From NCBI GenBank assembly GCA_947459245.1, contig CANHCV010000016.1, forward strand, positions 1 through 46,238: a stretch of 46,238 nucleotides of DNA, given 5' to 3'. Below are positions 1-46,238 of the stretch, one piece after another. Each line of letters opens with the position of its first letter. The first letter of the stretch is position 1. Under the pieces are notes generated by a model. That model made no database searches. It saw nothing but the letters and a program-made list of their open reading frames with translations, and was not told the DNA's origin. Both the position numbers and the translations under genes were made by a program. This stretch comes from Bacteroidota bacterium. Its GTDB lineage: Bacteria > Bacteroidota > Bacteroidia > UBA7662 > CANHCV01.

Positions 1-594
1 CTCATCCACAAAGCCCACAAAGTGCCCGTTGGGAAAGACCAAGAGCAACATTTGGAAATGACCCGAACGTTTGCCCGCCGCTTCAACCATTTCCATGGCG
101 TAGATGTATTCCCAGAACCCATCGCTTACAACTTTGGAAAGCAGTTGGTGAAGGTTCCCGGACTCGACGGAAACGGAAAGATGGGAAAAAGCGAAGGGGA
201 AAATAACGCCGTTTATTTGGCCGATGCCCCTGAAGTTACCCGCAAAAAAATCATGCGGGCATTAACCGACCAAGGGCCAACGGAACCGAACTCCAAGCCC
301 CCCGTGTTCATCCAGAATCTATTCACTCTCCTGGGCTTGGTCTCCACCCCTGACGTGGTGAAACATTACAAAAAAGCGTATGCCGATTGCTCCATTCGTT
401 ACGGCGATTTGAAGAAACAATTGGCTGAAGATACCCTCGCGTTCATTGCTCCCATCCGGGAACGCATCGTTGAAATTGAAAACGATACAGCATTGATCAA
501 CCGCGTTTTAAAAGACGGAGCCGAAAAAGCCCGCGAATCATCCTCTAAAACCCTGCAAGAAGTGCGCGATTTGTGGGGATTCAAACCATTTTAA
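1..594 (+). CDS. trpS: Tryptophan-tRNA ligase, C-terminal part (5' end outside window)
   Basis: Charges tRNA-Trp with tryptophan in the cytoplasm (class I aminoacyl-tRNA synthetase). The reading frame is open from base 1, so the N-terminal Rossmann half with the HIGH-like motif lies upstream of the window. Visible are VPVGKDQEQHLEMTR, the tryptophan/adenylate-pocket segment typical of TrpRS, and GKMGKSEGE, the KMSKS loop in a KMGKS form. The helical anticodon-binding region follows and the protein ends DLWGFKPF. It is 12 bases upstream of the deoxynucleoside kinase gene and probably co-transcribed with it and kynU. Family assignment is firm. The Gly for Ser in the signature loop is a small deviation whose effect I cannot judge. 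Confidence 0.93.
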   Translation, partial: LIHKAHKVPVGKDQEQHLEMTRTFARRFNHFHGVDVFPEPIAYNFGKQLVKVPGLDGNGKMGKSEGENNAVYLADAPEVTRKKIMRALTDQGPTEPNSKPPVFIQNLFTLLGLVSTPDVVKHYKKAYADCSIRYGDLKKQLAEDTLAFIAPIRERIVEIENDTALINRVLKDGAEKARESSSKTLQEVRDLWGFKPF

Positions 595-606
595 TCAACG
601 AAAGCC

Positions 607-1221
607 ATGCACGTAGCCATCGCAGGAAACATCGGAGCCGGGAAAACAACCCTCACCCGTTTGCTCGCCAAACATTACCAGTGGGAAACCCAATTCGAAA
701 CGGTTGACGATAACCCGTACTTGAACGATTTTTACAACGACATGCAGCGTTGGAGCTTCAATTTGCAGATTTTCTTCTTGCACAACCGCTTCCAACAAAT
801 CGTTGATATCCAAAAATCAGAAAGAAGCGTCATTCAAGATCGCACCATTTATGAAGATGCATTCATCTTCGCTCCCAACCTCCACAGCATGGGATTGATG
901 AGCACCCGCGATTTTACCAATTATAAAAACTTGTTCGACACCATGAGCGAGTTGATTTCCCCACCCGATTTGATGATCTACCTCCGCGCATCCGTGCCGG
1001 GTTTGGTTAACAACATTCAAAAGCGCGGACGAGAATACGAAGACGGCATTCGCCTCGATTACCTCAAACGATTGAACGAACGCTACGAGGCGTGGATTTC
1101 CACCTACGATCGCGGAAAAGTTTTGATCATTTCCGTGGATGAGTTGGATTACGAAAAAAACGAAGAACATTTGGGATCCATCATCTCTAAAATTGATGCG
1201 GAACTAAACGGATTGTTCTAA
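607..1221 (+). CDS. Deoxynucleoside kinase (dNK/dGK family)
   Basis: Predicted to phosphorylate deoxynucleosides for nucleotide salvage, using ATP. The 204-residue protein opens with the P-loop GNIGAGKTT (residues 8-16), followed by the dNK-family pattern DDNPYLNDFY and a helix with FFLHNRF. A DRTIYED segment near residue 80 matches the Asp-Arg-(Ser/Thr) motif and catalytic acid region, and KRGREYEDGI resembles the arginine-rich lid. Length is normal for bacterial deoxyadenosine/deoxyguanosine kinases. Its TAA shares one base with the ATG of kynU, suggesting coupled translation. Substrate preference among dA, dG and dC cannot be read from the sequence. Confidence 0.88.
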   Translation: MHVAIAGNIGAGKTTLTRLLAKHYQWETQFETVDDNPYLNDFYNDMQRWSFNLQIFFLHNRFQQIVDIQKSERSVIQDRTIYEDAFIFAPNLHSMGLMSTRDFTNYKNLFDTMSELISPPDLMIYLRASVPGLVNNIQKRGREYEDGIRLDYLKRLNERYEAWISTYDRGKVLIISVDELDYEKNEEHLGSIISKIDAELNGLF

Positions 1222-2507
1222 TGTCCATGAACTACGAAGCAAGCCGGGCATTCGCCCAGAAAATGGACCGGGAAGATCCCCTTGCCCATTTCCGCGATCG
1301 TTTTCACATTCCGAAATTACACGGCAAGCCTTGCATCTACCTAACAGGGAATTCCCTGGGAGCCATGCCGAAATCGGCCCGAACGTACATCGAAACTGAA
1401 CTGAACGATTGGGCCGAAATGGGGGTAGAAGGCCACTTCGAGGCCGTTCGTCCGTGGAAACCTTACCATCATTTCCTGAAAGAGAAAGCTGCTCGAGTAG
1501 TTGGCGCACTCCCTTCAGAAGTGGTGGTGATGAACAACCTTACGTCTAACCTCCATTTCATGATGGTGAGTTTCTTCCGCCCCGAAGGAAAGCGAACCAA
1601 AATTGTGTGCGAAGGCGGGGCGTTTCCATCCGATCAATACGCTTTGGAAAGTCAACTCAAATTCCACGGACTGGATCCAGATAAGAATTTGATTGAGTTG
1701 TTCCCTCGAAACGGAGAACACACCCTACGAACCGAAGATATTTTAGCCACCCTGGAGCAACACCGCGATGAAATTGCGTTGGTGATGATGGGAGGCGTGA
1801 ATTACTACACCGGTCAATTTTTCGATTTGCCCAGCATTACCGCCAAAGCCCACGAAATTGGAGCCGTTGCTGGTTTTGATTTGGCCCACGCTGCCGGAAA
1901 TTTACCGCTGAATTTGCACGATTGGAACGTGGATTTTGCCGTTTGGTGTTCGTACAAATACCTCAATTCTGGCCCAGGTGGAACATCGGGTTGCTTTGTT
2001 CACCAACGGCACGAAAACAATCCCGACCTTCCGCGTTTCGCGGGTTGGTGGGGCCACAAAGAAGATGAGCGCTTTTTGATGAAAAAGGGATTCATCCCCA
2101 TGGTTGGCGCCGACGGTTGGCAATTGAGCAACGCTCAAATTTTACCGATGGCGGCTCACCTCGCCTCCTTGGAAATTTTCGATGAGGCAGGAATGCATTC
2201 TTTGCGAGAAAAATCGCTAAAGCTTTCGGGATTTGCGCACCATTTGCTGAATCGCGTAGCTCAAGAATTCCCCGATGCCGGCATTGAAGTCATTACCCCC
2301 GCCGACGAAAACCAAAGGGGTTGCCAAGTGAGTCTTTTGGCGGGTCCGCGAGGAAAGGAATTGTTCAACGCCCTCCACGCCAAAGGAGTACTTACCGATT
2401 GGCGGGAACCCAATGTGATTCGTTTTGCACCGGTTCCATTGTACAACCGCTTCGAAGAGGTGTACGAAGTGTACGAGGTGATGCATGACATTCTTGTTAA
2501 CGCATAA
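1221..2507 (+). CDS. kynU: Kynureninase
   Basis: PLP enzyme that cleaves kynurenine or 3-hydroxykynurenine to anthranilate or 3-hydroxyanthranilate plus alanine, a step of tryptophan breakdown and of the eukaryote-like NAD synthesis route. The 428-residue protein has the family landmarks: YLTGNSLGAMP near the N-terminus, GVNYYTGQFFD, FDLAHAAGN (PLP-ring Asp) and CSYKYLNSGPGG with the PLP-binding lysine at K246, then the FAGWWGHK segment. Length is full for the family. Placement after trpS and a nucleoside kinase hints at tryptophan/NAD metabolism, but no other kyn gene is visible. The start overlaps the preceding stop by one base. Confidence 0.95.
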   Translation: MSMNYEASRAFAQKMDREDPLAHFRDRFHIPKLHGKPCIYLTGNSLGAMPKSARTYIETELNDWAEMGVEGHFEAVRPWKPYHHFLKEKAARVVGALPSEVVVMNNLTSNLHFMMVSFFRPEGKRTKIVCEGGAFPSDQYALESQLKFHGLDPDKNLIELFPRNGEHTLRTEDILATLEQHRDEIALVMMGGVNYYTGQFFDLPSITAKAHEIGAVAGFDLAHAAGNLPLNLHDWNVDFAVWCSYKYLNSGPGGTSGCFVHQRHENNPDLPRFAGWWGHKEDERFLMKKGFIPMVGADGWQLSNAQILPMAAHLASLEIFDEAGMHSLREKSLKLSGFAHHLLNRVAQEFPDAGIEVITPADENQRGCQVSLLAGPRGKELFNALHAKGVLTDWREPNVIRFAPVPLYNRFEEVYEVYEVMHDILVNA

Positions 2508-2532
2508 AAAAGGGGCCAAATGGCCCCTTTTT
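2507..2532. terminator. Bidirectional intrinsic terminator between kynU and the ion channel gene
   Basis: Perfect arms AAAAAGGGGCCA and TGGCCCCTTTTT enclose two bases. With A and T runs on both sides it can serve kynU on the + strand and the convergent channel gene on the - strand, whose stop codon lies inside the T run. Confidence 0.9.
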
Positions 2533-3421
2533 ATTTTGAAATTTTATCCTTGTTTAAGGTATTCAACAACTTTTCTATTTGCAATTGTAAATCATCCATT
2601 TTTTTTTCGACCTCTTTGTTCTCGTTTACTTTTTGTGAACTTAACTTTTCTTGAATACTGGTTGTCATTACGGCTAAAAACACATTTAGTGTAATCATTA
2701 CGGAAAAAATGAAGAAAGAAACAAGGTAAAAATCAGTTACTATTTCATGCACACTGGTATATAATCTAAGTTCTTTATGTACATCAGCCCAACCATTTGT
2801 CATGATTTGAAACATACCCATCATGGCCTCATATAAGGTTGAATAGTTGATGCTATCGAATTTTTGGAAGCCGTATAAATTCATCCCTAAAATCGCATAA
2901 GTATACACCAATAGAAAGATTAAAATTAAAAAAATGGCAATCGTTGGAATAACAGCGGCAATCTTTCGTTCAATTCTTTTAATGTAATTCAACCCGCTGA
3001 ACAACCTGAAAATCCGGAATACTCTTAGCATTCTGAGAATCAAAATAATCTCAGGATGTTTTATGAAGTGTTCTGCAAAGGCAATCCAACTTGCAACAAC
3101 CAAAATAAGATCAAACGTAATCCAAAACCAAGTCTCTAAAGAATCAATGGTTTCAGCTATTTTTTTATTTTCTTTTCTGAAAAATTGAAAAAATACTTTT
3201 AAATCTCGAAATAATGTTTTTAAAGGTGATGAAAAAAATAAACGAATTGAAATTTCGTAAGTAAAAAATAAAACAAAAAGGGCATCAATAATATCAAAAT
3301 AAAATTTAAAGCTACTATTGTATTTAATTGCAGTTTCAATTCCTATGACAAAAGCATTAAATAAAATTACAAAGCTTGAAACTCTTTGAAGTGATTCAAG
3401 ATTATTAAACTTAATTCGCAT
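2531..3421 (-). CDS. Voltage-gated cation channel (bacterial NaV/ion transporter family), atypical filter
   Basis: 296-residue single-domain voltage-gated channel, expected to act as a tetramer in the inner membrane. Hydrophobic segments fit S1 (about 14-31), S2 (41-61), S3 (97-115), S4 (125-142), S5 (156-183) and S6 (229-256). S4 carries arginines at every third position (R130, R133, R136, R139) in LRMLRVFRIFRLF. The pore loop reads MFQIMTNGWADV, whereas bacterial sodium channels have FQ..TLESW: here one residue is missing between Thr and Trp and the acidic filter residue is absent. The C-terminus (256-292) is a charged coiled coil, as in NaChBac-type tetramers. The gene is clearly AT-rich against its neighbours and stands alone between unrelated genes, which suggests transfer. 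Ion selectivity is unknown. Confidence 0.85.
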   Translation of the reverse strand: MRIKFNNLESLQRVSSFVILFNAFVIGIETAIKYNSSFKFYFDIIDALFVLFFTYEISIRLFFSSPLKTLFRDLKVFFQFFRKENKKIAETIDSLETWFWITFDLILVVASWIAFAEHFIKHPEIILILRMLRVFRIFRLFSGLNYIKRIERKIAAVIPTIAIFLILIFLLVYTYAILGMNLYGFQKFDSINYSTLYEAMMGMFQIMTNGWADVHKELRLYTSVHEIVTDFYLVSFFIFSVMITLNVFLAVMTTSIQEKLSSQKVNENKEVEKKMDDLQLQIEKLLNTLNKDKISK

Positions 3422-3508
3422 AAAATGACTTTAGACCTTTTTTCATGCAAGATAATATCAGCTATTTGTTATGATATGCTTGTTAAAAAGGAAGTTTAAA
3501 AACAACCC

Positions 3509-3967
3509 TTAAAACTTAATCACTGCCGAATGCGGACGTCCGTGAACCAAAACGAATTCCTCCGCAGCTCTCAAGTTCAACGCACCGTCTTGGAACAACT
3601 GCGCTTTGCCAATCATTCGGGCAACTTTTTCGGTTTTGATGCCGGCAAAATCGACCTCGCAAATTTCACGAGTGGGTAAGAAAATCACTTCGTAATAAAC
3701 CACCCGGCCCTGCGGATTTGATTTCGAAATTTGCATCACCGAGTTGTAATCCCGCAGGTTTATGCGCATCACCTTGTTTCCCGATAAATCGAAAACGTCG
3801 TAATGACAATCTACTGCTCCAAATCCGCAATCGAACCGTTCTATTTTAAAGGCATCGATGCCGTTCACGGTTGCAATGTGGGATTCTTCGTTCCATTCCA
3901 CCTCGGTTTTTTGAGCGGAAGCAACGGAAACGAAAAGAACGAATAGGAAAGAAAAAAGGGTCTTCAT
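3509..3967 (-). CDS. Small secreted protein of unknown function
   Basis: 152 residues. The first 18 or so (MKTLFSFLFVLFVSVASA then Q) form a clear Sec signal peptide, so the product is periplasmic or outer-membrane associated. The rest is mixed beta-rich sequence with three cysteines (CGFGAVDC and one near residue 95), allowing a disulfide. I do not recognise a family. Its ATG overlaps the murI stop (ATGA arrangement), so it is the last gene of the murI end of the envelope cluster and probably translated by coupling. A role in the cell envelope is inferred from position and signal peptide only. Confidence 0.75.
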   Translation of the reverse strand: MKTLFSFLFVLFVSVASAQKTEVEWNEESHIATVNGIDAFKIERFDCGFGAVDCHYDVFDLSGNKVMRINLRDYNSVMQISKSNPQGRVVYYEVIFLPTREICEVDFAGIKTEKVARMIGKAQLFQDGALNLRAAEEFVLVHGRPHSAVIKF

Positions 3968-4764
3968 AATTTTTGAGCCTTGAGGAGAACATCGGTGCCG
4001 AAAAACAATTGGGTGGATTTTTTGAAGCTATCGGTTAAATCAGAAACAAAAAATTCGTGGGGCTCCGAATTGGATTCCGCCAACAAATCGAGATCGGTAA
4101 GGGTATTTTTCACGTGCTCGGCAACGATTTGAGCCGTGTCTAACACGGCCACTTCCCCCCCAAAATAATCGCGCACCTCGGAAGCGATGAGCGGATAGTG
4201 CGTGCAAGCCAAAGCAATCGCTTCAATTCCCCGCAAAACCGGATCGCTGAGGTAGCTTTTCAACACTCCTCGGCTAACGTCGGTGCCGGCAAAACCCTCT
4301 TCAATCATGGCTGCGAGGAGAGGCGTACTTTTCGGATGCACTTCGAGTCCGGCGGTGGGTTTCAACTTCTCCTGGAAAATACCGGAAGAGATGGTGGCCT
4401 TGGTGCCGATGATGCCTACGTGCTTGAATTTTTTGTGTTGGATGAAATCAACAACGGGGTCGATTACGTTGGTTACGGCAACGCCGTGGGCGGCACACAG
4501 TGCTCGAACGGATTCGTAGGCTGCGGCCGAGGCCGAATTGCACGCAATCACCAAATGCTTGATGCCTTTTTCCAAGAGAAAGAGGGTAATTTGTACGCTG
4601 TATTCGGTAATCAGGGATTTGGATTTTTCCCCATAAGGCAAATGAGCGGTGTCCCCAAAGTAGAGGAACCGCTCATTCGGTAAGGCCTTCGCCATCGCGC
4701 TGGCCACGGTTAATCCGCCAATTCCCGAATCGAAAATGCCGATGGGTTGTTGGGGTTGAACCAT
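3964..4764 (-). CDS. murI: Glutamate racemase
   Basis: Makes D-glutamate for peptidoglycan in the cytoplasm, without a cofactor. The 266-residue protein shows IGIFDSGIGGLTV with the first catalytic-site Asp and Ser, FGDTAHLPYGEKS, the first catalytic cysteine in ACNSASA (C75) and the second in LACTHYPL (C187). The usual ACNTAS is ACNSAS here, a conservative change. Length is normal. It follows the two ompH genes with a one-base gap to the nearer one and overlaps the secreted-protein gene downstream, matching the conserved Bacteroidota order bamA-ompH-ompH-murI. Confidence 0.96.
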   Translation of the reverse strand: MVQPQQPIGIFDSGIGGLTVASAMAKALPNERFLYFGDTAHLPYGEKSKSLITEYSVQITLFLLEKGIKHLVIACNSASAAAYESVRALCAAHGVAVTNVIDPVVDFIQHKKFKHVGIIGTKATISSGIFQEKLKPTAGLEVHPKSTPLLAAMIEEGFAGTDVSRGVLKSYLSDPVLRGIEAIALACTHYPLIASEVRDYFGGEVAVLDTAQIVAEHVKNTLTDLDLLAESNSEPHEFFVSDLTDSFKKSTQLFFGTDVLLKAQKL

Positions 4765-4765
4765 T

Positions 4766-5323
4766 TTATTTTTTTCCTCCTTTGGCTGGAGCTGGTTTAT
4801 CGGTTGCTGGTTTTGGATCAGCTGCGATTTTCAATTTCACCTTTACTTTATCGGAAAGATCTTCTGAATCTTTTGCGTAAAGCAAAACACCAACCGAGCT
4901 ATCGAAAACGTAGGTGTATCCACCTTCTTTGGCTACTTCTTCAATGGCAGCATTGATTTTATCAACCAAAGGCTTCAACAATTCTTGTTTTTTGTTCTGA
5001 ATGTCTTCGTTGGCCAACGATTCGAATTCTTGCATGCGCATTTGAAGACCTTCTACATCTTTGCGCTTCAATTCCAACAAAGTTTTGGATGTTGCTGGGT
5101 TCTTGGACATGCTTTCGTACTCGCCCATTTTGTTTTCCAATTCTCCCAAAAGGACTTTGTAATCGTCTTTGATTTGCTTGTCGTAATTGATCAAGGAATC
5201 TTGGGCGAGTTTATATCCTGGAAGAACAGCAATTAAATCGGATGAATTCAAGTGGCCTAATTTCACTTGGGCGAAAGCACCGGTACTGAATGCGATAAAC
5301 GCGAGAATAATGAGTTTTTTCAT
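4766..5323 (-). CDS. OmpH/Skp family periplasmic chaperone (second copy in the operon)
   Basis: Predicted periplasmic holdase that carries unfolded outer-membrane proteins to the BAM complex. 185 residues: signal peptide MKKLIILAFIAFSTGAFA, short beta segment VKLGHLNSSDLIAVLPG, then the long helical arms (about 40-120) rich in Lys/Glu with FESLANEDIQNKKQELL, and a return strand YTYVFDSS. The tail is Pro/Ala/Lys-rich and low-complexity. It lies 12 bases downstream of a related gene and one base upstream of murI. Tandem ompH genes next to bamA are normal in this phylum. Confidence 0.88.
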   Translation of the reverse strand: MKKLIILAFIAFSTGAFAQVKLGHLNSSDLIAVLPGYKLAQDSLINYDKQIKDDYKVLLGELENKMGEYESMSKNPATSKTLLELKRKDVEGLQMRMQEFESLANEDIQNKKQELLKPLVDKINAAIEEVAKEGGYTYVFDSSVGVLLYAKDSEDLSDKVKVKLKIAADPKPATDKPAPAKGGKK

Positions 5324-5335
5324 GTTATGATTGAG

Positions 5336-5854
5336 TTATTTTTTACCTGCGATTCCCATCATTTCCAACACTTCATCGCTTTTATCGAATTTGGTATTGG
5401 AGTACAGCATCAGCAATTCTCCCGATTTATCGAACACGAAATCGTATTGTTTTTCGCGAGCCAATCGTTGAACGGCGTTGTATACTTTATCTTGAATGGG
5501 TTTGATCAATTCTTGTTTCTTTTTGAAGAGGTCTCCTTCGTAGCCAAAACGTTTTTGTTGAAGATCACTCAACTCTTTTTCTTTGAGTTCGATTTCTGCT
5601 TTTCTTCTTTTTAGCATCTCTTCGGTAAGAAGGGCTTTTTCGGCTTCTAGGGTTCGGTACATTTTGGTGATGTCGCCCGTACGCGTTTCAATTTCTTTGG
5701 CCCAAGTTTCGGAAAGGGCGTCGACTTGCTTCTGTGCCGCACTGTATTCGGGCATTTTATTCAAGATGTACTCGGAGCTCACGTAGCACCAACGCTGGGC
5801 GGAGGCCCACTGGGCACCGAAGAAGAAAAGTGCAACGAGAAGAAGTTTTTTCAT
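5336..5854 (-). CDS. OmpH/Skp family periplasmic chaperone (first copy in the operon)
   Basis: Same predicted role as the gene that follows it: binding unfolded outer-membrane proteins in the periplasm. The 172-residue protein starts at the ATG at 5854, because this gives a signal peptide (MKKLLLVALFFFGAQWASA) and places the start one base after the bamA stop. A longer frame from a GTG at 5977 would overlap bamA and add sequence without a signal. Landmarks are YVSSEYILNKMPEY, long charged helices, and KKKQELIKPIQDKVYNAV with YDFVFDKSG at the end of the arms. The two OmpH copies are clearly diverged from each other. Confidence 0.88.
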   Translation of the reverse strand: MKKLLLVALFFFGAQWASAQRWCYVSSEYILNKMPEYSAAQKQVDALSETWAKEIETRTGDITKMYRTLEAEKALLTEEMLKRRKAEIELKEKELSDLQQKRFGYEGDLFKKKQELIKPIQDKVYNAVQRLAREKQYDFVFDKSGELLMLYSNTKFDKSDEVLEMMGIAGKK

Positions 5855-5855
5855 C

Positions 5856-8381
5856 TTAAAAAGTTTGACCAATACTGATGTGCAAATTACCTCGTTTGGT
5901 GATGTTGAAATTCGGATTATTGTCGAAACCGTAACCCCAATCCACCCCAAGAAGTCCAAACATGGGCAAGAAAACACGAATTCCCGCTCCGGCCGATTTC
6001 ATGTTATTGAAAGGTTGGAAGGAGCGAATGTTGGCAAAGTTATTACCCGCTTCCAAAAATCCCAAAATGTAAACGCTGGCCTGCGGATTTAATGATACCG
6101 GATACCTCAATTCAGCTGTAAATTTCTGGAACATTTTTCCTCCAATGGGATTGATGTTCACGCGAGGACCAATGGAATTATCGGCATAACCCCTCAAACG
6201 AATCAACTCACGATCGTCCAAATTAAATCCGGTTAATCCAGAACCGCCCACGAAGAATCTTCCAAAAGGTTGCTCTATGTTCCTGGAGTAGCCTCCTAAA
6301 AATCCGAGTTGGACCTGAGTGGCCAACACGAATTTACCGGTAAGGGAAGTGTACCACGCCCCGTCGAAACGCCATTTGTGGTATTCAATCCACTTGTACC
6401 GATCTTCTGCCGATGCCTTTTCAAAAGGAACGTCGGTAAATAAGCTGCGAGGGGGAGTCATGGCCAACGAAAGGGTAATGTTACTTCCGTACGTTGGGAA
6501 GATGGGGTTATCCCCCACCGAATTTCGGCTCAACGTTTCGCGAATGAAGATGGAATTGGCCGAGCCGTTCGACAAAAACGCATTGATGGATCCGTATTTG
6601 TTAATTTCGTAGCGTTGGTAGTTGATGGAGTGAAGGATGTTGAAGAAATCATCCGGTTTTTTCAATCGTTTTCCCAAGGAAATACTCGCTCCATAAATGG
6701 TTAAACTCCCGTGATTGGGATTGAGAACTCGATTTCCAAGAGAATCGTCGGTGTATTTGGCAATTCCATTCAATTGTTGGGAGCTGTACAAGCTAACGCC
6801 GAAGGAATTGGGTTTTTTGCCTCCCAACCAAGGTTCGGTGAAAGACAGGTTGTAGGAACGGAAAAATAGAGCATTGGCCACCGCGCGAATCCCCAATTTC
6901 TGTCCGTCACCCGTTGGCACTGGAGCCCATTTCTTGGGATTCAAGGCATTTTTTGCTGAAAAGTTGTTCAAGGTTAATCCCAGTGATCCCACGAAAAATC
7001 GTCCACCGAATCCACCCGATAACTCCACTTGGTCCGACGATTTTTCAACCACCGTGTACTCCAAATCTACCGTTCCCGTTGCAGGATTGGGGTAAGGAAC
7101 GATGTTGATTTGTTCGGGATCGAAGAAACCCAACTGCCCCAATTCTCGGGTAGTACGAATGATATCGTTTCGGGAGAATTTCTGACCGGGTTTGGTGCGC
7201 AATTCGCGCATGATCACGTGGTCGTTGGTTTTTTCGTTTCCTTTGATGGTGATTTTATTGATGGTCGCCTGGGTTCCTTCGCTGATGTTCACCATCAAAT
7301 CGATGGAATCTTCACCAACGGGAATTTGTGTTGGATTCAATTGGAAAAACAAGTACCCGTTGTCCATGTACAAAGAGGTGATATCCCTACCACTTTGGTC
7401 CATGTACAAGCGCTGATCCAACAAACTTTGGTTGAAGACATCTCCTTTTTTCACACCCAAAATGCTTTCAAGCAGCGAATCGGGGTAAATGGTATTTCCG
7501 TCAACGGTTACATTTCTGAAGAAGAATTGGCGGCCTTCATCAATTTTCACTAGAACTCGAAGGCGATTATCGGAAATCGGGAAAAAGGTATCTTGAACAA
7601 TCGCCGCATTGAGGTAGCCCAGGTTTTTGTATTTCCCAATGAGTTTTTCCTGGTCCTCAACAAATTCACCTTGGGAGAACTTGGATCCACGGAAAACATT
7701 CCACCAAACGTAAGGTTTCACCTTTTTGAAGGTTCTCAACGCTTTGGCTGAAGTGATAGCGGTATTTCCTACGAAAACAACTTCACCGATGCGGTACTTG
7801 TTTCCGGGGTTCACTTTAATTTTCAAGAAAACGGCGTTCGTAGCGGTGGTATCGGGTACTTCTTCGTAAGCCACATCGATGCTGTAGTATCCCTTTTTGA
7901 GGTAGTGGCTTCGAATGAGGTTGGTGCAACTTTGCTTTACGTTTTCGGTGAGAACAGCGCCTTTGTACTTTTTAATATCGTCGTTGATATCGTCAACATC
8001 TCCTTTTTTCAAACTGCTGTTGAAAGCGAATTTGGAAATTTTCGGTTTTTCTTGGAGCACGTAGGTGAGGTAAATTTGATCGCCAACGATGCTGTCGACC
8101 CGAATTTTCACATCTCCAAAAAGGCCCTGTTTCCACAGCTTTTTGATGGCATTGGGCAACTCTTCTCCTGGAATTTTGATGGTTTTCCCGGGGCGAACAC
8201 CGGAAATGATGATGAGAATATCGGGGTCTAAAAACTGGGTTCCTTCTACTTTTACGGCTGCAACTTTGTATTCCTTGGCGGTTTCTGAGAAATTATACAA
8301 CGTATCATTCTGCGCCTGGGAAGGCGATGTAAAAAGGATGGTAAGCGCGAGTGAGGAAAGTAGGAGAAAAAGGGTTTTCAT
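5856..8381 (-). CDS. bamA: Outer-membrane protein assembly factor BamA
   Basis: Core of the BAM machine that folds beta-barrel proteins into the outer membrane. 841 residues from the ATG at 8381; a TTG one codon upstream is less likely, since the ATG overlaps the uppS TGA. A signal peptide (ends PSQAQ) is followed by about 400 residues of repeated POTRA modules (e.g. KVEGTQFLDPDIL, VVFVGNTAITSAKALRTF, KITIKGNEKTNDHVIMRELRTKPGQ), then the 16-strand barrel with GGSGLTGFNLDDRELIRLRGY, which contains the RGY-like lid-lock motif, and ends in the aromatic HISIGQTF. It is adjacent to uppS and two Skp-like chaperones, a functionally coherent set. Confidence 0.95.
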   Translation of the reverse strand: MKTLFLLLSSLALTILFTSPSQAQNDTLYNFSETAKEYKVAAVKVEGTQFLDPDILIIISGVRPGKTIKIPGEELPNAIKKLWKQGLFGDVKIRVDSIVGDQIYLTYVLQEKPKISKFAFNSSLKKGDVDDINDDIKKYKGAVLTENVKQSCTNLIRSHYLKKGYYSIDVAYEEVPDTTATNAVFLKIKVNPGNKYRIGEVVFVGNTAITSAKALRTFKKVKPYVWWNVFRGSKFSQGEFVEDQEKLIGKYKNLGYLNAAIVQDTFFPISDNRLRVLVKIDEGRQFFFRNVTVDGNTIYPDSLLESILGVKKGDVFNQSLLDQRLYMDQSGRDITSLYMDNGYLFFQLNPTQIPVGEDSIDLMVNISEGTQATINKITIKGNEKTNDHVIMRELRTKPGQKFSRNDIIRTTRELGQLGFFDPEQINIVPYPNPATGTVDLEYTVVEKSSDQVELSGGFGGRFFVGSLGLTLNNFSAKNALNPKKWAPVPTGDGQKLGIRAVANALFFRSYNLSFTEPWLGGKKPNSFGVSLYSSQQLNGIAKYTDDSLGNRVLNPNHGSLTIYGASISLGKRLKKPDDFFNILHSINYQRYEINKYGSINAFLSNGSANSIFIRETLSRNSVGDNPIFPTYGSNITLSLAMTPPRSLFTDVPFEKASAEDRYKWIEYHKWRFDGAWYTSLTGKFVLATQVQLGFLGGYSRNIEQPFGRFFVGGSGLTGFNLDDRELIRLRGYADNSIGPRVNINPIGGKMFQKFTAELRYPVSLNPQASVYILGFLEAGNNFANIRSFQPFNNMKSAGAGIRVFLPMFGLLGVDWGYGFDNNPNFNITKRGNLHISIGQTF

Positions 8382-9127
8382 CAAGGTTTTAATTGTTCAG
8401 ATGTTTTTCCAAATCGGCGTTCTCTTTTTTGGTAATCAAGAATGGCTTCTAGCAGGTCTTCTTCTCCGAATTCGGGCCACAATTTCGTGCTGAAGTACAA
8501 TTCGGAATAGGCCAATTGCCAAAGCAAGAAATTGGAGATGCGAAATTCCCCGCTGGTTCGTATCAACAAATCGGGATCGGGCATGGAGGCCGTTTCCAAG
8601 AATTGACTGATGAACTGATCGTTAACGGAGTCGATAGGAAAAGGGTTGTTTTTGTATTCGTTCAGGATGGATTTTACGGCTTCGGTAATTTCCCATCGGC
8701 TGGAGTAGGAAAGGGCCAGCGTAAGCGTCATTCGCGTATTTCCAGCCGTTTCAGCAATGGCTTTTTCCAGCGATTTGCGGGTGGAGTTAGGCAACTGGTT
8801 TAAATCGCCAATGGCGTTCAAACGGATGTTGTTTTTTTGAAGCGTAGCCGTTTCTTTTTGAATCGCTTGAACCAGCAATTGCATCAATGCCCGAACTTCT
8901 AAGCTCGGACGGTTCCAGTTTTCGGTAGAGAAAGCGTAGAGGGTGAGGTAGGATACGCCCAATTTGGCGCACATCTCGGTGGTTTTTCGAACCGCCTCTA
9001 CCCCGTTTTTATGACCAAAAATTCGATTTTTTCCAGAAGATTTTGCCCAACGTCCGTTCCCATCCATGATGATGGCAATGTGTTGGGGCAATCGTTCAGG
9101 TAGAATTTGACTGGTCAAAGAATCCAT
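8381..9127 (-). CDS. uppS: Isoprenyl transferase (undecaprenyl diphosphate synthase)
   Basis: Cis-prenyltransferase that builds the C55 lipid carrier for peptidoglycan and O-antigen on the cytoplasmic side of the membrane. 248 residues with AIIMDGNGRWAK (catalytic Asp at D22), GHKNGVEAVRK, YLTLYAFSTENWNRP, and near the end DPDLLIRTSGEFRISNFLLWQLAYSELYF, the conserved second pyrophosphate-binding region. Length is typical. Its stop overlaps the bamA start by one base and it follows the PorG-like gene by nine bases. Confidence 0.96.
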   Translation of the reverse strand: MDSLTSQILPERLPQHIAIIMDGNGRWAKSSGKNRIFGHKNGVEAVRKTTEMCAKLGVSYLTLYAFSTENWNRPSLEVRALMQLLVQAIQKETATLQKNNIRLNAIGDLNQLPNSTRKSLEKAIAETAGNTRMTLTLALSYSSRWEITEAVKSILNEYKNNPFPIDSVNDQFISQFLETASMPDPDLLIRTSGEFRISNFLLWQLAYSELYFSTKLWPEFGEEDLLEAILDYQKRERRFGKTSEQLKP

Positions 9128-9136
9128 TCCGCAAAG

Positions 9137-9964
9137 TTAGCGTTGAAACGCAGCACATTTGCCGGTAAAAATGGAATAAATGAGTGTAACGCCGGCATAG
9201 TAATAGGCATCGTTAAGATTGGCCACTCCCCTCTGTTTTCCCGAAACAAATTCAGCTTGTCCAATTTCAGCCGAACGGTCGGAATATTTGATAGCTCCAC
9301 GCTGTTTTTCAATTTCGAAATTTTTTCTTCCCGGGAATGATGAACTCACATCATCCAAATAATCGGTGGTGGTATGGGTTACTCCCACTTCCAACGCCAA
9401 AGCCCAAGGACCGCCTAAGGAAGTTTTAATTCCCCCTGAAATAGGAAGGGCAACAGCAAAACGAGAATACGGTCTCAATGAGCCACTTCTAAGGAAGTTT
9501 TGACCTTCTGTTCCCTGTTCCCGTAAATCGATATCCGTATTTTGAAAAACGGCAAACGGGGAATGGTTTACCACCGAAAGACCAAGATTCAAATATGGGG
9601 TAAAACGAGCTCCCATGATTTGAGGCTTGTAGGCTCTAAAATGAAATTCAGTTGAAAAGGAAAGACGGGTTGCAACATTGGTAAAACTTAAATTCCTGCG
9701 CTCTTGCCAAGGTTGATTGCTGTTCGCATCGAAACCGGAAAGGGTGGCCCGAGAAAGTCCGGCTTTGAATCCAAAATATGGAGAGATCACTTTCTTTCCC
9801 CAAATTTCAGTGAAGTTTTGATAACCACCGAAGGAAACTTGTGGCTTTAAATCGCCTTGGTATTCTGAGGTTCCTTGAGTAAACCCAATTTCGAAAAGCT
9901 GTTTAACTTGGGAAACCGAAGAAAGAGCAGGCAATAAAAAAAAGACAACGAATAATTTTCTCAT
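9137..9964 (-). CDS. PorG/DUF6089-like outer-membrane beta-barrel protein, copy 1
   Basis: 275 residues with a signal peptide (MRKLFVVFFLLPALSSVSQ) and alternating hydrophobic/polar strands fitting a small barrel of about eight strands, with FEIGFTQGTSEYQGDLKP at the start. It ends YSIFTGKCAAFQR, a cysteine-bearing tail resembling those of DUF6089/PorG proteins. PorG is a T9SS-associated outer-membrane protein, and genes of this family sit directly upstream of uppS-bamA in many Bacteroidota, as here. A T9SS role is therefore inferred from family and position, not shown by a motif. A second, longer paralogue lies immediately upstream in the same direction. Confidence 0.7.
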   Translation of the reverse strand: MRKLFVVFFLLPALSSVSQVKQLFEIGFTQGTSEYQGDLKPQVSFGGYQNFTEIWGKKVISPYFGFKAGLSRATLSGFDANSNQPWQERRNLSFTNVATRLSFSTEFHFRAYKPQIMGARFTPYLNLGLSVVNHSPFAVFQNTDIDLREQGTEGQNFLRSGSLRPYSRFAVALPISGGIKTSLGGPWALALEVGVTHTTTDYLDDVSSSFPGRKNFEIEKQRGAIKYSDRSAEIGQAEFVSGKQRGVANLNDAYYYAGVTLIYSIFTGKCAAFQR

Positions 9965-9967
9965 AAA

Positions 9968-10834
9968 TCAACGAAAAGCAGCACAAGCATTATTAATGAT
10001 GGTATAACGAAAATGAAGGCCCATCATGACGTACCCATCTTTGTATTTTGCACTACCACGAGCAACGCCTTCATCGAAAGGCTTGATGCCTTTTTCAACC
10101 CTGCGGTCGGCCAATGCTGCCGAAATCTCACCGTAGTTTGATTTGATGGTTGGATTATCAGCATAGGTACCACTCACATCATCCAAATAATCGGTGGTGG
10201 TAAAGCGGTAGTTGAAATCCAAATCCAAACGCAAATGATCGGTGAGCGCGAAACGCAATCCAGCTCCCAAAGGAATGGCCAACGTTGTTAAGGCATAACT
10301 GTTTTTGTTCGGGTACTTGATCAGATTTTGTCCCTCGGTATTCAACGGTTGAAGTTCGTAAACGTTCCCCTTGTACTCGGTTTTCGGATTGAAGTGGAAC
10401 AAAGCCACCCCCCCAACAACGTAAGGGGTAAAGCGATACTCGTATTTATCGATGCCAAATGGACGAAAATTGTAATCGTACATGGCCGAGAACTCCAAAA
10501 TATCGGTAAAAAAGCTCAAATTTCGGTTGCGACGAGGATCGCCATTTTTTCCGCTCATGGCCCGACTATCGGCACCGGAAAGATGCCCATACGTTAGTCC
10601 GAAACGAATGGCTTTCTGATTGTCGAAGTTGTTCTTCAAATGCAATGAGCCACCGTAGCCCAAGTTGGAAACCAAATAGTTGGAATAGGCGGAAAAAGAA
10701 GATGCACTGCCATAATCCTGCATGAGATCACCGCGGTACATGGCTGCATAGGTGCCAATGCCGTATTCAATTTTTTGACCCCATGCTAAAACGGATGTAG
10801 CAAGGGTAAAAAGGCTAAGGAAGAGGGTTTTCAT
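9968..10834 (-). CDS. PorG/DUF6089-like outer-membrane beta-barrel protein, copy 2
   Basis: 288 residues from the ATG at 10834, chosen because it yields a signal peptide (MKTLFLSLFTLATSVLAWGQ); an upstream TTG adds an unlikely extension. The protein shares with copy 1 the start pattern YGIGTYAAMYRGDL, the internal TTDYLDDVSGTY (TTTDYLDDVSS in copy 1), RGSAKYKDGYVMMG and the cysteine tail NNACAAFR. The two are tandem paralogues three bases apart. The product is presumably an outer-membrane barrel. A promoter-like sequence ends five bases before the start. Confidence 0.7.
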   Translation of the reverse strand: MKTLFLSLFTLATSVLAWGQKIEYGIGTYAAMYRGDLMQDYGSASSFSAYSNYLVSNLGYGGSLHLKNNFDNQKAIRFGLTYGHLSGADSRAMSGKNGDPRRNRNLSFFTDILEFSAMYDYNFRPFGIDKYEYRFTPYVVGGVALFHFNPKTEYKGNVYELQPLNTEGQNLIKYPNKNSYALTTLAIPLGAGLRFALTDHLRLDLDFNYRFTTTDYLDDVSGTYADNPTIKSNYGEISAALADRRVEKGIKPFDEGVARGSAKYKDGYVMMGLHFRYTIINNACAAFR

Positions 10835-10839
10835 TCTCG

Positions 10840-10871
10840 TAAAAATAAGGCATTTCTTAAAATTGAGCAAA
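10840..10871 (-). promoter_or_regulatory. Possible promoter for the PorG-like/uppS/bamA genes
   Basis: On the - strand, TTTG (10871-10868) is followed after 20 bases by TATTTTTA (10847-10840), close to the Bacteroidota -33/-7 consensus TTTG and TAnnTTTG with one mismatch in the -7 box. It lies in the 55-base gap after the heptose kinase gene, the largest gap in this run of - strand genes. Confidence 0.45.
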
Positions 10872-10889
10872 TTTTAAGCTAAATTAACC

Positions 10890-11864
10890 TTAGAGAATGT
10901 TGAATTGTGTGGCTTCTTGGAAAAGTTTTTCTTTTTGAATGGGAACTACCCCCACTTCTTCGCACACCAAGCCACCCGCCAAATTGCTCAATTGGGCAAT
11001 TTTTTCGGAAGGCCAACCCAATGATAGTGCCAAGCTGGCGATGCAAATAACCGTATCTCCCGCTCCAGAAACATCAACAATTTTACGGATGTGGGCAGGA
11101 ATCAAATGCGATTCTTTGCCATCGTCCAAAAACACGCCTTTTTCACTCAGGGTGATGAACAAGCGCTCAATGCCTTGCTCCCGTCGCAAACGATCGGCCG
11201 CCATTTTTAGTCCTTCCAACGTAACCTCGGTTTGTTCCAAATGCAAGCCTTCCCGCAGTTCCTTCCAGTTCGGCTTGAACAACGAAACGCCATGAAATGC
11301 ATTGAAATTTACTTTTTTGGGATCAACCGTAGTAGGAACACCTTGCTCTTGGCAACACTTCACCAATCGCTGAATGATGCTGGGGTGCAAAACCCCTTTG
11401 TCGTAATCTTCAAAAATAACCACATCGGCCTGGGGTAACAACGCAAGAAACCGTTTTTCCAATTCCAAGGAAGTTGCCTCATCAATGGGTTGGGTTTGCT
11501 CTTCATCCAAGCGCATCAGCTGCTGCTGATTACCCATGATGCGTGTTTTTACAGTCGTAGGTCGGTTTTTCCGACGAATGATTCCATCGGTAGGCATACC
11601 GCTTTCTTGGCAAAGCCGCAAAAAGGTATCGCCCGCCTCATCCTCACCGATCACGGTGCACAAAAAAGGCGCGGCTTCCATGCTTCGAATGTTCAAAGCC
11701 ACGTTCGCCGCTCCACCCAATCGGCTCTCCTTCCCGGTGATATCCACCACAGGAACAGGAGCTTCGGGGGAAATGCGGTGAACACTGCCGTACCAATACG
11801 CATCCACCATCACGTCTCCAACGATCAGCACCTTTAACCCCGCAAACGGATTGCTCGAACTCAT
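10890..11864 (-). CDS. rfaE1: D-glycero-beta-D-manno-heptose-7-phosphate kinase (HldE kinase domain, PfkB fold)
   Basis: Phosphorylates heptose-7-phosphate at C1 for ADP-heptose, a precursor of LPS inner core. The 324-residue PfkB-family protein has VLIVGDVMVDAYWYG, SPEAPVPVV, the sugar-binding RLGGAANVALN, and the C-terminal signature DVSGAGDTVICI with the catalytic Asp. It lacks the nucleotidyltransferase domain of the bifunctional HldE of enterobacteria, so the adenylyl transfer must be done by a separate protein not visible here. It starts directly after the stop codon of the aminotransferase gene. Confidence 0.85.
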   Translation of the reverse strand: MSSSNPFAGLKVLIVGDVMVDAYWYGSVHRISPEAPVPVVDITGKESRLGGAANVALNIRSMEAAPFLCTVIGEDEAGDTFLRLCQESGMPTDGIIRRKNRPTTVKTRIMGNQQQLMRLDEEQTQPIDEATSLELEKRFLALLPQADVVIFEDYDKGVLHPSIIQRLVKCCQEQGVPTTVDPKKVNFNAFHGVSLFKPNWKELREGLHLEQTEVTLEGLKMAADRLRREQGIERLFITLSEKGVFLDDGKESHLIPAHIRKIVDVSGAGDTVICIASLALSLGWPSEKIAQLSNLAGGLVCEEVGVVPIQKEKLFQEATQFNIL

Positions 11865-13061
11865 TTACTTCAATTGAATAAGGGATTGATGAATTCGGTC
11901 AACAGCTGTTTTCAACTGTTCATCTGATGTGGCAAACGACAAACGGATGGCGCGAGGATCTCCGAAAGCTTCTCCGGTAACCGTGGCCACGTGCCCTACC
12001 TCCAACAAATACATGGCTAAATCGGTCGCATTGGAAATGCTCCAATCCTTCCAAGATTTTCCGAAATAGGAAGAAATATTGGGAAAAGCGTAAAATGCGC
12101 CTTCTGGCACATTCATTTCCACGCCTGGAATTTGCTTCAATCCGTCGATCACCAAATCCCGACGTTTTAAAAATGCGGCGCACATCGCTTGGGAAGGTTC
12201 ACGCGAACCCGTTAGCGCCGCCAAAGCCGCACGCTGGGCAATGGTATTCGCCCCCGAAGTGTACTGGCTTTGCATTTTTTCGATCGCTTTCGATAATTCG
12301 GGAGGAGCAATGGAATAACCCAACCTCCAACCCGTCATGGCGAATCCTTTCGACATTCCGTTGATGATCACCGTACGGTCTTTCATCCCTTCGCAATGGG
12401 CAATGGATGCATGTTTTCCAACAAAATTGATGAATTCATAAATCTCATCGGAAATAACGGTGATTTGAGGATGGCGACGAAATACCTCGGCAAATGCCTC
12501 CAATTCCGAGGCGGAATAAACCGTACCGGTTGGATTGCAGGGAGATGAAAACAAAAACGCTTTGGTTTTTGGGGTAATGGCTTTTTCGAGTTGTTCGGGC
12601 GTAAACTTGTAGTTGTTTTCAACGGAAGTAGAAATGCGCACCGGCACCCCTTCCGCCATTTGAACCATCAATTCATAACTCACCCAAAATGGAGCTGGAA
12701 GAATGACCTCTTCTCCCGGATTCACCAAACATAAGATGGTATTGATGACCGATTGTTTGGCGCCGGTGGCGATCACCACCTGATTGGGAGAGTAGTCCAA
12801 TCCGTTGTCGTTTTTCATTTTCCAACAAACCGCTTCTTTCAAATCGGGATAGCCGGCAACGGGCGGATAAGCGAAATATTTTTGAGAACGAATGGCCTCG
12901 ATGGCCGCTTCTTGGATGTGCACAGGTGTCTTAAAATCTGGCTCCCCAATGCTCAAACTAATCACGTCGATTCCTTGCGCTTGCAAGTCGCGCGACTTCT
13001 GGGTCATGGCAATGGTTTGGGGCTCGTTGATGCCCAAAATCCGATTTGAAATCATCGTCAT
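11865..13061 (-). CDS. PLP-dependent aminotransferase (aspartate aminotransferase class I-gamma)
   Basis: Fold-type I transaminase moving amino groups between amino acids and 2-oxo acids in the cytoplasm. The 398-residue protein shows ISLSIGEPDFKTP, YPPVAGYPDLKEAV, ATGAKQSV, PAPFWVSYELM, SSPCNPTGTVYS, ISDEIYEF, the PLP lysine in SKGFAMTGWRLGY (about residue 237), and IRLSFATSDEQL near the end with the carboxylate-binding Arg. These match the Bacteroidota and Bacillus-type aspartate aminotransferases, but the exact substrate cannot be fixed. An ATG two codons inside is an alternative start. It lies between lolA and the heptose kinase gene, all in one direction. Confidence 0.88.
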   Translation of the reverse strand: MTMISNRILGINEPQTIAMTQKSRDLQAQGIDVISLSIGEPDFKTPVHIQEAAIEAIRSQKYFAYPPVAGYPDLKEAVCWKMKNDNGLDYSPNQVVIATGAKQSVINTILCLVNPGEEVILPAPFWVSYELMVQMAEGVPVRISTSVENNYKFTPEQLEKAITPKTKAFLFSSPCNPTGTVYSASELEAFAEVFRRHPQITVISDEIYEFINFVGKHASIAHCEGMKDRTVIINGMSKGFAMTGWRLGYSIAPPELSKAIEKMQSQYTSGANTIAQRAALAALTGSREPSQAMCAAFLKRRDLVIDGLKQIPGVEMNVPEGAFYAFPNISSYFGKSWKDWSISNATDLAMYLLEVGHVATVTGEAFGDPRAIRLSFATSDEQLKTAVDRIHQSLIQLK

Positions 13062-13062
13062 A

Positions 13063-13713
13063 TCAATTGCCCAAATCGATCAGCTCAACCTTGGGGTAGT
13101 TTTTTTGATTGAATTCAAACGTTTGGTCCAGCATGTTTTGGTTCACCACCAAATTCTTCAAGGTATAGGTGTAATGGGTTCCGTTTTTCTCGAAAATTTT
13201 GGCCATGTTCACGTTGTTCGACTTTTTATCGATGTACAAACGGATTTTAGAAAAGTTCCTTTTTTTATCCAAAGGCACCAAATCAATCACAAAATTGTTC
13301 GCTTCATCCTTTAAATAATAACTATCGAAACCGGTTTCGTAAATGGTGAAGATGTTGGTGGGCGAAATATCGCCGGGTTTGGGGCGGTACTTCGATTTGG
13401 AACATTCATTCAAATCGGCCATCAAGGTCCATAAGGTGCTTCCGTTGCAGAACAACTCTTGGTTCCCCAATTTCAACCGAAACTTGTTTCCTTTCAATTT
13501 AAACGTTCCCGTCTGGGTTTCGATAACTTTTGCTTTTTGATCGGTAACCACCACTTTAACCTCTCCAGAAACCGACTTGTAGGTGCGGAATTTGGTAGAG
13601 GATCTTTTTAAAATTTCCTTGGCTTTGGCCGGATCCCCACCTTGGGCAGAAGCGCCGAAAACGAAGGCCAACAGCGCGAAGGCGAACAAAAACTTCTTCA
13701 TAAGTTTACTCAT
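13063..13713 (-). CDS. lolA: Outer-membrane lipoprotein carrier protein LolA
   Basis: Periplasmic carrier that ferries lipoproteins from the inner to the outer membrane. 216 residues with a signal peptide (KKFLFAFALLAFVFGASAQ), the LolA-like beta-sandwich start FRTYKSVSGEVKVVV, the hydrophobic-cavity strand GTFKLKGNKFRLKLGNQELF, and LWTLMADLNECSKSKY. This start gives an eight-base overlap with ftsK; the ATG at 13701, four codons in, would give a five-base gap instead. The ftsK-lolA pairing is common in Bacteroidota and supports the call. Confidence 0.85.
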   Translation of the reverse strand: MSKLMKKFLFAFALLAFVFGASAQGGDPAKAKEILKRSSTKFRTYKSVSGEVKVVVTDQKAKVIETQTGTFKLKGNKFRLKLGNQELFCNGSTLWTLMADLNECSKSKYRPKPGDISPTNIFTIYETGFDSYYLKDEANNFVIDLVPLDKKRNFSKIRLYIDKKSNNVNMAKIFEKNGTHYTYTLKNLVVNQNMLDQTFEFNQKNYPKVELIDLGN

Positions 13714-16219
13714 TTTCTTTTAAACGTTTCAAATGCTCTTCCAGTTGATTCAGGTCGGAAAACATCACCTGCCGCGCTTTCGCACCCTCAAAAGAACCAA
13801 CAATTCCAGCAGCTTCCAACTGATCGATGATTCTACCCGCGCGGTTGTACCCCAATTTAAGTTTTCTTTGCAGAAGAGAGGCGCTACCTTGCTGGAATTG
13901 AACGATAATGCGCGCAGCATCGTCGAACATCTTATCCCGCTCCGCAGGATCGAAATCGCTGATTCCAATCTCTCCATCTGGATCTTCCGGCTCGGGCAAC
14001 AAAAAGGCCGAGGTGTACCCTTTTTGCGAGCCGATAAAGTTACAAACGTTTTCCACTTCTGGCGTATCCACAAAGGCACATTGCAAACGAACCAAATCGG
14101 CCCCGTTCGAAACCAACATATCGCCTCGGCCAACCAATTGATCGGCACCGCCCTCATCCAAAATGGTCCTGGAATCGACCTTGGACGAAACACGGAAAGC
14201 GATACGACCCGGGAAGTTGGCTTTAATGGTTCCGGTAATGACGTTTACCGACGGACGTTGGGTGGCGATGATCAAGTGAATACCCACCGCACGGGCCAAT
14301 TGGGCGATCCTCGCAATGGGCGTTTCTACTTCCCGGCCCGCCGTTACAATCAAATCGGCAAATTCATCCACAACTACCACGATGTACGGTAAATAACGGT
14401 GACCGTTATCGGGATTCAACTTCCGTTCCTTGAACTTTTGGTTGTACGCCTTGATTTCTCGAACCATGGCTTTTTGCAACAATCCGTAACGCAAATCCAT
14501 CTCCACGCACAAGGCATTCAAGGTGTTTACAACTCGGGTAACATCGGTAATGATGGCTTCATCCTCATTGGGAAGCTTCGCTAAAAAGTGGCGCTCGATG
14601 GCCTGGTACAACGGCAACTCTACCCGTTTTGGATCCACCAAAACAAATTTGAGGTCGGCCGGATGTTTTTTGTAGAGGAGCGACATTAAAATGGCATTGA
14701 TCCCCACCGATTTTCCTTGACCGGTTGATCCCGCCACCAACAAGTGAGGCATTTTTGCCAAGTCAACAATGAAGTTATCGTTGGTGATGGTTTTCCCAAG
14801 TGCAATGGGCAAGGCTGCCGTACTCTCTTGGAATTTTTCCGAAGCCAGCAAGGAGCGCATGGATACGATTTCCGGATTCTTGTTCGGCACCTCAATACCT
14901 ATAGTACCTTTTCCGGGCATGGGGGCAATGATACGTATGCCCAACGCTGCCAACGACATGGCAATATCTGCCTCGAGGGATTTGATTTTGCTGATTTTCA
15001 CCCCGGGAGCCGGAACAATTTCGTACAGCGTAACCGTTGGACCCACCGTAGCTCTGATCTTGTCAATATCAATTTTGTAATGGGAAAGCGTTTCTACAAT
15101 TTGATCTTTGTTCTTTTGCAATTCCTCTTGATCGATGCGAACGCGACCGTCGCCGTGCTCCATCAACAAATCGAGAATGGGCAATTGATACGTGGGCAAA
15201 TCGGCATACGGATCGTAAGGACCGTATTTCGCCAACAGCTGGGCCGACAAATCGTCGGGATCTTCCAACTTGGGAGCCACCACAGCGGGTTCGGTCATGG
15301 GAGCAACGGGCGGTGGTGGTGGCGTTGCTTCCGGTTCGGGCATTACCACTTCGAATTCGGTATTGGAAACCGGCTCTTTTTCAACTTTGGGTGCCGCAGG
15401 TTCAAACTCAAAAGCAGTGGTTGCTTCTTGCGGCTCTTCCATAAATTCATTTCCATCTTCCACCAAAACGGGTTCTTGCGGTTCGGGTTCGGGAACGACT
15501 TGCGATTTCACTTTAGGGGCGGGTTTTGCAACCGGGGTTTCTTCTTGGAATTCGGCTTCTTCACTGGAATTGAACCACTGAGGAGTGGTGAATACCCAAT
15601 TGAAACGAATGCTTAACATGGCCAACCAAGCCACCAACCAAAATAGACCGGCTCCTACCGAACCGATGAACTCGGCAATCCAACCGCTCACATAAAACCC
15701 GAATGCTCCACCCAGAAAACTCACTTCTCCGGGTTGAAGAATACCGAATAAATAGCCCAGCGTTCCAGAAATGAAGATCATGAACGTAATGGCCGGCTCC
15801 ACCAATCGGAAAAGCTTGAACTTGGTATCAACAAACAACACCCGAACGCCAATCACAAATGCCAAATAGCTAAAACCAATCGCTGCAAGTCCAAATCCTT
15901 CTCGAACCAATAAATGAGAAATCCACGCTCCAAATCGGCCCAACCAATTGCCGGCCAAAACATCCGACTCGCCGCCGGTGAATAGGTAGGTCCACGACCC
16001 TTGACCCACGATGGCGGCGAAATCTTCCTTCCAAGTAAAGGAATACGAAATGAAACCCACCAACGACAAAACCGAAAACAACAAAAGGAATAATCCCAAT
16101 AAAATTCGGGGACGATTCCCGGTGAAATACGCCTTCAACTCGGGATCTACCGAGGTTTCGCTCTTCCCCTTTTTCTTCTTTTCCTTCGTCGAAGGTTCTT
16201 CTTTAAATGTATTGGCCAT
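13706..16219 (-). CDS. ftsK: DNA translocase FtsK/SpoIIIE
   Basis: Septal, ATP-driven DNA pump that clears the chromosome terminus at division. 837 residues from the ATG at 16219; a TTG at 16243 is in frame but has no support. Layout: cytoplasmic Lys/Glu-rich start, four membrane segments (about residues 45-210), a short acidic Pro/Glu-rich linker (to about 340), the alpha subdomain, then the motor with Walker A AGSTGQGKSVG near residue 495, Walker B VVVVDEFADLIV, and ATQRPSVNVITGTIKANFP. The C-terminal gamma winged helix (SLLQRKLKLGYNRAGRIIDQLE) should read KOPS-like sites. It heads a long set of envelope genes and is divergent from dnaK. Confidence 0.95.
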   Translation of the reverse strand: MANTFKEEPSTKEKKKKGKSETSVDPELKAYFTGNRPRILLGLFLLLFSVLSLVGFISYSFTWKEDFAAIVGQGSWTYLFTGGESDVLAGNWLGRFGAWISHLLVREGFGLAAIGFSYLAFVIGVRVLFVDTKFKLFRLVEPAITFMIFISGTLGYLFGILQPGEVSFLGGAFGFYVSGWIAEFIGSVGAGLFWLVAWLAMLSIRFNWVFTTPQWFNSSEEAEFQEETPVAKPAPKVKSQVVPEPEPQEPVLVEDGNEFMEEPQEATTAFEFEPAAPKVEKEPVSNTEFEVVMPEPEATPPPPPVAPMTEPAVVAPKLEDPDDLSAQLLAKYGPYDPYADLPTYQLPILDLLMEHGDGRVRIDQEELQKNKDQIVETLSHYKIDIDKIRATVGPTVTLYEIVPAPGVKISKIKSLEADIAMSLAALGIRIIAPMPGKGTIGIEVPNKNPEIVSMRSLLASEKFQESTAALPIALGKTITNDNFIVDLAKMPHLLVAGSTGQGKSVGINAILMSLLYKKHPADLKFVLVDPKRVELPLYQAIERHFLAKLPNEDEAIITDVTRVVNTLNALCVEMDLRYGLLQKAMVREIKAYNQKFKERKLNPDNGHRYLPYIVVVVDEFADLIVTAGREVETPIARIAQLARAVGIHLIIATQRPSVNVITGTIKANFPGRIAFRVSSKVDSRTILDEGGADQLVGRGDMLVSNGADLVRLQCAFVDTPEVENVCNFIGSQKGYTSAFLLPEPEDPDGEIGISDFDPAERDKMFDDAARIIVQFQQGSASLLQRKLKLGYNRAGRIIDQLEAAGIVGSFEGAKARQVMFSDLNQLEEHLKRLKENE

Positions 16220-16258
16220 TAAAATGGATATTATCCCACGCAAATTTTCATTTCAAAA

Positions 16259-16450
16259 TTGGGTTTTTTATGCAAAAGTTTGCCACAAACCCGACAAGGT
16301 GTACTGAATAATGAACGAAAAGCCGACAAACTGTCAGCCAATCCCGAAGTTGTGGCGGAATCGATTCAAAAATTCGAGTTGGCACAAAGTGTGAAACGAA
16401 GGGAAAACGCCGAAAGGCTATCCAAAAGAAAAAATAAACAAAAAATATGA
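16259..16450 (+). CDS. Possible small protein overlapping the dnaK start
   Basis: The frame has no ATG; the coordinates use a TTG at 16259, and the true start is uncertain. From about 16310 it reads like real protein: Lys/Glu/Arg-rich, helix-prone, with [16 protein letters not shown] and [13 protein letters not shown]. Its TGA overlaps the dnaK ATG (ATGA), a layout expected of translational coupling. I do not recognise the family. It may instead be a leader with accidental coding character or the tail of a lost gene. Only its position before a chaperone gene and its composition support it. Confidence 0.3.
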
Positions 16451-18345
16451 GTAACAAAATTATCGGAATCGACCTTGGAACCACCAATAGCTGTGTTTCT
16501 GTTATGGAAGGAAATGAGTACGTTGTAATTCAAAATGCGGAAGGTCGCCGCACTACCCCTTCTGTCGTGGCTTTCCTCGACAATGGTGAAATTAAAGTAG
16601 GAGATCCTGCCAAACGTCAAGCCATTACCAATCCCCGCAAAACCATCGCTTCCATCAAGCGATTCATGGGCCGCAACTACAGCGAAATCAAGGGAGAATT
16701 GGGCAACACTTCTTACGAAGTGGTGAGCGGTGAAAACAACACTCCCCGCGTAAAAATCAACGACAAAATGTACACCCCTCAAGAAATTTCGGCCATGGTG
16801 CTTCAGAAAATGAAGAAAACCGCCGAAGATTACTTGGGCCACGAAGTGAACCGTGCGGTGATTACCGTTCCGGCCTACTTCAACGATGCACAGCGCCAAG
16901 CCACCAAAGAGGCCGGAGAAATTGCCGGTTTGAAAGTGGAACGCATCGTGAACGAACCTACCGCTGCCGCTTTGGCTTACGGTTTGGACAAAACCAGCCG
17001 CGACATGAAAATTGCCGTTTTCGATTTGGGCGGTGGTACGTTTGATATCTCCATCCTCGAATTGGGCGATGGCGTTTTCGAAGTGAAATCAACCAACGGA
17101 GATACCCACTTGGGCGGGGACGATTTCGATGAAGTGATCATCGAATGGTTGGCCAGCGAATTCAAATCCGAAGAAAACATCGATTTGAAGAAAGATCCCA
17201 TGGCGTTGCAACGCTTGAAAGAAGCTGCCGAAAAAGCGAAAATCGAATTGTCGTCTTCTTCGGAAACCGAAATCAATCTTCCTTATATCACTGCCGTTGA
17301 TGGAGTACCCAAACACTTGGTGAAGAAATTATCTCGTTCGAAGTTTGAGCAATTGGCCGACACTTTGGTGCAACGCACCTTGGAGCCTTGCAAAGCCGCC
17401 CTTCGCGATTCCGGTTTCAACATCAACGAAATTGACGAAGTGATTTTGGTGGGCGGTTCAACCCGTATCCCAAAAATTCAAGAAGTGGTAAAAAGCTTCT
17501 TCGGAAAAGATCCTTCCAAAGGCGTTAATCCCGACGAAGTAGTGGCCATTGGTGCTGCCATCCAAGGCGGGGTGTTAACCGGAGATGTTCAAGGTGTATT
17601 GTTGTTGGACGTAACTCCTCTTTCCTTAGGGATTGAAACCATGGGGAACGTTTTCACCAAGATCATCGAATCGAACACCACCATTCCTACTAAAAAATCC
17701 CAGGTTTTCTCAACCGCGGCCGACAATCAGCCCAGCGTAGAAATCCACGTGTTGCAGGGCGAACGCGCCATGGCATCCGATAACAAAACCATTGGTCGTT
17801 TCCACTTGAGCGATATTCCACCGGCTCAGCGCGGGGTGCCTCAAATTGAAGTAACCTTCGATATCGATGCGAACGGAATTTTGAACGTTTCTGCAAAAGA
17901 TAACGCAACCAACAAAGAACAAAAGATTCGCATTGAAGCGAGTTCAGGTTTGAGCAAGGAAGAAATTGATCGCATGAAGCAGGAAGCTGCAGCCAATGCC
18001 GATTCCGATGCCAAATTGAAGGAAGAAGCCGAAAAAATCAACCAAGCCGATTCCTTGGTTTTCCAAACGGAAAAGCAGTTGAAAGAATACGGCGAAAAGA
18101 TTTCAGACGAGTTGAAAAAGCCCATCGAGGAATCGTGCGAGCGTTTGAAGAAAGCGCATGCCGATCGCAACATGCCAGAAATTGATGCTGCGATGGCGGC
18201 ATTGAACCAAGCATGGGAAGCGGCATCCGGCGAAATGTACAAAGCAACGCAAGAGGGTGCTGCGGGCGAAGGCGCTCCCAACAACAACCCCGGCGGAAAC
18301 GGAGGAGACGAAGTAACCGACGTTGACTTTGAAGAAGTGAAATAA
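16447..18345 (+). CDS. dnaK: Chaperone protein DnaK (Hsp70)
   Basis: Cytoplasmic ATP-driven chaperone working with DnaJ and GrpE. The 632-residue protein has the ATPase start [15 protein letters not shown], the [11 protein letters not shown] and [12 protein letters not shown] motifs, [11 protein letters not shown], the interdomain linker [15 protein letters not shown], the peptide-binding beta domain and the helical lid, ending with a Gly/Asn-rich stretch and DVDFEEVK. The last residue is Lys where many relatives end EEVD. dnaJ and grpE are not adjacent, as is usual in this phylum. A strong terminator follows. A weak promoter candidate (TTTG, 19 bases, TACTGAAT) ends near 16308, which would put the small upstream frame in the leader. 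Confidence 0.98.
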
Positions 18346-18371
18346 TTTGTTTTGTTGTTTTAATAGGTTTT

Positions 18372-18400
18372 ACCCCGGGGCTTCGGCCCTGGGGTTTTTT
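18372..18400 (+). terminator. Intrinsic terminator of dnaK
   Basis: Ten-base-pair stem ACCCCGGGGC / GCCCTGGGGT (one G-T pair) closed by a TTCG tetraloop and followed by a T run. It lies 26 bases after the dnaK stop. Confidence 0.95.
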
Positions 18401-18438
18401 GTTTAACCTCCTCCCTGTAATCCCTCCCTAAAAATTCG

Positions 18439-18446
18439 TACCTTTG
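18439..18446 (+). promoter_or_regulatory. Promoter -7 box of der
   Basis: TACCTTTG matches the Bacteroidota -7 consensus TAnnTTTG exactly and ends four bases before the der ATG. No good -33 TTG is seen at the expected distance; CTG at 18415 is the nearest. The position implies transcription starting at or very near the start codon. Confidence 0.6.
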
Positions 18447-18450
18447 CAGC

Positions 18451-19755
18451 ATGAGTGGAATTGTGGCCATCGTTGGACGTCCGAATGTCGGAAAATCAAC
18501 CTTATTTAATCGCCTTGTTTTGGGCCGAAAAGCTATTGTAGATGACCAAGCCGGGGTAACCCGCGATCGTCATTACTCCAAATCGACCTGGAACGGACGC
18601 GAATTTAACGTGATTGATACCGGCGGATACGTGCACGGTTCCGATGATATTTTCGAAGCCGCCATCCGCTCCCAAGTGATTGCCGCCATTGAAGAAGCCG
18701 ACGTGCTCCTTTTCATGGTCGATACCACCACCGGCATCACCGACCACGATGAGGCCTTCGCCGATGTGCTTCGTAGAACCAAAAAGCCCATTTTAGTGGT
18801 TGCCAACAAAGTGGATACCAACGAAATGTTGAACGACATTCACGAATTCTACGGCTTCGGATTTGGGGAATTATTCCCTGTTTGTTCGGCATCTGGCTCG
18901 GGAACCGGTGAACTGCTTGACCGAGTGGTGGAACTCCTTCCACCCGATGTGGAAGAATCGCCTTCCGATTTGCCTCGTTTCGCCTTGGTTGGACGTCCGA
19001 ACGTTGGAAAATCAACCTTGTTGAACGCCCTTACCGGACAAGAACGTACCATCGTTACGCCCATTGCCGGCACCACCCGCGACACCATCAACACCGAATA
19101 CAAATACTTTGGTAAGAATTTCTACTTGGTTGATACGGCCGGGTTACGGAAAAAAGCCAAGGTAAACGAAGACATCGAATTTTATTCGGTGATGCGCACC
19201 ATCCGCGCCATCGAAGAATGCGATGTGGTAATGCTGCTGATCGATGCCACGGAAGGGCTGCAAGCCCAGGATTTAAACATCCTTCACCTGGCTACCCGCA
19301 ACCGAAAAGGCGCGGTGATTTTGGTGAACAAATGGGATTTGGTAGAAAAAGAAACCAACACAGCCCGCGATTACGAAGCGGAATTGAAAAAGCGTTTGTT
19401 GCCTCACAACGACGTGCCTATTTTATTCATTTCGGCCACGGAAAAACAACGGATTTTCAAAGCGGTAGAAGCTGCCATCGAGGTGCACGATAACCGCAAG
19501 AAAAAGATCAAAACATCGGAATTGAACGACGTTTTACTTCCTGAAATTGAAGCGTTTCCGCCTCCATCCCACCGTGGGCATTACATCAAAATCAAGTACA
19601 TCACCCAACTTCCTTCTCCCACTCCTGCGTTTGCGTTTTTCTGCAACCACCCCAAGGAAGTGAAGGAACCTTACCGCCGATTCTTGGAAAACAAACTCCG
19701 CCAGAAATTCAATTTTACGGGAGTTCCCATTTCCATTTACCTCCGCGAAAAGTAA
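18451..19755 (+). CDS. der: Ribosome biogenesis GTPase Der (EngA)
   Basis: Double-GTPase needed for 50S subunit maturation. The 434-residue protein holds two tandem G domains: GRPNVGKSTLFNRL at residues 8-21, with DTGGYV and NKVD, and a second GRPNVGKSTLLNAL near residue 180, with DTAGLRKK and NKWDLV. A C-terminal KH-like domain (from about 350) ends in the basic FNFTGVPISIYLREK. Length and order are standard. Its TAA directly abuts the stop of the convergent phosphatase gene with no room for a separate terminator. Start fixed by the promoter box and family length. Confidence 0.97.
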   Translation: MSGIVAIVGRPNVGKSTLFNRLVLGRKAIVDDQAGVTRDRHYSKSTWNGREFNVIDTGGYVHGSDDIFEAAIRSQVIAAIEEADVLLFMVDTTTGITDHDEAFADVLRRTKKPILVVANKVDTNEMLNDIHEFYGFGFGELFPVCSASGSGTGELLDRVVELLPPDVEESPSDLPRFALVGRPNVGKSTLLNALTGQERTIVTPIAGTTRDTINTEYKYFGKNFYLVDTAGLRKKAKVNEDIEFYSVMRTIRAIEECDVVMLLIDATEGLQAQDLNILHLATRNRKGAVILVNKWDLVEKETNTARDYEAELKKRLLPHNDVPILFISATEKQRIFKAVEAAIEVHDNRKKKIKTSELNDVLLPEIEAFPPPSHRGHYIKIKYITQLPSPTPAFAFFCNHPKEVKEPYRRFLENKLRQKFNFTGVPISIYLREK

Positions 19756-20841
19756 TTATTTCTTTTTGAACAACAGCTTTTTGAAGCTTTTGAAAATATC
19801 TGTATTCTCGTAAATTCCGGTGAACTTTTTAGATCCTGGACCGTAAGCAAAAACCGGAACCATCACGGCCGTATGTCCGCCGGTGGTGAATTTCGCATCG
19901 ATGGTTTTTTGGTCGAAACTCCCTCCATTGAGCGCCATTCCACCCGTTTCGTGGTCGGCGGTAATCACCACCAACGTTTCTCCATCTTTTTTCGCCCACG
20001 CTAAAATTGCGCCGATGGTGCGGTCGAAATCGATCATTTCTGTACCCACGTAAGGCGCGTCGTTGTTGTGTCCGCCCCAGTCGATTTGACTGCCTTCGAT
20101 CATCAAAAAGAAGCCTTTCGGATTTTGAGAAAGGAGTTCAATGGCTTTCAAAGAAGCATCTTTCAGGTAGGACGTATCGCGGCCGTTCAAAATGGAAGGT
20201 AGGTGTTCTTTTCCTCCGAACCACGCCAATTTTCCCGACTTTACCGAACGGAAATTTTGGGTAGAATCCATCACTTTTACTCCTTTTTGCTCTAGAACCT
20301 GAACCAAATTCAAGCCATCTTTCCTGTTTTTGAATCGGTCTAAACCGCCGCCAATCATCACATCAACGCCGCTGTTGGCCATTTGAATGGCAATGGAATC
20401 GGCCTGTTTGCGGCTGCCCACGTGAGCGGCAAAGGAAGCCGGAGTGGCGTGGGTGATGTCGCAAGTGGTTACCAAACCGGTAGAAAGTCCTTTTTTCTCG
20501 GCCATTTCTAGGATGGTTTCTTTGGGATTTCCAAGGGAATCAACGCCGATGGCACCGTTGAAGGTTTTTTCACCGATGGAGAATGCGGTAGCTCCGGCGG
20601 CCGAATCGGTCACGTAATTATCTGAGCTTTGGGTTTTGCTGAATCCAATTTTATCGAATTGTTCAATGAAAAGCCAACCGCCGTTCATGGTTAATCCGGC
20701 AAAAATTTGGGAGAGCCCCATTCCGTCGCCAATGAGAAAGATGATGTTTTTGGGGCGATCGGGCTTGGGTTTCGCCCAAACGATGAGGCTGCTGGAAACG
20801 AAAAGAAAGGCGAAAACAATTTTGAAAGCGATGTTTTTCAT
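19756..20841 (-). CDS. Alkaline phosphatase (PhoA superfamily), secreted
   Basis: Metal-dependent phosphomonoesterase of the periplasm or cell surface. 361 residues from the ATG at 20841, where a signal peptide (MKNIAFKIVFAFLFVSSSLIVWA) begins; a longer frame reaching 21114 runs over the DUF1294 gene. Landmarks: NIIFLIGDGMGLSQ (metal-binding Asp), VTDSAAGATAF with the nucleophilic Ser, CDITHATPASF, MIEGSQIDWGGHNND, ITADHETGG and TTGGHTAVMVPVFAYGPG, which supply the zinc and magnesium ligands. Its ATG overlaps the DUF1294 stop by four bases. Whether it responds to phosphate cannot be seen; no Pho-box was recognised. Confidence 0.92.
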   Translation of the reverse strand: MKNIAFKIVFAFLFVSSSLIVWAKPKPDRPKNIIFLIGDGMGLSQIFAGLTMNGGWLFIEQFDKIGFSKTQSSDNYVTDSAAGATAFSIGEKTFNGAIGVDSLGNPKETILEMAEKKGLSTGLVTTCDITHATPASFAAHVGSRKQADSIAIQMANSGVDVMIGGGLDRFKNRKDGLNLVQVLEQKGVKVMDSTQNFRSVKSGKLAWFGGKEHLPSILNGRDTSYLKDASLKAIELLSQNPKGFFLMIEGSQIDWGGHNNDAPYVGTEMIDFDRTIGAILAWAKKDGETLVVITADHETGGMALNGGSFDQKTIDAKFTTGGHTAVMVPVFAYGPGSKKFTGIYENTDIFKSFKKLLFKKK

Positions 20842-21107
20842 GATGCAAAAAGATAAAGAAACCCGATGTTGAGGGCGATGTTTAACAAGGTGAAAGCGAT
20901 GAACAAATTCAAGAACGATTTTTTGGAGGATTTGTGGCGGATGGGCGGCAACATACCGAGAAAAATTCCTGGCCATCCGCCCAAAAGAGCACATCCCAAA
21001 AGAAACCATTCGGGTATTCGGCGCCAACCTTTTACGGCCGCCAACTTGTCGTAAGCAGAGAGCATGTACGCCGGCAGCAAAAACCCGATGATTAAGTTCA
21101 AAAACAT
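20838..21107 (-). CDS. DUF1294 family membrane protein
   Basis: 89-residue protein with about three hydrophobic segments and the family pattern KGWRRIPEWFLLGCALLGGWPG followed by GMLPPIRHKSSKKSF. Function unknown; presumably in the inner membrane. It precedes the alkaline phosphatase gene and overlaps its start (ATGA), so the two are probably translated together. A promoter match ends four bases before its ATG and shares DNA with the divergent promoter of the next gene. Confidence 0.85.
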   Translation of the reverse strand: MFLNLIIGFLLPAYMLSAYDKLAAVKGWRRIPEWFLLGCALLGGWPGIFLGMLPPIRHKSSKKSFLNLFIAFTLLNIALNIGFLYLFAS

Positions 21108-21111
21108 GATG

Positions 21112-21143
21112 CAAAACTACGTCATTTCCTTGAAGGTAGCCAA
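21112..21143 (-). promoter_or_regulatory. Promoter of the DUF1294-phosphatase pair
   Basis: On the - strand TTG (21143-21141), a 21-base spacer and TAGTTTTG (21119-21112), then four bases to the ATG. It interlocks with the divergent promoter at 21130-21160. Confidence 0.6.
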
Positions 21144-21160
21144 GGGTTGTATTATCTTTG
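21130..21160 (+). promoter_or_regulatory. Promoter of the TPR-like membrane protein gene
   Basis: TTG (21130-21132), a 20-base spacer and TATCTTTG (21153-21160), a full match to the Bacteroidota consensus, then four bases to the ATG at 21165. Confidence 0.7.
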
Positions 21161-21164
21161 TGGC

Positions 21165-21710
21165 ATGTTTTACAGCAAAGAATTTAGGATTTTTGTTACC
21201 GCCTTGTTGGTGGCATTTGCCGGATATTTGATTTTTAGCGGCTCCTGGGGCTGGAGTATTTGGGTGTTTTTGTTGGCCGCTTTGGTGGTTCTCACCATTT
21301 TCAGAAACGAACAGGTGATCATTGCCATGGTGCAATTACGCCAACAAAACATGGAAAAAGCCGAAAAAGCACTTTTGAAAATCAAGAAACCCGAAGGGAT
21401 GTTGAAAGGACAGCAGGCCTATTACCATTTGTTGATGGGGATGTTGGCGGGGAATCGCATCACCGGAATGGGTTCCAAAGAAGCCATTTCGACTTGCGAA
21501 AAACATTTGAAAATGGCGTTGAGCATCGGTTTGAAGAACAGTTCCGACCGCGCTTCGGCCAGGGTAAACCTAGCAGGAATTGCCATCGGACGTCGCCGAA
21601 AAATTGAAGCCAACCAATTGTTGAACGAAGCCAAGAAAGAAGATAAAACAGGAATGCTTTCAGAACAGATCAAAATGATGAAAGATACCCTAAAGAAAAT
21701 GCCCGGCTAA
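21165..21710 (+). CDS. Membrane-anchored helical (TPR-like) protein, unknown function
   Basis: 181 residues from the ATG at 21165. A TTG at 21147 would place the promoter box inside the gene. Two closely spaced hydrophobic segments (about residues 9-26 and 29-46) form an N-terminal hairpin anchor. The rest is a soluble helical domain whose pairs of helices (AEKALLKIKKPEGMLKG, YYHLLMGMLAGNRI, AISTCEKHLKMALSIG, ARVNLAGIAIGRRRKIEAN) look like tetratricopeptide repeats. No family name can be given with confidence. It lies 54 bases upstream of nuoA but has its own promoter, and a further -7 box precedes nuoA, so it is probably not part of complex I. Confidence 0.75.
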   Translation: MFYSKEFRIFVTALLVAFAGYLIFSGSWGWSIWVFLLAALVVLTIFRNEQVIIAMVQLRQQNMEKAEKALLKIKKPEGMLKGQQAYYHLLMGMLAGNRITGMGSKEAISTCEKHLKMALSIGLKNSSDRASARVNLAGIAIGRRRKIEANQLLNEAKKEDKTGMLSEQIKMMKDTLKKMPG

Positions 21711-21734
21711 ACAAAAAGCCCCAAAATTTGTCTT

Positions 21735-21742
21735 TAAATTTG
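21735..21742 (+). promoter_or_regulatory. Promoter -7 box of the nuo operon
   Basis: TAAATTTG matches TAnnTTTG and ends 22 bases before the nuoA ATG. No -33 TTG is found at the expected spacing, so this is a partial match. Confidence 0.45.
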
Positions 21743-21764
21743 CAGAAATGCATCATGATTAACT

Positions 21765-22130
21765 ATGGAACAAAACGCTAGTTATTTTCCCATCCTCATT
21801 CAAGCTGCCATCGCGATTGGATTCGTAGGATTGGTGTTGGTGCTCACCCACGTGTTGGGTCCGCGCCGATATTCCAAAAAGAAGGTCGAAAACTTCGAAT
21901 GCGGAATTGAATCGGAAGGAAATGCCCGATTCCCGGTTTCAGTAAAATACTTTCTGACCGCCATTTTGTTCGTATTGATCGACGTGGAGGTTATTTTCTT
22001 TTATCCTTACGCCGTAAACATGAAAGAAATGGGCGTTCAAGGATTTTTAGCCGTAGTAATGTTTGTAGCTTTTTTCCTTGTAGGGTTCATTTACATTTGG
22101 AAAAAAGGTGCCCTCGAATGGGAAAAATAA
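21765..22130 (+). CDS. nuoA: NADH-quinone oxidoreductase subunit A
   Basis: Small membrane subunit of respiratory complex I at the junction of the peripheral and membrane arms. 121 residues with three hydrophobic segments, the loop KKVENFECGIESEGNARFPVSVKYF (the conserved ECG region) and the acidic second membrane helix LFVLIDVEVIFFYPYAV. First gene of a tight nuoABCDEF run; nuoB starts six bases after its stop. Confidence 0.95.
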   Translation: MEQNASYFPILIQAAIAIGFVGLVLVLTHVLGPRRYSKKKVENFECGIESEGNARFPVSVKYFLTAILFVLIDVEVIFFYPYAVNMKEMGVQGFLAVVMFVAFFLVGFIYIWKKGALEWEK

Positions 22131-22136
22131 ATCGAC

Positions 22137-22673
22137 ATGACCAAAATTGCAGAAGCGCCAGAAGGCATCACCGGAGCAGGATTCTTTGCTACCAGTCTCG
22201 ATAAAGTCATTGGCTTGGCCCGCGCCAATTCCATTTGGCCTCTCCCTTTCGCAACGTCTTGTTGCGGAATTGAATTCATGGCGACCATGGGTTCCAACTA
22301 CGACTTGGCTCGTTTCGGTTCGGAACGTTTGAGTTTCTCCCCTCGCCAAGCCGATTTGTTGATGGTGATGGGAACCATCGCTAAAAAAATGGCTCCCGTA
22401 GTGCGCCAAGTGTACGACCAAATGGCGGAGCCCAAATGGGTACTTGCTGTTGGCGCTTGCGCTTCCTCAGGAGGTATTTTCGATACCTACTCGGTGCTTC
22501 AAGGGATCGATAACGTGGTTCCGGTTGACGTTTACGTTCCCGGTTGTCCGCCCCGCCCCGAGCAAATCATCGACGGGGTGATGCGCATTCAGGATTTGAT
22601 TAAAAACGAACCGTTGCGCCGCCGTTACTCCCAAGAGTACCAGGAATTGTTAGAATCTTACAACATCAAATAA
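22137..22673 (+). CDS. nuoB: NADH-quinone oxidoreductase subunit B
   Basis: Peripheral-arm subunit carrying the terminal [4Fe-4S] cluster N2 that hands electrons to quinone. 178 residues with the ligand pattern SCCGIEFMA, a single cysteine in VGACASSGG, and VPGCPPRPE, giving the expected four cysteines, two of them adjacent. Length is normal. The gene is one base from nuoC. Confidence 0.97.
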   Translation: MTKIAEAPEGITGAGFFATSLDKVIGLARANSIWPLPFATSCCGIEFMATMGSNYDLARFGSERLSFSPRQADLLMVMGTIAKKMAPVVRQVYDQMAEPKWVLAVGACASSGGIFDTYSVLQGIDNVVPVDVYVPGCPPRPEQIIDGVMRIQDLIKNEPLRRRYSQEYQELLESYNIK

Positions 22674-22674
22674 C

Positions 22675-23172
22675 ATGGGAAATGAACAAGCTCTGGAGCT
22701 GATCACCGCCAAATTTGGCGAATCCATCTCCCATGAAATCGATGCCCACGGCCTATTGAACCTCACCGTTTCTCCAGATCAATTGGTTGATCTGGTTACT
22801 TTTTTGAGGGACGATGAAACCCTGGCCATGGGATTTCTCACCACCCTGTGTGGGATTCACTACCCTTTTAACAAAGGTGCCGAGTTGGGCGTGGTTTACC
22901 ACATCCACTCCTTGGAAAATAACTACCGCATTCGCATCAAGGTGTTTGTACCTGTGGAACATCCCCACGTGCCTTCCCTTACCGGCTTGTTCGCATCAGC
23001 GAACTGGCAAGAAAGGGAAACGTTCGATTTCTACGGAATTCTGTTCGATGGACACCCCGATTTGCGAAGAATTTTGAACATGGATGAAATGACGTATCAC
23101 CCGCTTCGCAAAGAGTATCCTTTAGAGGATTCTACCCGCGAAGACAAGGCCGATCGTTTCTTTGGCCGTTAA
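22675..23172 (+). CDS. nuoC: NADH-quinone oxidoreductase subunit C
   Basis: 30-kDa-type peripheral subunit of complex I, soluble and without a cofactor. 165 residues, with VVYHIHSLENNYRIRIKV and the signature WQERETFDFYGILFDGHPDLRRIL, then RKEYPLEDSTREDK near the end. It is a separate gene from nuoD, unlike the fused NuoCD of enterobacteria. Confidence 0.95.
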   Translation: MGNEQALELITAKFGESISHEIDAHGLLNLTVSPDQLVDLVTFLRDDETLAMGFLTTLCGIHYPFNKGAELGVVYHIHSLENNYRIRIKVFVPVEHPHVPSLTGLFASANWQERETFDFYGILFDGHPDLRRILNMDEMTYHPLRKEYPLEDSTREDKADRFFGR

Positions 23173-23184
23173 TCCCCACACTTC

Positions 23185-24402
23185 ATGAGCAATTTACAAG
23201 CCTACAATCCAAACCACATGAGTTTGGAAACCATCGACGGGGAGATCGCAACCCTTAACTTAGGGCCCACCCACCCCGCCACCCACGGCATCTTTCAAAA
23301 CATCTTGAAAGTAGATGGAGAACGCATTTTAAGTGCAGAACCCACCGTTGGTTACATCCACCGAGCTTTTGAAAAATTGGCGGAACGCCGAAATTACAAT
23401 CAAATTACAACGATTACCGATCGTTTGAACTACTGTTCTTCCCCCATCAACAACATGGGTTGGGAAATGACCGTTGAAAAACTGGCCGGCATTACCACCA
23501 ACAAAAAGATCGATTACATGCGTGTGATCATCATGGAGTTGGCGCGCATTGCCGATCACTTGGTTTGCAACGCGGTCATTGGGGTAGATACCGGGGCTTT
23601 AACCGGATTTACCTACATGTTCCAAGAGCGGGAACGCATTTACGAATTGTTTGAAGAAGTTTGCGGTGCTCGTTTAACCACCAACATCGGAAGAGTTGGC
23701 GGGTTCGAACGCGATTTTAACTCCATTTTTTACTCGAAACTGAAGTCCTTCCTGAAGGAGTTCCCCGCCCGTTTCGAGGAATTCAACAACTTGTTGGAAC
23801 GCAACAGAATTTTCATGGATCGCGTGATTGGCGCCGGACCAATTGCTCCGGACCGCGCCCTCTCTTACGGATTTTCTGGTCCAAACTTGCGCGCCGCCGG
23901 GGTAGATTACGACGTTCGCGTGATGAACCCTTACTCTTCTTACCAAGATTTCCAATTCGATGTACCCATCGGAAAAGACGGAGATACCTACGATCGTTTC
24001 ATGGTTCGCCAAGAAGAAATCCGCCAATCGCTTCGCATCATTCATCAAGCTTTAGACGGTATGCCTGAAGGCAAGCACTACGTGGATGTTCCCGGTTTCT
24101 ATCTTCCTCAAAAAGAAGAAGTGTACCGTTCCATGGAAGCATTGATTTATCACTTCAAAATTGTGATGGGAGAAACCCCCATTCCAGCCGGAGAAGTTTA
24201 CCACAGCGTGGAAGGCGGAAACGGGGAATTGGGCTTTTACCTCGTGAGCGATGGCGGACGCACTCCTTACCGTTTGCACTTCCGTCGCCCTTGCTTCATC
24301 TATTACCAAGCCTATCCAGAAATGGCCAAAGGGGCATTGATTTCCGATGCCATCTTAACCATGAGTTCAATGAATGTAATCGCCGGAGAATTAGACGCAT
24401 AA
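23185..24402 (+). CDS. nuoD: NADH-quinone oxidoreductase subunit D
   Basis: 49-kDa-type subunit forming much of the quinone-binding pocket beside NuoB. 405 residues with LGPTHPATHGIF, GYIHRAFEKLAE, NYCSSPINNMGW, RLTTNIGRVGG, and the C-terminal ending SMNVIAGELDA; the family usually ends in D.R. The loop after LGPTHPATHG includes the quinone-site His. The stop overlaps the nuoE start by one base. Confidence 0.97.
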   Translation: MSNLQAYNPNHMSLETIDGEIATLNLGPTHPATHGIFQNILKVDGERILSAEPTVGYIHRAFEKLAERRNYNQITTITDRLNYCSSPINNMGWEMTVEKLAGITTNKKIDYMRVIIMELARIADHLVCNAVIGVDTGALTGFTYMFQERERIYELFEEVCGARLTTNIGRVGGFERDFNSIFYSKLKSFLKEFPARFEEFNNLLERNRIFMDRVIGAGPIAPDRALSYGFSGPNLRAAGVDYDVRVMNPYSSYQDFQFDVPIGKDGDTYDRFMVRQEEIRQSLRIIHQALDGMPEGKHYVDVPGFYLPQKEEVYRSMEALIYHFKIVMGETPIPAGEVYHSVEGGNGELGFYLVSDGGRTPYRLHFRRPCFIYYQAYPEMAKGALISDAILTMSSMNVIAGELDA

Positions 24403-24935
24403 TGGAATCCAGCATCAAAAACAACCCAGCCCACGTAGGCTGCACCTTCACCGCAGATCGACTTCAAGAAGTAGATCGATTGATGAAACAATATCCTGAA
24501 GGAAAACACAAAAGTGCGATTTTGCGCATTTTGCACATGGCCCAAAAAGACTTCGGTTGGTTGAGCGTGGAAGTGATGGATTACGTTGCTTCTTTGTTGA
24601 ACATCAAACCCATTGAAGTGTACGAAGTGGCCACGTTTTACTCCATGTACCACTTGAAACCGGTAGGGAAATACGTGTTTGAATTTTGCCAAACCGGTCC
24701 TTGCTGCACCCGTGGAGCAGAAAAAACCATCAACTACATCAAAAATAAGCTCAACATTGAAGTGGGTGGAACCAGTGCCGACGGACTTTTCACTTTGAAA
24801 ACGGTGGAATGTTTGGGCGCCTGCGGCTACGCTCCCATGATGCAGGTTGGCGATGTTTTCTTCGAACATTTGAACGAAGAAAAAATTGATCAATTGATTG
24901 AAAATTGGCGCAACGAATCCGCTTCAAATAATTAA
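24402..24935 (+). CDS. nuoE: NADH-quinone oxidoreductase subunit E
   Basis: 24-kDa-type subunit with the [2Fe-2S] cluster N1a near the NADH site. 177 residues from the ATG at 24402, which overlaps the nuoD stop; the frame is open further upstream inside nuoD but without reason to start there. Cluster ligands are visible as CQTGPC and ECLGAC. VYEVATFYSMYHLKPVGKY is the conserved thioredoxin-fold start. It lies three bases from nuoF. Confidence 0.96.
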   Translation: MESSIKNNPAHVGCTFTADRLQEVDRLMKQYPEGKHKSAILRILHMAQKDFGWLSVEVMDYVASLLNIKPIEVYEVATFYSMYHLKPVGKYVFEFCQTGPCCTRGAEKTINYIKNKLNIEVGGTSADGLFTLKTVECLGACGYAPMMQVGDVFFEHLNEEKIDQLIENWRNESASNN

Positions 24936-24938
24936 ACC

Positions 24939-26285
24939 ATGGCCGGAAAAAAGATTTTATTGGCGAATGACCACGTAGAAGGAATTCGTTATTACGATGC
25001 CTACCGCAAGCATGGTGGATACACCGCGGTGGAAAAAGCCCTAAAAATGACTTCCGACGACATCGTTGAGGAAGTGAAAAAATCGGGGTTGCGCGGCCGT
25101 GGTGGAGCTGGTTTCCCAACCGGCATGAAATGGAGTTTCTTGGCGAAGCCCGAAGGCGTGCCCCGCTATTTGCTGTGCAATGCCGACGAGTCGGAGCCGG
25201 GCACCTTCAAAGACCGTTATTTAATGGAATACATGCCCCACTCCTTGGTGGAAGGCATGATTGTTTCCTCCTTTGCCTTAGGAGCAAATACCAGTTACAT
25301 CTACATTCGTGGAGAATACATGTGGATCGTTGCCATTTTGGAAGAAGCCATTGCCGAAGCATATAAAAACGGTTGGTTGGGCAAAAACATCCAAGGATCT
25401 GGCTACGATTTGGATTTGTACGTGAATCCGGGAGCCGGGGCGTACATCTGCGGAGAAGAAACCGCCTTGATTGAATCGTTGGAAGGTAAACGAGGAAATC
25501 CTCGCATGAAACCACCATTCCCAGCGATCAAAGGATTGTGGGGATGTCCAACCGTGGTGAACAACGTGGAAACCATTGCCACCGTTCCTCACATCATCAA
25601 CATGGGTGGCGACGCTTACGCTGGAATTGGCGTGGGTCGTTCCACCGGTACCAAATTGATTTCCGCTTGCGGAAACATCCGCAAACCGGGCGTTTACGAA
25701 ATTGAGATGGGGATTTCGGTGGAGGAGTTCATCTATTCCGATGAGTATTGCGGCGGCATTGCCGATGGAAAGAAACTGAAAGCGATGATTGCTGGAGGTT
25801 CCTCGGTGCCCATTTTGCCCCACAACTTGATTACCAAAACGGCGGCCGGTGAGCCCCGTTTGATGACCTATGAATCGTTGGCCGACGGAGGTTTTGTTTC
25901 CGGCACCATGTTGGGTTCGGGCGGGTTCATCATTTACGACGAAGACCAGTGCATTGTGCACAACACCTATACCTTAGCACGTTTCTACCACCACGAAAGC
26001 TGCGGACAGTGCAGTCCGTGCCGGGAAGGAACGGGATGGATGGAGAAAGTATTGCACCGCATTGAAAGCGGTCACGGCAAGATGAGCGACATTGACTTGT
26101 TGGTGGACGTTGCGAAGAAGATCGAAGGCAACACCATTTGCCCGTTGGGCGACGCGGCGGCTTGGCCGGTTGCGGCAGCCATTCGCCATTTCCGCGACGA
26201 GTTCGAGTGGCACATTCAACATCCGGAAGCGGCTCAGGCGGGGAATTACCCGCATTGGGAAAACCGATCAGAGGTAGTAGCATAA
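24939..26285 (+). CDS. nuoF: NADH-quinone oxidoreductase subunit F
   Basis: 51-kDa-type subunit that binds NADH, FMN and cluster N3. 448 residues with GLRGRGGAGFPTGMKW (NADH), NADESEPGTFKDR, GAGAYICGEETALIESLEGKRG split over the FMN site, and the [4Fe-4S] ligands in ESCGQCSPCREG plus the distant C401 in NTICPLGD. Residues 397-448 are repeated downstream at 27376-27534 as an orphan fragment. No nuoG follows; a terminator and a structured repeat come at once. The last 52 codons may therefore have been exchanged by recombination. Confidence 0.97.
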   Translation: MAGKKILLANDHVEGIRYYDAYRKHGGYTAVEKALKMTSDDIVEEVKKSGLRGRGGAGFPTGMKWSFLAKPEGVPRYLLCNADESEPGTFKDRYLMEYMPHSLVEGMIVSSFALGANTSYIYIRGEYMWIVAILEEAIAEAYKNGWLGKNIQGSGYDLDLYVNPGAGAYICGEETALIESLEGKRGNPRMKPPFPAIKGLWGCPTVVNNVETIATVPHIINMGGDAYAGIGVGRSTGTKLISACGNIRKPGVYEIEMGISVEEFIYSDEYCGGIADGKKLKAMIAGGSSVPILPHNLITKTAAGEPRLMTYESLADGGFVSGTMLGSGGFIIYDEDQCIVHNTYTLARFYHHESCGQCSPCREGTGWMEKVLHRIESGHGKMSDIDLLVDVAKKIEGNTICPLGDAAAWPVAAAIRHFRDEFEWHIQHPEAAQAGNYPHWENRSEVVA

Positions 26286-26323
26286 AAAAATCCCTCCCGA
26301 AGACTTTCGGGGGGGATTTTTTT
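26284..26323. terminator. Intrinsic terminator after nuoF
   Basis: Arms AAAAAAATCCCTCCCGAA and TTCGGGGGGGATTTTTTT with a five-base loop and one T-G pair. The A/T flanks allow use on both strands. An identical copy lies at 27533-27572. Confidence 0.92.
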
Positions 26324-26327
26324 GTTT

Positions 26328-26550
26328 GTTCCTCTCGATACAATTCTCATAGCATTCGAATCACTCGAGGAACGGGTAAAAGAAGGCGCTCCTCGAGTTT
26401 TCCCGACGAAGGAAGGGAAAGTATCGAGAGGGCGCTGATGTTCTTCTCGATACAATTCTCATTGCATTCGAATCACTCGAGGAACGATTTCCGTTGCTCG
26501 AGTGTCCCAACATGCGTCTGGATTTATCGAGACCAGCGGACACTCGGGCA
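26328..26550. repeat. Structured palindromic repeat, copy 1: unit A (26328-26439) plus unit B (26440-26550)
   Basis: Fills most of the 302-base gap between nuoF and the Abi gene. Both units begin with nearly the same 47 bases (GTTC.TCTCGATA to CTCGAGGAACG) and then diverge. Unit A has an outer 11-base-pair stem, CCTCTCGATAC (26331-26341) with GTATCGAGAGG (26421-26431). Inside are hairpin ACTCGAGGA / TCCTCGAGT (26363-26371 / 26390-26398) and, directly adjoining, TTTCCC / GGGAAA (26399-26404 / 26415-26420), plus the palindrome ATTCGAAT. Unit B has outer TCTCGATA / TATCGAGA (26445-26452 / 26525-26532) and inner CACTCGAG / CTCGAGTG. Looks like a REP/BIME-type element. No transposase is nearby. 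26551-26587 shows nothing clear. Confidence 0.85.
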
Positions 26551-26587
26551 CCGGAAGTAGGTAGGAATCGTTCGAGACGTACCTTAT

Positions 26588-27271
26588 TTAAATTTCATTG
26601 TTAATCAGTTCAATCATCATGGGGGTTTGGTCAAGTCCCATGTAGAATTTATCAGGATTAAATCCTAACCATTTGGTGTGGTTAATTATCTTTTGGTAGG
26701 TTAATTGAATTGAACTGCTTGAAATTTTATGAAATTTGTCGAAACACAAAGGTTCGTGATGAGCTATTCTATTTCTTAAGCTCCTAATTTCATCAAGTGA
26801 ATTGAAAAGTTCTTTTGGGGTGGTCCCTTTCGGACGGTTAACATAAATTTTATGAAGATGTTGACCACCTACTTTAAATTGAATGGGAGCAAACATGTAG
26901 GACCAAAAGCCGAAGCTTAATTCAGCTACAAGTCGATCATGATTGTATTTTTCACCTAATTTCTTGAAAGTAGCCTGGATTTTGGTTCTGCTTTCGAATT
27001 GATATCGTGAAAAGGAAGGGTGATTAAAAATTCCCGTTTCTTTGCATTGGTTAACCAACCATTCGCGATCATTGAAATATTCTTTATAGTGGTAGTCAAT
27101 TTGATTCCTGAGAGCCACTTCAAAAATGCTTAATAGGCCAAAAATAGTTTGAGAGCATTGAATATTTAATTGATATAGCCTTAAGGCTTTTTCCTCGTTG
27201 TTATTTGATGCAATTAAGAAACGGCCTATTCTTGGCTTGGAAAGAGCCCATTGAAAATCGTGAAACAGCAT
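26588..27271 (-). CDS. Abi_2-like (AbiD/AbiF family) HEPN-type abortive infection protein
   Basis: 227 residues from the ATG at 27271. The frame continues upstream to 27592, but that part is antisense to the duplicated nuoF tail and terminator and is not coding. Family features: IFEVALRNQIDYHY (about 50-62), AELSFGFWSYMF (116-127) and LRNRIAHHEPL (165-175), the last fitting the HEPN RNase pattern Rx4H with R166 and H171. Abi_2 proteins are linked to abortive phage infection, probably by RNA cleavage once triggered; toxicity and trigger here are inferred. The gene is AT-rich against its surroundings and flanked by 313-bp direct repeats containing the nuoF 3' end. No antitoxin-like partner is seen beside it. 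Only a weak promoter (TATATTCA) is visible. Confidence 0.82.
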   Translation of the reverse strand: MLFHDFQWALSKPRIGRFLIASNNNEEKALRLYQLNIQCSQTIFGLLSIFEVALRNQIDYHYKEYFNDREWLVNQCKETGIFNHPSFSRYQFESRTKIQATFKKLGEKYNHDRLVAELSFGFWSYMFAPIQFKVGGQHLHKIYVNRPKGTTPKELFNSLDEIRSLRNRIAHHEPLCFDKFHKISSSSIQLTYQKIINHTKWLGFNPDKFYMGLDQTPMMIELINNEI

Positions 27272-27328
27272 TCTTTTTTTTGTGAATATAGCAACATCAG
27301 AAAATAATTTGTATGTTTGTTCTGTAGT

Positions 27329-27374
27329 CCCGGTTGTCCCTGTCGAAAGGCAAACAATCGGGTTTCGTTTTTTT
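27329..27374 (+). terminator. Hairpin with T run at the right junction of the Abi cassette
   Basis: Arms CCCGGTTGT (27329-27337) and ACAATCGGG (27354-27362) pair with one G-T, followed by TTTCG and seven T. It would stop + strand transcripts just before the orphan nuoF fragment, or shape a recombination junction. The position immediately before the duplicated segment is notable. Confidence 0.5.
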
Positions 27375-27375
27375 G

Positions 27376-27534
27376 GGCAACACCATTTGCCCGTTGGGCG
27401 ACGCGGCGGCATGGCCGGTTGCGGCAGTCCTTCGTCATTTCCGCGACGAGTTCGAGTGGCACATTCAACATCCGGAGGACGCTCAAGCGGGGAATTACCC
27501 GCATTGGGAAAACCGATCCGAGGTAGTAGCATAA
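27376..27534 (+). pseudogene. nuoF: Orphan nuoF 3' end (52 codons, no start)
   Basis: Encodes [15 protein letters not shown] through ENRSEVVA, the counterpart of NuoF residues 397-448, with the stop codon kept. It aligns to 26127-26285 without gaps. Nine bases differ: five codons are silent and three change residues (Ala-Val, Ile-Leu, Ala-Asp). It has no start or upstream part of the gene, so it cannot make NuoF. It is best read as the displaced end of a resident or donor nuoF after recombination. The alignment continues through the terminator and unit A to 27688. Confidence 0.92.
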
Positions 27535-27572
27535 AAAAATCCCTCCCGAAGACTTTCGGGGGGGATTTTTTT
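27533..27572. terminator. Second copy of the nuoF terminator
   Basis: Identical to the terminator at 26284-26323. Here it follows the orphan nuoF fragment. Confidence 0.88.
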
Positions 27573-27576
27573 GTTT

Positions 27577-27688
27577 GTTCCTCTCGATACAATTCTCATT
27601 GCATTCGAATCACTCGAGGAACGGGTAAAAGAAGGCGCTCCTCGAGTTTTCCCGACGAAGGAAGGGAAAGTATCGAGAGGGCGCTGAT
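27577..27688. repeat. Structured palindromic repeat, copy 2: unit A only
   Basis: Differs from unit A of copy 1 at one base (A to T, matching 26351). All stems are intact. Unit B is missing; the copy ends exactly where B begins in copies 1 and 3, and its last base is the last base of the stop codon of the convergently read surface-protein gene. The breakpoint at the A/B boundary suggests the two units are separate modules. Confidence 0.88.
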
Positions 27689-29835
27689 TAATCTTTTAGG
27701 CAGCGGATGGAGAAGCCGTAGTGTTTTAAATTCGTTGATCTTTGACCCAATGAGTTGTTATTCCAGTAAATATGATAGATTCCGTTTTGTGAACTGGACT
27801 CTGATGAAGTCCATTTTTGAAAAGTAGAACCGATTGTGTTGAAAGAGCCTAGAATTTCTCGATACCCCCCCGGTAACGCAGAAAAACCGCTGCTGTTGGT
27901 AGCTCCTGCGTTTGGTGAATTCCACAAACCACTTGTTGACTTCATTTTTCCGCCAACATCCGTTCCACTAAACTGATTATTAGCCAAACAATTAACCGAA
28001 GCATCCAAAAATGTCGTCAACGTACAAAACTCCCCATCACTCGGCAAATGCCACCCCGTCGGACAAATTCCTTTTACATTTCCCGTAAGGGCTGGACTGG
28101 GTGAGGTGGTATTGCTCGCTCCGTTTTGGTACTGCACCGCTTCGGCCCATTGGTACAAGCCACCGTAAATGGTGCAATTGGCGGTGTCGTCGTTGTAGCA
28201 ATACTTCTCCAAAATGCCGTTGTTGGCTTGGTCGTTGGCGCCCTGCACCATGGCTCCGGCATTCACGTTTTTCTGGAACCAACACTGGGTACCGATTTGA
28301 ACGGTTGGGTAGCTCTCGCCGGCATAGGTGACCGTTTGTCCGCAAGCGAAAGTGCCGGGGGAGGAAACGTTTCCGGGGGCGGACACCAAGGTGGGCTGTC
28401 CGTTCACGGTTTTAATTTGGTAGGCGTTGCCGGCGCTGTCCATGAGTTCGTAGGATTTCCTAGAAACTTCCGCGCTTCCGGCGTGCAAGGCGTAGGGCAC
28501 ACTCACAAGTTGGGAAGTTCCTAAATTCATCCAAGTGCCGTTTTGCTGTACCTCTGTTTTGAGGTATTTGTTGCGGCCGTTCGCCCACGGAATGCTGTCG
28601 AACGTGCCGGTAACGGCGGTTCCACCCCCAATTTGCAAGGAGAAAATTCCGCTGCCGTTGGTGGGGGTGGAATGGGTTTCCACGTAAGCGGCCGCACCAG
28701 TAGAAGAACTATCGAGCACTGAAAGTTGGAGGGCAATCGTTTGGTTCTTCATGGGTTTTCCAATGGAATCCACCGCAGCGCCTTGGTAGTTGATTTTGCC
28801 GGGCACGCCTGCCACGCTTTCCAAGGTGGAGGAGTTGGACGTAACCGTTAGCGTGGCCGCATTCGACGTATCGCTTTGGCAGGCGGTGGCGATGCAGCGG
28901 AACTGCGCGCCATCGATGGTAGAACGACCTTGAACCGAAAGCGTAGCGGTCGTATCGCCAGAGAACAGGGAGGACTGGGGAATGTTCACCCAACCGGCGC
29001 CCAATCCCAAATTCATCTGCCACTGGAATGTGGAGGTGGTATCTACCTGAACCGCAAAGGTGGTGGTTTGGCCTTGGCCCACCGACTTGTTTTGCGGTTG
29101 GGCCGTGAACGTGGGCTGCGTGCAGTTGCCGAGATAAAGTTGCTGCACTTCGGCGGGAGAAAGAGCACGGTTGTAGATGGCGATGTCATCGATTCTGCCA
29201 TTGAACGAATAATACCCACCACCAAATTTTAATGGGTTAGTATTTGTAGAAAAAATAGAAGAGGCGGATGTAAAATTAATTGTGGCTTCAATCACATTAT
29301 TAATGAATAATGTAGCTTGATTAGCATTAATTACAATAGTTACATTTCGCCATGAATTCAATGGTTTATTGGTTGTAATCAAATTGTCATAAGGGTGTGA
29401 AATACCTCCAGAGAAAGATAAATTTCCATTGTTTCTGTTTAAATCATGATGCCTAAAATAAAACACACCTGGAGTGTAATCATTAGGGCCTTTAATTAAA
29501 ATATCGTTTGCAGGATAAACAGTTGAAGTTAAATTGTACCAAAATGAAATAGAATAATTTGAATTAACATTTAAACTGGATCGATGGGGTATATTTATGG
29601 TATTATTCGAAATAAAACCATACGCCTTACCCGCATTTCCAAACCGGTCCGCAGCCAAGGTAGCGCCATTCACCGTGCCGTGGTTGCCGTTTCCGCTTTC
29701 GTCGTTGGCGTTGCCGTTGAACGGCCACCAACCCACGAGTCCGTTGGAGGGAACATAAGATGGAATTTGTGCGCTGGCGAAGGTGCCAAGGCACAATAGG
29801 AGGGCGAGGGTGAGGAGGGACAAAAACTGTTTCAT
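27688..29835 (-). CDS. Secreted LamG/Ig-like/FISUMP-domain surface protein
   Basis: 715 residues. Signal peptide (MKQFLSLLTLALLLCLGTFASAQ), then a LamG/concanavalin-like domain (about 28-235; LVGWWPFNGNANDESGNGNHG, RIDDIAIYNRALSPAEVQQLY), an Ig-like domain (about 238-330; two Cys), a linker similar to putative tail or surface proteins (GKINYQGAAVDSIGKPM), and a C-terminal Fibrobacter succinogenes major paralogous (FISUMP) domain (about 495-715) with QCWFQKNVNAG, GLYQWAEAVQY, CPTGWHLPSDGEF and YGFSIRCLKD. Likely an exported carbohydrate-binding or adhesive protein. No T9SS C-terminal domain is recognised. Residues 72-205 are encoded by markedly AT-rich DNA while the flanks are GC-richer, so the gene is a mosaic. 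Confidence 0.85.
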   Translation of the reverse strand: MKQFLSLLTLALLLCLGTFASAQIPSYVPSNGLVGWWPFNGNANDESGNGNHGTVNGATLAADRFGNAGKAYGFISNNTINIPHRSSLNVNSNYSISFWYNLTSTVYPANDILIKGPNDYTPGVFYFRHHDLNRNNGNLSFSGGISHPYDNLITTNKPLNSWRNVTIVINANQATLFINNVIEATINFTSASSIFSTNTNPLKFGGGYYSFNGRIDDIAIYNRALSPAEVQQLYLGNCTQPTFTAQPQNKSVGQGQTTTFAVQVDTTSTFQWQMNLGLGAGWVNIPQSSLFSGDTTATLSVQGRSTIDGAQFRCIATACQSDTSNAATLTVTSNSSTLESVAGVPGKINYQGAAVDSIGKPMKNQTIALQLSVLDSSSTGAAAYVETHSTPTNGSGIFSLQIGGGTAVTGTFDSIPWANGRNKYLKTEVQQNGTWMNLGTSQLVSVPYALHAGSAEVSRKSYELMDSAGNAYQIKTVNGQPTLVSAPGNVSSPGTFACGQTVTYAGESYPTVQIGTQCWFQKNVNAGAMVQGANDQANNGILEKYCYNDDTANCTIYGGLYQWAEAVQYQNGASNTTSPSPALTGNVKGICPTGWHLPSDGEFCTLTTFLDASVNCLANNQFSGTDVGGKMKSTSGLWNSPNAGATNSSGFSALPGGYREILGSFNTIGSTFQKWTSSESSSQNGIYHIYWNNNSLGQRSTNLKHYGFSIRCLKD

Positions 29836-29878
29836 TTAAATTTTTTTTCAACAAAAATAATGGTGTTTCCACCTTTGG

Positions 29879-29926
29879 TTTACAACCCAAAAAATTACTT
29901 TACCACCTAAATGATTTATTTACTAC
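29879..29926 (+). promoter_or_regulatory. Three direct repeats TTTACnAC at 20-bp period (putative operator)
   Basis: TTTACAAC (29879-29886), TTTACCAC (29899-29906) and TTTACTAC (29919-29926) start exactly 20 bases apart, so all would face one side of the helix. They fill the 100-base gap between the divergent surface-protein and XRE regulator genes, up to the regulator start. Binding by the XRE protein and control of either gene are inferred. Confidence 0.55.
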
Positions 29927-29935
29927 TTTAGCGGT

Positions 29936-30295
29936 ATGAAAGAAGTTGCAGCCACCATCAAGCGCCTTCGGGAATTGAAGGGCATTACCCGGGAAGTCAT
30001 GGCTTCGGAATTGGAACTCAGCCTGTCGGGGTATTCTAAGATTGAGCGGGGAGAAACCGAACTTTCGCTCTCTAAGCTGTACAAAATTTCGGATATTTTG
30101 GAGGTTGAGGTGCCTAAAATCCTCAATTTTGATGTTTCGAAGGTGTTCAATATTTCGAATAACAACGTGGTGCAAGGCACCGGAGCCGACGAACCCCATT
30201 TTCACCACCAGGTTTCGCAGCATACCGAAAAATACATCGCACTTTTAGAGGCAGAAAATGCACGCCTTCAAGAGGTATTGGGCAAGAAAAAATAA
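29936..30295 (+). CDS. XRE-family helix-turn-helix regulator with C-terminal coiled coil
   Basis: 119 residues. An N-terminal HTH_3 domain (about 5-65: IKRLRELKGITREVMASELELSLSGYSKIERGETELSLSKLYKISDIL read in pieces) is followed by a linker with FNISNNNVVQG and a C-terminal helix EKYIALLEAENARLQEVLGKKK suited to dimerisation. The layout is common among Bacteroidota XRE regulators. TACTTTAG, one mismatch from TAnnTTTG, ends four bases before the ATG. Three 20-bp-spaced direct repeats upstream are likely operators, suggesting self-regulation and perhaps control of the divergent surface protein. It is inside the repeat-bounded accessory region. Confidence 0.88.
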   Translation: MKEVAATIKRLRELKGITREVMASELELSLSGYSKIERGETELSLSKLYKISDILEVEVPKILNFDVSKVFNISNNNVVQGTGADEPHFHHQVSQHTEKYIALLEAENARLQEVLGKKK

Positions 30296-30343
30296 ATGCA
30301 TTTGACAGGCTAAGAGAATAGCCCAATTGTTCGGTGGTTGAGT

Positions 30344-30566
30344 GTTGCCCTCGATATAATTCTCATTGCATTCGAATCACTCGAGGAACGGGTAAAAGAA
30401 GGCGCTCCTCGAGTTTTCCCGACGAAGGAAGGGAAAGTATCGAGAGGGCGCTGATGTTCCTCTCGATAGAATTCTCATTGCATTCGAATCACTCGAGGAA
30501 CGATTTACGTTGCTCGAGTGTCCCAACATGCGTCGGGATTTATCGAGACCAGCGGACACTCGGGCA
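30344..30566. repeat. Structured palindromic repeat, copy 3: unit A (30344-30455) plus unit B (30456-30566)
   Basis: Same order, lengths and orientation as copy 1. Unit A is nearly identical but its outer 5' arm is altered (CCCTCGATATA against CCTCTCGATAC), so the outer stem is weakened while both inner hairpins remain. Unit B differs at a few positions. In unit B the C to A change in the loop AACGATTT(C/A)CGTT leaves the AACG/CGTT stem intact. It occupies most of the 334-base gap between the XRE gene and guaA; 30296-30343 shows nothing clear. Confidence 0.85.
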
Positions 30567-30580
30567 AAGGGATATTATGC

Positions 30581-30631
30581 GGTGTCTTCGAGGCCCTCAG
30601 ACACCGGGTTGGAGGCCCTCAGACTTTTTTT
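30581..30631 (+). terminator. Hairpin, duplicated 13-mer and T run beside the guaA stop
   Basis: GGTGTCT (30581-30587) pairs with AGACACC (30599-30605). GAGGCCCTCAGAC occurs at 30590-30602 and again at 30612-30624, followed by seven T. In the + direction this resembles a terminator, perhaps for the XRE gene. In the guaA direction the A run comes first, so it is not a classical terminator for guaA. Confidence 0.45.
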
Positions 30632-32153
30632 ATTCCCATTCAATCGTTGCCGGCGGTTTCGACGAAATATCGTACACCACCCGGTTGATTCCTTTTACTT
30701 GATTGATGATTTGATTGGAGATTTTACCCAACAATTCATAAGGCAAATGGCTCCAATCTGCCGTCATTCCATCCACCGATTGAACGGCACGCAAACAAAT
30801 CACGTGTTCGTAGGTGCGCTCATCGCCCATCACTCCAACGCTTTGAACCGGCAAAAAGATCGCTCCCGCTTGCCAAACCTTTTCGTACCAGCCGCTTTCC
30901 TTCAAATTCTGAATGAAAATGGAATCTGCTTCTTGAAGGATGCGAACCTTATCGGCCGTGATGTCGCCCAAAATTCGAATGGCCAAACCTGGCCCCGGAA
31001 ACGGATGGCGGCCCAATAAGGAATCGGGCAAACCCAAAGCGCGACCCACCAAACGAACTTCGTCTTTGAATAAACTGCGAAGCGGTTCTACCACTTTCAG
31101 CTTCATGTCTTCGGGAAGGCCGCCCACGTTGTGGTGCGACTTGATGGTGGCCGAGGGACCGTGAACGGTCATGGATTCAATCACATCGGGATAAATGGTG
31201 CCTTGACCCAACCATTTCGCACCCGAAATTTTAGAGGCCTCTTCGTCGAAAACCTCAATGAACACCCGACCAATGGTTTTACGCTTCTGTTCGGGATCTG
31301 AAATTCCGGCCAAAGCATCGTAAAAACGCTGTTTAGCATCAACTCCAATGATGTGAAGACCTTGGTGTTGGTAGCTTTCTAAAACGGCCTCAAACTCGTC
31401 TTTTCTCAAAAGTCCATTGTCAATAAAGATGCAAACCAAACGATTGCCAATTGCTCGAGACAATAGTGTTGCTGCAACGGTAGAATCAACTCCACCCGAC
31501 AACCCCATCACCACGGTATCGTCTCCTACTTGATCTTTCAACTGCTGAAGGGTAGCATCGATGTAGTTTTCCGAAGTCCAATCCCGATGGGCACCACAAA
31601 TTTCAACCAAAAAGTTTTCGATCAATTGTTTTCCATCCAAAGAATGGGTTACCTCGGGGTGAAACTGAATGGCGTAATGCGGTTTTCCTTCAAAAACGTA
31701 GGCGGCATTCTCAACATGGTCGGTAGATGCCACCACTTTCGTACCCGCAGGCAACGTCCCAATGGTATCGCCGTGGCTCATCCAAACCTGACTCCCCGCT
31801 GCAATATTTTTGAAAAGTGGGCAAGAAGAATCAACGGTTTGCAAGTGCGCTCGTCCGTATTCCCGAATCTGAGAACGAATCACCGTTCCTCCGTTGGCCT
31901 GAGCCATGAATTGGGCACCGTAACAAACACCCAAAATGGGCAAATGAGCGTATTGATCAACCGTCAGTTGAGGGGCATTGGCATCGTGAACCGATGCAGG
32001 AGAACCCGAAAAAATAACGCCAATGGTGTCGGCATCGGGGGCAGGGGCAGAATGAAAAGGATGAATTTCACAGTAAACTTGCTGCTCTCGAACCCGACGG
32101 GCAATCAACTGGGTATATTGAGAACCCGAGTCGATGATCAATACTTTTTGCAT
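30630..32153 (-). CDS. guaA: GMP synthase (glutamine-hydrolysing)
   Basis: Converts XMP to GMP using glutamine and ATP. 507 residues from the ATG at 32153; an upstream TTG is in frame but would leave the promoter box inside the gene. The class I glutaminase domain (1-190) shows [12 protein letters not shown] with the catalytic C77 and FHPEVTHS with the His/Glu pair. The ATP pyrophosphatase domain has [17 protein letters not shown], and the C-terminal dimerisation domain ends in KPPATIEWE, the usual GuaA ending. Housekeeping gene, apparently transcribed alone. Confidence 0.97.
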
Positions 32154-32156
32154 GCG

Positions 32157-32187
32157 CAAAGATGCTAACAAACCCCCTTACTTGCCA
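32157..32187 (-). promoter_or_regulatory. Promoter of guaA
   Basis: On the - strand TTG (32187-32185), a 20-base spacer and CATCTTTG (32164-32157), one mismatch from TAnnTTTG, then three bases to the ATG. Confidence 0.5.
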
Positions 32188-32309
32188 AAAAGTAGTTCCC
32201 ACATTTCTTTCACCTTGAAAAAATTAACACCGAAAAGTGCAACAACCTCGAATAATCCTTTGAATTCATTCAGCAAAAAAGTGTATTTTCAACCTTTCAT
32301 TCCAAGCTT

Positions 32310-33530
32310 ATGAAGTGGCTCTTTTTTCTCTTGCTCGCCCTATCGGCAATCTCAAGTTCAGCCCAAACACGGGTCTTGTTCATTGGCAATTCTTATACTT
32401 ACGTTAACGGACTGCCCTCCCTCATCCAATCCTTGGCCACCATTGGAGGAAAAACCATGGTGGTTGATTCTGCTTTGGTGGGTGGCTACACCTTTCAAAA
32501 CCACAGCACCGACCCTACAACGTTGAACAAAATTCGACAAGGCGGGTGGGATTTCGTGGTGCTGCAAGAGCAAAGTCAACGACCCGCCTTCCCGCCTTCT
32601 CAAACGGCAGTGGAGGTTTTTCCTTATGCCCAACGTTTGGTAGATTCTATCAAAAAGTACTCTCCCTGCGGAAAAGTGGTCTTTTTTATGACCTGGGGCC
32701 GACGTTTTGGGGATCAATCCAATTGTGCTTCTTACCCGCCCATCTGCACCTACGAAGGCATGAGCTGGAGACTTCGGGAAACCTATTTGCAACTTGCCCA
32801 AACCCATCAAGCATTTTGCGCTCCCGTGGGATGGGTTTGGAGAAAATCCATTCAGGATGATTCGACCGTGGTTTTGCACGATTCCGATAACTCCCACCCC
32901 AACCAAACCGGTTCCTACTTATCGGCCTGTGTTCTATATTCAACCATTTTCCAAACTCGAGTTTTGGGGAATCCATTCATGTACAACTTGGGTCATGCCC
33001 CGGCTTTACGCCTGCAAAGCATGTCGGATTCGGTGGTTTTTGATTCCCTTTCTTTGTGGAACATCACTCCATTTTTACCTCTGAAATCGCAATTCACTTC
33101 CCAAATTACGGGGCAGCACGTTCAATTCTCCAATCAATCCACGGGCAATAGAACGCAACTTTGGAATTTTGGAGATGGAACCACCGATACTTCCCGAAAC
33201 CCTATCCACCGTTACAATTCGGCGGGTCCGTTTCGAGCGAGTTTAACCGTTTCCAACGGTTGTAAGACCGATTCTTCCAGCCAAACGTTTTCGGTGGTTT
33301 TGGGCAACCAACTGCTGGAAAATTCCGGATGGTCGGTGGCGGGGTCATACCTTACATCCCAATCTTCTCAAACGATCAACATTTCTTGGGGAACTTTGGA
33401 TGGACGTTGGAGCGGATCGTTTCGCCTGTTGCCCAACGAAACCAAATCGCTCCAATTTCTGCCGAAAGATCTCATCATTTGGATGAAAGACGAGCGCGGA
33501 ATGACCACCAAAATCCGATTAAATCCGTAA
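32310..33530 (+). CDS. Secreted SGNH/GDSL-type hydrolase with PKD domain
   Basis: 406 residues with signal peptide (MKWLFFLLLALSAISSSAQ). The N-terminal half is an SGNH hydrolase: VLFIGNSYTYVNGLP with the nucleophile Ser in GNSYT, a conserved Gly-Gly in VGGYTF, VVLQEQSQRPA in place of the usual GxND block, and the acid/base pair in HDSDNSHPNQTGSY. A PKD domain follows (about 258-335; WNFGDGTTDTSRNPIHRY). The end (about 340-406) could be a divergent T9SS type A sorting domain, but I am not sure. Likely an exported esterase acting on polysaccharide decorations; the substrate is unknown. A promoter candidate TTTG, 21 bases, TATTTTCA lies upstream of the start. Confidence 0.82.
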   Translation: MKWLFFLLLALSAISSSAQTRVLFIGNSYTYVNGLPSLIQSLATIGGKTMVVDSALVGGYTFQNHSTDPTTLNKIRQGGWDFVVLQEQSQRPAFPPSQTAVEVFPYAQRLVDSIKKYSPCGKVVFFMTWGRRFGDQSNCASYPPICTYEGMSWRLRETYLQLAQTHQAFCAPVGWVWRKSIQDDSTVVLHDSDNSHPNQTGSYLSACVLYSTIFQTRVLGNPFMYNLGHAPALRLQSMSDSVVFDSLSLWNITPFLPLKSQFTSQITGQHVQFSNQSTGNRTQLWNFGDGTTDTSRNPIHRYNSAGPFRASLTVSNGCKTDSSSQTFSVVLGNQLLENSGWSVAGSYLTSQSSQTINISWGTLDGRWSGSFRLLPNETKSLQFLPKDLIIWMKDERGMTTKIRLNP

Positions 33531-33553
33531 AAGGAAGAATGAAAATTGATGCT

Positions 33554-33561
33554 TAATTTTG
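33554..33561 (+). promoter_or_regulatory. Promoter -7 box of fabG
   Basis: TAATTTTG matches TAnnTTTG and ends four bases before the fabG ATG. No -33 TTG is seen at the normal distance. Confidence 0.5.
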
Positions 33562-33565
33562 TTGT

Positions 33566-34318
33566 ATGAAATTACTTGAAGGAAAAGTGGCTTTGATTAC
33601 CGGAGCCAGTCGCGGAATCGGCAACGGTATTGCGAAAAAATTTGCTGAAATGGGTGCTGATGTTGCATTCACCTACCTTTCTTCGGAAGAAAAGGCTCGC
33701 GCCTTGGAAGAAGAATTGAAAGCGTTTGGTGTTCGCGCCAAAGGATATAAATCCGATGCTGCCAAGTATTCGGAAGCTGAAACCTTGATCGACTCCATTG
33801 TTGCCGATTTTGGAACATTGGAAATTGTGGTGAACAATGCCGGAATTACCCGCGACACCCTCTTGCTTCGCATGACCGAAGAACAGTGGGATCAAGTGAT
33901 CGATACCAACTTAAAATCCGTGTTCAACATCACCAAAAATGCCGTGAAGGTGTTGATGAAAAATCGAAAAGGATCCATCATCAACATCACATCCATTGTT
34001 GGAAGAAACGGAAATCCAGGACAAGCCAACTATTCTGCTTCCAAAGCCGGCGTGATTGGTTTTACCCAAGTGGTGGCCAAAGAAATGGGATCGCGCGGTG
34101 TGCGTTGCAATGCCATTGCACCCGGGTTCATCGCCACAGAAATGACCGGCGAATTGAGCGAAGAGGTGATCAAAGGATGGAACGACATGATTCCAATGAA
34201 ACGTCCGGGAACACCCGAAGACGTAGCCAATTTGGCCGTTTTCTTGGGTTCAGACATGAGCGGGTACATCAACGGCCAAACGATTAACGTTTGCGGTGGT
34301 TTGCACACCCCCAATTGA
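33566..34318 (+). CDS. fabG: 3-oxoacyl-[acyl-carrier-protein] reductase
   Basis: Short-chain dehydrogenase that reduces 3-oxoacyl-ACP with NADPH in fatty acid elongation. 250 residues with the cofactor loop TGASRGIG (12-19), NNAG (90-93), and the catalytic set S143 in NITSIVGRNGNPGQANY, Y156 and K160 in YSASK. The FabG-type C-terminus IAPGFIATEMT through DMSGYINGQTINVCGG is complete. Acyl-carrier genes are not adjacent. Its TGA overlaps the dapF ATG by one base. Confidence 0.95.
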   Translation: MKLLEGKVALITGASRGIGNGIAKKFAEMGADVAFTYLSSEEKARALEEELKAFGVRAKGYKSDAAKYSEAETLIDSIVADFGTLEIVVNNAGITRDTLLLRMTEEQWDQVIDTNLKSVFNITKNAVKVLMKNRKGSIINITSIVGRNGNPGQANYSASKAGVIGFTQVVAKEMGSRGVRCNAIAPGFIATEMTGELSEEVIKGWNDMIPMKRPGTPEDVANLAVFLGSDMSGYINGQTINVCGGLHTPN

Positions 34319-35115
34319 TGACCGGAATACCTTTTACAAAATACCACGGCACCGGAAACGATTTCATCATCATCGACAACCGAGCCGTGGGTTGGAAGCC
34401 CACCCCCCAAGAGGTTGCAGGCATCTGCCACCGTCGTTTTGGGGTGGGCGCCGACGGGCTCATGCTCGTTGAAAACGCCGATGCACCGTTTGATTTTCGG
34501 ATGGTGTATTTCAATTCCGACGGAAATGAAAGCAGCATGTGCGGCAACGGCGGAAGATGCATCGTTCATTTCGCCCAACAACTCGGAATTTTTTCTGGGG
34601 AATCCACCCATTTCATCGCCATTGATGGAACACACAACGCTTGGATTCAAGAAGATTCCATCGTTTTGGAAATGTGCAACACCGCAGAAATGCGTGCTTT
34701 GGATAACGGCGATTTCGAAGGAAACACCGGTTCTCCTCACTACGTGCAATGGGTGAACCAACCGCTTCCGTTGGAGGAGATTCAAGAAAAGGGATTTGCC
34801 ATCAGGCACTTACCCCAATACGAAAAGGAAGGAATCAACGTCAATTTTGTTGCCCCGTTAACCGAAAACAGCATTTGGGTAGGAACATTTGAACGGGGAG
34901 TAGAAGCTCCCACCTACTCGTGTGGAACGGGAGTAACCGCCGCCGCTTTGGCGTACGCATCAAAAACAAAATCACAAGCAGAAAACAACCGGATCTACAT
35001 TCAGGTTCCAGGAGGAAATTTAGAAGTCCAATGGAAATGGATCAACGGGAAAATAACGGATTTAATGTTGATTGGACCCGCAATTCGGGTGTTCGATGGA
35101 ATATGGAAGGGGTAA
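34318..35115 (+). CDS. dapF: Diaminopimelate epimerase
   Basis: Interconverts LL- and meso-diaminopimelate for lysine and peptidoglycan. 265 residues from the ATG at 34318, which overlaps the fabG stop; the frame extends into fabG but family alignment begins at FTKYHGTGNDFIIID. The two catalytic cysteines are visible: C75 in ESSMCGNGGRC and C202 in YSCGTGVTAAA. NSDGNESSMCGNG and FERGVE are further family marks. Its end overlaps the acetyltransferase start by 13 bases. Confidence 0.96.
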   Translation: MTGIPFTKYHGTGNDFIIIDNRAVGWKPTPQEVAGICHRRFGVGADGLMLVENADAPFDFRMVYFNSDGNESSMCGNGGRCIVHFAQQLGIFSGESTHFIAIDGTHNAWIQEDSIVLEMCNTAEMRALDNGDFEGNTGSPHYVQWVNQPLPLEEIQEKGFAIRHLPQYEKEGINVNFVAPLTENSIWVGTFERGVEAPTYSCGTGVTAAALAYASKTKSQAENNRIYIQVPGGNLEVQWKWINGKITDLMLIGPAIRVFDGIWKG

Positions 35116-35609
35116 TTCGGTTGCGGGTTTTAGCTCCCGAAGATGCCATGACCTTATTCATTTGGGACAACGACCCGGAACTTCGGGATGCACAAGAATC
35201 GGAATCACCGCCTACGTTGCTTGAACTACAATCCTTTTGTTTGGAAGGACCGAGGGCCTTGGAGGTTCACGGTCAGCAGCGTTGGATCATTGAATGGAAC
35301 GGAGAATCCATAGGCACCATCGAGTTATTCGATTACCATTCGAAGCACCACCGAGCCGGAATTGGAATTGTGATAGCACGAAAAGAATATCGAAATCAAG
35401 GCTTGGGAACAAGTGTTTTGCTGGAAGCAGAAACATTGGCTCAAACGTTCTCCATTTGGAACTTGTGGGCCATTATTTCGGAAGATAACGGGGCCAGCCT
35501 GCGTGCATTTGAAAAAGCTGGGTACGAAAAGGCTGGCCACTTGAAAAACTGGCTCAACCTACGCGAGCGTTTTTTCGATGGAATCATTGTTCAAAAATTG
35601 CTGGCATAA
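35103..35609 (+). CDS. GNAT-family N-acetyltransferase
   Basis: 168 residues from the ATG at 35103, overlapping dapF by 13 bases in another frame. The acetyl-CoA site is in IGIVIARKEYRNQGLGTSVL, with R/Q-x-x-G-x-G/A pattern RNQGLG, followed by NLWAIISEDNGASLRAFEKAGYEKAGHLKNW, typical of the RimJ/RimL and SpeG-like branch. The start VIRLRVLAPEDAMTLFIWDND also fits. Substrate unknown. It is the last gene of the fabG-dapF unit and is followed at once by a terminator. Confidence 0.87.
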   Translation: MEGVIRLRVLAPEDAMTLFIWDNDPELRDAQESESPPTLLELQSFCLEGPRALEVHGQQRWIIEWNGESIGTIELFDYHSKHHRAGIGIVIARKEYRNQGLGTSVLLEAETLAQTFSIWNLWAIISEDNGASLRAFEKAGYEKAGHLKNWLNLRERFFDGIIVQKLLA

Positions 35610-35610
35610 A

Positions 35611-35640
35611 AAAAGGGGTTGACATCGGTCAACCCCTTTT
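35611..35640. terminator. Bidirectional terminator between the acetyltransferase and the giant surface protein
   Basis: Perfect 13-base-pair stem AAAAGGGGTTGAC / GTCAACCCCTTTT with loop ATCG. It lies between convergent genes and can serve both. Confidence 0.95.
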
Positions 35641-35658
35641 TATTTCTGATTTCAAACA

Positions 35659-38600
35659 TCAATCGATGATTTGGAAATATCCTTTCTTGGTTAGGTTTCG
35701 TCCATTCGCATCTTGGAAATTGATGATGTAAATGTACATTCCGTGTTGAACGATGGAACCTTTGAACGTTCCATCCCAACCATCTTCAAAGTTGGTGGTT
35801 TCATAAATTTTCTCTCCCCAACGGTTGAAGATTTCCATGCGGTAATTGCTCTTCTTGTTGATGTAAGTGCCTTTTGGATAGAACTTATTGTTCAATCCGT
35901 CGGGAGCAATTACGTTAGGAACGAACAAGCGAGGCTCTTGAGTTACGCACAAACGATTGGAGAAAGCCGTGTCGATCAAACCATATTTATTGATGCCGTT
36001 TTCAACCGCCATGATGATGTAGCAGAAGTTTCCATCGTTGTCTTCCAACAAGAAAACATCGTCAACAAAACTGCGATCGGTGGTTGGTTTTGCGATTACT
36101 GAAGAAAATACGGTTGAATTAGCAGGAACATTTCGAAGAACTTCGTACTCTTTCACTCCATTGATCCAATCCAAATATTCATTCCAAGTCATGGAGTTGG
36201 TGAAATTACCCAAAGCTTGTCCGGTTAACAAAATGGTTTTGGCCGAATTCGAAGAGGTGAAAATCGAATCGCAAGGATCGATGCTTTTCACGCGATACAC
36301 GTGTGAGGTAGCATTCACTTCTGCAGAAGAATCAACATAGGTAAACTCGAAGAACTGTCGAACGGTACCGCTTGGATTAACGGCAGCCATGGTTGCAATT
36401 GGAGTGAATCCAGAACCAGAATTTCTTTCAATGATGAACGATTTCAATTCTGCTGTACTGTCGATGATCCATGCCAATTTCACTTTTTGAGATGCGGTAT
36501 CAACGGAAGCGTATCGAACATACAAATCTTTCGGTTTGCGAATGATATCTGCTTTGATGCACGTTTGGTTACTGTTGGCAATGATGGTAGTATCCACATT
36601 GTTAACCACCCAAATGGAGTAGCAATAAACATTTCCTTCAACCAAGTTATTGTTATCGGAATAGGTAGTGGCGGTAGCGGGAAGTGTCGCCACAGGAACC
36701 CAAACGTTGTTGTCGTTTCGCATGACTTTAACTTCTTTGATTCCGCCGGCCCAATTGGAAGGGATATTCCACGTCAACTCAATTTTTCCTCCACAGGTAT
36801 TCACCACGCCTTGCAAATAACTGGAAGCCAATGGATCTGACATGGGACTGGTGTTGTTGCAGCTATCGCGAGCAACAACGGTGTAGGTGTGGGAAGCCGT
36901 GGCACCGTTGCGGTTTGGATCGCGCAAGAATCCACGGTTTTTAATTAAATCTTTTCCAATCGGAGTAAATGACCCTCCGCTAGCGTTGAAAAATTCGTAT
37001 TCATCGAAATCCAAAGCCGATGTCGTATCGGTTTTTAGCAATAAATCTTGGTTAATGTTGGTGGTATCAACACTTACGAATCTCCAATTTAAGGTTGAAG
37101 GCGCTTGGGTATCTTGGAAACGTGCTCCGCGAGGAATTCCGAAAGACTCAATGGAAACCGTATCAACGGCAATGATGAAATACTGATTGCGGCAATTATC
37201 CAATTTAAGTGGATTCAAGAACTCAGGACGTGTAATGGCCCATCTTCCTGTAAGAATGGTATTCAGAAGGGTTGGGTTCACGCATGTGTCAATGATGAAC
37301 GATGTGTCGCGCAACAACGGAATATTTTCACGGTAAAGAATTCGGTAAAAAACCGTATCATCACAAACAATGATGGGCTCTAAATAATTGAAAACGTTGG
37401 CTGGAACCGAGTCAATACTCACCCAAGGTGCGCTGGTGTTGCTTCCAATGCGGCGTTGAATGATGTATTTTCCACCTGTACCAGCTGGAGGAGATTTCGT
37501 AATTCCATTCCAAGTTACGTTGGCGGAACCGCTTTGATTCACTACAAAGTTCTCCAATAAAGTATAGTGGGCAGAAGTATCGGATGGAGTGGTATCACAA
37601 CCAGCAACTACGCGGAAATAGTATTCGTGCTTACAAGTTGTATTCACAGCGAAGGTATCAATCCACTCACGGAAGTTGAAAAACCAATGAACCAAGGCCG
37701 TATCACTCAAATTGGATGGAGGAACGATGGTTTTCACCCGAGTGAAACCAGTATTGCAACTGTTTCTAAATACCTGAATTTGCTTCAAATTCTTAGCTCT
37801 TCTTTTGATGGATGTGAACAACAACGAATCTTGAGGCTCTTTATTAACTACATCAATCAAGCTACCGAAGTTGATGAGAATTCCATTGTTCACCAATTTC
37901 AATCCACGAGGAGTAGGCGCAATTTTTGGAACATTCAACAATTCGATGTTCAACGATTTTACTACACGACCGTTGAAGGGGCACTGGTTGTCTTTCGCGG
38001 TAAGGTTGAAAGAATAGTTCCCTTTATCGATGAATGCTTGGTTCCCTTGGGTGGTTACGGTACGAATATTCCCGCAACCGGTTTGCCAACTGAACGTCAT
38101 TTGAGTTGCATTTCTCCGACCTAAACCGTACCCTACTTCAACGCCGTTCAACGACATGCGAGTAATGGCGGAACCGGTTTGCGTAGCTTTAATTACCGCA
38201 CAGGGAGGACGAACGCAGCCGGAATCGGCACGCAAGGTGTCTGGACCAGGAATGAATGCACCGAAAACTGGGTTTTTATTAAAGAACAAGTAAACACTGT
38301 CTGTAAACGGCGAAAAATCCACCGCACGCACCCCGAACTCGATGTTATCTCCAACAAAATAAGAACCTGAATAAGACGGTTGCCCGGTTGGAGTTTTATA
38401 CGGAGCGGTAACGACTGGTGGACTTTGGATCGGGTTGTAACCTAATCCCGGACTGTTGGGAATGGTTACCGATTGGAAATCGCGGAAAACTTCAGCGATT
38501 TTCTGGGTTCCACGATAACTTTCTACCCGGATGCACAACAAGAAGTTCCCTTGGGTTTGGGGCAAAAATCTCAATTCCCCAGATAGGGTATCGATAGCAG

Positions 38601-39483
38601 AAACGCCTGGACCGTACGGACGTACAATTCCGGGCATGGGATTCAAGATGGTATATCCACGATTGTAGTTGCATGGAGTATTCAAACCACTGAATGGATT
38701 ATCAATCCAATAACGGGTGAAATCCAAATCGAAATCAACCGCATTGTTGTTATAAATAACGGTATCGGTTGTAGAAGGATTCTGAACGGTGGTCGACGCA
38801 GGTGGTTCCGCGAATTCAGGTGAACCATCGCCCATGGTTTGAACATTCAATCCAATTTGCTGACCTAAAGGGCCTTGAACAAAGAAAGGCAACATTCTCG
38901 CACGCAAAACCATGTCACCTCCACAACTTGTGTTATCGTTTGCATTGCGGCAACAAGGAATAGCTCCTGCCGATGACTGGAATAACCATCCGCTTGTTGG
39001 AGGTACACCCGTTAACCAAATGGTATCCGACCAAAATTGAACTGCTGCAATTGCTCCTCTACTAGCTGCACCACCACCACCAACGAGGGGATTACCTGCG
39101 CCACAGCGAACGATGCTTGTTGTTCCACCACAAATAGGGGTAATCTCATAGCCGGTTCCCAAACGTCCAGGTGCTGGATTCAATGTGATGGAGTTCACCA
39201 CCGAACCAAATTTATCCACTGGACCTCCTTGAACCGTCATGCTCGGAGTAAGTCCATTCAAGGAAATACCACTGCAATCGCGGTAAACGGTCATGATGAA
39301 GATAAAACCATAACCATCGCGACGGAAGTTTTGAGGGTTATTGTCACGAACGGCTTTCCAAGTAATTTCACCCCCAAAAACGTGGGATGCTTGAACCTGG
39401 GTTCCCAATGACAAGATGGCTAGAACCGCAAGGGCCCACATCTTGAAACTCCGAGATATTTTCATAGGAAAGAATATTTTCAT
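35659..39483 (-). CDS. Giant secreted surface protein with T9SS type B (gliding/CHU_C) sorting domain
   Basis: About 1,274 residues from the ATG at 39483; an ATG six codons further in (39465) is equally possible. Signal sequence around MWALAVLAILSLGTQVQASH. The N-terminal part (HVFGGEITWKAVRDN, MTVYRDCSG) is of a kind seen in many Bacteroidota surface proteins. The middle carries several fibronectin-like beta modules, and the C-terminus has LFVPNVIAPDGLNNKFYP, MEIFNRWGEKIYETTNFEDGWDGTFKG and GMYIYIINF, the hallmark of type B T9SS cargo linked to SprF/PorP partners. Likely an adhesin or filament on the cell surface. It has its own consensus promoter inside the end of the upstream gene. Confidence 0.88.
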   Translation of the reverse strand: MKIFFPMKISRSFKMWALAVLAILSLGTQVQASHVFGGEITWKAVRDNNPQNFRRDGYGFIFIMTVYRDCSGISLNGLTPSMTVQGGPVDKFGSVVNSITLNPAPGRLGTGYEITPICGGTTSIVRCGAGNPLVGGGGAASRGAIAAVQFWSDTIWLTGVPPTSGWLFQSSAGAIPCCRNANDNTSCGGDMVLRARMLPFFVQGPLGQQIGLNVQTMGDGSPEFAEPPASTTVQNPSTTDTVIYNNNAVDFDLDFTRYWIDNPFSGLNTPCNYNRGYTILNPMPGIVRPYGPGVSAIDTLSGELRFLPQTQGNFLLCIRVESYRGTQKIAEVFRDFQSVTIPNSPGLGYNPIQSPPVVTAPYKTPTGQPSYSGSYFVGDNIEFGVRAVDFSPFTDSVYLFFNKNPVFGAFIPGPDTLRADSGCVRPPCAVIKATQTGSAITRMSLNGVEVGYGLGRRNATQMTFSWQTGCGNIRTVTTQGNQAFIDKGNYSFNLTAKDNQCPFNGRVVKSLNIELLNVPKIAPTPRGLKLVNNGILINFGSLIDVVNKEPQDSLLFTSIKRRAKNLKQIQVFRNSCNTGFTRVKTIVPPSNLSDTALVHWFFNFREWIDTFAVNTTCKHEYYFRVVAGCDTTPSDTSAHYTLLENFVVNQSGSANVTWNGITKSPPAGTGGKYIIQRRIGSNTSAPWVSIDSVPANVFNYLEPIIVCDDTVFYRILYRENIPLLRDTSFIIDTCVNPTLLNTILTGRWAITRPEFLNPLKLDNCRNQYFIIAVDTVSIESFGIPRGARFQDTQAPSTLNWRFVSVDTTNINQDLLLKTDTTSALDFDEYEFFNASGGSFTPIGKDLIKNRGFLRDPNRNGATASHTYTVVARDSCNNTSPMSDPLASSYLQGVVNTCGGKIELTWNIPSNWAGGIKEVKVMRNDNNVWVPVATLPATATTYSDNNNLVEGNVYCYSIWVVNNVDTTIIANSNQTCIKADIIRKPKDLYVRYASVDTASQKVKLAWIIDSTAELKSFIIERNSGSGFTPIATMAAVNPSGTVRQFFEFTYVDSSAEVNATSHVYRVKSIDPCDSIFTSSNSAKTILLTGQALGNFTNSMTWNEYLDWINGVKEYEVLRNVPANSTVFSSVIAKPTTDRSFVDDVFLLEDNDGNFCYIIMAVENGINKYGLIDTAFSNRLCVTQEPRLFVPNVIAPDGLNNKFYPKGTYINKKSNYRMEIFNRWGEKIYETTNFEDGWDGTFKGSIVQHGMYIYIINFQDANGRNLTKKGYFQIID

Positions 39484-39498
39484 AGTGGTTGGAATTTT

Positions 39499-39529
39499 CA
39501 AATTTAGCAGATTTTTCACAGTTTTTCAA
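39499..39529 (-). promoter_or_regulatory. Promoter of the giant surface protein gene
   Basis: On the - strand TTG (39529-39527), a 20-base spacer and TAAATTTG (39506-39499), full consensus. It overlaps the last codons of the gamma-carbonic-anhydrase-like gene, so the surface protein can be expressed apart from it. The leader to the ATG at 39483 is about 12 bases. Confidence 0.65.
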
Positions 39530-40064
39530 CTTTTAACTCATTTTTAGAATCAACTTCTTGGAACCAAGAAGCGTATTCCATATATCGTGGTGGGGTAATT
39601 TCTACCACATTTCTCAATCGTTCGTCCAACGGCTTGATCTTTTTAGCAGGAATGCCCGCATACAAAAAGCCGGATTCGCAAACGGTATTTTCTAAAACCA
39701 CTGCACCGGCAGCAATTACACAATAATCCTCCAAAACGGCATTGTCCATCACAATCGCTCCCATCCCAATCAACACATGATTTCCAACGGTACAACCGTG
39801 AACCAAGGCGTTGTGGCCAATGGAAACGTCGTTCCCAATGGTGGTAGATGCTTTTTCATAGGTGCCGTGGATCACCGCCCCGTCTTGGATATTGGTTCGG
39901 TCGCCCACTTTAATAAAATGAACATCGCCTCGAACAACGGCATTGAACCAAACGGTGCAGTCGTTCCCCAGCGTTACATCGCCAACCACGGTGGCATTCG
40001 GCGCTAACCAAACACGCTCTCCCATTTGTGGCATTTTTCCTTTCACTGGTAATACTATACTCAT
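39516..40064 (-). CDS. Gamma-carbonic anhydrase-like hexapeptide-repeat protein
   Basis: 182 residues forming a left-handed beta helix from hexapeptide repeats (VVGDVTLGNDCTVWFNAVVRGD, VSIGHNALVHGCTVGNHVLIGMGAIVMDNAVL in pieces). The three zinc-binding histidines expected in the YrdA/PaaY/gamma-CA family are plausible at VIHGTY, SIGHNA and LVHGCT. Probably a trimer in the cytoplasm; catalytic activity is not proven in most relatives. It follows the sigma-factor-linked membrane protein gene by eight bases and probably shares its transcript. Confidence 0.9.
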   Translation of the reverse strand: MSIVLPVKGKMPQMGERVWLAPNATVVGDVTLGNDCTVWFNAVVRGDVHFIKVGDRTNIQDGAVIHGTYEKASTTIGNDVSIGHNALVHGCTVGNHVLIGMGAIVMDNAVLEDYCVIAAGAVVLENTVCESGFLYAGIPAKKIKPLDERLRNVVEITPPRYMEYASWFQEVDSKNELKVEKL

Positions 40065-40072
40065 CTCATTCC

Positions 40073-41572
40073 TTACTTAAAAACCAATCCAATTCGTGCG
40101 CCAATGGCACCAAAACGCTTATCAACCGGGTAATATTCGTTGAACATGGTGCTCCAATTTCCGTTCCATTGAATGCCCGTTTCCAACAAAGAACGAGCAT
40201 TTATTTTTACCGCATAACCCAAACCTAGGCCAGCGGTTAATCCCGTTCTGCGGTAAACATCATTCTTGGAAATGGCTTCAGTTACAAAGCCATCACGAAC
40301 AAAATCGAACGTCATGGATTTTCCCGCAACTAAAAACTGGGGTACTAAATTCCAGTGCAATCGGAATCCAGAAGATTTGGCATTACCGGTTAATGCATGC
40401 GTCATTCCCACCGGCATGGACACATAATGGTAGGTATTTCCGAACGTTTGAGCTGTACAATTCCATCCCGTTAACGGTTGGAAATACAACTTATTTTCGC
40501 CGGTGCTAGGGTTAAAACATTCGAAATAATTTTGGCGATCGTTCCGGAATCCATAACTCAATCCCAAATCGAAACTGCTCTTTAAATCAATCGCAAAACG
40601 CGATTGTACCGCCATTGAAAATCCCACATTGTGGTTCAAACTATTCAAAGAAGATCGAAAATTCGGATCAACCGGGGTAATCACCGGATTCCCATTTTGA
40701 TTTTGAAGATACGCACTTCTCAATTGCTCCCAATTGTTCACGTATTCCGGTTGAAATACAAAACCCCAACTCGGACCGGGCATTTGGTCGAACAAATTCT
40801 TTTTGGTCTTTTCTTGCGTGATCGGCTCCTCTTCAACCTTCCATTCGATTGGAGTAGATTTCCATTGGCTGGCCAAACGGGGTGTTTTGGAATTCAAGGA
40901 TGCGAAAAACACGGGATTTTGTTGAGGGTTTTCGAAGGAACCCTGATCTTGGTGTTTTTTTGAAAAATCTTCCTCAAGAACCTGAGGAGTGGTGAATAAC
41001 CCTGAAATAGCGATTTTAGAAGGTCGAACGTTTCGATTCTTTCTCGCGGATTTTGAAGCAAGTTGGGAAGATGTAGCAACCGTTGTACGGGGAAGAATCT
41101 TGGAAAGTCCTGCCTGCTTCAATCGAGTTTTTGATGATGCATTTCGTGGATTGGCCCTTTCTTGGGATGAAACCGTGCCCTTATCGGATGCATTCAAAAG
41201 GGTTGATGAAGGGGCAGCTGAAGCCTTATTCGATGAGGACGGCTTGGCAGGAAGAGCCGAATTTGCGGAGGATTGTTCGGATGAAATCGAAGAAGAAGAG
41301 GATGGAACCGCTCCTTTGGTGGCGGTTGGTACAGGCTGATGGGCCAATGATTGGGAAGGAGTTATGGAAGTGGTTGATAATCCCATCCATGCTCCGGTGC
41401 CACCAACGATCAAAAACAAAGAAGCGATGCTCAGCCAAAAGCCGATGCCTTTTTTCTTTTTGCGTCGAATCCGCTTTTCAATTTCGGGCCAGCTGTGTTC
41501 GGGGGCCTCTGGCCGAAAACCTTCGGCGGCCCGCTGAAACAACTCATCCATCTTTTTGGGGTTAATATCCAT
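40073..41572 (-). CDS. Membrane-anchored protein with beta-barrel-like C-terminus, partner of ECF sigma factor
   Basis: 499 residues from the ATG at 41572, overlapping the sigma factor stop by 11 bases. Layout: a cytoplasmic start of about 40 residues (MDELFQRAAEGFRPEAPEHSWPEIEKRIRRKKKK), one membrane segment (about 44-62), a Ser/Ala/Lys-rich linker of about 140 residues, then a domain with outer-membrane-barrel-like strands (SMAVQSRFAIDLKSSFDLGLSYGF, GLTAGLGLGYAVKINARSLLETGIQW, ending GARIGLVFK). The overlap with the sigma gene suggests an anti-sigma role for the N-terminus. Such sigma/TM/barrel-like pairs occur in this phylum; how one protein could span both membranes is unclear. Confidence 0.72.
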   Translation of the reverse strand: MDINPKKMDELFQRAAEGFRPEAPEHSWPEIEKRIRRKKKKGIGFWLSIASLFLIVGGTGAWMGLSTTSITPSQSLAHQPVPTATKGAVPSSSSSISSEQSSANSALPAKPSSSNKASAAPSSTLLNASDKGTVSSQERANPRNASSKTRLKQAGLSKILPRTTVATSSQLASKSARKNRNVRPSKIAISGLFTTPQVLEEDFSKKHQDQGSFENPQQNPVFFASLNSKTPRLASQWKSTPIEWKVEEEPITQEKTKKNLFDQMPGPSWGFVFQPEYVNNWEQLRSAYLQNQNGNPVITPVDPNFRSSLNSLNHNVGFSMAVQSRFAIDLKSSFDLGLSYGFRNDRQNYFECFNPSTGENKLYFQPLTGWNCTAQTFGNTYHYVSMPVGMTHALTGNAKSSGFRLHWNLVPQFLVAGKSMTFDFVRDGFVTEAISKNDVYRRTGLTAGLGLGYAVKINARSLLETGIQWNGNWSTMFNEYYPVDKRFGAIGARIGLVFK

Positions 41573-42083
41573 TTTTTCCCAGTTTTTCTTGTAACCAATG
41601 CCGAGCACGATGCAAATTGGACCGTACTGTTGACTCTGAAATGCCCAGCTGTTCGCTAATCTCTTCAAAGTTGTACCCCTCAATGACCGACAAGTTGAAA
41701 ACCAATCGGTATTGCGGAGGAAGTTTTTGAACCAAATTCATCAAATCTTCGTAGTGAAGGGCTGAATCATCCTCTTTTCCGATTTCTAAGGATTCATCCC
41801 AGGATTCGGAACGAAGTTTGGTTCGTTCTTTGATGGCGTTCAAACAGGCGTTTACCGAAATTCTTCGAATCCATCCTTCCAAAGCGGCTGGATCTTTTAA
41901 CTGATCAATCCGTTGAAAAATTCGAATAAAAACCTCTTGAAATACATCTTCTGCTTCACTTCTGTTGCCGGTGTAACGCCAACAAATGGAGAAAACCATC
42001 GATTTAAATTGATCGTACAACGCTTTCTGACTGGCAGGGTGGCCAACCGCACAGCCTTGTACGAGGTGATGAAATTCCTTCAC
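41562..42083 (-). CDS. ECF-type RNA polymerase sigma factor (sigma-70 family, RpoE-like)
   Basis: 173 residues with region 2 (ALYDQFKSMVFSICWRYTGNRSEAEDVFQEVFIRIFQRIDQL) read in pieces and region 4 (LPPQYRLVFNLSVIEGYNFEEISEQLGISESTVRSNLHRAR), the standard ECF layout without region 3. The start is GTG at 42083: an in-frame stop lies just upstream and the first internal ATG would cut into region 2. TAACTTTA, one mismatch from the -7 consensus, ends four bases before this GTG. It overlaps the membrane-anchored partner gene by 11 bases, which probably controls it. The regulon is unknown. Confidence 0.92.
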   Translation of the reverse strand: MKEFHHLVQGCAVGHPASQKALYDQFKSMVFSICWRYTGNRSEAEDVFQEVFIRIFQRIDQLKDPAALEGWIRRISVNACLNAIKERTKLRSESWDESLEIGKEDDSALHYEDLMNLVQKLPPQYRLVFNLSVIEGYNFEEISEQLGISESTVRSNLHRARHWLQEKLGKNGY

Positions 42084-42263
42084 GTGTTAAAGTTACTATC
42101 GAAATTTAGCAGTTTGCCCCTAAGACCTGCACAACCACTCGTTTGTTGCGCCATTGACCAAAAAATCCGACAAACTTTTTTACCGTGGAAATATTCCTGC
42201 AATAACTTTCCGTTGCATTCCGTTATTTTGTGGAAAATATTCCCTAAAAGCATCACTCCCTTG

Positions 42264-43172
42264 ATGAAACCTATCCTCAGTCAACAACAAATTCAACGAC
42301 GCGCCGCCGCTTACACCGCGGGCATCATCGGATTGCTTTTTGCTTTTCTTTTCCTTTTCCATTTCTCGGGAATACCGCCATTGGAAGGCACTTCGGCAGG
42401 ATTGGAAGTGAACTTGGGATTCGAAGAAACCGGTTCTGGCGAGGCCGATGCAGCCCCCGCAGCCGGAGATCAACCCTCGGAACTCCCAGCTATCGACCCC
42501 AATTCTCCTCCACCAACACCGCAAAATGCCGCCGCCGCTCCCACCAACGATCTTCAACAAGAAAACGGTGAAGAGGCCGATATCGTAGCAAAAGCCCTGG
42601 AACGCCGACAAAAAGAATTGGATCGACAAAAACTTGATCAAGACCGCTTGGCCCAACAGGAAGCAGAAAGAAAACGACTCTTGGCCGAAGAACGCCAAAA
42701 ACAAATGGACGATGCGCGCAAACGCGCAGCCAGTGCCATGCGCAACTCCCGGGGCGGACAAGGGGGTAACGGACCGGGCGGACAAGGAGCTGCGGGTTCT
42801 CAAGGCATCGCCGGAGGTGATGGAAACCAAGGAAACCCGAACGGAAATCCCAACTCCAACAATTACAATGGAGACGGTTCTGGCAACGGAGCCGCGGGAA
42901 CCGGAATGGGGAATGTGGCCGGTCGTCAATACCGCGGCGGCCCATCCGTGGAAACCAACGTGCAAGTGGAAGGCGTAGTGACCGTAAAAATTTGGGTGGA
43001 TAACGACGGTAAGGTGTTGCGGGTGCGAGGCGGAGTTCCATTAACCACCATTACCGACCGCAACATCTGGAAACTCTGCGAAAACAACGCAAAACGACAT
43101 ATTTTCAGCGCTAATCCTAACGATGAAGCTGAAAAAGAAGGAACCATCACCTACCGATTCAAGTTGCAATAA
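42264..43172 (+). CDS. TonB-like energy transducer with Gly/Asn-rich linker
   Basis: 302 residues from the ATG at 42264; the longer open frame to 41913 runs antisense to the sigma gene. One N-terminal membrane anchor (about 13-36: TAGIIGLLFAFLFLFHFS), a Pro/Ala/Glu spacer (80-110), a charged helix rich in Lys/Glu/Gln (about 115-165), a Gly/Asn-rich low-complexity stretch (170-225), then a short TonB-type C-terminal domain (VEGVVTVKIWVDNDGKVLRVRGG to ITYRFKLQ). Expected to pass proton-motive energy to outer-membrane transporters or a Tol-like system with ExbB/ExbD, which are not in view. It precedes folC by nine bases, an order seen in many Bacteroidota. Confidence 0.8.
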   Translation: MKPILSQQQIQRRAAAYTAGIIGLLFAFLFLFHFSGIPPLEGTSAGLEVNLGFEETGSGEADAAPAAGDQPSELPAIDPNSPPPTPQNAAAAPTNDLQQENGEEADIVAKALERRQKELDRQKLDQDRLAQQEAERKRLLAEERQKQMDDARKRAASAMRNSRGGQGGNGPGGQGAAGSQGIAGGDGNQGNPNGNPNSNNYNGDGSGNGAAGTGMGNVAGRQYRGGPSVETNVQVEGVVTVKIWVDNDGKVLRVRGGVPLTTITDRNIWKLCENNAKRHIFSANPNDEAEKEGTITYRFKLQ

Positions 43173-43181
43173 CGTTTTTTC

Positions 43182-44489
43182 ATGCGCTCCTACCCCGAAA
43201 CGGTTGATTACATCTTTTCCAAACTTCCCATGTTTACCCGAATCGGGGCGGCTGCCTACAAAGCCGATTTAAACAACATCAAGGCCCTTTCCAAGGCACT
43301 TGGAAATCCGCACAAATCATTCAAAACCGTTCACGTTGCCGGCACCAACGGAAAAGGAAGCACTTCCCACCTCTTGGCTTCTACCTTACAAGAAGCAGGA
43401 TTCCAAACCGGACTTTTTTCCTCTCCCCACTTGCTCGATTTTCGGGAGCGCATTCGTTGGAACGGAAACTGCATCCCCGAAGAAAAAGTGGTAGAATTTG
43501 TGAATACCATCGAACCTTTGATCGATGAAATTCAACCTTCATTTTTCGAAATCACCGTTGCATTGGCATTTTGGTGGTTCGCTCAACTGCCGCTAGACAT
43601 CGCCGTTATTGAAACGGGTTTGGGTGGCCGGCTGGATAGCACCAACATCATTACGCCCGTGTTGAGCGTTATTACCAACATCAGTTGGGACCACATGAAC
43701 TTGTTGGGAGATACCCTCCCGCTCATCGCCAAAGAAAAAGCCGGCATCATCAAGGCGGGAGTACCCGTTATTGTTGGGCAAACCCAACCCGAAATCCAAT
43801 CCATCTTTTCTGAAACATCCTCTGAAAAACGGGCGCTGCTCAAATTTGCAGATGCTCATTTTAGGGCGGAACTCCTTCAACGAAATCTTTTTACGGCCGA
43901 ATACCGAATTTGGAAAAACCAAAAGATGTGGGTAGAAAATCTATCGGTAGATTTACCGGGATCCTACCAACAGCACAATTTGGCCACGGCCTTGGGCGCT
44001 CTCGACCAATTGCAACGCATGGGGTGGGCCGTTGAAACCGAGCACGTGTTGGCCGGCTTTCAAAACGTTCGAAAAAATACCGGACTCCGTGGCCGATGGG
44101 AAGTCATACACCAAGAACCCCTTGCCATTGCCGATGTGGGCCACAACGAGGCCGGAATGCTTGAAAATAAAGCCGTTTTAGAGGCCGATCCTACCACTTG
44201 GCATTACGTGATTGGGGTGGTAAACGATAAAGATCTAGCAAAAATGGTGGAACAGCTGCCGATAAATGCCCGGTTTTATGCTTCCCGTCCAAACATCCCG
44301 CGGGGTTTGGCAACAGAACATTTGGTTGATGCTTTGAACGCGGCCCATCGGCCGGTAACAGCTTTCAACTCCGTGGCTGAAGCGTATCAGGCTGCGTTGG
44401 CTGCCGCAAAGAAATCCAATGAAAACGTTTTCGTTGGCGGCAGTACGTTTGTGGTGGCTGAGGCCTTACCCGAACGTCCAATTTATTAG
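43182..44489 (+). CDS. folC: Folylpolyglutamate synthase / dihydrofolate synthase
   Basis: Adds glutamate to folates (and often to dihydropteroate) with ATP. The 435-residue Mur-ligase-like protein shows the P-loop VAGTNGKGSTSHLL, FSSPHLLDFRERIRWNG (folate contact), ETGLGGRLDSTN, the metal-binding ISWDHMNLLG, KEKAGIIKAG and the C-terminal ADVGHNEAGM. Length is usual. It is adjacent to and downstream of the TonB-like gene, probably co-transcribed. After its stop the 144 bases to the next start hold only the promoter of the small peptide gene. Confidence 0.96.
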   Translation: MRSYPETVDYIFSKLPMFTRIGAAAYKADLNNIKALSKALGNPHKSFKTVHVAGTNGKGSTSHLLASTLQEAGFQTGLFSSPHLLDFRERIRWNGNCIPEEKVVEFVNTIEPLIDEIQPSFFEITVALAFWWFAQLPLDIAVIETGLGGRLDSTNIITPVLSVITNISWDHMNLLGDTLPLIAKEKAGIIKAGVPVIVGQTQPEIQSIFSETSSEKRALLKFADAHFRAELLQRNLFTAEYRIWKNQKMWVENLSVDLPGSYQQHNLATALGALDQLQRMGWAVETEHVLAGFQNVRKNTGLRGRWEVIHQEPLAIADVGHNEAGMLENKAVLEADPTTWHYVIGVVNDKDLAKMVEQLPINARFYASRPNIPRGLATEHLVDALNAAHRPVTAFNSVAEAYQAALAAAKKSNENVFVGGSTFVVAEALPERPIY

Positions 44490-44581
44490 AGATGCCGGTT
44501 GTGGAAAATGGATTCAATGCCCTACAAACCATCTTGTTAGCCGAAGCTTCCTGATTTTAATCAACATCGTTTCCACCGAGG

Positions 44582-44611
44582 TTGAAAATTTAACTTCTTT
44601 CAATAGTTTTG
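44582..44611 (+). promoter_or_regulatory. Consensus promoter of the 61-residue peptide gene
   Basis: TTG (44582-44584), a 19-base spacer and TAGTTTTG (44604-44611). This is the best full match to the Bacteroidota consensus in the window and leaves a leader of about 18 bases before the ATG at 44634. Confidence 0.75.
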
Positions 44612-44633
44612 TTATCCTCAAAAACACACAACA

Positions 44634-44819
44634 ATGAACAACGCTACCATGGCCCCCCAAAGCATTGATGCTCAAATACTTGCCCTTGAAAGTCAGAAGA
44701 CAGGCAACATGATGAACGACCTTGAAATTGAGGATCAGATTCGAGATCTTAAGCTTCAAGCTGGATTAGCAAAACGCCCCGAGCACAGCCAATTTGAGTG
44801 CTTCGGTTGCGGATCTTAA
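44634..44819 (+). CDS. Free-standing 61-residue peptide with Cys-x-x-Cys tail
   Basis: I do not recognise a family. The protein has no signal peptide or membrane segment. Residues 8-45 are helix-prone and polar (IDAQILALESQK, LEIEDQIRDLKLQAG); the end is PEHSQFECFGCGS, with the only two cysteines as C-F-G-C three residues from the C-terminus. It is bracketed by a consensus promoter and an intrinsic terminator, so it is a monocistronic unit, expected to be well expressed. Options: a metal-binding or redox small protein, a regulator, or a modified-peptide (RiPP) precursor with leader and core; no modification enzyme is next to it. An ATG at codon 6 is an alternative start. Confidence 0.7.
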   Translation: MNNATMAPQSIDAQILALESQKTGNMMNDLEIEDQIRDLKLQAGLAKRPEHSQFECFGCGS

Positions 44820-44847
44820 TAACCATCATTTTTGTTTCATAGAACTT

Positions 44848-44879
44848 ACCACGGTCTTTTCGGAGATCGTGGTTTTTTT
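44848..44879 (+). terminator. Intrinsic terminator of the small peptide gene
   Basis: ACCACG (44848-44853) pairs with CGTGGT (44868-44873), with an inner TCT/AGA pairing, then a T run. It lies 28 bases after the stop. Confidence 0.88.
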
Positions 44880-44940
44880 ATTCCCGAAAATGAAAAACCA
44901 CCTCAACAACCTTTCCCCTTATTAAACCACCTTTTCGGTT

Positions 44941-44948
44941 TATCTTTG
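44941..44948 (+). promoter_or_regulatory. Promoter -7 box of gldA
   Basis: TATCTTTG, full match to TAnnTTTG, 16 bases before the gldA ATG. No clear -33 TTG at the expected spacing. Confidence 0.55.
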
Positions 44949-44964
44949 CGTTTCTAAGGAAATT

Positions 44965-45876
44965 ATGTCGGTTCAAGTACAACAACTCACCAAAGAATAC
45001 AGCACCCAAAAAGCGGTCAATGACTTATCTTTCACTATTGAAGAGGGAGAAGTTGTAGGATTGTTGGGTCCGAATGGTGCTGGGAAATCCACCACCATGA
45101 AAATTCTCACCTGTTTTATTCCCCAAACTTCAGGAACAGCCACGGTTTGCGGATTCGATGTTGCTTCCCAGTCGTTGGAAGTGCGTAGGCAGGTGGGTTA
45201 CCTTCCCGAAAGCAATCCGCTTTACTACGATATGTACGTGAAGGAATATTTGGGGTATGCGGCAGGATATTACCAACTTTCCAATCCCCAACAACACGTT
45301 GCTCGCATGATTGATTTGGTGGGATTGGGACCCGAAAGCTCCAAGAAAATTGGGCAACTTTCCAAGGGATACAAACAACGTGTTGGTCTCGCTCAAGCCT
45401 TGATTCACGACCCCAAAGTATTGATTTTGGATGAACCTACTTCAGGTTTAGATCCCAACCAATTGGTAGATATCCGCCTTTTGATCAATGAGGTAGGCAA
45501 GAAAAAAACCGTGATTCTATCTACCCACATCATGCAGGAAGTAGAAGCCATGTGCCAGCGGGTATTGATCATCAACAAAGGGCAGTTGGTTGACGATCGC
45601 ACCCTTGATCAACTCCCGAACAACCAACTGCTTTTGGCCGTTCGATTCGCCGAAACGACCTCCATCAACAAATTGAAATCCATTCCCGGCGTGATCGCTG
45701 TAACCGAGCTGGAAAAATCGGTAGAATTTTTGTTAACGGCGGCGGCCCAAACGCCCTTGCAACAAAATTTATTCGCTTGGGCCGTTCAACAGCAACTTAC
45801 CGTGGTGAAAATGGAAGAACGTAAAACCTCATTGGAAGATCTCTTCCGCGAAAAAACACAAGGAGGTGCCGCATGA
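44965..45876 (+). CDS. gldA: Gliding motility ABC transporter ATP-binding subunit GldA
   Basis: ATPase of the GldA/GldF/GldG ABC complex needed for gliding in several Bacteroidota. 303 residues with Walker A GPNGAGKST (35-43), the ABC signature LSKGYKQRVGLAQAL, Walker B VLILDEPTSGLDP, and the switch His in ILSTHIMQEVEAM. A C-terminal extension after about residue 215 is typical of ABC-2 export ATPases. The neighbouring gldF supports the gliding name over a generic exporter. Its stop overlaps the gldF start. Confidence 0.9.
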   Translation: MSVQVQQLTKEYSTQKAVNDLSFTIEEGEVVGLLGPNGAGKSTTMKILTCFIPQTSGTATVCGFDVASQSLEVRRQVGYLPESNPLYYDMYVKEYLGYAAGYYQLSNPQQHVARMIDLVGLGPESSKKIGQLSKGYKQRVGLAQALIHDPKVLILDEPTSGLDPNQLVDIRLLINEVGKKKTVILSTHIMQEVEAMCQRVLIINKGQLVDDRTLDQLPNNQLLLAVRFAETTSINKLKSIPGVIAVTELEKSVEFLLTAAAQTPLQQNLFAWAVQQQLTVVKMEERKTSLEDLFREKTQGGAA

Positions 45877-46238
45877 TGACCATCTTCAAAAAAGAAATTG
45901 CCGGATTTTTCAGTTCCCTCATCGGATACGTGGTATTGGCAGTTTTCCTTTTGGGCATTGGACTGTTCACTTGGATTTTACCTGAATATTCGCTGCTGGA
46001 ATACGGCTATGCTAACCTCGATACCCTCTTCTCTATGGGTCCTTTTGTTTTCCTCTTTTTACTTCCAGCTCTTACCATGAGAATGTTGGCAGAGGAACGA
46101 AAAAACAATACCATTGAACTGTTGTACACCAAACCCATCACCGAAATGCAAGTGGTTTTAGGCAAATATTTGGCTGGATTGGTGCTTTTGTTGATGGCCC
46201 TTCTTCCAACATTGATTTATTTGTGGACGATCGGATAC
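45873..46238 (+). CDS. gldF: Gliding motility ABC transporter permease GldF, N-terminal part (runs off the window)
   Basis: ABC-2-type permease partner of GldA. The 122 visible residues begin MMTIFKKEIAGFFSSLIGYVVLAVFLLGIGLF read in pieces, with a first membrane segment (about 14-31), a periplasmic loop LPEYSLLEYGYANLDTLF, and further segments at about 50-68 and 100-122. MRMLAEERKNNTIELLYTKPIT is the conserved cytoplasmic coupling loop. The start overlaps the gldA stop; AGGAGG at 45861-45866, seven bases upstream, is one of the few strong Shine-Dalgarno sequences in the window. Confidence 0.9.
   Translation, partial: MMTIFKKEIAGFFSSLIGYVVLAVFLLGIGLFTWILPEYSLLEYGYANLDTLFSMGPFVFLFLLPALTMRMLAEERKNNTIELLYTKPITEMQVVLGKYLAGLVLLLMALLPTLIYLWTIGY

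Follow-up and report, generated by a model that had tools for sequence, protein, structure and literature searches.

A family of small proteins with a conserved two-cysteine C-terminal tail in Bacteroidota genomes and phages

The 61-codon frame at 44634-44819 is, with near certainty, a real and conserved gene of an unnamed small-protein family that is patchy in its bacterial hosts and accessory in phages. Almost all copies close with one and the same tail containing two cysteines, and this points to a small helper protein, metal-binding or thiol-based, and not to a secreted peptide.

The gene and its site

The window, the whole stretch of 46,238 nucleotides that was analysed, carries the gene near its right end, between folC on the left (TIGR01499, 355 bits against a cut-off of 163) and gldA on the right (TIGR03522, 397 bits, slightly below the cut-off of 403). 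Beyond gldA follows gldF (TIGR03518), truncated by the window end, and all three genes are on the same strand as the 61-codon gene. The sequence-only reading of this DNA had described a stand-alone unit of promoter, 61-codon frame and terminator between folC and gldA, an arrangement that the sequence confirms. Its parts are as follows.

44556-44633, forward strand: nearly invariant leader region, comprising promoter and 5' untranslated region (genus comparison)
44570-44587: inverted repeat TTTCCACC-GA-GGTTGAAA, 7 of 8 positions paired, overlapping the -33 element
44582-44611, forward strand: Bacteroidota-type promoter TTG-19-TAGTTTTG (sequence match to consensus; genus conservation)
44634-44819, forward strand: single-copy small-protein gene, 61 aa (open reading frame translation; dN/dS; family alignment)
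44848-44879, forward strand: intrinsic terminator with an 11-pair stem and a T run, hairpin at 44848-44873, conserved in three species

The frame encodes MNNATMAPQSIDAQILALESQKTGNMMNDLEIEDQIRDLKLQAGLAKRPEHSQFECFGCGS, a product with the C-terminus FECFGCGS. Its likely start is the ATG at 44634; the next in-frame ATG reads TTG in one relative of the genus. The promoter, which follows the Bacteroidota consensus, consists of TTG (44582-44584), a 19-nt spacer and TAGTTTTG (44604-44611) and is kept across the genus, with a single spacer base differing in one relative. By themselves, the promoter match and the frame length are near chance and the anatomy proves little: the window has one exact TTG-19-TANNTTTG where 100 first-order simulations yield 0.9 on average, and when gaps of the same size and composition were simulated 2000 times, 32% contained, on either strand, a frame of 61 aa or longer that starts with ATG. 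Since anatomy alone is near chance, the status of the gene was decided by conservation.

Two other sampled genomes of the genus carry the gene at the same place, in the same frame and with the same tail, at protein identities of 92% and 82%. The dN/dS values of the three genus pairs (0.119, 0.048 and 0.105, with synonymous sites nearly saturated in one of the pairs) indicate purifying selection, and the last 15 codons hold 1 and 2 nonsynonymous changes in the two relatives compared with the window. In the 78 nt before the start (44556-44633) the same comparison gives 1 and 0 differences, below the count for the coding part. Given the low dN/dS and the near-invariant 78 nt, both the product and the leader region are under constraint. 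In this host the gene occurs once and has a promoter-like and a terminator-like site to itself, no second copy being present among the matches of the profile and relative searches in the window's genome.

The inverted repeat at 44570-44587 is conserved within the genus and might serve as an operator for the 61-aa gene alone. A regulon acting through it was considered and rejected: the 26-nt stretch matches the genome once at up to 3 mismatches, and the repeat pattern TTTCNACCNNGGTNGAAA has its own site as sole zero-mismatch match. Judged by eye, terminator-like hairpins also appear in many of the inspected downstream stretches of host loci.

Conservation and predicted fold of the product

Two parts of the product stand out.

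44658-44759, forward strand: predicted helical hairpin, residues 9-20 and 26-42 (AlphaFold2)
44799-44816, forward strand: C-terminal tail C-F-G-C-G-S, with Cys, Cys, Gly and Ser invariant in the host alignment; predicted as low-confidence coil, pLDDT about 50

In the host alignment (A3, 38 distinct host sequences) the invariant positions are L18, I36 and C56-x-x-C59-G60-S61; M1 is invariant as well, starts having been chosen as ATG. The CxxCG motif is thus present in 38 of 38 host rows, and the Cys-x-x-Cys that the sequence-only reading had placed at the very end of the protein proves to be an invariant pair. In an alignment of 47 rows drawn from hosts and phages, the Leu, the Ile and both Cys are invariant, and G and S are conserved in at least 90%. 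The exact end is not absolute, as one phage tail reads CVGCSG and two end in CGA. The polar helical part proposed earlier corresponds to two helices in the AlphaFold2 model, which with the 38-row alignment reaches a block pLDDT of 87-89 over residues 11-40; this predicted hairpin is a feature of two models, that of the window protein (pLDDT 70.6) and that of a phage member (78.8), and the tail is of low confidence in both.

A divergent phage subfamily (L237, L238, L248 and L251) has a different first-helix region and retains mainly helix 2 and the tail, keeping a segment like ADKIHNxxMKLxGVKPxDxxxDCIGCGS. From these phages and from the tail comparisons, the C-terminal half (helix 2 plus CxxCGS) is the part best held by selection. 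Within the host family f21, four genomes (G038, G256, G280 and G394) share with the phages L400 and L405 a variant linker followed by a D-x-C-x-x-CGS tail, and other f21 hosts carry the common linker and tail form. Such sharing is what one would see if phage copies had to suit a partner particular to their host, or if the gene had been transferred recently.

Distribution among bacteria

Homologues were sought, as the sequence-only reading had proposed, and are found in Bacteroidota as well as in phages. Among relatives, 5 of 60 genomes have the family: all three genus members and two genomes that are less closely related. The 18 remaining genomes sampled from this order gave no match. A profile search of the class matched 28 of 395 genomes, 26 of them credibly; the two excluded matches are partial and lie within frames of about 1100 residues, and such partial matches inside long frames were not counted as family members. 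With a wider second profile, 39 of 395 genomes in a class sample of the same size gave matches, 26 of which reach the tail, the remainder consisting of two distant sequences (G228 and G255, with tails CKIC and CINCSG), an interrupted one (G300) and ten partial matches in long frames. The phylum sample yielded 9 of 395 genomes, two of the nine matches being partial. In the taxonomic family of G113 the gene is present in 57 of 148 genomes, among them G838, which has it only as four interrupted copies, and a named collection contributed 18 loci, all under Bacteroidota names, including Echinicola, Algoriphagus, Salibacter, Catalimonadaceae and Crocinitomicaceae. The family is therefore patchy and absent from most hosts sampled.

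The four copies of G838 (L069-L072) are scattered, each broken by a stop or a frame change, and end in ECEACGS or KCEACGS, as decaying paralogues. In G038, two near-identical copies (L006 and L007) lie near contig ends and differ between the cysteines (CLSCGS and CLYCGS), representing either a recent duplication or the assembly of two strains. A supposed fusion in L065 was discarded, the long open frame there looking only like the frame prolonged in the upstream direction.

The genes beside the host copies point to no pathway. Neighbourhoods differ by group; among clusters built from frames of 90 aa or more, the one with the widest sharing, a mixture of GTPases, reaches 7 of 40 loci, many of which were read with just 1.5 kb on each side. 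Three loci, L020 (from Algoriphagus), L032 and L037, have members of a single cluster no more than about 15 nt downstream of the peptide gene, possibly in one operon. In L020 this gene (6001-6834) is a pseudouridine synthase whose nearest named model is RluE, below the model cut-off. MnmE adjoins the peptide gene in L010 and what is presumably an Era-like GTPase in L006; these three kinds of neighbour are leads only.

Phage copies and their gene contexts

A tblastn search of 50,697 GenBank phage records did not find the family, and 72,556 plasmid records gave two matches, both phage-like. These two (L067 and L068; NZ_CP040811.1 and CP045836.1) are circular "plasmids" of 66-67 kb with the same peptide and nearly the same positions of surrounding genes, one of them with an annotated terminase, and perhaps represent one Bacteroidota phage contaminating both assemblies. 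In IMG/VR, the host profile identified 99 related stretches, of which 80 were kept; together with a plasmid-labelled record they hold 50 products that are distinct in the last 58 residues. A second IMG/VR scan with the wider profile gave 114 stretches, of which 80 were kept, many repeating the first scan.

The 81 loci were sorted by the nearest shared cluster within 3 kb, with names taken from one representative per cluster.

Context 1, 44 of 81 loci: between an unannotated gene and c1/portal
Context 2, 17 of 81 loci: near a GroES-like gene and TerL
Context 3, 3 of 81 loci: near GroEL
Contexts 4 and 5, 4 and 2 of 81 loci: near two TerL types
Context 6, 2 of 81 loci: near an exonuclease
Context 7, 3 of 81 loci: near the unannotated gene c63
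Remaining, 6 of 81 loci: other contexts

Phage copies thus occur in at least seven gene contexts. The second of these looks crAss-like, and the second TerL type (cluster c27) is presumably a TerL. Nearly all flanking frames of at least 70 aa (155 of 157) are on the strand of the peptide, which places it in co-directional clusters.

For context 1, 80 contigs found via a protein of the region comprise 16 with the peptide (8 under earlier ids and 8 newly viewed, six of the latter known from the first IMG/VR scan), 48 with an empty slot and 16 in which the slot is cut off or unread. The genes flanking the empty slots are only -21 to 103 nt apart, too short for the peptide, which makes the gene optional in this context. 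Because most sampled hosts lack it, as do the majority of phages in which these neighbours occur, the gene is dispensable. An N-terminal cysteine pair of the upstream protein c2 in this main phage group was rejected as a peptide-linked feature, being present beside the empty slot too.

The phages carrying the family probably infect Bacteroidota, since they share it with members of this phylum. The host-phage tree (89 rows by 57 columns) needs at least 10 label changes against 28.9 in shuffles, but well-supported branches force only 1, and the tree gives no direction of exchange.

Possible function

The explanation tentatively preferred, somewhat short of probable, is that the protein would combine a helical hairpin with a CxxCG metal (zinc) knuckle at its C-terminus and either oligomerise or dock on a partner in the host; hosts would use it, and phages would bring it along as an accessory gene. 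The CxxCG motif makes up half of a zinc-knuckle site, and where such a half stands alone the rest usually comes from another chain. Because the terminal CxxCG may be half of a zinc-ribbon knuckle, the protein could form a homo-oligomer sharing a Cys4 zinc site, or its tail could dock on a host partner, with the second helix and the tail as the putative working surface. With a copy of its own, a phage would ensure that the host partner stays usable, probably in the phase of packaging and particle assembly, which is proposed because of the position of the phage gene among its neighbours; a chaperonin as this partner is a lead only. The invariant C, C, G, S and I36, the hairpin models and the purifying selection all count for this reading, as do the divergent phage subfamily, the co-directional phage clusters, the linker and tail variant common to f21 hosts and phages, and the slot that is filled in some phage contigs and empty in others. 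Against it stand the low confidence of the tail in both models, the distant possible members ending in CKIC or CINCSG, the phage tails with CGA or CSG, host neighbours that suggest no pathway, and the absence of the gene from most hosts, from most phages of like gene order and from the GenBank phage records; and the CxxC pair could equally be redox-active.

This last point leads to a doubtful alternative, a thiol-redox or sulfur/metal carrier in which a flexible C-terminal cysteine pair would act as a swinging arm passing electrons, sulfur or a metal ion to a partner, as C-terminal cysteine arms are known from DsrC/TusE and the large subunit of ribonucleotide reductase. Two invariant terminal cysteines on a low-confidence, possibly flexible linker are consistent with such an arm, as is the accessory distribution in hosts and phages, and in one phage locus (L392) the next gene matches phrog_3704, a PHROG named ferredoxin. 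The neighbours, however, share no redox partner, and a strict glycine after the second cysteine is more typical of metal knuckles. The metal-binding tail and the redox peptide, two of the three options offered by the sequence-only reading, are the ones favoured, and the third, the peptide precursor, is best given up.

An extension of the preferred knuckle reading to a whole class is rather unlikely: phage- and host-borne "zinc-tail" adaptors of Bacteroidota would act on a core host machine, possibly the assembly chaperonin, having been picked up separately by several kinds of phage and matched to the host variant.

A narrower proposal, that the peptide is a chaperonin-linked cofactor of phage particle assembly working with GroEL/GroES on virion proteins, appears unlikely. 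The proximity is real in one broad phage group: the 17 loci of context 2 have TerL and a GroES-like gene within 3 kb (the one GroES-like member scanned matches phrog_13932), and in the 3 loci of context 3 the peptide lies about 410-435 nt upstream of GroEL. It also lies 37 nt before a weak GroES-like match in L385 (PHROG E 2.5e-4, no Pfam match). Of 564 loci found with the GroES-like protein as query, 80 were kept; the peptide is in 6 of these, five times directly upstream with a gap of 0-13 nt, and the other 74 show no peptide. Cpn60 matches 6 of 45 phage records and Cpn10 matches 5, and all of these (6 of 6 and 5 of 5) are peptide-bearing; the peptide-free records among the 45 all come from the main group, so these figures do not bear on an association. 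The association is missing in the largest phage group (44 loci), in which neither Cpn10 nor Cpn60 matches any of 10 longer peptide-bearing records or any of 14 records without the peptide in the stretch read, an absence that weighs little as many phage records are fragments. Several other phage contexts also lack a chaperonin gene, chaperonin genes do not adjoin the host copies, and the chaperonin phages may be one lineage. Four phage contigs (L106 at 3345-5397, L115, L116 and L147) have their own GroEL, followed at some distance by a GroES-like gene in L106, L115 and L116.

It is distinctly unlikely that the gene serves phage anti-defence or host takeover, whether captured by some hosts or host-derived. 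Its accessory nature, the many gene contexts, the patchiness in hosts and the degenerate copies in G838 would fit such a role, but most positions are near portal, terminase or chaperonin genes, with the two exonuclease loci as exception, and promoter, terminator and synteny are conserved in the genus of the window.

A ribosomally made precursor of leader and modified core, as which the sequence-only reading had also considered the product, is highly improbable despite its shortness, leader-like helical part and two terminal cysteines: the would-be core is the least variable part of the host alignment, invariant in all 38 distinct host sequences and nearly so in phages; the genome matches contain one copy and none of the paralogues with variable C-termini that the reading had suggested looking for; no maturation enzyme adjoins the gene, which is flanked by folC, gldA and gldF; and at most 7 of 40 host loci share any neighbour, phage copies lying near portal, terminase and chaperonin genes.

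Comparison with known families

In agreement with the earlier statement that no named family fits, the window protein matches no Pfam (up to E 10), NCBIfam or PHROG model. The 38 host members give scattered weak matches, the best being Pox_A_type_inc in Pfam (E 5.6e-4, 7 members), the zinc ribbon CdsZ in NCBIfam (0.021, 1 member; the commonest there is the ferredoxin PRK06273, 6 members, 0.041) and phrog_5105 in PHROG (0.002, 5 members). Solved structures and folds returned weak helical matches only, including ribosomal protein chains at E 6 to 9. Judged by titles and abstract openings, no paper among the matches in the open literature concerns the family.

Three known systems invite comparison. 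The N-terminal coiled coil of GreA/GreB (PF03449) has an acidic GD... tip that looks similar by eye; kinship was rejected, as 30 GreA proteins from relatives set against 85 family rows gave an hhalign score of 14.6, exceeded by 2 of 60 column-shuffled controls and by the reversed control, with other residues aligned. RNA polymerase factors of the DksA/TraR type resemble the family in their small size, partial helicity, CxxC motif and occurrence in both hosts and mobile elements. They have a four-cysteine zinc finger, whereas the family has two conserved cysteines only, and membership was likewise rejected. Spy, a periplasmic chaperone, is matched weakly by the profile (best E = 8e-4); the match spans 32 positions and ends at profile position 36 of 57, leaving the rest of helix 2 and the tail uncovered.

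Closer likenesses come from phage and phage-like records. The hypothetical protein WP_139535961.1, from one of the phage-like "plasmid" records, ends in FECFGCGS as the window protein does, with 65% identity to the consensus query; the same peptide is in the second record, and the two are labelled Escherichia fergusonii and Lysinibacillus pakistanensis. Two uncharacterised viral proteins from BFVD look like members when compared with the model of a phage member: A0A1B1INU2 (58 aa; Foldseek probability 1.00, 40% identity over 52 columns, E only 0.05) and A0A6J5N4J0 of an uncultured Caudovirales phage (64 aa; probability 0.99, 27% over 56 columns, E only 0.11). Where bacteria and their phages have a small gene in common, it often leads to a host machine over which a phage needs control. 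The present family makes for a compact test, having two cysteines, a single helix and carriers in culture (Echinicola and Salibacter strains with names), and it would also give annotation a family for a set of small proteins now called "hypothetical" in Bacteroidota genomes and phage contigs.
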